Source of the DNA: Trichinella spiralis
Lineage: Eukaryota; Nematoda; Enoplea; Trichinellida; Trichinellidae
Assembly: GCA_000181795.3 (NCBI GenBank)
Contig: CM012955.1
Span: forward strand, 2,316,654 to 2,380,653
Direction of reading: 5' to 3'
Length of the DNA stretch: 64,000 bases
The notes under the pieces are model-generated. The model did not search any database, was not told the DNA's origin, and saw nothing but the letters and a program-made list of their open reading frames with translations. This document shows, one piece after another, positions 1-64,000 of the stretch. The translations under genes were made by a program, and so were the position numbers. Every line of letters starts with the position of its first letter. Position 1 is the stretch's first letter.

Positions 1-2235
1 TACTAAGCCTGGCCGATTTAAATTTTGGGTGATTTGCAATTCGAGAACGTTTCGCTTACGATTGAAAACGTAACTGACTGAAAATTCAGCATGACCACCT
101 TGGTGAACCCACTGGTCAAAAAAGGTACCTAAATCCATGCCACAAACATTTGAAACACAACGCGTAAATGAATCAAATGTTAAACACATGTTCATCCATG
201 CAGAAGGTTTCAAAGCCTCTTTCGAAGCAAGCATTGCCACGGACAACAATTTATTGAGAACCTAAAATCAAATAAAAATATATACATTATTTTTTCGTTC
301 TCTTACTTAATACATACAACAATAACTGTCATAGAATAAAGATATACAGTAACAGAATACAGTTATAAAATATACTAATGACGATTGATACCTGATAAAA
401 GAGTTCTTTGGTAATCTTGAATTCAAGTAGCCGAAATATTAAAACTGCTTTTTTCATAAGAATATCTGCATGCACTGGATTGTTAAAAAACGGAGAACTC
501 GAATCCGATATTCTGTCTTCATTTGATTCATCACGTGGCAGTAGCACTATACCTCCGTGCTTCTTTTCATAATCGATAACTTCGTCTAATAGCTTTGAAA
601 TTTGGTACATATATTCATTTTGTCCAAATGTTCGCTGAACATACATTTTGCTCAAATACAGTGCCAAACCCTCAGCAAACCAACGTTCCTGCCAGTTTCC
701 CTGTACCACAAAACAACCTTCAAAGAATGAAATGAAATTAAGCATAAAATATAAAACAAAAACTGAAATTCAACTTACCATAAAATTGTTGCGCAACACA
801 CACGGCAATCATTTCCCTGGTAATTGCTTGTTGATCAATCACTTTCTCATTAAACAAAAACGATGCATCAACTAATGCCAGTGTAGAATAAGATACACTA
901 TCCAGTGGAAGATCATGAACAAAAACCATCTTGAAAGATGAATGTGGATATCGCAAAGACAAAAGCTCTTCGTAAAATTCGAATACTCTGTTCAAATGCT
1001 CCATTGTACATTTTAAATCTGGAAGATAGTTTTTCAAACAAAAACACGACAACTCATTCATTTCAGGATGTACATATAGGTCTAGATTTCCAACAGCAAA
1101 ACCAATATTACATGCAGGTGTTGGCGAATTCATCAAATACAAGTAGGTTTTCTGTGTTAAACTATCATTTATGGATACATCCTGAATTTGAAAAAAAAAT
1201 AACAGTTAAACGAAATCATATACAAACGTTTCACTGTTTCCCAGTTGTACCTGCAAATTTCCCGAACAAACGGCAGTTAAATTCAAATCACAGGTAACAC
1301 TTAAACGCCAAAGACATAATTTTGACGGAGAATCAAAGCAAGGAAACCACGCTCGTGATTCGTAATTGGAATGTTTCCAACTGTACACATGACTATAATT
1401 TTTCCAAACTTTATTTTTATCCACGTTGTGAATAAATCGTACACCATAAGTTGGCTTTTCAACAATGAAATCAATGTGCACTCGAATACTTTTCATTGAA
1501 TCCACCTTGTGCCAAATTTCAGGCGGAATTCTCACTAAATACTTTCAACAACGTACATTCAACGATAAAAATCAAATTATATACTTCACTAAATGTTAAT
1601 GATTAGAACTGCAATTAATTTGCAAATTTTCTCAATTACAAAAGCAACTAACTGATATTTACCTTTCAATTCAGCAACACCAGTATCTGGATCCATTTTT
1701 TCTGCTAATTCAGATAACCCTTTAACGAGAGTTTCATTCGGCATTTCATCAAAATCACGATTCATAGTTTCAATAAAATTTTTGTGCTCAAAATAAGCGT
1801 TCGATCCTTTATTGAAATAAATCCGTTTTATTTTACACTGATTGGAACAATTCAAACAGATGACACGCTGTTTAGGAGCATTTGGAAAAACCATAATTTC
1901 AGTGAAGCATTCCAAAACGTGATTGACAAAATCTATCTTCGAAATGCATAAGACCTGTTCTACTGGCTTAAACAAGCCAACATTTGATAACGAATGATTG
2001 TTCACAGCTAAATAAATAAAATAAAAAAATAAATAATACATTAAAATATTTTTAAACAATCTATAAAAAATATTTTCATCCATAAATTAAAAAAAACAGC
2101 TGCATTGTTATCAATGTTTAAAATATTTTTAGAACTACAAAGCACTTAAAATACTAAAAAAAACATGTAGTTACCATCAGTAGAGTGGTTTATCGATGAT
2201 TTCTTGCTTGGTGGATTTTTTACAAGCACTTTCAT
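1..2235 (-). CDS. TAF2: TAF2, TFIID subunit 2 (N-terminal part, truncated by window edge)
   Basis: Subunit of the basal transcription factor TFIID that helps bind core-promoter DNA in the nucleus. Exons on the minus strand: 2175-2235, 1663-2007, 1251-1534, 779-1181, 392-717 and 1-261 (continuing off the edge). Phases are consistent and give 560 codons without a stop. The start is the ATG at 2233-2235, the first Met of exon 1. Family resemblance lies in the M1-aminopeptidase-like fold: 'VLCISKIDFVNHVLECFTEI', 'SRAWFPCFDSPSKLCLW', 'VFEFYEELLSLRYPHSSFKM', 'QRTFGQNEY' and 'FNRKRNVLELQI' all match TAF2. As in other TAF2 proteins, the HExxH zinc site of true peptidases is absent; the equivalent place reads 'VCVAQQFYG'. 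The acceptor of exon 5 is the unusual TTTGAAG. NDUFB9 lies 640 bp upstream on the same strand. The identity is firm; the C-terminal half is outside the window. Confidence 0.93.
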
Positions 2236-2875
2236 TTCAGAAAAAAACAATACTGCACAGAAAAAGTGGGCCAATTTTAAACTGTATGCTACAATAAGGG
2301 ATGGTCATTCATTGCAACAGTACAAAAGAAAATCATGTTTGAATGCGCAACAAAGAATATCTATGGCACAATCCATTGAGAAAAGTAGACATAAATTAAT
2401 TCATTAAACTTAAAAAATAAAATTGAAAGAATATTTATTGTTCATGCTTCGTTCACCATTTTACGTAGCATTGCCGTAAATAAAATAATGCACTGTAAAC
2501 AGTGTTTGAAAAAAAATTAAGTCAAGGTAGTTGTTTTTTTTTTTGAAAGTTAATTAAAAATATATAATCAATTACCAAAATCAATCATTTTAAGGATTTT
2601 TTCATATCCGCCTACATTGAGAGTTAAAATTAAGCTTCCATTTTACCATTGAACCTATATTTAAAAAGTTCATTGTGAAAAGATGTCATTATGCTCGTGT
2701 AATCTGCTTAAACAATAATTCAAAATGCAAACGTTTATTTGTGCACAAATGAACATGCAAAAAGGACAGTTTTTGCACCAGTGTATGCATGTTATACAAG
2801 TTAAAAGAAAACCATTCCAAATTTGCCACGTAGAACGCAAGTATATACGATTAACTGAAAGAGGAATAAATAATT

Positions 2876-3504
2876 TTAAACGGCTTTAGCTCGCCAGCTG
2901 TCTTTTATCTTTTCCCATTGACGAATGACTTCTTTCTTACGTTGTTCTCTTTTTGCAAAGTAGTGTGGATATTGGTCTCGTTCCGGATGCTCCCAGTCGA
3001 CGTCAACAATCTAAAATAAAATCGAAAGTACATTATTTAAAAATAACACACACTTACAGAATCTGGAGGAGGCTCTTCACGGTTGTAAGCGCATCCGTAC
3101 GGATCGTACGTATCTAAATGAATAAATATGAACACAAGAGTCGAGCAAAAAATATTTAATTTACATGTAAATGGAGATGGGTGACGTTTTGTCCACAACT
3201 CTTTCAAACCATCCAACAACAACTGCTGCTTTTTAACAGGATCCTTTTCACCTTTGTAGAAATCGAAACGTGCGCGCAACATCACCTTCTGGTAACGACA
3301 TTCTAATCTAAAAAAATCAACACAGTTTATCATCATTTGGAAACTTGAAAATTAAAAAAAAAAGAAATCAATTTCAACGAAGACTTCATCTCACACATCA
3401 GGAAGAAACCAGCTATCGCACAATCTCAATGCTGCTTTGTACAGACGACAAACTTTTTGACGATGCGATAATGCTTTGCTAAAATACCAGAGTGGGGTTT
3501 CCAT
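2876..3504 (-). CDS. NDUFB9: NADH dehydrogenase (complex I) subunit B9, LYR-family protein
   Basis: Accessory subunit of mitochondrial respiratory complex I, on the inner membrane. Four exons: 3395-3504, 3165-3307, 3058-3113 and 2876-3010, giving 147 residues against about 179 in human. The start is the ATG at 3502-3504; it gives a short leader before 'LSHRQKVCRLYKAALRLCDS', which carries the leucine-tyrosine-arginine (LYR) motif that binds acyl carrier protein. Further family blocks are 'VMLRARFDFYKGEKDP', 'LWTKRHPSPF', 'YDPYGCAYNREEPPPDS' and 'DWEHPERDQYPHYFAKREQ'. The C-terminus is shorter than in vertebrates. A TTCAG acceptor-like site about 20 nt upstream of the ATG could be a 5'-UTR or trans-splice site. 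Confidence 0.93.
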
Positions 3505-4024
3505 ATTCAAATTTTAGCAAAACAGCTGAATTTCTTGCACAAAAAATTACAGTAACAAACATTCAAGTATAATTAGAGAATACTGTATCATAAATGAAAT
3601 TTTTTAAATCGTTCTTTTTTCACAATTAACAATGAAAAATTAATTTCATTTTTTAAGAATAAAACTGAAATGAACTGTAAAGATAAATTCCACGTTATAA
3701 TTGAATGACAATTATTCACGATACTAGTAATTTTATAATTACAAATATTTACATTTGTGTACATTATGAAATAGATAAAATTTTTCTTATAACTTTGGTT
3801 CATTCCAGTCTGCAAATTTCACATAATAATAGTTTTATTATGTAAAGGTAAAAAATATTTGCAAATAAAAGAACAAAACAAAAATCTTTAGATGACAGCT
3901 AAAGTTGTTAAAAAGTGCAGCAATTGAAATGACATAACAAAGTTGCGAATTGTGAATTATTAAAACATAAATAGAACATTACAAAGCAACATGTAAATGT
4001 GAAACAAATTTGATTAAATGCAAT

Positions 4025-4294
4025 TTACAATGACGAAGAAAAGCAGATTTTTGCATTCGAAGAAATGCACTCTGTACGGAAGATGTCTTTTAAATTGCTA
4101 CAATAAACGTAATAGCCATCGACGTCGAAACAAAACGAACGAACCACATAGCAAGAACAATCGTCGTCATTGCACGGACACATGACAGCAACATGATCAC
4201 AATGCTTAAAACAGTAATCATTATCATCGGCTGAATTATTCCAATGGATTATCGGTTGATCAAAATTTTTCACAGTCGTATCTTCCAGTTTCAT
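4025..4294 (-). CDS. Small cysteine-rich ORF of unknown function
   Basis: An 89-residue ORF starting at the ATG 4292-4294. It is acidic in the first 40 residues and then Cys-rich ('CFKHCDHVAVMCPCNDDDC', then Cys in 'CSCYVVRSFCF', 'YVYC', 'RTEC' and 'KICF'). It has no signal peptide of its own and I recognise no family. TTTATAG, a good splice acceptor, lies 9 nt upstream of the ATG, and the reading frame is open back to it. This could therefore be a trans-spliced or downstream-cistron ORF, or a downstream exon of the membrane-protein gene at 4635-4995. No in-frame donor joins the two, because that gene has an in-frame TAA first. The Cys spacing makes it more convincing than a random ORF, but the function is unknown. 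Confidence 0.4.
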   Translation of the reverse strand: MKLEDTTVKNFDQPIIHWNNSADDNDYCFKHCDHVAVMCPCNDDDCSCYVVRSFCFDVDGYYVYCSNLKDIFRTECISSNAKICFSSSL

Positions 4295-4634
4295 TCTAAT
4301 CAGCTATAAAAATTGCAAATATTACATAAATATTTATTTCCAATATATGCAAACACTTTTTTACTGTTTTAATTAAATAAAAGGTTCGTTTCAAGAACAA
4401 ATTTTCAACCTGAAGTACTATGAGACAAATATTGCTATGAGAGAATCTATTCTTTTAATTAGCAATTGAAACAAATTTCCAAATGCAATAACAGCTTAAT
4501 TTCGTTGTGAAATTTATTTCGCTTATTCATATTTACCATGAACAATATATTAAATAAAAATGAAACTATAAACCGAATCTTACTTATGTATTTTTTTCAA
4601 AAATTGGTTGACTGTCATCTACCTACTTCGTTTC

Positions 4635-4995
4635 TTAATTGTTCTCGGTTATGATAAAAATTAAAGATATGGCACATCCGACAAAAAATAGGCCAATTGT
4701 ACAAACAACGAATATTTGTAAAACGGTTTTCAAAGAAGATCGAGAAACAACAGCATCACATTCCCTATAATTGTGTGAAAAGTTTGGAAAATCTTCATTT
4801 TCTATCTAAAAAGGGATATCATTAAAACAGCAATACAAGCAACAATATTTTTAATGTTTTAACAAGTATAATAATAAGAATAAAGCAAACTCCCTCGATG
4901 AATGAAGTGTGCGGCTGAAAAGCCCAGTCAATGTAATCTTGCATGCCTGTCTGACTAGCTGGAACATTATTTTTCAAAGAAGTTAAAACAGTCAT
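4635..4995 (-). CDS. Small single-pass membrane protein, unknown function
   Basis: Two exons, 4891-4995 and 4635-4805, joined in phase 0, give 91 residues. The start is the ATG at 4993-4995. The N-terminal 60 residues are polar, with 'MQDYIDWAFQPHTSFIEG' before the intron. A hydrophobic segment at about residues 65-87 ('VLQIFVVCTIGLFFVGCAIS' onward) is followed by a very short tail ending in ENN. There is no signal peptide, so a tail-anchored or type II topology is likely. Shortly after the stop a strong donor (TAA then GTAAGA near 4583) suggests an intron in the 3' region, possibly linking the transcript to the Cys-rich ORF at 4025-4294. I recognise no family. Confidence 0.5.
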
Positions 4996-7083
4996 ATTTT
5001 GAGCTATGAGGTATATTTGAGGTAAAAAAAGATTTTGTACACTTTATCAGTACCAAATAGATTACACTAATTAATACAAAACGGAATTTGCTGATCATTA
5101 ACTATATTCGACCCAGTTTTAGCCAATTTGCCTCGTTTGCATGCAATTGAACCGAATATCCCGCATGACCTTTAAGCATGCAAGGTCTGACCAAGAGAAC
5201 AAAGAATTCTGTTGTATTCCTTTAGCTGAGGTCATTTTACTGGATGAGTATTTCGTTGTTACAGTATTATCATCAGAAAGAAATGAGATTTCATTCTAAC
5301 AGCAAAAAACGATCAAATAACTACTTCTATTGCATGCGTTGCTTTTTCTGTTTTTAAAATTATCGATAAAATTTAATTAAAAAAAACACGAAACAATCAT
5401 AAAGTATTTGTCTTCTGTTATTTCAATTTTAATAAGGTAAGAATGATGTTCACTAAAAAGTCAATTAATAAAAGCAGAAACTCTGGAAAGCACGAACACA
5501 TATTTCAGCTATTACAAGATACCAGTAACTTTTATTATTATTATTATTATTATTGATAACTTGTTCATTGTGCTCTTTTGATTAAGAACATTTCCATTAA
5601 ATGCTATTTATCATTTATAATTTTTTCTTTATACATTATTTTCACAAGTTGTACCTGGTATGCATGAGACAGATTAATATCACTTATAAAATACTATAAT
5701 AACAATTATTATTATCATATATGGGTGGATGGATGGATGTAGAATGTAGAAAATCCATTTGGTGACCAAAGTTTGCCAGCTTGGCAAGGAAAAGTGAAAC
5801 GGTTGTTTTAAGTTAGTTGAATGCAATTGTTCTAGTTTTGTTTACACACCAGTTTGTGTCTGGCTTTTGGCAAACAGAAAGCGGTGCTGAAGTCTGTCGC
5901 AGCAGTAATCACCAACGGCGCTGCAGCACTGAAACGCTTCAGCCTGAAGGTTCTCTTTTCTCTGGCCCTCTCAATCTGTTCCCATCAGGCGCGCCTGCTT
6001 GTTCCATCATCGAAGCATCCCTTTCCAAATGCCTTTGCCAATTTATTATTCATTTCATATTTCATCTTCAAGAATATGACAATTTCATTTCATTATTTAT
6101 TTGTTTACTTATTTATATTTCTGCTTGTATTCCATGGTTGTTGTTCATGTTAATTTTTTATTATTGCACAATTTACTTCATGCAATATTCGTCATATTTT
6201 CAAATTGTTTGATTTTCCGAAATTGATTACAATTAATTCTTCTAATTATGTTTTAAGATAACGTTCTGAAATTCTGTCCCAGCACAGCCACTTTTGTACA
6301 GCCAGCAAGCAGCACAGTTCAAATTAAAGAAAACTAGGTAACATTGTTTTTTCAAAAAAAAGTATCTGTTGAATTACTAATTTTCCTAATGAAAGCATGT
6401 ATTTAAATTTCCACAATTACAACCATCATTATGGAGATGAACAAGATTTTAAATTCAAATTCAAAGTCAAGAATATTAAAAACTAGGTAAAGCGAAATAA
6501 TTTTTCCTTCTCAACTGCGTCGATGCTTTATTCGACGCAAATACACACATCCTGACACAGCTGTTTTGAAAACAACATTCATGCAAGAGTAAGGTTGAAA
6601 AAGGAAACTTTATAATTTTTGATGAAAAAAATCTGCCCTATCAATCTGCTTGACATTTCAGCTGGGTAAATTCCACTGTTTGGAATTTTGAAATTTTTAT
6701 TGCCAAATTTTGCAAACAGGAAGCATTTTCTCCTCAACAATTATTGCTGAAAAAATTTTTTTCACGCATTCATATATTATATATTTTACCACTGAGCTCT
6801 CAGTTTAACTCTGTGAAAAAATTCTTTTCTTACATTTAACACTGAATGAAATATTTGATCTGTTGCTATCTTCAATCTTTCACGTGACATGCGTGCACTT
6901 GCGAGTTTGAAATGATTCAATAATAGAAGGGTCAATGCGCGTTTTCGCTTGATCATTTTACTCTGTTTATTTTTCAATTCTAATATTTCTCCCTGATAAG
7001 CATAATTACAAAGCATAATATGCATTAGCATTCTAAATTACACAATAATTTCTTTTCTTATTATCATATTTCAGCATACCGAT
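4996..7083. other. Intergenic, no supported gene
   Basis: Mostly AT-rich sequence. It holds an ATT trinucleotide run near 5530-5553 and a locally GC-richer patch at about 5865-6020. Open frames across that patch lack an ATG start and splice support. ATATTTCAG at 7066-7074, 10 nt before the LRR gene ATG, looks like a 5'-UTR or trans-splice acceptor. Confidence 0.5.
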
Positions 7084-8211
7084 ATGGTTGCAAGAAGATT
7101 ACTGTTGTTGATCTTGATGGTGCAATATTTTGTTGTCGGTGATCATTTTGATTGTAACAAAGAACCTTACTTCTGCTTATGCAGTGACAGCATTGTTAAT
7201 TGTACAAATCGAGATTTCACAAGAACCGATATCTTTGCGCAATTACAAACTACTTACAGAACGTTGAACACTTTAATAGTGACTGGTAACAACTTTCGAG
7301 TACTGAATAATTATTTGTTTGGATCGAAAGTGGAAAATCCATCCCTGGATCATCTAGACTTATCCAACAATAGTATTGCTTTGATAGAGCCAGAAGCATT
7401 TCATGGAATTAGCAAATTGGAAACATTGCTGTTGAACGACAATCGCATTGTTGCGGATGGTCGTCACATACAAGAGAGAAGCTTCTTGGGAAATTTGAAT
7501 AATTTGCGCATTTTACAATTGAACAACCTATTCGTTCCCAGTTCAACTAGTGATAACCGTGTGCGCTGGCTCAGATCACAATTGAACAACACAGCTATGG
7601 AATTTATTGAATATTTGCATTTGGAAAGTAATAATTTGCAATTTTTACCAGCCGACTTTTTCTGCATCTTCCCAAATTTACAATTTTTATATTTGGCTAG
7701 AAATTCTCTGACACATTTTTTGCCAAATTATCAATGTATAAAAAATTTGAGAGAATTGGATTTGTCAGCAAACGCAATTGTAAGACTTGGATCTCCCTTC
7801 ACGCGCTTGATCGACAGCTTAGTTCGTCTTGAAATGCTTCTACTCGCCTCAAATCCATGGCAGTGCACATGCGATTTGTCCCATTTTATCGGTTGGTTAA
7901 AACGGAATGATAAATTAATAGTGAAAAAGAATATTACCTGTGCGACAGCATTTCCAGAAAAATTCGTCGGACATTCTTTACAAGACATATCGGAAAAACA
8001 GCTCGACTGTTCACCGGATGGCAACGAACACGTCTATGGAGTTTACATTGTTTGTGGTCTTACAGTAGTTGGCCTTTTTCTTCTTTTGATGTGCATTCTG
8101 TCGGCGAATAAGTTTTTTGTCTTCAAGAGGGTTTACAACGGCTCTACATACAGAATGAATGATTATCAACCGTTACAAAAAGAACCATCCGTTGAGCCGG
8201 TTATGGTATAA
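7084..8211 (+). CDS. Leucine-rich-repeat type I membrane protein
   Basis: An intronless ORF of 375 residues, probably a cell-surface recognition or adhesion protein. Order of parts: signal peptide about 1-20 (hydrophobic 'LLLLILMVQYFVV'); a short Cys-containing N-cap at 24-45; leucine-rich repeats at about 60-255 ('LDHLDLSNNSIALIEPEAF', 'LETLLLNDNRI', 'LRILQLNNLF', 'LQFLYLARNSLTHF', 'LRELDLSANAIVRL'); a C-terminal LRR cap at about 257-309 beginning 'NPWQCTCDLSHFIGWLK' with four cysteines; a transmembrane helix at about 317-341; and a 34-residue cytoplasmic tail. The tail contains YQPL, a YxxPhi-type sorting motif, and ends in V-M-V, which could bind a PDZ domain (inference). Several N-glycosylation sequons are present. 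The start is the first ATG after an acceptor-like TTTCAG at 7074. The exact LRR subfamily cannot be assigned. Confidence 0.88.
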   Translation: MVARRLLLLILMVQYFVVGDHFDCNKEPYFCLCSDSIVNCTNRDFTRTDIFAQLQTTYRTLNTLIVTGNNFRVLNNYLFGSKVENPSLDHLDLSNNSIALIEPEAFHGISKLETLLLNDNRIVADGRHIQERSFLGNLNNLRILQLNNLFVPSSTSDNRVRWLRSQLNNTAMEFIEYLHLESNNLQFLPADFFCIFPNLQFLYLARNSLTHFLPNYQCIKNLRELDLSANAIVRLGSPFTRLIDSLVRLEMLLLASNPWQCTCDLSHFIGWLKRNDKLIVKKNITCATAFPEKFVGHSLQDISEKQLDCSPDGNEHVYGVYIVCGLTVVGLFLLLMCILSANKFFVFKRVYNGSTYRMNDYQPLQKEPSVEPVMV

Positions 8212-10665
8212 AAAGTCACTCAGGAAACATTCTTCAGAATTAATTATTTACCTATTTAACACAATCTACTATTTTTATTGCCAAACTTGTACTGTGATAC
8301 ACTTATTGATATTTGTTTTGGCAAGGACGTCACATTTGTCACTTCATAACTCAATTGTAGACATTTTCCGTATACTTAACATTTTCATTTCATTTTAAAT
8401 ATTTAACTATAATAATTGTGTTCATATCTTTTCATAATTGCATTTTCGTTTGATGTACATTAAAATGCACTTATTATTTTTGTTGTTATCATTTATTAAA
8501 CAATCTTTCAGTACATATATCACAAAAATGAAACAAGATTGCTCTTCTTCAACACAGAAAAGTAGAATGGTTGTATCAACAACATCCAGATCATTTTTAT
8601 TCATTAAATACTTGTACAAAACGTTTTTTTACAAAATAAAATACTATATCAAATGTTACAGTATGAAACAAAAGATAATTACAGTATAATTAAATCAGGT
8701 TCTAATTTTTATCGCTTCTGTCTCCAGTCAACTGGTATTATTCGTCTTCATCAAATTTAATAAATCAATTGTTATTTTTTGAATAGGTATCTAAAATGCT
8801 GAATAATGATAACTGTCAATCTTGACTCAAATATTATAAATTATTCTATTCACTTTAGCATTATCACTCAAATTTCAATAAACTAACACAATGCATTTTC
8901 TATTTTAACTTAAAATCAGATAAATTTTACTAAAGTTGAATTTATAATTTATGAGGAAAAATATATTTGAATATTTTATTCCAGTTTTACTACACTATGT
9001 TGCCAAATAATGTCAGTCATTTAATTCTTTAAAAAAAAGTTTAAAAATTTTGCCACACCATAACTAATGCCGACTGCTGTAGGAAATAAGAAGCTATAAA
9101 CGTGAAAGGCGTGCAAAGAAAAGAAAGTCGTTAAGCATTGAACTAGCTGTGCTATCCAAGCTTTATACAACATTATCATTATTATCATCTATTGATTAGG
9201 CCTAGGAATTATAAATGCAAGAAACACACCCGAGGCAAGTACCCGAGTATTTTTACATTCTATATCAAATATTATCTATTTTCAATCTTAATTTTAATTC
9301 AGAATGCAGTTTGAAGAAATAAAGGACATAATACAAATAAAAGTAATGAGGAAAAGAACTTTAAAACCGCTAGTGCATTTTGCAGTTTCTTAATGTAATT
9401 AAGATATTTTTTCAGCATAATAATTCGATATTGTGTGCAAACGTTGCGTTATAAACTATTTGCTTTTCTTGATGCACAATTGTGCAATTTATAATACATA
9501 TTCCAAGTAGAAAATGATTTCAAATTCAGTGTCATCATGAATAACTGTAACTAAAATTGTTTATTTGATTTTAGTTTATTTTAAAATTTATCAACGTTTA
9601 TTTTACTACTGATCTTATTACGTTGATGGGAATCAATTGCCATGGTAACATGATCACACTGGCATTAAATAACACTTATAATCACAAATGGGTTATTTCA
9701 TTTATATTTTAAAATTACATTTCAAATAGCCAAAGCGGTGATTTTGCTTAGAATATTATTTCCGCGTCATTAAGCAAGCAAACATGTCCACTATTAACTT
9801 ATTTCTAGCATTTAAAAAAGATCATGTAATTTTAAGTAAAAATTCAATAATATTTACATCTGTAAAAAAGTCATCTGTAAACAGCTGTTTAAAATGTGAA
9901 TTTACAATAAAAGTTTAAATGCCTCAAATACTCACAAAGGGATGCTTGAAAGAATTTTCTAAAAACTTTTTCCATAAATAATTCTTACTATTCATATTTT
10001 TTGTCTAAAATGAAATACACTTGAGGTATGAAGCATTTATTAGCCTTAAAACGAAACAGAATAATTTGGTTTTCAGACGAATCGTTCATCGGACGACAAC
10101 TTTAAAAACTCAAAAAATAATATACATTGTATACCTGACCAAAACTGATGCAAGCTGTTGCTCGCAAGCGCCGTGATAATTGGAAAATGAACCAGTAACA
10201 AACAAGACGACCGAATGTAGCGCACAATAACAACAATAATTGAATAAAGTTAAAAATCTCGGCTAGCAGATGCCCTGATGATCATCGTGTCAAATGCAAC
10301 GAAGCTGCAACCAACATGCAGACATACGATGCAGTCCAGTCATGGATAGAGCTGTATGAAAATGGACACCGTAGAAAACCGAAACAATCGTCTCGACAAA
10401 ACTTATTGGAATCTGAATTCCATTTCCATTGCCATTGCCATGACATTATCTGTGAAGCCAGCCCAGCAGCATTTCATTATTTATCTATAAAATAAACAGT
10501 CATCAGTTAGCAAACATTGCATAAATTCAAAATTCCAAAGAAAAATGTCTGCATCTAGTGCAATGATATGATAAAAAAGAATTTTAACCAAATGCTTACA
10601 TAGAAAGTAGAAGTGAGCGCTGCACAAAAAAAGAAAACTTATAGAAATTACAGAAACAACAAAAT
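8212..10665. other. Intergenic between convergent genes, no supported gene
   Basis: 3' flanks of the LRR gene (plus) and the RhoGAP gene (minus). The sequence is AT-rich. A GC-richer patch at 10140-10460 contains an open plus-strand frame of about 80 codons with an ATG at 10316, without splice or family support. Confidence 0.5.
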
Positions 10666-13600
10666 TCACATCGGCAGTTTGAGATCGGCAGGTAAGTTTG
10701 CGCTTGTGCAACAGTCAGCAGCATTCGAGCAGGTAAATATGCTTGAAGCAGAAGACTGACGAACATGATGAGTTCTGAAACTTCGTCTCCTGGCCAGGTC
10801 GGATCGATTTCGAGAATTTCGACGTGCCAATAAAGCTTTATTCATCGCAGCATCAATAGAACGAGAACAAAATCCTCCATTTATTTTTTCACCAGTAGTA
10901 ATTATTGGAGACAAAAACCTATTTCAACGTTTATAATATTCAAAATAGGAACAATCAGATATTCAATTATAAAAAACATCATAAAAGTATTCAAAATCAT
11001 ACAACAAAACTTTACGTAAATAGGAGAAAAAAATCCTTACCATTCTGATCTTGTTTGCATGCGCAAAGTTTGACGTTCATGAACCCACTCCAAATAGCTC
11101 GGAGATTTCGCCACGGCTGCTAACTGATTCAGCTCTTTGAGTTCATCCAAGGAAACAGCATTACACTAAAGTGAAAAGGCGAAACAAAATTTTTAACCAA
11201 ACATACAATTCGACAGTTGATTAAGAATAATTTTGAATTAATTTAATATAAGTTACCGCTAAATTTAAAGAACGAAGGCAATCGTAATCATGGGACGATT
11301 CCACAGAATGGCTGGTTGTCGCTACATCAGGTTGACTGTACGCACCTGAAAAATCATGGTTTAAGCAATGAATGATTTTTCAAAAACCAAAATTGACAAT
11401 ATTCCTTGCTTGCCCACAATGTCAAGATTATGTGTTTGCTCATTGAACACTAACAATTACATTTAAATGCTTCGTAATCAAAAAGTCGGAAGTTAGCTCA
11501 GATCAAGTTCGTGTAGTTGCGTGCAGCAATTTGGAAAAGGACAAAGTAGATATTATTTCAAATCAACTTCAGTAATAGAATTTGTAAGACAACGTAAACT
11601 AACGATTAAATAATTTCCAATCTAATTTTTAAAACTTATCACGTGAATCAATCATCATTGATAATCAGATAATATAAAATGAAAAATAATTTCCCAAAAT
11701 ATTCATCTCATCACAAAGAAACATTTGCATATTTGAAATGTTCACAAATAAAAAAGCTTTGAGTTGCCAATAATAGACATGTTTTTTACTCATTTCAACT
11801 ATACTTAATTTCTCATCGGATGATTCTTAAAATTACCTCTTCAGTCTGTACGTGTATTGCAAATTAAGTGCATATGCATCAATCAATAGAAAAGCTAAAA
11901 CGACTTTAAACGACAAAATATGAAGCTTATTATGCAATAATTTATCTTGTCATGTTTCAAATTGTCGATTGCTAATTATGGAGAATATTAGAAATTCAAA
12001 GTAGCGAATTCAAGTAAAAAAAATTGTTCATTTGTGCTTGTTCATTGAGCTAAGTTTCCAAATCAATTATTGTCCACACATGCTTTAATTTATGCGTACT
12101 ATGTGGTGTGTTCAAGTGTAGACAGGGTAGGGTTAATTTAGCGGATGCGGCGTATGTGTAATATTTTCAATAAGTTGAACAAAGAATACGAGTAATAAGC
12201 ACTGGCAGAACGATTATCATAATTCACTCTGGCAAAATGTGAATTGAATATTGATCCGTTGAACATTCACCGTGTCGACCGAAGCGTGCGATTGAGCGAG
12301 GATGTTTATGAGCAAAGTCGTCCCTTCAGCCGATTCAAAAACTGTCCTGCCAACATATTCAACTAATCAACCACTCCACAACAGATGATAAGTGGACAAA
12401 GCCCTTCAATTTACAGTTGAAGTCACTTTGAAATCTTCATGTCAAATAAAAGTTGAATATAACCAACTGAACAACATAACAAATACGCACAATCCCCGAA
12501 CAAGCTTATTTCCAGGTAACGGATGAAGATAATGAAAAGCTGACCAATATCGATCTCCATTTATTTCTGCTCTGCCTAGATGCTGCCGATGCTTTGCGGG
12601 CACTTCAATTATTAACAGCTGCCCCAAAATAATCAAAATGTGACGTTCAGTGGAGGATTTCTTCCAGCCAGCAACTTCCAGCTAACAAGCGCTTTGTCAA
12701 ATCATGATTCACTTTCAGCTCTAAACGGCGGATATATTGACTTTTCACGAAGGCAACTTCCAATTTGATCACACATGATCTCCATGGCCAGAGGTCAGCT
12801 TTCCTGAAGCTTCCCATGGGAAGCTAGCAGATGATAGCATCCTTGCTTTCGATGTAATTGGAAACTAACCAAAAAATATTAATTAACCAAGCAGTTCAAT
12901 TTTCCTTTTTCAAATTACAAAAATATAAATAAACAAACATTCCTCTAATACAAAAAGGAACTTTATTAAAAGTGCATGCTTTAATAAAAAGGGGCAAAAG
13001 CTGCCATTGGAATTCAACTGAAAATTATTCAAGAATTAAAATATGAACAACAACTATTATTACAATTAACACAGACTAAACTATAAATTGAATTAAATCA
13101 AAATTTTATCATAGAAGTCATAATTTTTTTACATTACACTTTCACTGAATAATTATTTTAAAATTGTACATGTAAAATGTAAAAAAACTGTGTAAAAAAG
13201 CAATCATACGTAAGAATTAAAATTCCGATATCCAAAATTTAGCCTCCCAATGAGTGAAAAAGCATTTATGCCAATTGCTAGTCTATGAAAAAGCAGGCAT
13301 CAATTAGGTGAAGAAAAAGGAAAAGACCAAATCAACAATGAATTGGAAATAAATGCTTTACGGAAGCTAAACAATCAGATTCGTTAAAGCTGCCTTTGGA
13401 GCTGCTTTATTCAGAATCACATCAACTTGCTTTTCCTTTTCAAATATCAAAAATTGACATGCAATTTTTGAGTGTTCATAAATGTAAAATAAAATTTGTC
13501 AAAGTTGAATAGAAGTTGACTATAAATAATATGCTGAAACAAACAAAATGGAAAAATTGAAATTCAACTAAATTCTATCCGCTTTGGAAGTGAGATTCAA

Positions 13601-14493
13601 TTACAAATTGATGATATTGAAATGTTTTTCACAAATTTCATCTGCAAACAAACGGACTAACTAATAAAATGCGGTGCTTGGATTTTTATTCAACAATGGA
13701 AGAAAATAGTGCTTTACAAACGTGTTCTGAATTCAAATTTGCCATATATTATTAGCTGAACAACTTGAAGTTTAAAATTTTACAAACAAGCTAAACTCAG
13801 TTATTCAAACTAGCATAGTGCAAATAATGAGCAGTATGCTGATTGAAATGTCAAATCAGTTCGATCTGATCAGTTGAAAACGTTTTTGCTCAGTAATGAT
13901 GTATAGGGGGAAAAAGAGAAATAATTACTTCTTTTCTATTGCACATTAATGAGCATTCATTAAAGTGAATTTTATTCAGAGCAGCAAGAATATTTTTTAA
14001 AGTTTATATATAAAAATCAAAGAAATTCAAAGCACGTTTCAAGTTGGCGGGATCTGAGTTAGTTGCTAATAACGTCACAACAGGAAAAATGATAAAAATT
14101 GCTTTTCAAAAAAGAAAACAAACAACACGATTAAGAAGAAGAAGAAGAAGCAAAAGTCAGTTGAAAATTTACTTCAGCTTCAAAAATGAAATCAGTCATT
14201 TTTGTAAATCGAATCAACAAGAAAAAATTTTAATACTGCAAAAGTGAATTGATTTAACCTCCCGAGAAGGACAATTCTGAAAATAGCTCGTCAACTCAAG
14301 GGCTTTGCACAGTTGATCACCCGAAGCTGAGACCGTTTGAAGCAGAAAATTGACGTTAAACGCTACCATGTCAAAACAATCTCATGAAAGCTAATATTAG
14401 AAGATAGAGGTATTTTGGAAAATTTGACATCCTACAAAAGGTTCAGTTGTGCAAAATTTTATACATAATTTTATTTGTACATGTATACAGTTA

Positions 14494-14543
<50 letters not shown>

Positions 14544-17500
14544 AAACATTAAATCTTTCCTAAATCATCATGCTGCTTTGAAATAAAAAATGCTTTCTGT
14601 TTACATGAAACGTTAGGCAAGCTGATAATTTAAAATCAATAACGAAGCAAACAGTTATGCCAGAAATGACCATTCCAATCTATACGCCATTCTCGAACGG
14701 CAAACTCAACAATGTGATGATCAAGTGCTCTCCGTATTATTTATAATAACATCTTCCATATAAGATAAACTGCTCAAACTTTTCAGTAATTAATATAGTT
14801 AAAAGTTTTCAAAAACCTTCTTATGTTTTAAATGAAAAATTTGAATTGCACAAAAAAATTCAATTATCAATTACTATAAAATACAACAGAGCTAAAAAAC
14901 TTATATTCATCACAATAATGCCTCTTATCAATATTCTCAATCCATACTCAGGAATAAAAAACAAAAAATTGGAAATAACTTCAACGAAACATGCTAAAAA
15001 AAAGCAATGACATTTTGTCAGTCAGACGAACGAATAAAATTTCAACACTTGCAATTAACCTTCATTTCAAATAATATATGCAAACGTACGTTTTATATAC
15101 AATAATTTAACCGTTCATTGTTAAATGTGAAAGTAAAATTTTCGTGCTTCAATAACAAAATTATCCAAAAAATTGAAAAACAACTGAATAATGCTTTTTC
15201 ACTCTCACATCAAAAAAATAAAAAATTCATATTTTACACAAGGATCAATTTCGATCAAAATAAAGCCAACAACATGCCCATTGCTCTTGTAAAACGTTCA
15301 TCAATCAAGCTTAGCTTCTCAATTAAAAAAAGGACAACACTCAAATCTCAAGCTAAGCATCTAGCATTCGGCTTTAAACAAAAAAAACTCAACTCCTTCA
15401 ATTCAACAAGCAGAGCACTTTTTCGACATGTGCCAATATAACGTATTCATTGCAGAACATAAACACGAGCTACGAATACAAAAAGAACTATTTAGCAATG
15501 GAAATTGCGTGTAATCTATTTACTTCTTAAATTGCTTTATAAAATAATAGAAGGGAAATATCAACATTAATGTACACGATATAGTGGGAAATTAACGCAA
15601 TTAAGAAATACGTCGACGGATTTCCTGCTAACGCGTCATGTTTGTTTATATAGATATATAAATATATATATTTGCTTGTTTGAGAAGCCTCGCGTTGATC
15701 AGCTAGAAAATCGCTTTAGAGCTCGAGAAAAAATAATCAAATAGAATTTTTTTAATTGGCTTCTTCATGGCTAAGATCGACTGCAAAGCGACTATTTTCT
15801 CTTGCTTTTACTACATCCACGATCGATTTGAACGTTCCTGTCATTAAAAGCAAAAAAAAAACTGAGAACTTTTCTCGATTCTTGAAAAAGAATTGAAAAA
15901 TTATTTGAAAATCGACCCAACATGGCAGGCAAATGACAAGTCAAGGATTCGCTATAGTTACGTGCAACGACGTTGTTGGCTTATTCAATTTCTTCCATTA
16001 ATTTTCTCAATTAGAAATAAAAAATTTTTTGAAGAAACCAATATGAAAATTCTGGAAACTTTTCTGCGGCTAAAATAAACACCTACATATATATATCATT
16101 TCAAAATCTGAAAACATCCATTTTGCATGTACTTCATGTGATAAATATAATTGATAAGAAAATTTGAATCCAATCGCCCACTTTATGATTAATTAATCGT
16201 AAAGAAATAAACTTCACTCATAATTGTTTGTTTTGCAAAAAAATTTAGAAATGAATCTCAATTAATGCATCCACCCCTGTTGTATTAACAAAGTGAGTCA
16301 TGTACAAAAATGGAATTTTCATGAAAACATATTTGCTGACAAATAACAACGAAGCATTATTTTATAATTGTAGTAATTGTAAAACAGCACTCCGTTGTTA
16401 AACAAACCAAACTAACCGACATCTACAAACGAAAACAAAGCATGCATTGTGAGAAAATGTGTTGATGAAATGGGGAAAATATGAAGCAGCAAAAGCCTGC
16501 TGCCAAATTTTTCCCATCAAATTTGCATTCAAAAATTTGATTTTGCGGACGGATATATTGCACAGAATACTGAAGTGGGTAAAAATCATGGCAACAGCAG
16601 AGAATGCAACTGAAACAGTAAAAAACTGTACCTGTGTTCATGTAACATATATAAATAAATACGACAAAATGCTTACTCAAATATGAAACATGCAAATGAA
16701 TAGAAATAAGGTGAATATAGTGAATTTTGAAAAAGTTTACACAAAAACACATTCCACTATGCAGTAAATAGTATATAAAACTGGAAAGAGAAAAAAAACA
16801 CTCTTAAGCAACTGTTGAGTTTCAATGGTGGGCAGAAAATAAAAGTGAACAAAAATTCACTGAGATACTACTACGCATGCGTCATGCAATGAAAGTTGAA
16901 AAATAAACAAATATTATAATTGTACATGTGATACTTGTTTATGTGTGCATGTTAGAACTCACAACTGATGGAATTCCACAATTTAGTGTCGTCTTCACCC
17001 GTTTGACAATGTTTTGCACGCTCTGGTGGTAATCGCAAATTATTTAAAGACCCGCTGAGTTCACCAAAGCAGCCGAGATAAAATTTTGCCGGACTGGAAC
17101 GTGACCGGCACAAGCCCACACCCAACGCTGGTGAATCATGAAGAAAAAATGCCGCAGGCTTACGATCAACACCGCTAGAGCGAATGACCATCACAACAGG
17201 CGCAAAATCGGTCGGCGTGGTTCCTTTTGTCGATTCTACTGCATCCGCAGTATTCGACTCGACCAAATCTAAAATTTATCAAAGTGATACAAAAAAGTTA
17301 TTGACATAATTAAATTTAATTATCTTCCACCCACTTGATGGATAATGAAATGAAAAATGCCAGTTCGCTTCGACACGCAATGTTCGACCAGTAATACGCG
17401 CGTAGAATTCATAATTTTCACGAGGAAATAAATTCGAGAAACCAAAATGTTCTACAACAAAAGTGACCACTCGTGAAGCCATCCGAAATCGAATCACATC

Positions 17501-17952
17501 CTCTACCCGTGCCTAAAAATTTTTAACACTGCACATCATTCAATCCAATTATCTATTTCTTATTAAAATACCCGCTGGCCATCGTGAATGCAAGTATGAA
17601 ATAATGATGGTGCGACAGATAAGCCGATCACTTCTGGATTCATGCGGGTACCTGAACTATCGGCTGCATCTGTAATCAGTCGGAAAGTGCCAAAAAGTAG
17701 AACCAATAAATGTTGACATGGAACACTCAGTGATGAAAGTACTCTGAATAAAACAGACAAACTTTTCTTTTCAAATCATAATCACATCATAACTTTAATC
17801 AAAATAAATCAATTCAACCTGCAAACAGCTTCACGTCTTTTATGTGTATCTTGAATTTCCAAACTTTCAAATAAACGCTCTTCGTTCTCTACACCAAATA
17901 TACCACCACTGAGTTTACTGAGAAATTTCTAAAATATCAAATTATAAGAACT

Positions 17953-17983
<31 letters not shown>

Positions 17984-18450
17984 GACGCATATTTATATGT
18001 ATAATATACTTTAATAACCGATGCAGCAGTATAGACAGAAAAGTTATCAATGTTTACAAGACGCCCATGTTGCATGATATGGATAAGCTTGCGAACGTGT
18101 GCTTGGTTTCCCGGAGCTCGCCATATATCCTTTTTAAGAGGTCCAAGTTTATTAACACGCAATAACAATACAAGTAGTGTAGCGGGTATGTCATGTGCAA
18201 ATGCTTCGGAGGCCGGAACGCCAAATTTGACTCTAAAACAACACCCATTGAATATGAACAATGGACAATTAATTTATTCCCTAGGCCACCAAATTAAAAC
18301 CTTTTCTGCAAAAGTACGAGAAGAAATATAACAATAAAATACACACTTTTCAATCCTTCGAATGAACGGAGCCCGGCCTTCATCCGACGTAAAGCACTGC
18401 ACCATAACTGGAGAGGAACCGGACGCCGACGCACCATTGACCGCGAGCAT
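10666..18450 (-). CDS. RhoGAP-domain protein, nine exons
   Basis: Predicted GTPase-activating protein for Rho-family GTPases. Exons: 18347-18450, 18010-18232, 17819-17928, 17572-17743, 17335-17512, 16963-17268, 11257-11345, 11041-11165 and 10666-10918. All phases agree and the model gives 519 residues. The RhoGAP fold runs from about residue 38 ('KFGVPASEAFAHDIP') to about 190. 'KDIWRAPGN' contains the arginine finger (R73), which aligns with the Arg of the usual G-[IL]-F-R-x-S-G motif. 'TAASVIKKFLSKLSGGIFG' and 'VIGLSVAPSLFHTC' are the later conserved blocks. The repeated use of a short '-SVIKKFL' core resembles the ARHGAP20/TAGAP side of the family, but this is tentative. The rest is not recognised; 'SPSYLEWVHERQTLR' in exon 8 looks conserved, and the C-terminus is Arg/Ser-rich. 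The 5.6-kb intron between exons 6 and 7 is an outlier here. Exons 7-9 are attached only by phase compatibility and could be another gene. Confidence 0.78.
11346..16962. other. Long intron of the RhoGAP gene (or intergenic space)
   Basis: 5.6 kb with no convincing exon. It contains a (TA)n microsatellite at about 14500-14540. If exons 7-9 belong to a separate gene, its promoter and first exon would lie here. Confidence 0.5.
14498..14540. repeat. (TA)n microsatellite
   Basis: Uninterrupted TA dinucleotide run of about 40 bp, inside the long RhoGAP intron. Confidence 0.97.
17952..17980. repeat. (CA)n microsatellite
   Basis: About 14 CA dinucleotides within intron 2 of the RhoGAP gene (between exons 18010-18232 and 17819-17928). 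Confidence 0.97.
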
Positions 18451-20644
18451 GCAAAAGTAGGCGTTCAGTGGTCGAGCGTGCTTCTATTGTATACGATTAT
18501 ATAAAATGACAGATGGCCTGTCTGACTGACTACTGCTCAACAACACGGAAGCACTAAGTCTAAGGCGACACTCTCCAAAATAGGCTACACACTAATAACC
18601 GCAACGAATAAAGGCGCGAACGGCAATCCCGTTAGCGGAATCGTTGTTTACGCCTGTTTACCTACAGTAAGATAACAAAATTAGGTTATACTAACTCATG
18701 AGAATACTGTAGCACTTGATCGGTCTATTAACCGTGACCACACGACGTAGCGATAATTATCCTAGCTGTCGTTCAGTGGGTCTTTATGGTGAATGCACAT
18801 CCAAGGACTGAAGAAGAACATATTCAATTTTACTTCCGTATCGAAAGAATTATTATGCAATTTAAATTTCTTTCGTCTTTAGTTCCATTTTCTCATTGTT
18901 TAGTTGGAAGTGAAATCACTAGACGTTATTTTGTCATGCTTTTACTTTTTTAGGAAAGTAATAGTGAAATTAAGTTATAATGAAATAATTAATTATTTAA
19001 CGAACTGAAATAACAATAACAAGGCGTATTATTCTATTTGATAGCGTGAAGGTTAAGCTCTTCCATCTTAGTTATATTCAGAAATATTATTATCTTGTAA
19101 AAAGAATAGTATTTCAACACGTTTTTGAAAGGCAATTGATTCAACGTATTTAAATAAAGCGTATTTCTTCCAGATATGCAAAGGCAATTCAGCAAATTGT
19201 GCCATACTAATGCAAGTATTTAGCAGTTATATCATAAAAATTCTATTACAAAAGAAAATTACGAAAATTGCTACACTGCTTTATGTTTATCTACTTCATT
19301 ATATGGATATAAATGTTATTTATAATAACTGCTAAAGATCATATTGCACCAGCTTAATTATTCAATTAACAATACCATATGTGCATGTAATATCGATGCG
19401 CATCGAAATTTTTTTCGTCTAAATTAACATTCAATTTCATTTATCAGTGCATACATTACTTTATTAACAACATCTACTTCAATAAGCATGTGTTTCATAA
19501 TATAAAAATGAATTTGATTTAATAACTAAAATTGCCTTACTTCTCATGCATCGCTTTAGTCCCACGACAAGCTGTGCTAAAAATGTATTTGAGCAAACAA
19601 AGTAATTTGAAAATGCTTCAAGATTATTAGAGATTTCGATGAAATTCAATTTGAATGGATTTGATTTCCACATTTTAAAATTTATAATTTACAGATAATT
19701 TATAATAATATATTTTAAACTTCGTGTGTCATGATTATTATAAAACTATACTGTAATGAATATAGTATGCACTTATTAGCTTCGAGAAAGTTGATGGGCA
19801 AGCTTGAATCAATGGACATTAGTTTTTTGTTCTTAACATAGCGATATTGCTCACTGATTTAGAATAGGTTTTTTATTTAGCAGCAGTAAGTATTATAATG
19901 ATTGCAGTTTTGCAAACTTCTTAAAAATCTTAATCGATTCCATCGCAGGATAAATAATTTAATTTTGTAATTTCTACTTATTTTGATGCATTAATTATAG
20001 TGCAGCTGAATTTACACTGAACGAGGTATTTAAAAGAGTTGTAACATTTTATTTTTATTGCGTTCTTAAAGTATAAATTAACTGTTGCAAAAATTTGCAC
20101 ATTACTAAGACGAGTTTTTGACTACATAGTTTTATTTCTGTAAACACTCAGCTTGTTTTCATAAATGAAAGCAGTAACTTGTTCAGCTTCGTCAGCAGTG
20201 CTATTTGTATCGTAAATTGAATGACATTTTTGGGTTGTGTAGTAAATTGTATATTCACTTTGGTCATCTTATGTGAACGTTGCGTGAATACTTCATTAGC
20301 AGCACTGTTTTTTTGTCATTCATTGTATGTGAATGTACTAAAAGGTTATAGATACTTGTTTACATTACACATTGCAGTTTCTGGTGTGCCATTTATTAAT
20401 ATTGGCATATACGTAAATTATTAATTTATAATATTTTTAAATTATAGCTTTTTATTGGAATTCATGGATTATTTAATCATTACCTAGGATGCTAATTAAT
20501 TGAAATTTCGTTTTTCAGCTTTTATTACAGTAAAAATTTAGTATTTAAATGATGATCAAGTTTTATTTTATCAGTTTATGTACTTAATTATGTTATTTGC
20601 GTATTCTGTTTTTAAAGCAGTGTTACTTAATTTTTCTTAGATAC
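18451..20644. other. Intergenic, probable promoters and possible signal-peptide exon
   Basis: Upstream region of two divergent genes. The ATG at 20221 opens a hydrophobic stretch ('MTFLGCVVNCIFTLVILC') that reads like a signal peptide and may be the missing first exon of the EGF-repeat gene. The best donor after it (TGC then GTGAAT at about 20283) is phase 0. That fits the TTAAAGCAG acceptor ending at 20620 but not the TTTCTTAG acceptor at 20640. The rest is AT-rich with nothing recognisable. Confidence 0.4.
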
Positions 20645-21340
20645 ATGGCGAAAACGGTGGAAAAAATTCTTCAGTTATTTAAATGGCGAAATGTTACGTG
20701 TCTGAACGGTGGAGAAAAGAACAACAAAGGCGAATGCAGATGTCAAAAATATTATACCGGACCAGAATGTCAGTATATACAGTGTCTTTATGGTGGAACA
20801 GTAATTTCACCGGAAAACAAATCCTGCCTGTGCCCTGATGAATATCATTACCGCGGAAGGCATTGTGAAACTATCTTATGTGAAAATGGTGGAAAGGATA
20901 ATGGTCAAGGTGGATGCGATTGCTTACCAGATTGGTATAACGGCCAATTCTGTCAGTATTACAGTAGTCCATGGATAATTTTATTCAGCTGTTTGGGTTT
21001 GTTTATCACTGTAATAGCGTTTGTATGTATCGCATGTCGGTTGCAAAATTGGTTTTGCAGTTTGTCGGATATAACAACATTCAGCGATTGCTGTCGAAAT
21101 CAGTCATGTCATAGTCAGTCACATCCATTATCTGTTTATTCAGCTCAATCAGTGCCAACAGCTTATGAAAGACGGCCATTGTACTCAAATAAGAGGTTCA
21201 CTTTCGACAGGGAAGAAAATGCTATTCCACTGCCTTCTACAAGTTCCGACACTTATATTCCAGTAATGCCTGAATATCCAGAAACTCCACCACCATCGTA
21301 TGAAGCAGCAGTTCGAAATGAAACTTTGCAAGCATCTTAA
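20645..21340 (+). CDS. EGF-repeat single-pass membrane protein with PPxY tail (5' end unresolved)
   Basis: From the ATG at 20645 the ORF gives 231 residues. Three short EGF-like repeats with the pattern C-x-[NY]-G-G ... C-x-C ... [YW]-x-G-x-x-C lie at residues 19-42, 47-74 and 79-103. They are followed by a transmembrane helix at about 109-131 and a cytoplasmic tail of about 100 residues. The tail starts with a Cys-rich patch, is Ser/Tyr-rich, and ends near 'PETPPPSYEAA', a PPxY motif of the type bound by WW domains of NEDD4-like ligases. With no signal peptide after this ATG, an upstream exon is expected; TTTTTCTTAG ends at 20640 and the open frame continues upstream of it. This topology is that of a surface receptor or ligand. 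No specific family is recognised. Confidence 0.72.
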   Translation: MAKTVEKILQLFKWRNVTCLNGGEKNNKGECRCQKYYTGPECQYIQCLYGGTVISPENKSCLCPDEYHYRGRHCETILCENGGKDNGQGGCDCLPDWYNGQFCQYYSSPWIILFSCLGLFITVIAFVCIACRLQNWFCSLSDITTFSDCCRNQSCHSQSHPLSVYSAQSVPTAYERRPLYSNKRFTFDREENAIPLPSTSSDTYIPVMPEYPETPPPSYEAAVRNETLQAS

Positions 21341-21863
21341 AGCAAAAAAAAACATCCTGAAACATTAGTTGTATTTCTTTTACCTTTTAGTTGTTTACTT
21401 ATGTCCATGCCGTGGCCGTGAAAACAGCTCATGAAACAAAAAATGTGATTCGAATTCTTGAATAAATATTGATTCACTGTTAATCACTGTGCAATTGATG
21501 TAGCATTGAAGCAAAAATTTAATGTGCTTTTTCGTAAAACATTGATGCTTGCTTCATATAAGCAAATACACTGTGCATTGCAAATCGAAATGTGCGTTCC
21601 GCAGAAGTTTCGTTTCACAATACATTCAATGGATGTATTGGGCTTTGGATTACAGAAGCAGAAACTAAAAAATGAAAGTAATTTCAATTTCTATAGTGAA
21701 AAAGTTGTAAAATTAAAGTTTTTTGTTTCAAAAGAGAGACAATATTATACACTTTATTTGTCAGCATATTGACAGTTGCTTTAAACAACCAACTGAACAT
21801 TTTGAAGCAGATATTATCCAGTATGTTGCATTAAAAAATTGAAATGCAACTTAACTTGAAGCT
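21341..21863. other. Intergenic between convergent EGF-repeat and ARFRP1 genes
   Basis: Shared 3' flanks of about 0.5 kb. AATAAA at about 21461 could serve as the poly(A) signal of the EGF-repeat gene. No other feature seen. Confidence 0.5.
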
Positions 21864-22949
21864 TCAAGAAGGTGGTCGATAATCTGAATTTTTCTTTATT
21901 GCTTTCACTAACCACGAAATACTTGCTAAAACGTTGTTTCTAAATACAAAAAATAATCTGCTTCAATTAAGGAGAAAATTTCGTATTTAAAATTACCCAT
22001 GCAACGCAGAAACAGGAAAAAGTGAGCAATCGCGTGTTCCTAATTTTTTAATTATCTCACGAAGTGCCATTTTCACGTCAGATACCGACATGCATTCCTA
22101 AACCAGTTGTGGATAATAATATGAATAAATAATAAAACGCTAAAATATATACCTTAATGTCTTGCTTGTTGCACACAATAACAACTGGAACACCATTTAA
22201 TGTTTTATTTTTCAAAGCTTTTTCTTAATAATTTAAAAATGAATGTACATTATGGTTGATGCTTTTTTAATTTCCATACCAAATGCGTCTAGTGATTCTT
22301 CTATGCGACTCTGGTCTGAAGAATCAATAATATAAATAACTCCATGTGCTTCTGCAAAATACTATAAAAAACATTAAAAAAGAGAATATGAAATTGCATC
22401 ATATTGAACTTACCTTATCCCAAAGTGACTGCAACTCTTTCTGCCCTCCCAAGTCCCAAAAATTCAACTCCACACCATCAAAAACAACCTTTCCAACTAT
22501 AAAATACAGAGTACTAACAAAAGAATAGTTTTACAAATGTAAATCACTATTTAAGCCAACAGTAGTAGTAATTGCTTCAGGCTTCATAGCTTTGTACTGC
22601 TTATTCAATTTCGCTTTCGCTGATTCAAGAAAAGTCTGAAAGAAAGACATTTTATCTCTGAAATAAATCAATTATAAAAGACAAAACTGATGTTCTGCTT
22701 ATAAATAAGTTTAACAAAAGCTATTAATACAAAAATCATATAAAGAAACGTAACATCTAAGCACTCTGCTGTAAAAACATCAGTTAGCGCAATTCTGAAA
22801 ATTTAATAACACTAAAATAGATACTAAAAACAAAGTTATTACAAAAAAGTGCTTACAGTTTTACCAGCATTATCCAATCCCATAATCAAAATAAAGTATT
22901 GATCTTTGTGGAATATGTAATTGTAAATCTCAGTCAGAAGAGCAAGCAT
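21864..22949 (-). CDS. ARFRP1: ADP-ribosylation factor-related protein 1 (Golgi small GTPase)
   Basis: ARF/ARL-family GTPase of the trans-Golgi that controls recruitment of ARL1 and golgins. Seven exons: 22857-22949, 22548-22635, 22414-22496, 22280-22361, 22153-22223, 21997-22097 and 21864-21939; 197 residues (human 201). The start ATG is at 22947-22949. G-motifs: 'GLDNAGKTTF' (P-loop), 'TTTVGLN' (switch I), 'FWDLGGQKELQSLWDKYF' (switch II; the LQSLWDKYF run is typical of ARFRP1), 'CNKQD' (NKxD) and 'SAL' (SAx). The N-terminus 'MLALLTEIYNYIFHKDQYFI' lacks the Gly2 needed for myristoylation, as expected for ARFRP1, which is N-acetylated instead. The C-terminus ends RPPS, like the human RPPR tail. 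Exon 5 uses a TTATTAAG acceptor. Confidence 0.95.
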
Positions 22950-25900
22950 ATCTTGAAATTTTCAACTAAAACATAGATCATGTAGTTTAAAAAATGTTTC
23001 ACGTATAAACCTCACTTTCATTGCAAGATATGTGCTTAGCATCAAACGACAAACGTATAGATAAAGATTTTCTGTTACATTAAAAAAAAGCATTCTAAAT
23101 ACGAAATGCACATCAAGCAGCTAGTACGTCATGCCTACACCGCCAAAACATGTTGAAGGTCAACTTTCTCAGGTGATTCTTCTTACTATTAGTTTCTATG
23201 AGAAATGCAAGGTTTAAAAATTGATGTGCTAAATGCAAATAATGTTGTTTATATATTTCCGCGTCTTTCAATTAAATTTCATGTAAAAATTGTTATTGTT
23301 GTGAATAAATTATTATTATTATTATTATTACCATTACTTAAAATACTATTAAGAACGGTAGGTAAGAATGTATTACTGTAGAATGACAGTACGGTATTAA
23401 TTTTTGGTGCTGTAATAATTAAGGATAGCAATATTGAAAACTGCATGAAATGAATAATTTTAAATACATTGCTTTCTGAATTCAATATAATTAAGGGAGT
23501 TGACAACTATTATGTTTTATGCAAAATCTTTGAACAGTATTGGTGGTTAATTTGATGCAATTCAATTTAGTTTTATGAAATTATAATTTGTAAATTACAC
23601 ATACGAATAATAATGTAACGATGATAATTTTCATAATTTTGCGCTCAATGCATTTACAATTGAAACATCGAGACATGTTACATTTTACTTTTTCTGTACC
23701 ACTATTTTGAATGAGTTTTTACTACTACTTGAAAACGTTATCACTTGGCACTTTTTTATGATTTTGATAATAGAAAAGTTTTTATGTTTCACTTGAAACA
23801 GCATTTTACTGAAAGAATGCAACAAAAACAACTTCAGTTTTTCTGCTGAGCAACGAAATTGTAAAACTTGTACAAATGGAAAATCAGTTAATACTGCTGA
23901 GAAGGCAAAATCTGTCAATTTTTGTTTTCTGCTTATGAAACATAACGCAACTACAGTTGAGCATAAAATACTATGCAAAATAGCAGAAAAACAAGCCGTT
24001 AAAATGCATTTGTCAAAAAGTGAAATGAAAAAATCACTGATAAAGACCTGACGTCATAGCGTATCGTTTTAGCATGACAATCAGATATAAAAAGTAAATG
24101 TTCGATACAAACAAATTTATCAGTTTGGCTTTATCTACTTCTTATTCGTTTTTTTTCTGAAATGTTTTCAAGTTTGAAACAATAAATAACACGTAAATTT
24201 TTATACATGCTTCTGGAAAGATGCCGCGAGAAGCACAAGCTTTGACGTGCAAGTTGTAAAATGCAGTTTGATGCTTGAAAAAGAATAAAAACTTGCTCTC
24301 ATCGAAACATTAAATTGAAATTAATTTTACTGCCGCTGTTCTACATCGGTTTTAATAATATTTTTGAAGATCAAAAACAAAAATACATATTAAACTATTG
24401 TAAATGATCTTTTATAAATATGCTTAATGGATTTTACTTCAATTATTTTAATAATTCATTCACACAAAAAATGATATTACAAATTGAACTCATCAAAGTT
24501 GAAAAAAAATAATTTTTTGGCAAGAATAATTAAGTGAAAAATATCCTGCCGAGTAATCAATAAAGGACAAAAGCCAAAATGGAATGGGTTGTAGTTTTAC
24601 ATGAACTACATTCCATTTAATAATAAAAATAAAAATATTATTATTATTATTATACCAACGCTTCTCTGCAAATGAAATTAATGATTTTCTTGAAAACAAG
24701 AAAAGATAAATCAAAGTAGCAATGTGACATTTGAGACAAAAAAGGAGGAAGAGGAAGAAGTAGAAGAAGAGGTAATCAAATGTGCATTGTGATAGAATGA
24801 AAAAAATATAATAGAATAAAAATTATAAAAAAAAGTCATATTTAAAGAGAAAAGTAGAAGATTTTTACTTGTAAACAGAAACTAGCTGACCTATTTGCCG
24901 GCAGTTTTCAAAAGCCATTTTTTTATGGCAACAGTTAAATTTGTAACGGCCAATAGATCTCACGTAATGGCCAACATGATGGTCATGCGTCCTGAATTTA
25001 TGACGTCTTCAATTTGTTATTCAACCCACTCCACCAATCAACGCTCTTAAAGCACCAATAAAGATGGCGTGCTAGTCATCTGTATAGCAATTTATTTCTG
25101 TTTACCAGCGCTGTGAACAAGTAATAGCCGGGTTTCCTTGAGCCGTGCTGCGTCTCAATCTCCTTCACTTCTGCAAAATGCTGCTTTTCAATTCCATTCC
25201 ATTCCACCCATGTATTATTTTGCATAATTAACAACAGACAAAACTGCTTCCGTATCCGAATATATTGTTTATATTCGACACAAAGAGAATCCAATGTTCA
25301 CGTTCAGTTACCCTGTAGCACCGAGCTGTGTGTCTGCATTTTGGTACACACTGTCGGTTACAGGTTAAATGAATTTGAAGCAACACATCTTCACCTTTTC
25401 AACTGATGTCTCATGTTGATTTTATCGCTTACAGTCCATAACATTGCATATCAATAAATTCAAATAAACGGTCGTTGAAAATTTATTACAACATGCCATT
25501 TTTTTAGGAATGGTCAAAGTTGGAATAAATTTTCGCTACGTTGTCTTATTGGTCGTCTATTGCAGTATCTTATTGGATGATCATGCCGTTGTCTTTTTGG
25601 TTTTTCTTGTCTAATTGTTGATTGGAACAAAATTTTCCATTTTGATTAGTTGCATTATTTTTTATTTCATTGGTCCAAATATTTCCTTTTACTATTTTCA
25701 CAACTTTAGTAGTGAAATTTTTATATATTCCATTAAATCTATATTTATCACACTTTGTTTTTTTCACATATTATTTATTGAGAATTTTATACTTTGTAAT
25801 GAAAAGTATTTCTTCTATTATTTTATATTTTATTGTACCACAGTGAAGTTATGTTAAATGTGATAGTAATAGGTGAGCAAACACAACAAAAAATAAGTAA

Positions 25901-26108
25901 AACATTGATTTTTTCATTATTAAACAGCAACAACAGTAAAAAAACAGCCAACAACAATGACAACACACATCAGTAAACAAGATTAGTAACGTGAAAACGA
26001 CGAGAAATGAGAAAAACAGAACAATGCAATATAATACAAAACCACCACTCAGAAGGCCGCATTAAATCGGCCCAGGCGTTATGTACATTAATGCTGCAAG
26101 GAATTAGC
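22950..26108. other. Intergenic, no supported gene
   Basis: About 3.2 kb of AT-rich sequence. Trinucleotide ATT runs occur near 23310-23330 and 24638-24653. The reading frames over them are short and low-complexity. A small hairpin (GGCCG, 8-nt loop, CGGCC) sits at 26055-26072, just before the TIR element. Confidence 0.5.
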
Positions 26109-27230
26109 TAGCTCGAAGCGGCTAGCTTATTCTTCAGTGTCATCCAAATAATCATATCTGTTGACTTTTGTCAAATAAATAACTTCAATAATGATAAACT
26201 TCATTGAATTCTGCGTGCACTTTTTCATTTGCTACTGCTTCTGTTATTAGCTGATTTTCAAGTATAATTTATATGTGCGCATTTCGGTCACGAATAAACG
26301 ATATTACTTTTTTGAATGGCACAACATTTGAAAGACAGTTGAAAGCAGATTGGCATATAAGTAATGTTATGTTTGAATGGCTGCTTGTTTATTACTTTTC
26401 TGCTGGCCAATTTTATTACACAGACAATAAGAACAGTTGAACAAGCTAGCAAAAGAACAAATCTTATGATAGCATTACACATGTGGAAGTGATCAAGTTA
26501 TGCGTGATCGCTGGCACATCACAAATTCTGCATTAGCAATTTTTGGACCGTACTGCTGCAGTGCAACAGCCGCAAGCAGTAATTGCTAAACGCATATACA
26601 TTTTCGCAGCCTTTCTGGGTAAGTTGTCGGAAAATTGAGGATTTGTCTGAAAAATCAGCAATGTGGTGCCAACAGTTTTAATTTATTCATAAATGGTGTC
26701 CATGCTAAAGTGTGAAAATGTCATGCCTCGTCTTTCCACTTGGCACCGTCCATTTCTTTCTTTCTTCGTTGGAATCATCCAAAAGTTTTGATACAATTTT
26801 ATCAAAAGCAGCTATTTCCATTTGTAAATGTTGAAACAAACTGTTGCATTTTAATTGTTCACAGTAACAGCTAGCTTTGTTGTGTGCTTCAGTAAACATT
26901 TTTTACAGCAGACTTTGACGAATGCTAACAAGCAATTCAGTTTCCATTACTTTTTATCATTTGTGTATAATAAATAAATGCAACTTTTTAACTTGTCACA
27001 TTTTGAACTGTTTCAATGATAACAAAAAATTCAACATTTGTAATTCTTAGCAGCGCTTGGGATTGAGCTGTGTTCTGTTGCTTCTTGTTAGAACAGCGTT
27101 TCTGCATTTTCAAATGAAATCCCGGCACAGTTCTCTCATAAGATATATCACTGCAATTATTTATTCAACAAAAGTCAAGTGATATGATTATACACATGTC
27201 ATTCAAGAATAGGCTAGCCGCTTCGAGCCA
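26109..27230. mobile_element. Non-autonomous DNA transposon (MITE-like) with long terminal inverted repeats
   Basis: The left end, from 26109 (GCTCGAAGCGGCTAGC then TTATTCTT), is repeated in inverted orientation at the right end (reverse complement of about 27205-27228). The similarity continues inward for about 75 bp, through shared ATAATCATATC and TTGACTTTTGT and AATAAATAA blocks, to about 26184 and 27153. The 1.1-kb interior has no transposase-like ORF, so the element appears non-autonomous. I could not find an unambiguous target-site duplication, and the superfamily is not assigned. Confidence 0.72.
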
Positions 27231-27263
27231 ACCAGTTTGAACAAGCAAAAAATTCAATTAAAA

Positions 27264-27672
27264 ACCGTGAGAGCATCTTAACATTTGAAATTTGAAGCAA
27301 CGCCCGTGTAGAACAAATCTTTTTTTCTGTTCTGCTGGTTATTCTCGCAACGGCTGAGACTTCTGAGTTGCGTCTTGTAAAAGTGGCGTGGACCAATAAT
27401 CGTGGGAGCGGCTTAAAATTTGACTACTGAAGCGATTCTTGATTTGACACTTTGAATCTTTTTCTGTTCTGTTCGTTATTTGGGCAACGGTGGTTTCTGC
27501 CAGCTTGTTGCTAAATGCTGACGAGTTCTCTCACAAGCCAAAAAAGTCAATTCAGACTGTGGGAGCGGCTTGAAATTTGAGCATTGAAGCGATTCTTGAT
27601 TTGTCGATTTGAATCATTTTCCATTTTGTTCGCAAATGCCGCTTTGCCTGACTTTTCTGTCTTGCATCCTGC
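27264..27672. repeat. Degenerate tandem repeat, three units of about 140-157 bp
   Basis: Units begin near 27264, 27404 and 27561. The second and third share GGGAGCGGCTT, AAATTTGA and GAAGCGATTCTTGATTTG in the same order. The first is more diverged (TTTGAAATTTGAAGCAACG, TTCTGTTCTG). The block starts just outside the right inverted repeat of the neighbouring element. Confidence 0.65.
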
Positions 27673-27890
27673 ACCGAATGCTTGAGGTGGTGTATCTCGT
27701 TTATGAAGGTGTACAAACTGAAACATAATAGAAAGAAGAAAAATTATTGGAGATGTTCAAAAGTAGGTGCTGAAAGTATAGCGTGTGTCCCATATTATTA
27801 ACAATTAATTTATTGGGGTATGGGTATGGTAATTTGGGATATGAAAAATTCGTTGACCGAACAACAATGATTGAGATATTATGGCTTGTA

Positions 27891-29320
27891 TTACTTACCC
27901 TTCTGAGTTTTTTTGCATTGACGCCCATCCTGTGAATGGCAGTCCCGTCTAAAGTGGCCCACTTGCGTGCACGTCCAACACGTGCTGCGTTGCCGATGGC
28001 GTCGATTTCTCCTGCTAGCAGCGCTTTTACTTTCATCGCTAGCTTGACTATGTCGTCCCTTGGCTGTTTGTGAAGTTTTTCGCACTGTCATCCAAGGATT
28101 CTTTCCTGGAGATGGCGGAGCCGTGATGGCTGACGAGCCTGCGTTAGAGGCGGTGACTTCACTTATCATGAACTCCTCACGTGCTGCAATTTGAATCGCC
28201 TTCTTGAAGCTATCTGGCATGTTTCGTAATATTGTATACGTAATCATGACCAGATGGATTCTGCTTCGAAGCAGAAATACGTCGAATATAGCCGGCTTAC
28301 TCTTTGACACTTTCGTTTTCCCGCTGTCGCCGGTTAATAAATTCTTTCTCCAAATCAGATCATGATATTCTGTTCTTCACTCTCAAATTGATAAAACCAT
28401 AACAACTTTGCTTTTCGAGCAAATTCAGTAGCAAACTGGACATTCATCTTTCTTCAAATCGGACGTTGACAAAGCACAATTCAAACAGTATCCCTTTCCT
28501 TCTTCCCGGGTACTTCGCACGGTCGTCGGAACACGGCCCGGTATAACAAAGACCATGCTGTTACTCTTCATGGCATCAGTCGCCTAGATTTTCTTTCTCC
28601 GGCAACAAATTCAACAATAGTCTTGTTATAACCTGCCTTCCACCATCTGACGCGCTTGCGTTAGAAGCCGTGAATTGATTTATCACGACCTCCTAGCGTG
28701 CTGCAATTTGAATCACCTTCTTGAAGCTATCTGGCATGTTTCGTAATATTGTATACGTAATCATGACCAGATGGATTCTGCTTCGAAGCAGAAATTCGTC
28801 GAATATGGCGGGCTTACTCTTCGACACTCTCGTTTCCCGCTGTCGCCGGTTAATAAATTCTTTCTCCAAATCAGAACATGATATTCTGTTCTTCACTCTC
28901 AAATTGATAAAACCATAACAACTTTGCTTTTCGAGCAAATTCAGTAGCAAACTGGACATTCATCTTTCTTCAAATCGGACGTCGACAAAGCACAATTCAA
29001 ACAGTATTCCTTTCCTTCTTCCCGGGTACTTCGCACGGTCGTCGGAACACGGCCCGGTATAACAAAGACCATGTTGTTACTCTTCATGGCATCAGTCGCC
29101 TAGATTTTCTTTCTCCGGCAACAAATTCAACAATGGTCTTATTATAACCTGCCTTCCACCATCTGACGCGTTTGCGTTAGAGGCCGTGAATTGCTGTGAC
29201 GTGAATAAATCACGTGCTGCAATTTGAATTCACACCAAAAACACTAAACAGTGTCGACTTCAACATATCACAGTCGTCGGTCTCTTCCACTTCCATCGCC
29301 GATGAGACGTCCCCCATGGT
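27891..29320 (-). pseudogene. Broken LTR-retrotransposon gag fragments with zinc knuckle
   Basis: Read on the minus strand, a gag-like N-terminus begins at an ATG near 29316 (acidic 'MGDVSSAMEVEETDD'). It is followed by pieces reading 'NRRQRE' and 'NMPDSFKKAIQIAAREE', then a basic region and a CCHC knuckle of the C-x2-C-x4-H-x4-C type (C-W-T-C ... H ... C) near 27930-27970. The coding sequence is interrupted by stops and by a 1-bp length difference between the two tandem copies (near 28318 versus 28838), so it cannot be expressed intact. No protease, reverse transcriptase or integrase is seen in the window. Family assignment within LTR elements is not possible from this. Confidence 0.7.
28137..29238. 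repeat. Tandem duplication of a gag segment, unit about 515 bp, 2.1 copies
   Basis: Units start near 28137, 28652 and 29169, each with GCGTTAGA-GCCGTGA then CGTGCTGCAATTTGAAT. The first two run about 515 bp at very high identity; the third is only about 70 bp. High identity means a recent duplication. Confidence 0.85.
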
Positions 29321-29383
29321 TTCGACCACGGGTTACCGCAACATAGCAGCTCTACGATTTTCAGGAACGTTTGTCGCTCAAAA

Positions 29384-30183
29384 GTACCTTTCCATGCGGA
29401 TGAAGCGACGTTCGACATCAGAAGACCGCGTATGCGCTTCCTTCCGCATTATCCAACGTGGATTCTCGGAAATTCTGCCGCAATCACTAATCGTAGCGTT
29501 GTCCATTGCTTTGTCCATTATACACGACAAGAGTATTATATTTCAGCAAATCAGAATATATATATATATACAATGTCCACTGACGCCACTCGCACGCTTT
29601 ATTCACCACACCACAGTCGCACAAACACTACTTCCTTCTTCCTTCTACTGTACCCTACAAAAACACATTTGACGTTCAGGCACCATCTCATTTATTGTTA
29701 TTATTAAATAATGAAAAATAAAAATCACTATTTTACTTGTTATTTTGTTGTTTTTTGCTGAGTGATTACTATAAAATTAAACGTAATACCTTTCCATGCG
29801 GATGAAGCGACGTTCGACATCAGAAGACCGCGTAAGCGCATCCGTCCGCACTATCCAACGTGGATTCTCGGAAATTCTGCCGCAATCGCTAGTTGTAGCG
29901 CTGTCCATTGCTTTGTCCATTATACACGAAAAGAGTATCATATTTAACAGCAAATCAGAATATATATATATACAATGTCCACTGACGCCACTCGCACACT
30001 TTATTCACCACACCACACTCGCATAAAAACTACTTCCTTCTTCCTTCTACTGTACCCTACAAAAACACATTTGACGTTCAGGCGCCATCTCATTTGTTGT
30101 CATTACTAAATAATGAAAAATAAAATCACCATTTTACTTATTTTGTTGTTTTTTGCTGGGTGATTGCTATAAAATTTAAGATA
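29384..30183. repeat. Tandem duplication of an about 400-bp retroelement leader with primer-binding-site-like motif
   Basis: Copies at about 29384-29783 and 29787-30183 share the start 'TACCTTTCCATGCGGATGAA' and the end TGATT-CTATAAAATT. On the minus strand each contains TGGCGCCTGAAC (30076-30087; TGGTGCCTGAAC in the other copy, near 29680), which resembles a tRNA primer-binding site that follows a 5' LTR, about 0.35 kb upstream of the gag-like ATG at 29316. The LTR itself would be right of about 30090 but I could not delimit it. Confidence 0.7.
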
Positions 30184-32182
30184 AATTCACTGCGGCACAA
30201 TGAAATACAGATTAATAAAAGAAATTGTTTTTGAAAATACTTATCAAAAAGTATAAAATTTACAAGAGATACTATGTTAAAAAATAGTATTTATATGAAT
30301 GATAGAACTTTATAAAGTGTAATATTCATAATAAAATATTAAAAATTCTACTACTAAATTTACGAAAATCGTAATGGAAATATTTGAATCAATAAAACAA
30401 AAAATATTTCAGCTAATCAAAATATAAAAATTTTGAGTCAATGAACAATTAGACAAAAAAAACCAATCTGACTATGGCATAAACGCCCATTTAGATAATG
30501 CTTTCAACGACCAGTGAGAAAACGCGGAGAAAATGTGTCCCAGAATTAGGGAAAATCTTAAAATTTAAAAGAGCAGAATTAATGATTTGTAGCAAATAAG
30601 TTATGACTGATGAAAGTGTCAGTTTTAGCCTAGCCATGGGCTACATACATCCTGCAAACAAATTTGCAATTTCAAAGAATCATATTTCATATACATGTAT
30701 AAAAAGATGCAATGCAATCCGTTACCCCTATCATAAATTTCGTTGTTATTCGACTATAGAAAAATATACGTATACACATACGCCACTGTGCTTTGCACCA
30801 GACAAAAAATTTGTTGCAGTAATTGATTCTGATTTGTGTACTGCTGCAACAGGCGTTGAAAATATGCACAAAACGCGCTCGGCAGATAACACGCAAAGCA
30901 CACCGTGGTCAAGTGACAAACTTGCAGCACATCTGTTTCACGCTAAGTCATAACACTACATAAATCATAAAACAAAGTAATTAACTACATTTAAACTAAA
31001 AATATGACATTACAGATGCTAAAATAAAGCTGAAGAAAAAACTAGGAACTTAATCTGAAAAGCAATTCATACGCATAAATGAATAATAATTATACATAAC
31101 ATCAGTGAATTTCAAAATTCCAAACAATGACATAATATGACAAAATAAATTAATAACATTTGAAAAAATTGTTTTACTTACCCATGTACATTGTTTAGCT
31201 AAAATGTATTAAGATAAATATAAAATCGCTGATTCTTGATATACTGTGGGGAATTTGATCGTCAGGCTTAAAATAAAAACTTATCTATACAATAATGCAA
31301 AAATTGGAGTATAGTATGTTTTTTATGTCATTACTTTTTCATTTTGATAAACTTTATGTAGAAACACAAAATACTGTATTAAATTCAACACTATTTAGCA
31401 AAATACAAAGCTGAGCATCTTTATGAACAAGCCGTAAATTCATTAAATGGATAAAGGTAGCCAAAGTATACCATTTTGCAAAAATATCCAGGCAGCTTAT
31501 TGAAATATTCAATGAAAATATAGTGAAAATGTTCAACAGACTGCGATAAGGAATACTTTTCACAAGTCATGACAGAAACTGTTGGCAGAGAAATTGGAAA
31601 TTTTTCAGTTTTCAAAATGGAAATGACAAAATCTTCATTCTCTATTCAAACAACGCCTCCTGGCTATTTTACGAAATCCTTTATAGAATTATCTTTTAAT
31701 TAATAAGAATCCATTATGCTTAATGATTCACATAAATGCTAACAAAATATTTTTTTAAAAGTTAGCTTTCATTAACAAGAATCGTATAATTTGAATCAAA
31801 TGAAATAATAATAATAATACGTATAAATTTGAGCACAGAATTTTTCATCTTCCAAACCTAAAATAAGTACAATTGAAAAATTGTATTTCAAAATTGAAAT
31901 TAAGAAACTTCAAATTTTGCAAGCTCTACAAATGTAATGAAATCAAGCTGCACTTATCAAAAAGAAGAAAGAGTTTTATTAATATGACTGCTCATAAAGG
32001 GAACCAGAAAATGAACTTTCACAGTTGTTTATCGAAAAAATCATCAATCTTTAAGTTTAACAATAAACAGCCTTTGATAACATTTTACAGTTGTGCATTG
32101 TGATTCACATGAAAAAAGCCGTAAAACATTTTCACGTATTTTCAATACAACGATAGGAAAATAAAAAATTAAACAATGTTTG
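30184..32182. other. No supported gene
   Basis: AT-rich. One ATG-initiated frame of 116 codons at 30603-30953 has no family resemblance and no splice context. Confidence 0.45.
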
Positions 32183-32754
32183 CTAAGCTTTGCCTTCTTC
32201 ACGACGATCATTTATCTCCTCATCGCCTGCCATTTGTTGGCCATCTTTAAAATTCTTTGCTTCGTCTGGAAGTACAGATGGTTCGGCTGAATTGTTCCCT
32301 GAAGAAAAATATGGCTTCAATTTATCATATGGAACAACACGTTTGCAGTATTGCAAAATCAAGAAAGTCATATAAAATACTTCATGCTAAAAATAACTCA
32401 TATAACTAAATATAATATTTTAATATTTTCGAATCTTGTCAAATGGTAAGTAGTTTTTTTTATGAAAAATTACGAACTTCATACATACCGGCAGCTTCAA
32501 TAGAGGTTCTTGCTAAAAGTTTGGTGAGTTCCAGATTTACAATCACTTCTGAACAAACTCGACACGGTCTGCAGATGCCCAGCGCTTTCAGTACTCGGCA
32601 CAAGCTGCATAGAGGGTTCTGTTTCCATTTCGTCTTAATAAAAATAAATTAATAAACCATTTAAACGAATAAATATCTTTACAATAAAATAAATAATACA
32701 GCTAGCAAAAAATTATTAATTAAAGCTCTAATAACTTACATTCGAAAACTCCAT
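32183..32754 (-). CDS. Small Cys-rich protein with one hydrophobic segment, unknown
   Basis: A three-exon model: 32740-32754 (five codons, ATG at 32752-32754, GTAAGT donor), 32489-32633 (acceptor TTATTAAG) and 32183-32379 (acceptor ATGAAG). Phases agree and it gives 118 residues. 'NPLCSLCRVLKALGICRPC' carries paired cysteines (CxxC and CxxCxxC), suggesting metal binding. It is followed by a hydrophobic stretch ('SIEAAVFYMTFLILQYC') and an acidic tail ending in 'RREEGKA'. Both acceptors are of the rarer AAG type, and the more conventional TTTTTAG at 32385 would give an immediate stop. The model is therefore uncertain, and no family is recognised. Confidence 0.4.
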
Positions 32755-34918
32755 TACAACTACTAAAAAATTCGTGAATGATTTCAACTAACGAAATGAC
32801 AGGTACTGAAGAAATGACATGCAGGTTGAGCGTAGATTAAGCAAAATTAATATTTTTTTTCACAAATACTTTGAAATGTAACATCAAAAATTTTAAAAGC
32901 TAATTAGGATTATTAATAAAATGAGCTCGACAAAAATACTGTATGAATGAAACAAAATACACCTTAGGAAGTTGTGCAGAAATAAATGTTAACTTTCATT
33001 TCAAAAAATAATATACGTAAATATGTCGTTAATAATAATTAAATAAAAATTCCTAATACATGAATTTTCAAAAAATACAGTCCAACAACTGCCTTTTCTT
33101 AATTGTTGTATTTCAATTTTTTAACACGGAAAATTGAAATGTAAATAAGAAATCATACTGAACATAATAATACATAATTTAATTGGCAAAAAATGTGATT
33201 TTCTTATTTAATTCATTATGTTCAATATTTTTTTGATCGTCAAGACGAGCAATTAAAAGTTCAACATAAATAAATGGTATAAATTTGTATTAAGATAATA
33301 TATCGATTGAGGTTAAATTATAAAAGTATAAATAACAGCAAATAACTATTTAGTTTTTTACTTATTAACTTTGCTACCAATGTAAACTTTTATTATTTGT
33401 ATTAACTGTCTCTATCTTGTTCGCTTACTGTATAATTAGTACTAATAAACTTAACAGTGAAATCGGTTTAATCTGCAAGCATATGTGATGCTGTTTAAAT
33501 GACTGTTTCAAAAAACCTCTACAAAATTCTACTGTTTTAAAACCCGTGGGGTGAAATGGAAGAAACTACAGCAAACTAATCCACCATCAAGCACAGCATA
33601 TATAGTTTACATAAGCTGAAAATAAGTTTTTATGAAATGCATTACTAAAATTAATGAAATAAACAAATAATGAAACTGCAGATGCCAGTAAACTTATTTG
33701 AAAGCACACTGCGCTCTTAACAGAATTTGTTCGTTTCCCCAAGAGTGGAGTTATAAATCACTACAGAAAAAGATAAATGAAACGAAGAGAATTATAATAC
33801 ATCCTAAAAACTTTTCTGATAATATTGTAAAGGTGATTGAACAACAAAAATTAATATTTTAACGATCTCCTTTTCAACAAACACTTTCTTCCGGTATGGT
33901 TTCGGATAGATGAAAAAATATTTTTAAATGCTTAATTTACACTACCATGTAATAAAAGAGTTACCATGTAATAAGAGTTTTATTAGATTATCTACTTTAT
34001 TCAACTGAGTATTCAAACTATTCTGCATAATTTCTAAAAACCTGTTTCTCATAAAAGCGAAAAAATAATGTTAAAAATTAAAACAATATATCATCATAGT
34101 ATTTTTACCAGGATCCCATTTAGATAAAACAATGAAAATTGAGCGGTTATTGTATAAAACCGTTTTTTGAAGACTGCATACGTTCAACAAATTCGTATAT
34201 TTCTTATCGCACATCATATCATCTTATATATTACACAATATTTTAATTGACCTTGTTAAACATTCAACAAGCCATTGGTAATATAGCAAAAGTAATGCAA
34301 AACACTCACTTGCTCTTAAAGATTTCAAATATTACTTTGACAATTCAAATACCCAAGTAATATATTCATTTTGATATATTTTGTAAACGTAGCTGAATTT
34401 TTACAGTAAACTTTGTGCTTTTCATGTTTACACTGTTGTTGTTGTTTTTAGCATTTCGATGAAATTCTAAAATATTATGAACTAAAATAAGAAAAAGTCA
34501 TATATATTTTAATAAATTTTATAAACACCTTAGAAAAATTCAGTGTTTAATTTCAAAATTACATAAAAATGTTTTGCATTACACCGTCCGCTTATTTACA
34601 GTATACGTACTTCAGGAAAATAATACGAAAATAGCAACTTTAATTTTACTTTAAATTTATTTATTAATAACAATTTATTTATTGAGAAACTTTTTTATAT
34701 TTTAACCACCAAATTTTAAATTACCATTTTTTAGAGCTTGCATTTTACAAATGCACTGTAAATTCTTATTAATTATAGTTTGATTGTTTTAGTAGGTTTT
34801 ATTTGTTTGTATTAAAGTTTTTCATGATTTATTACTGTCTGTTCAAATGTCCTAATAAAGCAACATATTGTATCACCTTTTGCTTAAACATCACGGACGT
34901 CAAAAATTGAAACATATA
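32755..34918. other. Intergenic, no supported gene
   Basis: About 2.2 kb of very AT-rich sequence between divergent genes. No ORF, RNA gene or repeat recognised. Confidence 0.5.
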
Positions 34919-36301
34919 ATGGACTACTACAACATATTATCTTTCGACAACGATGCTGTATGTACCACCGAATTAGGTATGATGCACTACGAACGTAAAA
35001 ACGGATATTTTAGTGAAAGCAATTTAAATTTATGTTGAAATAACTTATCTGCACAAAACTAAACATCGACAACATTGTGACCGATTTCAGTTTTTCGTTT
35101 CTTTATCACTGTTATCGTACATGAATCACGTTCTTTTATTGCATAATTAATTATGGCAGTTTTTTTATTTTTTTCAAAATTGATTTTAAATTAAAAATAA
35201 CTGAATAATTTGTTATTTAAGTTATTGAATGTATTTAAAATATTGTGAAAAGCACTTATTAATTAAGGTTTGCTATTTAGTCCATATTATTAAATCATTG
35301 TTTCCTTTTTTGCAGAATGTTCGCCATATATAATGCTTAACGTTGACGAAAACATGTTTCGTCAGTTTAGTCCAAGAAAGATATTTCCATTTAATCAACT
35401 GCCTGTGAACAGTTTAGATTTTAGTCAAGATGGATCCGTGCTGGCGACGGGTTCGGACGACGATTCCATCTACTTATATGACTGTTGCTTAGGAATCAAA
35501 AAGGGATTAGTGAGTTGTAAAAAATATGGCGTTGATCACGTTCGTTATTTTCCTCTCAGTACAGCTGTAGTTCATGCTTCGACGAAAGTAGATGATAGTG
35601 TACGTTATTTGTCGCTTGAAGAAAACAACTATATTCGTTATTTTACGGGTCATACAAAAAAAGTGACCGCTTTATGTATGAATGGACACGATAATACTTT
35701 TCTTTCTTGTTCTGAAGACAAAAGTATTCGTTTATGGGATATCAGGTCATCAAACTGCCATGGTTACATAGAAACATGCGGAATACCTGTATCAAGTTAT
35801 GATCCTGGTGGTGAGCACTTCGCCATTGCTTGTAGTCCAGGTGATATAGCTTTGTATGATAGACGAGAATTTGATAAAGGAGCTTTTGCTGAATTTTCAT
35901 TGTACAACTCAGATCGGTCGACGGTATTTTATGACCTGAAATTTTCTCCAGATGGATCAACGATTCTCATTTCTGCTTATGGTGGAATGTTTTATCTGAT
36001 TGATGCTTATACGTACAGATTGATGTTCACGTTCACACTTCAGCCATTTATGCAAGGCTTCAATCCAGTACGTGTTGAAGCGACCTATACTCCAGATTCA
36101 GCTTTTGTTATCTGCGGATCACTGCATGGATGGCTGTATTGTTGGAACTGTAATACTGGTCAGTTAAGCTTTAGCTTACCAGTCGGAACCAAAAACGCTC
36201 ACGAAGAAGCTATTCGATGTGTTCGTTTTAATCACGCATATGCAGTTATTGCTACTGCTGGAGTAAAAACTGTTCTGTGGAGTCCGTTGAATTTTGGCTA
36301 G
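34919..36301 (+). CDS. WDR82: WDR82/Swd2, WD-repeat subunit of the SET1/COMPASS H3K4 methyltransferase
   Basis: Nuclear WD40 protein that tethers SET1 complexes to Ser5-phosphorylated RNA polymerase II and takes part in 3'-end/termination complexes. The family-matching part starts at the ATG 35333 and is a single exon of 322 residues (human 313). Matches: 'GSDDDSIYLYDC', 'KKYGVDHVRYFP', 'DDSVRYLSLEENNYIRYFTG', 'SEDKSIRLWDIRSSNCHG', 'FDKGAFAEF', 'FSPDGSTILIS', 'IDAYTYRLMFTF'. An upstream exon, 34919-34976, with a GTATGA donor joins in frame through the TTTTTTGCAG acceptor at 35315. This would add 25 residues N-terminally (total 347). If that exon is untranslated or belongs elsewhere, the CDS is 35333-36301; a tiny upstream ORF (35317-35340) then overlaps the start. 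Identity is firm; the 5' end is open. Confidence 0.93.
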
Positions 36302-39269
36302 AAATGTCGTTTTCTTTCAAAGCTACAATGTCAAGTTTATAAAATGCGCTCGTCATAAATCTGAAATTTCTCTTTTTATTTTCATTATTATTTTAAGTGT
36401 ATACGTTGTTCTGCCTAAATGGAAGTGTATTTAGTAATATGAATGGTAATTTCGGTCATTTTATTGTGATACTTATTTTTCCGTGATTTTACATTAAAGC
36501 TTCATCGAGACTTGTTTTATTGTACTTTTTCATTTTCATCATATTATTATGTGCTACATAGTTACTTCATACAGATACAAGGCATAGTAGTCATAAATGG
36601 TTTCTGAAGGTGTTGCTTTCCTTGTAAACAGAAACTAATTTCGTTGTCATGCATTAAAATACATATTCAACTCACTGCAAGCTACTTTTAAGCCACTGAA
36701 AAAATATGTTGTCCTTGACTTGACTTACGATATCTTACTGTAACGAAAATATTAAACATCATATAGGCTACTACATTTTGTTGTGAGAAATATACTGACT
36801 ACTGTATAAATTATCCAAAAGTTTCGTTCCTACTGTAATTAAATAAATGCAAGTTTGTTTGATAACTAACGCTTTTAAAGTTCTGATTGTTAAAATCAGA
36901 AACGTAGAGATTCACATAAAATTTCAAACTATCTTTTATCTGTTTAATATAGGTGGCGATAAAAACAGCTTATTGCTGCTCGATCTATCTGCATGCGTCA
37001 TTGCAAACTGAATAAATTCGCTATTAACAGTTATTTTCGGGCATTTTACGCTTTTAACAAATTTCATCTGTGTTAACTTTCACTTTTAACTGTTAACGTA
37101 ATTTGTTTTTTGCTTACACGTTTTCTATTAATAACTTGCTTTATGCTGCTGCTGAAATAGCAATTTCATAATAGAAACTTGTAATAATAACTCCAGTTGT
37201 TCTTCAGCTGGTATAAGACTAAAGCACTCTTTATTCTTGATAAGCTCATATTCCTGCGCAGAACTGAGGAAAAGAACGTATCCATTAGCACTTCTGATTG
37301 ACAGATCTTTCCGGTCAATGCTATAAAATTTTCAGTTTCAAACTAGCATGATTTATTGCAACCTTGCACCGCTGTAAATGTACAGAAAGTTCTCTCAAAA
37401 CTTTAGTTCTGTTTGTCAAAGTTTGGGTTCCTTAAGTATAATGTTTGCTTATGCCAGATACTATTATTCATCACTCGAAAAATTCATTTCTAATCAAAAA
37501 TAAATGATTTAAAATTATTTTTTTGTTTAAAAAACGCTTATCTGTTAATTTTGATACAACTTGAAAAAACATTAGCTTTTACGTGAAGTTAACTGAAATG
37601 TTTGTTTAAATGTCAGTTTTTACCAACAACCGTTAGCTGCTGTTAAATAGAAGGTTAAAACAGTAAACTGCTTAGAACAGCAGATTTTCATCAGGTTTTT
37701 CTGGCAAAACACATTTCATTAACAAATCTGTGTTTTATTAAAATTGGTTTGCAAATTTATTATTTTCACCAATGATGACAGTGTTGCTTTTTGTCTAAAA
37801 CAGTAATAAATTATTCAATGAATCTACTTTATGAAGAACGAAACTGTTCAAAATGAAAGGCGTGGGTGTTCATTTGAGTGATCTTTCGTAATGAAAGACT
37901 GATCACTTATTTCTTCTCATACGCTTTTCAAATTCATAAGAAATAAAGTTTTGCATTTTAAAACATATTTCAGGGCGATTAGTGTAAATTACTCCTTTAG
38001 CCGCCTAATTAAAGTGAGCTAGTGTTTTGATTTTATAAATGTGCAACTTGCATTAATATTGGCAGGTTGATACCGTCATATAATAACAATCTACTGGCAA
38101 TAAACGCATTTAAAAATAATGAACTTCGGTGTTCAAATATAACAGGATGGATTGTCGGTCTATTGAATAACATCAAATCACATACCTAATGTTGATCAAT
38201 GTTGTGGGCGATGTGCATCGTCACCAACTGCTGGCCTAATTCCAGTAAAGAATAAATAAATCGGTACCCAGTGCAAGCATTTAAAATAAGTTTCACGTTA
38301 ATTTACATATCACACACTGGTCAACTGAACGGTATCTTATTGATTTTCAAGTATTACATTATTCACAAAATCCCTTTACAGTACATAATTGTACTGCCTT
38401 TAAAGGGAAAAGACAGATAAGAGTATATAAAAATACGACAAATGTTAAAGTTCTGTGTATATTTCAGAATTCAACAAAACTAATCTCTACCTCTTTGCAT
38501 ACTGATGAATCAACTTTTATCAGAAGAAATTTTTGCCTACATGGCTCTTGTTTCACGAACTAAAATTATTTAATGCTATCTTAAACGAATTTTCATTTAA
38601 TTTTCGTTATCAATTTGATTCTGACATCTGTATTTATTTTAATATAAACGCAAGTTGATAAATATTTTCGATAAACAAATTTCTTATTTCCGACAAGCGT
38701 GAAAATTAAGTATTAATGAAAATGCAAGGATCAGCTATAAAATATAATCATGCTAATTATTATAAATTATCAGAATTATTTTTATTTTATTATGCTTAAA
38801 AAATTTTACTTGAATTCTCATTAACTGAGTTATAAAGGCAAAATGTGCTTAAAATCTATTCCAGATTAAGTGCTGCTTTATTGCTGCACGTACATAGTTG
38901 TTTCCATAATATCTCAATTTAGGTATACTTATCATATGATGAAAGTATTCGTGTGAGAATCAGCACTGATGTAATGTTATGATAGATTTAAATTTTTGCT
39001 AACGACTTGATAAGTGACGTAGATTTTGTCTTGTTTACAAGTAATAGATTTCCCGATTGCTGTTTGCATGATAAAACAAGTTGCGAAATTGGAAAGTGAA
39101 ATGTTTGCGGAATGTCATCGTTTGCTTAGCTAACATTTTTTTGCTCTTATCTTTGGAAAAAACATAGTATTTAATTGATTTTAGTGGTGCCTTATTATTC
39201 AGTTCCGTCGTATATTGTTAATATAGAAGTTCAACATAGTGGTATATATTACCCGTGTGAAGAATTGAA
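36302..39269. other. Intergenic, no supported gene
   Basis: About 3 kb of AT-rich sequence with stops in all frames at short distance. Nothing recognised. Confidence 0.5.
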
Positions 39270-40665
39270 ATGAAAAATGAAAATTTTGTTGAAAATTCGT
39301 CGTTTAAAAGTCGTTCGATAACTTCAACAAGGATAAGCGTTTCAGCAAATTTAAAGAAAGGATATACAAAATGCAGACTAAGCGAGAAAAAAAATAGCTT
39401 GCCTATGGGAAAGTCCAATTTACGGCAGCATCGATCTAAGAAAATGTTGCTTGATCAGCTTAGTCGACATTTTCACCGTTTTGATATAATTCATTCTTGG
39501 AATGAAAATTTTCATCCACTTCAACCAAATCAAAGTTTTCTATGGAATCAAGATACCGCAATGCATTTGGTAAATGTTTTTATTTGTGTATCTTTTTTTT
39601 AAATACTTAATGTTCTTTCATGTTACCCATATCTCATCACAACGTTTAATTTAAAATCAAAATTTTTATTCTTTATCATTTTATTGCTTTGAAAGTATTT
39701 AAATTACAAGTGCTATAAATAACGTTGCTTTTGCTGTACCAAGAAGTACATTTGTACCATTTTGAGTAAATTTATGCTATTCTGAAAATTACTTTTTTCA
39801 TTATTTTGTAATTTGTATAAAATTATTTTAGCATGCCAGATTATGAAATCATTTCATCATCCATACATTTTAAATAGAATTTTCAATTTTGAGTCCGTAC
39901 ATGCATACATATGTATGTATGTGTATTTGTATGTATGTATGCATGCATGTAAGTCGGCTGCACGGAATAAAAGTAAAAATTGCTATCCTTAAGTGTTTAG
40001 TTCATTGCATCCGTGAACGTGAATCCACGTTTACTTTTTATATTTAAATTTCTTTTTAACGGTTTAATTTTATTTTTTTATAATTTTGATAGAGAATATT
40101 TCAGAACGAGCAAGCAGTATCCAGAAATATGTTGCTGAGTCAGTATTTGGGAAAACTGACACTGCTAGTTTCTAGAATTGGAAACAAAGGAAATGTGGAA
40201 CAATGCAATGGGTCTAGTTGGATCTCAAAATGGACTGAGTGTAACGAAAAATATTTCCCATACAAAGAAGCTGAAGTACAACGTGAGCTCCTTTCAAATT
40301 ATGATAACTGTCGCTATAGCAGCTATAACAATCAGTTAGACGAGTTTAAAAATTATTCAAACGACTGCTTTAATTTTTCTTATACACCTGCCGTAAATTG
40401 TAATGATCACATTTCTCTGATCGATACTTTGGCACAAGACAATTATTCAACTGAATCAACTGACAATCTGGCAAATTTGAACAACGCGGAAGCAACTGCT
40501 TCCACAGACAATGCCGTCTTATCTGTTTCTAATGCTGAACAGTCATTGATTGAAGATATATCATTAGTAGATTTGTTTTTCGGCGAACCAATGCAGAGTA
40601 CAGAAACATTTTTCAATGAAAGTGGTCTATCCAGTGAAAATCAGTTTGATTTTTCAACATTGTAA
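39270..40665 (+). CDS. Unrecognised protein upstream of PRIM2
   Basis: Two exons: 39270-39569 and 40093-40665, phase 0, 290 residues. An acceptor at 40104 would also keep frame and remove four residues. The start is the ATG at 39270. The N-terminal 75 residues are basic and Ser/Lys-rich ('KSNLRQHRSKKMLLDQLSRH'). The middle has aromatic residues ('WNENFHPLQPNQSFLWNQD'), and the C-terminal 150 residues are Asn/Ser/acidic and probably disordered, ending FDFSTL. No signal peptide, membrane segment or known domain. PRIM2 starts 411 bp after the stop on the same strand, so the two may be co-transcribed. Confidence 0.6.
39900..39952. repeat. Degenerate ATGT/ATGC microsatellite
   Basis: Repeated ATGT and GCAT tetranucleotides within the intron of the gene upstream of PRIM2. 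Confidence 0.8.
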
Positions 40666-41075
40666 TGTTTCGTAAAATCAAAGTTATATTAAAATGAAAG
40701 CATTACCAAATTTAACGTATACATTGAAGAATTACAACGAAAAGTGTTAAAGAGTATAAACATTCTTTAATGAAATTTTTAAAATTATTATCTTATTTAA
40801 AAATAAACCGTACAATATAAGAAGCTTTACATTACTGCCAATATTTGAGCATAAAGCAAACGGAACGTTGAGACATAAAATATAGCACAACTTTTTTTAA
40901 CTTTTATATTTATTATTCAAATCAAATTTTATTAAATTTCACACATTTTTAAATATTTAATACTTATAAATTTTTAGCTTAACCATTTTGTAAAATAATA
41001 AAGTGTTTTATACCTGCACATCATATACTTTCAGTAATAATGCAGTTGTAATTTAAAATATTTTATAATTTTAGT
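40666..41075. promoter_or_regulatory. Short spacer ending in an acceptor-like site before PRIM2
   Basis: 410 bp of AT-rich sequence between two same-strand genes. It ends with ATAATTTTAG (AG at 41073-41074) one base before the PRIM2 ATG. With no donor-bearing upstream exon evident, this fits an SL trans-splice acceptor of a downstream cistron, but a 5'-UTR intron is also possible. Confidence 0.4.
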
Positions 41076-43173
41076 ATGTTAAATATAGAAATTGATAATT
41101 CACCAACAATATTACGACAGAATAGGAGGAAATTGTACAACTGCTTAAACTTTAATAAAGAATTTCAGCACAATTTGCAGATTTATCGTCAACTGCCTAA
41201 TCTCAGTATTCCATTAGAAAAGATTTTCGATTTGGCTATTAAAAGAAATGACGGTAAAAAGTCATGAATACTGTGTTTTGTTTTTTTACAAGTTACTTAA
41301 ATTTAAGCATTTTAGTTCTCATTGCTGTAGATACAGTGACATCAGAGGGTTTTGAAAATGCAGATATTCTTTCACGGAAGTTAGATTTTCATTTGAAAGA
41401 TCTGCATTTTGGAATTGCAGTTCATGGCGTAATACAGTTACATATATATTGATCACCTGATGTTATTGAAATTTTTACTTTTTAATTTCAACAAATGTCA
41501 ATAATATCACATTTTTATTATATACGTTTCTTTTTACATTATTGAAAATATTGTATATTTTTAGACTGATCTAACTAATCGTTCATCAGAACATGTACTG
41601 AATCAACGACTTGATGATGTTTTTTCACATTTTGCTTTGATGATTGCATATGCAGATGAGTAATTTTTGAGTGATTTTTTAAAATTTAATATGAACCTTT
41701 AATTTTAGTGTTGAGTCTTGTATCTGGTTTCAGAAAGCCGAAATTTCCTTATTCCGTTACAGATTTGAACTTGAAAATGAATTAAGCATTAAAAGATTCT
41801 TGCAGTGCAACGACATAGCTTACAGCGTTGTATCGAGAGAAATTGAATCCGGATTTCACTATCTCAAATATAAATCTTGCAAAGTGCGAAAAGAGAAAAT
41901 TTATGGAGTAGATTCCAAAAATGAAATTACGGATGAAAAGTTTTACCAGGTTATTTATTTATGATTTTGATTTTATTTATTCTCATTGCATATTTTGCAT
42001 TCAGACTGTTTTGTAGGTGACGTTTAAGGATGCATTAACTTTGATTAAATGCCGAGAAGTTATTTTAAACAGAGGATCAGCATTTGTAAGATGGACAGAC
42101 TTTAAAGTTATTGTTTCTGATAAATTTTTGTTAATTCTTCGGCAAAACTGCAAGGTATGTGGTCTTTCAATGAACTGTTTGTTCCATGCATTACTTTATT
42201 TTTTGTGAAATGTTTAGAATATTGCAAAACTGATGCCCAGTTTATGTTGCGATGAAAGACTTTCAGTTCTGAAAAATTTATTCAATATGCGAAAATCTGT
42301 TAAACTATTATTACCCATTAATGTTTCAAATTTAGACGAGGTAAGCAACATAGTCTGTTTAAGTAATTATTTCGAATATTGACTGATTTATGAAAGTATG
42401 TATTTAGCTTTTGCTTTTGATAAAAATTTGATTTCATTTTAACAGTAATTTTTGTCTAGCTCTCTGTCATTTCATTTCCTCCGTGCATGCGAAGAATGTA
42501 TGAATGTTTAGTTCATAAACGACATTTATCGAACAACGGACGAATGCAAATTATGTTATTTTTGAAACATATTGGTATGTCTGTAGAAAATGCTCTCAAA
42601 TTCTGGTTGCAATTCACTAGTTCAAAAAATGAAATGTATAGGGTAAGGTCGATGTGATACGAAAGAAATGTTTAATATTAAATTCTTTTTCAGGAAGAAG
42701 TTAATTACACATTGTTACGTTTATATGGAAAAGCAGGAAGTAGTACGAATTACTGTGCTTATTACTGTAAAACGTTAATTAATAAACAGTATAGGCATTC
42801 TGTATTGGATTGCGGTATGAATAAGCAAATTTTCAGAATAAATGATAAAAAGCAAAATAAATTTTCAGGCTGTCCATTCAGTGCTTGCAATTTTAGTTCT
42901 CTACAAACGATGCTCAACCAGTGGAACGTTTCTGCAAGTAGCCAAGAAAAGGTAATTCAAATTTTAAAGCATTTCATCGATTTCATTTATTCTATTTATA
43001 AATACTTTTTTCAGATTTTGAAATGTTTTTCTGAAAAAAAGCCAAATGAAGCTTGTAGATTATTTTTTGCACATTCACATGGTCATGATTTGGAGAATCT
43101 CTCTGTACCAGTGATTCTTCATCCGAATCAATATTTTTTTGAAAGCCAAAATTATCATAAAATGAATAAGTGA
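41076..43173 (+). CDS. PRIM2: DNA primase large subunit (4Fe-4S)
   Basis: Regulatory subunit of DNA polymerase alpha-primase, needed to start RNA primers in replication. Nine exons: 41076-41253, 41316-41428, 41565-41659, 41709-41949, 42017-42154, 42218-42340, 42460-42642, 42694-42951 and 43015-43173; 495 residues (human 509), with phases that sum exactly. The N-terminal half shows 'IFDLAIKRN', 'AEISLFRYRFELE' and 'VTFKDALTLIKCREVIL'. The C-terminal iron-sulfur domain has 'SFPPCMRRMYECLV', 'NNGRMQIMLFLKHIGMSVE', 'SGCPFSACNF' and 'HPNQYFFES'. All four predicted cluster ligands are present: C305, C382, C417 and C457. The short introns (49-136 bp) are typical of this window. Identification is firm. 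Confidence 0.96.
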
Positions 43174-44366
43174 ACATTACGAAAGAACCTTTGTGAACAG
43201 ACGACGAAAGGACAGTGGAGTGTACTTGATTTTCAGACGAGCATCTGTTTTCGTGACATTAATTTTTTTTGTTTCGGTTATTATCAATTAATTAATTAAT
43301 ATAAATAAAATAGACTTGAAATACAATAATAATTGTATATTTTACGTTGACAGTGCTTTTTTCTTACTTAATTGCAAAATATCATTTACACAGTTGGAGA
43401 AAGGTCTAATTTTCTGAAGATTCATTCATCCATTCAGTATTACTAATATACTATTTATTATAAGTAATATCACATGCAACAGCTCGTAGTATCTATCGTC
43501 CGCTGTTTGTTATGCTTAATTTAAGAAAGAGTACTCTATACATATGGCTGCCTGGATAATCCGATAATTAAACAAACAACTTCCCCAGAAAAAGATAACT
43601 AATCAATCATTTGATTAAGTTGACGATTGCAAAAGATTCCTGAAACGATGAAAAAACCTACAACAATATTTATTATTATACTGAAATAAAAAAAGCATCT
43701 GTTGAATATCTTTACTAAATTGATGGATGATATTAGTAAAAAAAAGCACTTTCCACCACAAAAATCGATTATCAAAAAATTTTTCAAAGGTTCATTCTAC
43801 TTCAAATGGGTATAAAATAAGCCGCTAAAATTCAAAATAGCAACGCACTGCACTGGGTTCTAGAAGAATAATAGAAAAGTCCTCAGACACATTCCAGCTG
43901 TACAGTCAGTTGGAAAGAATAAAACTGAAAATAGCAGCTCATCAATAAATACCATTTCACAGAAAAGAAAAAACCATTTCGAACTCACAGACACACGCAC
44001 ACATACAGCTTGCACGTTTGTGCTTTTCCTAGGAAAGTAACAGTGACAAACAGTGTTTTGTTGATCACTGTTAAAATGGAAAAGCATTTCACAACAAACA
44101 GTACATGCATGCATGCTTGGATGTAATGAAATTAACTGCAGTTCAGTTAACAGCTAAATTAAATGGATAAACTAAAATGGATAAATAATTCCAGAAAAAG
44201 CTAAATATTATTTGAGAAAATCACGCGAGTATATTATATTATATTATTACGCATCATCAAAAAACAATATAATGCGTAAAAAAATAATCTAACTGAATTT
44301 CGTATGATGCAGGTTAATTGCTAATCAATCAACGACGTCGGTGTACGAACCCAACGCCGTCTCAGT
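43174..44366. other. Intergenic between convergent PRIM2 and pyruvate kinase genes
   Basis: About 1.2 kb. AT-rich, with AATAAA at about 43305 as a possible PRIM2 poly(A) signal. Nothing else recognised. Confidence 0.5.
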
Positions 44367-47300
44367 TCAGTCACGGGAAGCTTCAATCACGCGCATGGTG
44401 TTAGTAAAGCCGGCCCCTTGACGCCATCCAGTGACCACAACAAGCATATCTCCGCCATGAATGAAGCCGCGCTCCTTTCCTGCCTTGATACCAAATGTAA
44501 TACGCTTATCAACATCCGTTGGCCAATCAGCATCACGAGGCTCTAAAAAATGAAAAAAACCCATCAACCAATGCAAAACAACACACACACACACACAATT
44601 CAAGCACAATAATCGTGCAACGAATGTTCGCGTGCATGAAACGTGCGAATGTAACTAACAACCAATATTTACAAAAGGAAGAAATAACCAAATAGTAATT
44701 TTATACTGGCAAAAATACGTTTAAAGAAATACATACAATACATTCAGTTGATATCAAACAACAATTTTAAAACATCTACATGTATTACCAAGCATCATGC
44801 ATGGCAGTATTCCGTAATGTAAGTGTAGACTTTTGGCAACTTGCCAATCTCGCACAACCGACAGAACAATACAAGGAGGTCGATATTTGGACACCAACGT
44901 GGCCGTTCTGTAAAAAAAAGAAAAAAACAAGACACTACATTTAAAAAAAGAAAAACATCAGATTCGAAATAAACAATAATATTAGAAGCAAAATGAATGA
45001 TGATGTATGATGATAACGAACGAATGAAAAATAAGAAAACGCACAAGCGAGTCAATCGATTGAGAACGGCCCAAAACTGCTACTACTACCACTACTACTA
45101 TTACTACTACAACGACTAATAATAATAATAATAATAATAATAATAAGCATAACATCCAGTGCCAATCGAGTTATTAATAATCATCATCACTAAGATACAC
45201 AATTAGTGCAGTTATTTGAAGAATATACGAAAATAATAAACAAGATGGAAAATAACACGCAATTTGCGTACGATCAAATAGAATTGGATTAATTCCATAA
45301 AACAAGTGCAACTGTCGGCAGTAGATGGGATTACGTGTTACAGCCAAAATTGGGCACATCGGACGATATTGAGACATCAGCTCAGCAGATCTGAAATAGC
45401 CACACTCTGAAAGTAACAATGGACACTTTTTCTGAAAAAAAAGAACAAATCCTTCCCCTAAGAATCGGAACACAACAATTCCAACCAAGTTCCTGTTTCA
45501 TCAGGAAAGCTTTTTTTAAAAAATTATTTGAGCAACAAGAGGAAGATTAAACGGAGAGGAAAATTTTTTTCGTTTCAACCTAGTATAGTATACTGAAGAT
45601 GAAACGTTTCTGTTCACAAGTTCAGCAAGCTCAACTTGTATAATCTGTTCTATGAATAATACATAAATCTGGTAATGACAGAAAATGGAAATCCAATTCT
45701 TCTGTTCTGCAACAATCAACAAACAGCATTGTGCGTTTTTCTCTACATATATTAAAAATTAGGGTAACAGAAAAAAAGTGTAAAATGAACAAAACAAAGT
45801 TTCCCGATGAATTTTTTTAAAAAATTCTGAAAATTTAATATTGAAATCAAAAATAATAAAAAGAAAATCCATTACCGTCCGGTGGTAGTGACGAGAATTA
45901 TTGCGACTGCATTGCAACTAACGGCTGCGGATGTGGCTGCAATAGCGATAGTGTGAGCCGCATCTGTCGGTCTAGGTGTGATCATCAGCAATTCGTTAAA
46001 AAAGCTATTATGATAATGGGCCGCTTCAGCCTGACGACAAATCTAAAAATTAAAACAAAGAATATATTTTTATATTGAAAGCACTTTCAAGTAAGTTGCG
46101 AAATAAAATTGTACTTCGTGCATAATTTGTAACGCTTCCAAAGGATACTGGCCTTTGGCCGTTTCTCCAGAAAGCATGACACAATCGGCTCCATCCAGTA
46201 CAGCATTAGCAATATCACTGCTCTCAGCTCGAGTTGGTCGTGGTTTGCTGATCATCGACTCCAACATCTGTGTAGCGCATATGACCGGCTTGCCGGCAAC
46301 TTTACATTTAGCAATGATCGCTTTTTGGGCAATGAAAACTTGCTCGGGCGGAATTTCTATACCCAAATCACCACGCGCAACCATAATTCCATCCGCAGCT
46401 TCAATGATCTCATCCACACTACAATTAAAATTATAATTCAACAATCATTAGAAAAAAGGAACACAAAAAAAATTCTTCTCACTTTGTTACACCTTCGTGA
46501 TTTTCGATTTTTGCCACAATCTTGATGTGCTTGCCTTCTTCGCCCAAAACTTTACGCAACACTCGAACTCCTTCGGCGTTACGAATGAACGATGCAAATA
46601 CCATATCCACCTTAAGATTACTTAATTAATTAATTAATTAAAATGAATAGTGAAATTCATTACATTATTCTTGACGGCAAATTGCAAATCTCGAATGTCT
46701 TTATCCGATACGGCTGGTAAATCTACTTTCGCACCAGGAAGGTTGACACCTTTGCGACTTCCCAACTTTCCTCCATTCTCAACTACACAAGTCAAACTGT
46801 CTGCACCTGTTGTTTAAAAATAAAAATTGAACAATAAAATTAATCATAATGTGAAAATGATAATGCATAAAAATGATGCATTATTCATGTTTACCAATTT
46901 CGCGAACACGCAAACAGATCAAACCATCGTCAATGAAAACGCGCATATCCTTTTTCAATACTTTTCCAATGTTTTTGTAATCGACATATATAATCTTTTC
47001 CGTGCAACACATTTGATATTTTTCGTCAGTTGTCAATATGATCTCATCACCTCTGCGCAAGTCGACTTCGGTTTCAGCGCCCTAAACAAAAAATATCCAT
47101 TCAATGAAGTGATGAAGAAAATTAAACTTTTTCTAAATTCAAGTATAAAAATTGACCGAAAAAAAAGAATCCATCAATCAATTACAACATACAGATTCAA
47201 AAACGCCAGTACGAATTTCTGGACCTTTAGTATCCAAAGCCAACGCGACCACTCTTGGCTCGTTGAAACAGCTGACTGCAGCGTGCAAGTTTTCAATCGT

Positions 47301-47938
47301 TTCCGCATGATACTTAAAATATTAAAATAAAAATTATCCAAAAAGATCGAGCGTTTGAAATTTTGTAACAGCAAAAGACGAAGCCGAAGAAATTGAAAAA
47401 ACTGCATCATCAAAAGATAGAAGGATCAATTTTGCAAAGAGGCAATTTTTCATCATTTTAAATTTCGAATCAAAAACAAATTTCCTCATTCCAACTATGA
47501 ACAACCAATCAACGAAGCCTAAATGAATGGAATAATTTGCGTAAAAATGCAGAACACAACACGACAGGCTTCATCAATTGTAAAAAGATTTCAATCAGAA
47601 TAACAAACAGTGAGCACATTTGCTCGAAGTGAAAAATTAATTCCTCTATTCATCTATGGATGCTTATCAAAAGCTGAAGTCTCGATTTTTTTCAATGCAC
47701 TGTCGGTCGACAAATAAAACTCTACCGCAGCTCATTAGCGCTCTGCTTATTTCCTCACGTTTGGCATTCGAAATATCGATTTTGAACAAAATCATTAACA
47801 GAAATGATGAACATTTCAATTCACCCATCATACATAACAAGAGATGAAAGAGAAGGTAGAAGGAAAAAGCAGAAAGAAGGAAAAGATAACTGAAAATTCA
47901 ATAACAAATCAAAAAAAAATATATATAATATTCACTTA

Positions 47939-47973
<35 letters not shown>

Positions 47974-49017
47974 CTGATCCGAACAAAAACACTGCACTAT
48001 TCCAAATGAGCAATTCAGTCCAGTACTTTACTCACATTTCAAATTTCATAAATACTGACATCCGTAGGTATAAGTTTGATAAATATAAAAAATGAAATAA
48101 TAAAAGAAGAAAAAAAGGAATTTCTTTTTAAAAAAATATCACATTAAAAACAATACATGCATGTATGGATTTTCGGAATATAATAATGAAACAAAAAGAA
48201 AACATATTATATTTACCTCGTGCGAACCATGGGAAAAATTCAATCTTGCAATGTTCATTCCACTGACAATCATCTTTACCAACATGTCGACAGATCTTGA
48301 TGATGGTCCTGAAACAGAATAAGTAAAATTTAAAATAAATTAAAAAATATCAAAAAAAATCCTCTGAACCTATAGTGCAAATGATGCCAGTTTTTCGAAC
48401 AGGAATCTTCTCGTCGTCGATGTTCAAATGGCACAAATGCTCGAGCATGGTCTTGGCGTACGGCTTAGCCGCACCCTGCTCTTGGCGGTAATACGAACCG
48501 GAACGTTCCTCGTCCAAAGTCAATCGTCGAAACATTTTCTTTTTCGCAGCAATACGTACTGGATTTAAACCTGGCACAACGTTCGATGCGGAAGAATCGC
48601 TCTCAGCGGAAATCGACTATATTAAATAAACAGAAAAAAAACACCATACAAATAATGGATAATATCAATTGAGTTTTTCTTTAAATTTACTACAAACAAA
48701 ACACGTATATTTTTGCATAAAATAAAAATACAACTACTAGCTGACGACGAAGTAGAAGAAAAAATTATTCAAAGTGGAAATTCAATCAATGCACCAAACA
48801 TATGCAATATCAATGCACCAATAAGAATAAGATTGAATTTTTTGTTTGCACCGTGATGAAATTTCACAACATACATCATATCTGCTAACCGAAAAAAATG
48901 ATCACTTGAAAATACCTTTTGCGCTTGAAAGCTGTCGACAAAATGTGAGGGTACAAATAATTCTAAATTTTTCAACAACTCCGGAATAAATTCTTCATTC
49001 CGGCGATCCATCAGCAT
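44367..49017 (-). CDS. Pyruvate kinase, with two mutually exclusive candidate exons
   Basis: Cytosolic glycolytic enzyme converting phosphoenolpyruvate and ADP to pyruvate and ATP. Exons: 48916-49017, 48370-48616, 48217-48308, 47193-47312, 46895-47081, 46664-46806, 46483-46610, 46115-46418, 45876-46042, then either 45272-45390 (A) or 44789-44907 (B), then 44367-44542. Either choice gives 594 residues in one frame. Catalytic-site blocks: '[15 protein letters not shown]', '[12 protein letters not shown]', 'FIDDGLI', '[11 protein letters not shown]' (the acid-base Lys region), '[12 protein letters not shown]' and '[10 protein letters not shown]', then '[20 protein letters not shown]'. The last exon keeps the Trp and Arg of the fructose-1,6-bisphosphate site ('[11 protein letters not shown]') and '[14 protein letters not shown]'. 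Exon 1 is supported only by its ATG, donor and phase, so the N-terminal about 34 residues are the weakest part; other first exons could exist upstream. Confidence 0.95.
44789..44907 (-). other. Pyruvate kinase alternative exon B
   Basis: 119 bp, acceptor TTTTTTTACAG and donor GTAATA, with the same entry and exit phases as exon A. It encodes '[20 protein letters not shown]' then '[19 protein letters not shown]', co-linear with exon A without gaps and identical at 17 of 39 positions. It keeps YRP, the Arg after it, LHL and YGI-P. The open frame, splice sites and retained family residues argue against a dead exon. Confidence 0.88.
45063..45149. repeat. TAC and AAT trinucleotide repeats between the two alternative exons
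   Basis: TAC/CTA repeats (about 45075-45112) followed by an uninterrupted AAT run (about 45117-45147), in the intron separating exons A and B of pyruvate kinase. Confidence 0.95.
45272..45390 (-). other. Pyruvate kinase alternative exon A
   Basis: 119 bp, acceptor GCTATTTCAG and donor GTACGC, entering in phase 2 and leaving in phase 1. It encodes residues 498-536 of the C-domain: '[20 protein letters not shown]' then '[19 protein letters not shown]'. This is the version closest to pyruvate kinases in general (TRN after the YRP block). Confidence 0.9.
47940..47973. repeat. (AAT)n microsatellite
   Basis: About eleven AAT units in the 0.9-kb intron 3 of pyruvate kinase. Confidence 0.95.
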
Positions 49018-52000
49018 ACAACTTACAAAATAAGTCAGAAAGCAAGTAACAACAAGAACCTACATCACCATAGAAACTGAGTCAATATGTTGAAAAGTAA
49101 TCACCATTTGTCGGCATCTGTGCGTTAGTTAATGCAGAAAAACAAAATAATTCAATTCACCAACCACGTTCAGAAATCACATCCGCCTTAGAATGCTTTT
49201 CTTTTACAACTTGACCGGATTAAACTACATGAACAATGAAAATTTGTACATAAATAACAAAGAACCCCAAAACCAACGTCAGTGAAGTTATAGTATAAAT
49301 TAGGTACAGTTTTCAAGCTGATGATATAAAGTCAACGACAACGCGATGCCAACTGAATTCGAATCTATCCAAAAAATCAAGCTCTTTGAAATGGCTTGAA
49401 AATAGGAAAAACAAAACTTTTTAAATATAAAACTGCCATTTTCCATGGGAAAATACAATACAAGGGAAAATATGAAAACATGTCCAAGTGTGTATAAGAA
49501 TGAATGAAATGTCATCAATTGTACAACAAATCAAACTTTTCCAATCAAACAGCAAACACTACACGCCCAGTTTTTCACAGTTCATCTCCAAAAGCACATA
49601 CATGTTTGGAAAACACGTGAACGATAAATTAATTGACTAATTTGGCTGTTTAACAATTTTTCATCATCACACCCCATCCCAACAACTCCAATTAATCAAA
49701 CTCAATCTAACCGATCAATAATAATTAAAAGTGAAATAAATTTTTCATTCAAAAATGACACGAAAATTTATTAAAACTGCAATCATTTATGTTTAAATTA
49801 AATTAAATTGAAAATAATGAAACAGCAATAGATGTTTCATGATTATTATAATAAAAAAGAAAAATTCAATCATTTATTTCTAGGCTTTCTCAATGGGAAG
49901 GTGACATGAAAAAATTCCCTTTTTTGTTGAAGATGTTATCAGCTTAATTAGCAATTTCAAAGATTGACAGACTAGATTTGTCCATGCTTTCTTTGAAAAT
50001 AAACTATTAAATAAGTAAATAAATAAATAATTCATTAATTACCAAAAAGAATTGATGATAAATGCGAACGTTTTCAGTGGTGTGACGAAAACTGACTCAC
50101 TGATCAAAGAAAGAGCAATTAACTGAATTCAAGCATCAGCGCAGTTAATAAATATATATATACTACTGCATTATGCGTTGGCGTAGGACCAGCAATCGAA
50201 ACTGATGATTCACCGTCAGACAATGCTAGAAATTTCTACCACACGAGTAAATATTTGTATCGGATTCTCAAGTTCAATAATTACCAAAATTTTCATAAAA
50301 AATGGACAATTGAAAATTGCAAACCCAACCACGGATAAAGTGTTCATTTGTGCTTTAATTTCAAAAGAAGAAAAGTGTGTTAACATTAATAAAACTGTTT
50401 GTTAAATTTGATTCAAAACTTATTACAGTGGAAAAAGTTGGCAACTTTCCAAGCGAAAGATAATACAATGCAAGTAAAACATGAAGAATGCAGCAGAGCA
50501 AGCAAGATAATACGATGAACGCGTATGACGTATACGAGACAACTCAGTGCAAAGCTGAACGATCAATTAATCAATTTCTGAACTTGAGCTCTTCTAAAAG
50601 CTACACCGTCGAATATCAATTTTAACTCGCTTAAAACGAATAACTGAAAGCGGAATTTTTTGATTCTTTTAATACGCTAACGCTAATCAATAAAAAAAAA
50701 ATTAAAATTAACGCTAAAACCTGTGGAATTTACTAAAAAGTAAAATCCTTTTCGAAACAGCTATTTAAAAAGACAAAAATATCATCATGTGAAATGACTT
50801 GAAACACCTCCATCCGCTAAATGAAACAGAAACACTTGTCGAGCAGAAATGCACGTGATAAGCACGCTTGTGACAGCAACTGACGAACGTGAAATAAATG
50901 ACAAATGAAAAAAATTCTCTAATTCCAACCGCAAACTGATCATAATCACACTTTCCTAGCAGAATTTGTCATTTGATGTGACATTTAAATGTTAATTTTA
51001 TTGTGTCAAGATCAACGACCTGGTTTGGGAGAAAAAATTCTAATTTCAGGCAAATTTCTGCTGAAAGAGTCACTCACGATAAACGGGTTACTCATTTGGG
51101 AAACATTCACGGACGACAATTGAAAAAATACTCAACGACCGCATCAACCATTCACAACAGTCAAGCTATAATTGACAACAGGATTACGGAAAAAATTTCG
51201 AACAAACTTCCTACACCTGCTCTCATTGACAAAGAAAACCGGACTACATCAGAGGAAAAAATAAAAATTTCAAAAAACAATTCAAACTTACATCTGCAGC
51301 AATTATCAAAGCTTGTAGTCTACCGAAATAACCTCAACACAATGGATTACAGTTGGCAGTAATGAATTGGTACTAACTTCTCTCATACTGTAACCTAATT
51401 CTCAAAAAAAAATTTAACGTCCGAACGTCATTTTTGGCAAATAAAAAGCAACTGTTCAAACAAATTTTTTTTAAAAATAAAAATAAACACTTTTAACAGA
51501 TGATATAAAATTATAAACCAAAATGACAACAAATTTTACCATTTTTTTAAAAAAATATTAAAACATGAATAAATGAACTTTTAAAATGCTAATAGAAAGG
51601 GAAAAAAACTTTTTTTTCTTATTTTTGGATTAAAAACTCGCACGAAATTTCCTAATCACCAGAATTATTATTAAATGTTGAATCGAAGCGTGAAGTGATG
51701 AAGGATACCAAGCGAACAGGTACGTTTCCATTGCCAATGGAATGAATACGAGAACATGCCTGTTGTAAACGTGAAACGAAAAACTATTTTTGCATATCGG
51801 GAAACCAAATCAAACCGCAAAGAATTAATATTTTTCAACAATTACTGACGCTTCTGTGAATTGTATAAATGTTGAACATGGAACGAGAACAAATTCCGAC
51901 CAAATATTTTACAACAATATATATGCTTACGCGTTAGTTGAACAAACAGATTTCAAGTTTCATTTCTAAGCAAATTGTGAAACATAACAACGAATATATT

Positions 52001-55000
52001 TAAACGAGAAGAATTCAGCAATTACGAGAGCCATTGATGAGTTCTGCAAGAATTCGAATAGCGATAAGAATAACGTTGGTCTGTGAAGTAGCCGTTGAAT
52101 AGGATTGCATTAAATTGAAAACTGCCATTCCGATTTGACGTACGCGAGCAGGTGATCTCTCGAATATTGAAATAAAAATAAGCAACGAAGCTCACTGAAG
52201 CAATATCATCTTATCAAATTAAGATCGCAGCAACGATCCGCTTGTATTGCTACGCACATGATAAAATTTATGCATAATTATACTTATTACGGAAACAATT
52301 CACCCACAAATATTCATATCGACAAGCGCATATCTTATGCAATATTTGTATTTCATTCAAATCAAATAGATCACACCAAATATCACACGTTGCAGTACAT
52401 TTAGTACTGAAATGGAAAAGTGAAACAAGCATTTAATGCAAATTTCAAAATATACACTACTTTTCACTGTTCGTAAAATGTATAAAAGAGACTGTGTTTT
52501 ATAAATGTTGAACATTGCGGCAACATTCACCAACTGGATTTGACAATTCATTTATGGAAATTTTGTTTGCGCCAACAAGAAATTCAATTTACTTGTTATT
52601 TACTTATTTACCATCAAAGAAATTGCTCTATTCTCGTTTTCTAATCAACAAGCGTTTGCTTATTGCATGTAAACAAATTTCAAATGAACGCTTAACCAAC
52701 TAATGGTCGATAATAACAATGAATTTGATTAGCACAACAAGTTCAAGCATTACCGCCGCATCGCACGGGTAATAATAGCTGTTGAGCCATCGCAACAATT
52801 TTCTTGGACAGCTATTTGTCGGAATTTGCATTTTACGTAAATGACGCACTGCCATTGCGCTGTAAATTAGAAATTTTTATCTTACATGCTGTCACAGTTT
52901 ACCGTAAAACATTCACATCTAACATCATTTGCAATTTTTGTAAATTATCCTCTTACGGTCAATAAAAGACATCAATTTTCTCAAATTAAAATTTTTTTAA
53001 AAATAAAACTATTTAACAAAAAAAAACAATTAATGATTGACAATTAATGCGTGAAAATCTTAATATTTATTGAATATCGTTTTTTTTCAACTCTTACAAC
53101 TTGACATGCGATTTGAATTACAGTAACTTCTGCTCAAGTTCCAACAATTACTTTTGACTAGATTCGAAATTGGCATATTATTTCACGCGTGAAAAACCAC
53201 CGAAAAATATGAATTTGAAATAACTACGTAAAGTTTTTAGTTTATTTTACTTTAAATATTTTAACAAAATCGTCCTGCTTGTATCCAAATATATTTACGA
53301 AAAATACATCCCAAAATAGCATCCATTTTGCAAGATGAAACAGTCAACAAACGTTTATTAACGTAATTATTTGCAAAATTTTTCACAAAAAACGGATCAA
53401 TTTAAATAATTTATCTTCAATCGAATAGTATCATTAGGGATAATTTGAATTTATTGATTAAGTAATGATTTTGATTTGTCGCAGTGAAATTGAAAGACGG
53501 CGGCGACTGGTGCGCAACTGGTGGCAATAAAAAAAAAGAAAGCAAAGTATGACTGTTGTCAGACGTAATATTTTTTACAAAAGATTTATTGTCATCAATT
53601 ATTGGTTGGATGTGAAAAAAAATTGCATTAAAAGTTGGCTGATAAATCGACCTGTTTTCAAAAAGTTCTAACAACTGAGCATCAGCGATTGCTTTGTTGA
53701 AAATCAATTGTAGAACAATTTTGAAATGCTAATTTGCAAATATTGCGTCGAAGCAGCAATCGAACGAATCGCCGTGGTTTAAATGTGAATAAACGAATTT
53801 AAGAAAACAAACAAACAAACAGCGTCACCTTTTCTAAATTTACATCACAGCAATTTAAACAACCGGAATATTGTGCAATTTTCCATTTTATCATTTCAAT
53901 CAATTAATTAGTGGTCAAATTGATCAATTGAACAAGAAAATATTCAACAAACGCAATTAATAATGAAATAAGTAACTTCAATTGATAATAAATTGACAAT
54001 ATTTATTTTAATAAAAGTTAAGTCGCTTTTTGTTTGAAATATGGACCAAGTGTAGATTATTTTTGATATAAATGAAAAGAACAACATGGCAAGAGCAAGC
54101 CGTTCCCCTCGATTAAGTGGTAAATTGATAAGTATAGACACAATTCTTGACAACGTGAAAACAAATTTGTCGAGAAAATTGATCGATTCACAAGCTTTCT
54201 CAATTACTTCATTTACAACAAGCAACTCGAAATTCTCATGCCAGTTCGGTCACATATACTCGTATGCCTCTATTCTATAGAAATGTAAAAGCAGCAATGG
54301 GGTTTGTTGAAAATTCAATGGAAATCAATTTGTTTGTCAAAACAAGTCCTTCACCATTGCCATTGAGTGGTTTTTCATTGGCAAGTTTAATAGTTGTTCA
54401 AAAATTTTTTAAAAGTCTAAAATTCTAAGATTATTTCGTTGAAATTGCAATAGCAAATGTTCCGTGAATAAAAGATCACATCTGCTCAATTTTCAACATT
54501 CATAAAATTCAACCAATTTCAAAACGGATCCAATATTCACCAGTGGATATGGAACTTCACCAACAGCTGCTCTTCTGTTTTCCAAGTATACGGTTTCTCT
54601 AATGACAGACGGATGCATATAGATAACAAATAGCACGCAAAACAACTCAACCAAAACCAACCACATTTCCTATATCCTATTTGATCAACGTGGAGAAAAT
54701 TTTGACCGATCATAAGCAAAGATTAGAATTTCTATTTCCGACAAATTATCGAAGTAATTGAATTAATTGCAGTTGCATTTACACGACGCACTTCTTCAAC
54801 AGAACACGTCCTTGAAGTGAACTTTCGATTCATCTTTGCATCAAATGTTAAACAAATCATACTTCATGTTTACTTCCTGGACATACAAAATACAATTTGA
54901 ACAAAATTTTCCCTTTAATCTAATCGACAACATTATTATCACGAAAACATCCACCACAGTTTTGCACAAATCTGTTTACCCCACCACTAATCCAAGCATT

Positions 55001-55240
55001 GTGTCAACAAACAAGTCTAAAGAGGCTAAAGCTGCTTTTTATCATTATATACAGTAAAATATACATCATTTCCCCATAATGGAACAGAATCTCAATTCAA
55101 TAATAATCAAAAGTTGAACCTGTAGTAGCTTAACTTGAAAAATTATTATCAAACTGTTGTTATTTATTTTAAATTTCTTAATAAACAATCAATTTTTCAA
55201 CATACTTTCATTTTGCTGTTCCCAACAGGTGAAATTGATT
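49018..55240. other. Gene-poor region upstream of pyruvate kinase
   Basis: About 6 kb of AT-rich sequence. It may hold the pyruvate kinase promoter and any alternative first exons. Longest open frame is 51003-51362 (119 codons, no ATG at its start). No RNA gene or mobile element recognised. Confidence 0.45.
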
Positions 55241-55244
55241 GAAA

Positions 55245-55495
55245 ATATATATGATCGTTCAGCTGATATGTCAGAAGCTTGTGGGTTCCAGTCCACCGGC
55301 TGGCGATGATAAAAAGCCACAAACTAAATATAATAATAATAATAAACCGTTGAATACTTGCAGACAAGAAAGACTGGGACAACGTGCGCGAGATTCTTCT
55401 TCGTCAGAGTTGTCGAATAAATTGATTGGTCGCAGCGGCATTGCAAACAGCTCGCCCGCCGGGCTACAGCACTTTTTGAAAATTAAGTTCACTTG
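55245..55495 (+). mobile_element. Possible tRNA-derived SINE
   Basis: A 250-bp island that is clearly more GC-rich than its flanks. It contains GGGTTCCAGTCC at about 55284-55295, matching an RNA polymerase III B box at all but one of the core positions, with a weak A-box-like stretch about 25-30 bp upstream. It also includes a short AAT run. Open frames exist on both strands but look non-genic. No poly(A) end or target-site duplication was found, so this is tentative. Confidence 0.3.
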
Positions 55496-56027
55496 ATCAA
55501 CAGATGATTACAGATTTTTTATTTTTCATTTTAATACAAAATTTTCAGCAAATTTCCAATAATACAGCAAGTTAAATAACAAGTAAAATTTATTTATTTG
55601 TTTATCGCTTGAAATAAGAAGAAAAAAAGTTGGTTTACTTTTGATGCTTTGCATTACGAAAAAAAAGCATTTGGAAGCGAGTTCAAATAGCATATTTATA
55701 AGCTTCACTGACTAAAAATTGCTTCTTTTCTTTTTTTTCATTCCAACTGACGTCAATTAACGTTGTTCTGGCTTATAGCATTTAGCAGATAATGTTGAAC
55801 AAACGCAAAAGCTAGACAACAAATGTTTGCACTGAAATGCTCTATTTATTTAATTTGTATTCTATTCTACACGCACTGGATGCTTGTTTGGCATTGAGCA
55901 TTATATCACGATCAGAAAATGATAAGCATCGACTGAAACTAAAAAGAACAAGCAAATAAGCTGTACGATAAAATAATGCCAATAATATATAGATTTATTT
56001 TGTAAAAAAAAGTGAAATATAATTCAG

Positions 56028-56032
<5 letters not shown>

Positions 56033-56070
<38 letters not shown>
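56033..56070. repeat. (TA)n microsatellite
   Basis: Uninterrupted TA run of about 37 bp in the gene-poor stretch before Wntless. Confidence 0.97.
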
Positions 56071-56075
<5 letters not shown>

Positions 56076-56514
56076 TGAATGAATCGTTTTTATGATCTGT
56101 GCTATAAGTGGTGTATCAGAAAATATTTGATTATAATGCTTCTTGAACACTGAACAATGAAAAAATTCAACACATAATCAAATTATAGATTATTTTCCAT
56201 TGGCGAGTTTCTTACAAAAGAAACTCACATAACATTATGCAAATTTCCTTTTCTTTCTCAATTCTTGATTATTATTATTATTAATTTGCAAATATAATAA
56301 TAATAATAATAATAACAATCGTCAAAATATTCAATAATCTAAGCTAATGACTATTTTTTTTAGTAAAGCGCATTCCTAGTAAAAATATGCACACACACAT
56401 ATATATATATATAACAAAAAGGAAAAAGCGTTGAAATAAATGACGTCATGAGTGAAACAAATATTCTAAGATCAATAAAATCTCAAATAACAAAATGAGA
56501 AATATACAAATCAT

Positions 56515-59500
56515 CTAGTCGAATGCTGGCTTTGCGAATGCAGTCAACGAAGACATCTCCGTGGCTGCTAATCCTTGATCATCGTCATCATCTTCGTTAT
56601 TTAATGCTAAAAACAATGAATTGAATAAGTATTATTATATTTTTTTATATCTATTTGTAAATTAACTTTCCCCATTTTACAACTTCCTCTTCCTTATACA
56701 CGTAATATTATAGAAGAAATATTTGAACCGTTTGCCTATTTTTCCATTTCTACATTTCCCACGAGACTGAAAATATTATGATGCTGTGATTGAAAATGTA
56801 ATTTATTATTGAATTATTAAAGTTCGAAAAAAGAAGAAGAAATTTATTCCCCATTTTCCAATTATACATCTTCCAGACGTGACGGCAATACTATAAATCA
56901 AAACTGTGCCCTCGCAATTGACTATAATTTTGACCAAACAAATTTTAATTTCAAAGAATCAATAAAACAAACTAGAACTTATCCAATCTCAGAACTGGTT
57001 TCAAAAATAAAATCGCCTTAATACTGCACCCAAATTTCTTCAAATGACCATCATTCCTCATTGTTCATGAATAAGAAAGTTGAACATTTTATTTACCTTG
57101 TGTAGATTCAACGTATTTTTTATGACTAGGTGCGTACATTGCCAATAGACAAAATGTATAAATGTTCCACATTCCATAAACGCCAGTTTGTACAGCACTG
57201 GTATACTGTATACTTTCGTATTCATCATAATCACCCCAACGTAATTGACCTTCGCCAATCTGTAATACATGCACATTATATCTGTATAGAATGTCCAAAA
57301 AAAAACATCACCTGAGTCAATGCAAATGCTATCACCGTCATTGCTGCACATAAGAGTGTAAAAAACATGAGAAATTTAAAACGAAATATAATTGCCTGAA
57401 ATAAAAAGCAAATTTCTAATCAATTATGGATCACTGACAACTGATCTACCTGAAATCGCAAACGCCGAGGACGTTTCATTGTATTCATACTGGCCCGTCT
57501 TTGTTTAATTGTACGCCAGACACGAGTCACCAGACAAAACAAAAATATAAAGTAGACAATGGCCGAAATAACAGCAAGAATAATGAACAAATACTACAAA
57601 AAATTTATCGATTAAAATAATCATCCTCTTTGATCTTTTCGACATTTCATACAGCGAGATTCGATCCAAGACTTGTAGACCAAATGCTGTAAAAAGGGCT
57701 CGTCAAATGAACACCACGTTCGCAGGCGTCGAAAACCAACAAACAAGCACAGCCGAAAAATACTGAACTCAAATTTTTCCAATATGCACTCAAATCATTT
57801 TTCGTTTCTTGATCCTAAACAATAACCGAATTGAATACGATTTATCCATTCGACGACAACTTTGATAATAATTACTATCAAATGTTCTCCGGCAAAAATC
57901 AACCAAAAACTCAGTAAAACTGCATAAAACAGTCCTTGGCGCAAGTCAGAAAATACAAGCATAAAAGGTAAGCGTACCCAAAAGCTAAGCCATTCTATTG
58001 GAACTATAAAAAAAGGAAAAAATTTTTCAAATTTGCTATTAGACAATTAATTATATAATCATTTTACAATCGATGAAAAGCATTGCCGCTCCCAAACAGA
58101 ATATGCTCTTCTCCAACAGTACAGGAGGACGAGGCAATCCACGAACTCGTCTATAGTACCACACTAATCCGGCAAGCATAATTGGAAATAGAACTGTTTT
58201 CATCGAAAGCCATACTTTCGTGAATCCTCCGTTTTGGTGTATTTCCTTAAAAAAAATAAAACTCTTTTTAAACTAACATCACTACTTCACAATTGTTAAA
58301 TGCATACGAACCATGACAGACATTTCTGTTAAACGCCCAATTTCTGTATTATAATGCGCTGATTCATTTCCACCTGGTATTCGAATGTTCAACAAATAGA
58401 AAGGATAATCACAAGAACCTAATTCAAACAATTCAATCGGTTCGCACTGATAATTAAAGCCGTTCTGCATCTAAATATATATATATATATAGATATATAT
58501 AATGTATATAATTATTTGATAAAATTATCAATAAATACGTGATAGTCTTCAATAGTGCAACGTAATCTTCGAGAAATTGTAGCAGATGTCAGTTCGTGCC
58601 AAACATGTACAGGATCATCATGCGTCTTATATCCCATTCGAACCTCAAGACGAAGTTCAGGATTTGTTCCTGAATTGTTGAAAGTTATTTACCAAAGCAA
58701 TTCAATGACATTATTTTTTACCCATTTTCCATTGAGGATTTTGTGAATATTCAGTTTGAACAACTAACAATCCTAAAAGCCATTGAAACCAGCGGCTAAA
58801 TTCCAATTGGATGTCATTTCGAGGATTTGGCATCTGTGCAACAAAAACGAGTTCGCGAGGGTCTCCAGTAGCCAATAAATATGGATTTTCTATTGTTCCA
58901 AGATCGTTCAATTCTTCTGGACAGCCATCCTTGGGTCGAATATAAAACCAACGATTGTCTTGGCCAAGTGAACGATCAACACATATGCGCATCAGATGTT
59001 CCATATGCGATGATGGGCTGGGTGCTGGAACAAATAAAATTTTCTTTTTTGTTTGCTTGTTGTCATCGTAAACTTCTTCATTACAAATTCATATCAAAAT
59101 TCAATTTTAACATTACATATAAAATAAGCACTGTCGCAAATTGAAATTATGTTTAAACTTAACCGTTTCTTAATCTTTATTTTGAAATGCTATATAATTG
59201 AACTGTCCACTTAAAACACCAAAATATTGCTTGTCTAGTGTTTACCTAAGTGATGCCTAAATCAAATTTCACATGATAACTGCTATACAGACAACAAATT
59301 ACTATTAGTGGAAAAATTCTACTACGAAAAAAATTCTGCAAACAACGTGCGCATATGATCCTTTGTTAATACGCAACAATGATACTGAAACTGAAACATT
59401 TTTAGTAGAATAAATGTAAGCCCTCTTTTGAAATATGAATCACGTTTCAACAGAATGACTGTTTCTAAAAATAAATCAGTCGTTCAAATAAACTATCTAT

Positions 59501-60072
59501 CTACTGACAGCAACGAGCCCCATAAATTTTCAAAAGAATGAAATTTCTAGAAAATTAATTTATCAAAAGTAGCAATTTTTAAGCAAAAATATCATATCAG
59601 ATTAGAAACTTCTTTACCAAAAAATTTCAAACTAAAGCAACAAATCAATTAAAAATAAAATTTTCATTTAAACAATGACTAAAATCTCATTAATAAATCA
59701 ATTTTTAATTTTTTAAATTAAAATAGCTATCATTAATTAGATTTGAAAAATTGTACATTTCAGTTACAAAATTAAAATCAATTTTACCGCTAAAATAATC
59801 AAAGCTTTGAAAAAATTATTTTAAATAATTTCGCTACATAAAACGGCTTGTCATACTGAAATAAAAGTTTGAATTTCATTCTTTTCCAAAAAAGGTAAGA
59901 TTATTTTGTATTGGATATTTTTAATAAACATTTGCATCCACTTACCAAGCAAGCCGCCGACTAAGAAGAAAATAACTTGCACAATTCCAAGAATGGTAAA
60001 TAATATGTAGAGTTTTCTGGAACTGAGATTTTCTATTACAGCGCCAATGTTCTCCATTCCAGTGCACTTCAT
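56515..60072 (-). CDS. WLS: Wntless/MIG-14, Wnt-secretion cargo receptor
   Basis: Multi-pass membrane receptor that carries lipidated Wnt from the ER/Golgi to the cell surface. Eleven exons: 59946-60072, 58722-59024, 58539-58669, 58312-58470, 58068-58245, 57876-58003, 57653-57814, 57450-57593, 57312-57395, 57097-57259 and 56515-56606; 556 residues (human 541). The start is taken at the ATG 60070-60072; a second ATG five codons later is equally placed. Matches: '[17 protein letters not shown]' with TM1; '[10 protein letters not shown]'; '[12 protein letters not shown]'; '[13 protein letters not shown]'; '[13 protein letters not shown]'; '[14 protein letters not shown]'; '[19 protein letters not shown]'; '[15 protein letters not shown]'; '[20 protein letters not shown]'; '[20 protein letters not shown]'. 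The intracellular loop before the last segments reads '[12 protein letters not shown]', where human has Tyr-Glu-Gly-Leu. The tail is acidic and ends KPAFD. The 921-bp first intron is the longest. Confidence 0.96.
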
Positions 60073-61681
60073 GCAAGGCAAACGATGATAGCGACGATTG
60101 CCGTTTCAGGAAATCATAAAATTACAGAAAGACCATCCTGTGTTATGCAGGTATAACAAAAGTACTGTAATGTAATTTGTGTCATGAACAATAGCACAGA
60201 AAATACGTTTAACAAATGAAATTTACTTGAGTTTAAATTTTTTAAAGTTATTTTATTTTTAAGCTATTAAAATAATGAATGCAAACAATGAATATGAATT
60301 TATATTGTTATAAAATGCGCCATACTTTTGTGAGACAGAAATCTATGCTTAAAAGTGCACAATCGAAGATGAAGTGCTTTCAAAAGATGCTCATTTGTAG
60401 TTTAAGTATTGTTTTTGATCAATATATTAGTTTTTTAAGAAATCATTATCTAGTTTTAGAAATCATATTTAAAAATTACTGTACTTCTTCTTCATGCATC
60501 TTAAAATTTTTTACTCAGTGACAGTATCCTTAGAAGTACTTTGAAGAAAATTTTCATGGTAATTATACTTTACAAATTTAATGATACGATTTTGCTGTAT
60601 TTCAATTTTTAAGTTTATTTGTAAAGCACGTTTTTTGTTATAAATTTGTATACTTTTTATGGTTTTTGAAGGTATTGAGATGCTTGCGAGTAATTTTAAT
60701 TTGAATAATTTGATCGAATATTTAGAGCATGTTTTTAGCGCATATTTGAGGCATTTGTGAAATTTTATTTTTCAAAAATTTAGTTATACTGAATATTGAA
60801 ATGTAATAGTTTTACGGTTCATCAGGTTGTTGTTTTTTCTTTGATTTTGCATGTTCACATTTCTGCTGACGAAATGCTAATGTTCAGTGCTATTCATTTT
60901 CAGTGTCATGGTGTGTGAACGTTTTGTTTGACAGCGATATTCGTTTTCAGCATTTCGTACGCATATTGGCAGTGCTTAAAATAAATATTATTTGCTCTTC
61001 TATTTTGATATTCGCATAAATTTGAAATTGCGTTCCATTTATGTTTCGTCTTTAAATATAAATTTATGAATAGTTGGCTATTCATGAAAAAGTGACTAAA
61101 AAATACAAATTTGATACATCACTTGTAAATGGTGGCTGAGTTGTTGGAAAAAAATTTTGATTTAGCATGAAATTTTAATATACAATTATGAAAACTTAAT
61201 CTTGGATGAAATATTTCATCGACAGATGAATATAACAAGTAAAAAAGATGAGTAGGAGGAACAATTGAATAATATTGTATTGTTGAAGAAGAAAAAAAGT
61301 GATATCGCATGCATGGAAAGTGTTCAAAGGCGCGAAAAGTTGGCAGAAATTGAGAAAAACCAGTTTTTAATTTACGAAAACTTTTTCCAGTCAAAACAAT
61401 TTTTGTTGATATTTTGTCTCATTAGTTGCCTACTGTGCCCTCCTTATACTCACATATAAATATATTCTGTTCCTTATTATCGTCATTATTATACTTTATA
61501 CTTTGTCGGCTGCGTGGTAATTCAAATTCTTTGCGAATTGAACAGCGCATTTAACATAGTCATTTTCATTTGGTTCTTCCGTCGATTATGTATATTTATA
61601 TGTAATGCATAAAATGAACAATGAAATGAAATATTAATTTGAAAAAATATTTGATTATACTTTTTTCAGTTTTTTGACAAA
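60073..61681. promoter_or_regulatory. Divergent intergenic region between Wntless and GLDC
   Basis: 1.6 kb separating two genes transcribed away from each other, so it should hold both promoters. CTTTTTTCAG ending at 61669, 12 nt before the GLDC ATG, looks like a 5'-UTR or trans-splice acceptor. No recognisable regulatory motif otherwise. Confidence 0.5.
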
Positions 61682-64000
61682 ATGCTGAAAATTTCAACAT
61701 CCAGTTTTCGAATTTCCGTTTTTTTACGTACAACAGCACAAATGACAACTGCGAAACAAGCTGTCGGTCGTTCTATGTACTGTGAATTTTTGTCCTCGGA
61801 CAAATTTGCGCCAAGACATTTAGGTCCAAACGATGCTGAACAACAGCAAATGCTGAACGCAATTGGATGCAAAGTAAGTTTCATTTTTACTATACTTTTT
61901 GCTAAATTATAAATAAATTATGTTTTGATATTGTCTGATTGGGTAGAGTATGAAATTTTATTTCTATATTGCTTAAGTTGGTATGTGATAATGAATAATG
62001 AAATTTGTTATAAAAAGAAAATGATATATTCAGAATAAAAATATGCTATTCTAAAAGTTCAGATGAGATATTTTTAACAGTTGTTTAATTTTGCATTCTT
62101 AGTCATTAGATGAACTTACTGATAAAGCAATTCCTGAGTCAATCCGACTTAAGAAAAATCTCCAATTACCAAAAGAATTAGGTAGTACAAAATATTGAAA
62201 TGTTTTTCTTTTCCTAAATATGTATATATATATTATTTCTTTTTTTTTAGGTGAAGAAGAAGCATTGAAACGCATTAAAGAAATTGCGTCAAAAAATAAA
62301 ATTTGGAAGAGTTATATTGGAATGGGTTTTAACGATTGTATTATCCCGTCGGTTATCAGACGCAATGTATTTGAAAATTTAAATTGGTCAGTGTGCCGTT
62401 TTATTCTACTCTTAATAGCGCAATTTATGTCACAGCTTTCAGGCTTACACCATACACTCCATATCAACCGGAAATATCGCAGGGTCGATTGGAAAGTTTG
62501 ATGAATTATCAAACAATGGTATGTCAGATGACTTCAATGGACGTTAGCAATGCATCACTGCTAGATGAAGCAACTGCGTGTGCAGAAGCTATGCAGCTTT
62601 GCCATAGGTTTGTTGCAATGTTATTATAATAAAGTTAATTTTTTAAGATAATATGAGTTTTAGTGCTACTAAAAATAAGATATTTTTTGTCGATGCATAT
62701 TTACATCCACAAAATATTGCCGTTTGCTCTACTCGTGCTCAGTAAGTTATGTGTTTCTGTGAATGTGTATATATCAACCAATATCAAATTTTAGAACAAT
62801 GGGAATTCAATTGAAATTGGTTAGAAATTGGGAAAAGGAAAATTTAGATGGTATATCTGGTGCAATCGTTCAATATCCAAATACAGAAGGCGCACTGGTC
62901 GATTACTCTGCTTTAGCAGACCGTGTTCATTCACACGGAGTATTTATGTCATTATTCTTTGGGAACAAATGAATTTTGGACAAATCTGAAATTTTTTTTA
63001 TTGCAGGGACTTTTTGTTATGGCTACAGACCTTTTGGCGTGCGCTTTGATTCGACCACCTGGAGAATACAAAGCTGACGTGTGTGTTGGCAATACACAGC
63101 GCTTTGGCTTGCCTCTTGGTTACGGTGGACCCCATTCAGCATTTTTTGCTGTATCGAATAGATTTAAAAATGGTGCTTTAATCCGTCTTATTCCTGGTAG
63201 AATTGTAGGCTTATCAAAGTTTGTATTCATTTTTTTAAATTAAAATTAAATTTTATTTCTTAATGCAACAATAATTGTAGAGATCGTAATGGTTCGCCAG
63301 CGTATCGTCTTGCTTTACAAACCAGAGAGCAGCATATTCGTAGAGGCAAAGCAACATCCAACATCTGCACTTCTCAAGTATATGAAATGCACTTTTATGA
63401 TCATTACTTTTTCATGCTCATGATATAGTAGTGTTATAAAAATTTTAGAGAAAAAGATAAAATTTAGAAACCATATTCTGTAGAAATAGAATTCAATTTA
63501 TAATTAATTGTTATTTTCCAACTTTATGAAAAAAATAATTAACTTTGCGCTTTGTGTTTCCGTGCGCAAGAGCCCGTTGATTACATTTCAGTGGCTTCAG
63601 TTTAGCAGAAGGGAAGGTTTATTTGTTGAGCTGAAATATATTCAATATTATTTATTTAGGCGTTGTTGGCAAATTTATCAGCTATGTACGCTATACATCA
63701 TGGCCCGGTGGGCTTGAAGCGCGTGGCCAAAAAAGTTCACGATGCAACATTGGTTGTTGCAGAAGGTATTTTATACTTTATTTTATTATGAATTTATAAC
63801 ATTGCTTATAATAATATCGATAAAATTATATATTTATTTTTTAAGTTTAACATTTTTCAGGTTTAAAGAAATGTGGCTTTCAATTGAAGCATGATAATTT
63901 CTTTGACACACTAACGATAGAAAATATCGATAGCAATCAAGTTGAGAAAATTCGACGTCGAGCTGAACAATCACATATAAATCTTCGTTATTATACAAAT
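61682..64000 (+). CDS. GLDC: Glycine dehydrogenase (decarboxylating), P-protein, truncated by window edge
   Basis: Mitochondrial pyridoxal-phosphate enzyme of the glycine cleavage system; it decarboxylates glycine and passes the aminomethyl group to the H-protein lipoamide. Exons: 61682-61873, 62103-62181, 62251-62386, 62443-62607, 62664-62741, 62795-62939, 63007-63218, 63281-63377, 63660-63765 and 63861-64000 (open); 450 codons in one frame. The N-terminus ('[20 protein letters not shown]') is basic, Ser/Thr-rich and lacks acidic residues, as in mitochondrial presequences. Matches: '[17 protein letters not shown]', '[18 protein letters not shown]', '[20 protein letters not shown]', '[18 protein letters not shown]', '[19 protein letters not shown]', '[20 protein letters not shown]' and '[18 protein letters not shown]'. 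The PLP-binding lysine lies further downstream, outside the window. Confidence 0.96.

Follow-up and report, generated by a model that had tools for sequence, protein, structure and literature searches.

Does the intron-bearing pyruvate kinase gene of Trichinella spiralis carry two interchangeable versions of one internal exon and, if so, how old is the pair and what would an exchange alter in the enzyme? The question arises from a stretch of 64,000 nucleotides (the window; C3:2316654-2380653 in a genome of 53.1 Mb and 14 contigs), in which a first-pass annotation had pointed to two exons of equal length, here called A and B, immediately downstream of the loop that binds fructose-1,6-bisphosphate (FBP). 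The pair was checked base by base and then compared with relatives, with the structure and regulator sites of human PKM2, and with known exon switches.

Gene model and the 119-bp exon pair

The exons of the gene, which lies on the minus strand, were assembled by hand from splice sites and homology (Table 1). The gene was identified as pyruvate kinase by matching PF00224 (PK barrel) and PF02887 (PK_C) exon by exon above curated cut-offs; residues 72-590 of the isoform containing exon B aligned to human PKM2 with an E value of 8.6e-200. The product of the first coding exon in Table 1 was identical to the N-terminus of Trichuris muris protein P0010 at 16/34 residues, a match also obtained by tblastn. 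5' of 48616, at least three stretches are candidates to serve as alternative first coding regions (55441-55206, 52852-52751, and 49017-48916, minus strand); they are spread over approximately 6.4 kb, and each matches the N-terminus of a different database protein. The presence of several such regions over this distance suggests alternative promoters. The 120-bp exon is absent from three Trichinella database models (P0002, P0003, and P0004), and an AAG acceptor such as it carries was also seen at the exon starting at 46610. Elsewhere in the window (25298-25380, plus strand), a match to the mir-57 microRNA precursor family was recorded with a score of 44.1 against a gathering score of 44.

Table 1. 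Features of the pyruvate kinase gene and of the exon pair, in positions of the window
Feature	Position	Strand	Basis
One of several possible first coding exons (...FQAQK)	48916..49017	-	gene model
Coding exon, 247 bp	48370..48616	-	gene model
Coding exon, 92 bp	48217..48308	-	gene model
Coding exon, 120 bp, AAG acceptor	47193..47312	-	gene model
Coding exon, 187 bp	46895..47081	-	gene model
Coding exon, 143 bp	46664..46806	-	gene model
Coding exon, 128 bp	46483..46610	-	gene model
Coding exon, 304 bp	46115..46418	-	gene model
Common exon 5' of the pair, 167 bp, ending within the Arg codon of TTTGR	45876..46042	-	gene model and PKM2 alignment
Exon A, canonical version, 119 bp	45272..45390	-	splice sites, frame, A-type counterpart in Trichuris muris P0010
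A-B intron, 364 bp, with (TTA)n then (GTA)n-like simple repeat	44908..45271	-	sequence
Exon B, variant version, 119 bp	44789..44907	-	splice sites, frame, counterparts in Trichinella and Trichuris suis P0009
Three GCACG motifs 3' of exon B (starts 44646, 44635, 44618), candidate FOX-1/ASD-1 sites	44614..44646	-	hypothesis
(GT)n tract 3' of exon B, candidate SUP-12/CELF-type site	44582..44597	-	hypothesis
Last coding exon, common to both isoforms; counterparts of W482, R489, and the 514-522 loop	44367..44542	-	gene model

The first-pass annotation had described two 119-bp exons with matching phases and good splice sites, encoding co-linear versions of the same 39 residues, and the base-level check agreed with it throughout. 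Exon A is flanked by the acceptor ...TATTTCAG/A and the donor GATC/GTACGC, and exon B by the acceptor ...TTTTTACAG/A and the donor CTTG/GTAATA, where the slash marks the exon boundary (AG/GT in both cases). CG at the 3' end of the common upstream exon and the first A of either exon A or exon B give CGA, placing the junction inside the Arg codon of the FBP loop, as had been proposed. Aligned without gaps, the two exons are identical at 17/39 whole codons (18/40 with the split Arg) and at 55/119 nucleotides. Transcripts with only A or only B each have an open frame of 1785 nt (594 aa) without internal stop; a transcript with both exons (1904 nt) is frame-broken, in line with the earlier claim that joint use shifts the frame, and so is one with neither (1666 nt).

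As a chance control, AG-N119-GT stretches were collected from both strands of the window (n = 290), of which 31, A and B included, were open in the phase of the pair. Identity to A among these was 17/39 for B and 6/39 for the runner-up, ruling out exon B as a chance match. No third copy of the exon was found when both isoforms and the intronless paralog described below were run against the whole window by permissive tblastn. When the exon-B peptide was run against the T. spiralis genome, the best candidates (three scored) were B, A, and the corresponding segment of the intronless paralog. Exons A and B are thus adjacent, homologous, equal in length, and identical in phase, and encode the same region of the protein; the frame break upon joint inclusion or skipping is sufficient, although not required, for assignment to the mutually exclusive class. 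The existence of a real alternative exon pair in the Trichinella pyruvate kinase gene is certain.

The criterion used for this class is that junction reads bridge each exon and do not productively join both, and many human pairs are described as carrying a similar frame penalty (PMC5740500). In the Trichinella gene, the frame break provides a built-in penalty for joint use: pre-mRNA splicing would pick one exon per transcript, and frame-broken products would be lost. Two other exclusion devices were considered and set aside. Pairing between introns (three introns) gave best helix scores of 26, 28, and 24, none of which exceeded the range of 15 Markov resamplings each (means 24.9, 24.1, and 23.1; maxima 34, 28, and 29), the second intron comparison equalling its maximum; RNA pairing was rejected on this ground. 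The A-B intron was judged too long for steric exclusion. Its simple repeat, seen by eye at about 45146-45073 (minus strand), is possibly length-variable between strains.

Candidate splicing-factor sites were sought by scanning ten motifs in five stretches. The three GCACG motifs 3' of exon B fall within 33 nt; the two strands of the window together hold 52 GCACG sites, and no other three of them lie within 60 nt. The Markov chance of at least three GCACG in an intron of that length was 0.0001 (20000 draws), before correction for the motifs tried. In Caenorhabditis elegans, FOX-1 is reported to act via GCAUG and GCACG (PMC7787662). One TGCATG lies within exon B itself. The (GT)n tract is of a kind that we take to be recognized by a SUP-12/CELF-type protein. 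As splicing-factor sites, the GCACG and GT elements are leads only.

The pair would not be strictly exclusive if some transcripts used both exons via a cryptic donor in A. Protein P0001 of T. patagoniensis (645 aa, representing a 32-member cluster) has this form: a truncated A is fused to B through a cryptic in-frame donor after nt 87 of A (45390-45304 used), with the frame preserved in this annotated product. An A-B hybrid would, however, duplicate most of a compact folded unit, and against it stand the entries with one exon only, B in P0002-P0007 and P0009 and A in P0010. The P0001 fusion is probably an annotation artefact, and use of both exons by some transcripts is very improbable.

Conservation of both exons and the intronless paralog

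Relatives were searched at the protein level. With the exon-B region, 13 candidates were scored, 9 of them at an E value of 0.001 or better; these comprised eight Trichinella entries, in which exon B recurs at 98-100% identity, and one Trichuris suis entry. With the exon-A region, one of two candidates was returned, namely T. patagoniensis P0001. The C-terminal part of the Trichuris suis B-type protein, used as query, gave 99 of 198 candidates, of which 11 were from Trichinella or Trichuris and 88 from elsewhere, including many arthropods and nematodes and some unnamed metagenome entries. The 40-residue segment was obtained from 85 of these 88 (P0084, P0098, and P0099 were left out). The comparison entries are protein models that have been clustered and that vary in quality; in P0096 both exons are missing, and P0008 lacks the 3' part of the upstream exon and the 5' part of B. 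The T. spiralis pyruvate kinase P0002 equals the B-only product of the gene model from MFRRL on, exact over 493 residues, with the 120-bp exon omitted. None of the nine Trichinella entries is A-only, and clustering at 90% may hide such entries.

Window A was 30/40 identical to the A type of Trichuris muris (P0010) and window B 32/40 identical to the B type of Trichuris suis (P0009); within Trichinella, window B and T. pseudospiralis B were identical at 39/40. Between types, identity was 14/40 for Trichuris muris A and Trichuris suis B, next to the 18/40 of the two window exons. Outside the pair, between-genus identity was 429/555 in the A comparison and 414/521 in the B comparison; both are summed per-exon counts in which residue 117 is counted twice, and the first exon, which differs in the B comparison, was left out there. 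With 75% for A and 80% for B between genera, the two exons are constrained like their neighbours. In a tree built without the segment, the Trichinella and Trichuris sequences form one clade (SH-aLRT 96). In the tree of the 40 columns, the A sequences group (96/93) and the B sequences group weakly (83/54), next to the paralog; A and B as one clade is absent from this tree, yet not rejected (AU p 0.27).

The split between Trichinella and Trichuris has been dated to approximately 281 million years ago, with a 95% interval of 384-204 (PMC4740406). Between the genera, each type has been conserved to about the same degree as the remainder of the protein. The pair is therefore most likely older than this split, and its great age is well supported. 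The simplest reading is that the common ancestor of Trichinella and Trichuris had both exons; that one Trichuris gene holds both is an inference, as each version was seen in a predicted protein of a different Trichuris species. The A and B sequences differ by fixed residues at 11 positions (437, 443, 450, 452, 454, 456, 457, 462, 466, 472, and 474), as judged from two A and three B sequences, and position 449 is Pro in A and Ile or Leu in B. Of the 12 B-derived states, each of the 85 other sequences shares at most one; this word-based search, which may miss such cases, thus showed no B-like exon beyond Trichinella and Trichuris.

Exon B is the more diverged of the two, as had been noted: mean identity to the 85 other pyruvate kinases was 17.9/40 for window B and 21.4/40 for window A. 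At the 18 positions conserved in at least 80% of these sequences, B departs at 6 (437, 449, 450, 462, 467, and 474) and A at 2 (467 and 474). Its greater distance from the consensus would fit a view of exon B as a decaying or non-functional duplicate of A, and the first-pass annotation had named loss or decay of B in relatives as the observation that would count against the pair. At the protein level, however, both exons are conserved in relatives, B being kept in Trichinella and in Trichuris suis. Neutral sequence is not expected to survive a split of approximately 281 My (PMC4740406), so that the conservation of B contradicts its decay; B is, moreover, open, in phase, and bounded by AG/GT splice sites. 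Decay of B is therefore extremely improbable, and we hold with confidence that both exons are functional and alternatively used.

A second pyruvate kinase gene, intronless, was found at C2:8651511-8652506 (coding 1381-3009 of the locus, plus strand). The published TsPKM (KRY30732.1) corresponds to this paralog and not to the A/B gene: the product has 542 aa, 58.48 kDa, and a pI of 7.16, and 8/8 listed active-site residues match, the length, mass, pI, and eight active-site residues of TsPKM being those given in PMC9621426. The FBP loop of the paralog reads TNTGAS, without Arg. As TsPKM is a different gene lacking this Arg, work on drug targets has to treat two pyruvate kinase genes separately, and probably also two isoforms of the intron-bearing one. 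The paralog has 3/12 B-derived and 0/8 A-derived states, and the probability of at least three B-state matches by chance was 0.018 or 0.042 under two crude nulls. The 40-column tree gives it a long branch next to B (82/83, unstarred), whereas a position with A was not rejected either (AU p 0.34). The paralog may have arisen long ago as a retrocopy of B-form mRNA.

The swapped unit and its possible effect

By alignment to human PKM2, the swapped segment corresponds to residues 436-475. Predicted structural models of Trichuris muris A (P0010) and T. pseudospiralis B (P0005) have the same helix-strand-helix-strand order, with a pLDDT of approximately 90-95 in this block, and the B model matches PKM2 crystal chains with a best TM-score of 0.90 by query length. 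The first-pass annotation had proposed that the pair exchanges the C-domain unit adjacent to the FBP loop and had pointed to the Ser/Thr change behind the Arg. The former part stands, the unit in the models beginning at the FBP-loop Arg. The Ser/Thr change carries less weight than was given to it, as Thr occupies position 437 in a fraction of 0.16 of the 85 other sequences.

Identity to the FBP site of PKM2 extends to the counterparts of T432, G435, R436, W482, and R489 and to most of the 514-522 loop; K433 and S434 are replaced by Thr, P517 and S519 differ, and S437 is Ser in A and Thr in B. Some of these positions are ones that we presume to belong to the site. For the others, the assignment follows PMC10004559 and PMC6636998. 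The loop up to the Arg and the counterparts of W482, R489, and 514-522 sit in shared exons. With these positions shared and Thr present at 437 in other pyruvate kinases, there are better readings than a simple on/off switch by FBP, and loss of FBP binding through the change from Ser to Thr is not favoured. In human PKM2, S437Y is unable to bind FBP and H464A is unable to bind serine (PMC4072945); in one crystal form, a hydrogen bond runs from K422 to Y444 of the adjacent subunit (PMC4383751), and I469 is described as part of an amino-acid network (PMC10004559). The segment carries counterparts of H464 and I469 (amino-acid pocket) and of Y444 (C-C interface). H464 is kept in both A and B, and Y444 is Tyr in both window exons and Lys in Trichuris muris A. 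With counterparts of the FBP site, the C-C interface, and the amino-acid pocket in one segment, the swap touches all three regulatory contacts.

The A isoform would then be the ordinary enzyme, and exon B would replace the helix-strand-helix-strand unit at the place where FBP loop, C-C interface, and amino-acid pocket meet. Both isoforms probably still bind FBP. As the FBP-site residues are largely retained in both, altered amino-acid sensing or tetramer coupling would be likelier than lost FBP binding, and the swap would most likely retune amino-acid effects and the coupling of regulators to the active tetramer, by stage or tissue. That the isoforms differ mainly in allostery or oligomer coupling, and not in catalysis, stability, or location, we regard as an evenly balanced proposition. 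As A and B retain most known regulator-contact residues, the isoforms may differ little in function. The two exons could accordingly be functional and their isoforms biochemically near-equal, the pair being kept for expression, stability, tissue-specific splicing, or partners. Conservation of H464 and of the checked FBP-site positions (437 being Ser or Thr) is compatible with this, as is the statement that mutually exclusive exons modulate and do not considerably alter function (PMC5740500). Against near-equality stand the 11 fixed positions and the departure of B at 6 of the 18 well-conserved positions, 449 and 462 among them, where A departs at only 2 of the 18; we consider it less likely than not.

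On a bolder reading, exon B would favour a poorly active or inhibited enzyme, and in hypoxic host stages phosphoenolpyruvate would flow to PEPCK and malate dismutation. The branch point at phosphoenolpyruvate is where pyruvate kinase acts. A parallel exists in coq-2, where a mutually exclusive exon switch acts in a helminth metabolic enzyme (PMC7434440, PMC8659336). The B variant was not seen, however, in other worms with anaerobic stages, the limit of 1/12 B-derived residues applying to all 85 sequences, several parasitic nematodes included, in a search that could miss it; a diversion of this kind is unlikely. Similarly improbable as a whole is a wider account, in which trichinellids would have evolved their own PKM-like switch more than approximately 200 My ago, located one exon further downstream than in vertebrates and sharing phosphoenolpyruvate between pyruvate and the anaerobic malate route by host stage, and an intronless germ-line copy of the B mRNA would have become TsPKM. 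For the locus as a whole, we prefer the explanation that the intron-bearing pyruvate kinase gene of Trichinella contains a mutually exclusive exon pair of ancient origin, and we consider it likely.

Comparison with known exon switches

No account of this pair was found in the titles and abstract openings of the open-access literature searched, among the matches listed. Among invertebrates, the pyruvate kinase gene14576 of Daphnia pulex is described as having alternative exon sets in its 3' part, with use of exons 1-9 or exons 1-7 plus 10-11 (PMC7318467). From this description, the Daphnia gene differs from the Trichinella gene in having alternative sets of last exons and not a single internal pair.

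The best precedent for an exon switch in a metabolic enzyme of worms is nematode coq-2, whose exons 6a and 6e are mutually exclusive and homologous (PMC7434440) and control rhodoquinone (PMC7434440, PMC8659336). One canonical and one diverged exon are found in coq-2 as in the Trichinella gene. The enzyme and pathway are different, and the substrate switch of coq-2 has been shown genetically, whereas retuning by the Trichinella pair is a proposal.

PKM1/PKM2 is the textbook example of an exon swap that retunes a glycolytic enzyme. Exons 9 and 10 of vertebrate PKM belong to the same enzyme and domain as the Trichinella pair and are likewise tandem, homologous, and equal in length, and their joint use breaks the frame. 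The vertebrate and the Trichinella unit meet at the FBP-loop Arg, but the duplicated exon of Trichinella is the next one downstream. The common exon 5' of the pair, which we take to be the counterpart of the duplicated vertebrate exon and whose length is presumably that of the human PKM pair exons, is single and shared. No second copy of it was found by permissive tblastn of both isoforms against the window, bearing out the first-pass view that the pair lies at a different exon from that of vertebrates. Given the different lineage, the origin is taken as independent. The swap in the neighbouring exon, very old and apparently of separate origin, offers a natural comparison of two lineages that replaced adjoining parts of one regulatory interface. 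Both the idea of splice control of pyruvate kinase as a recurrent solution and the use by a parasite of a splice switch between aerobic and anaerobic life become testable with it.
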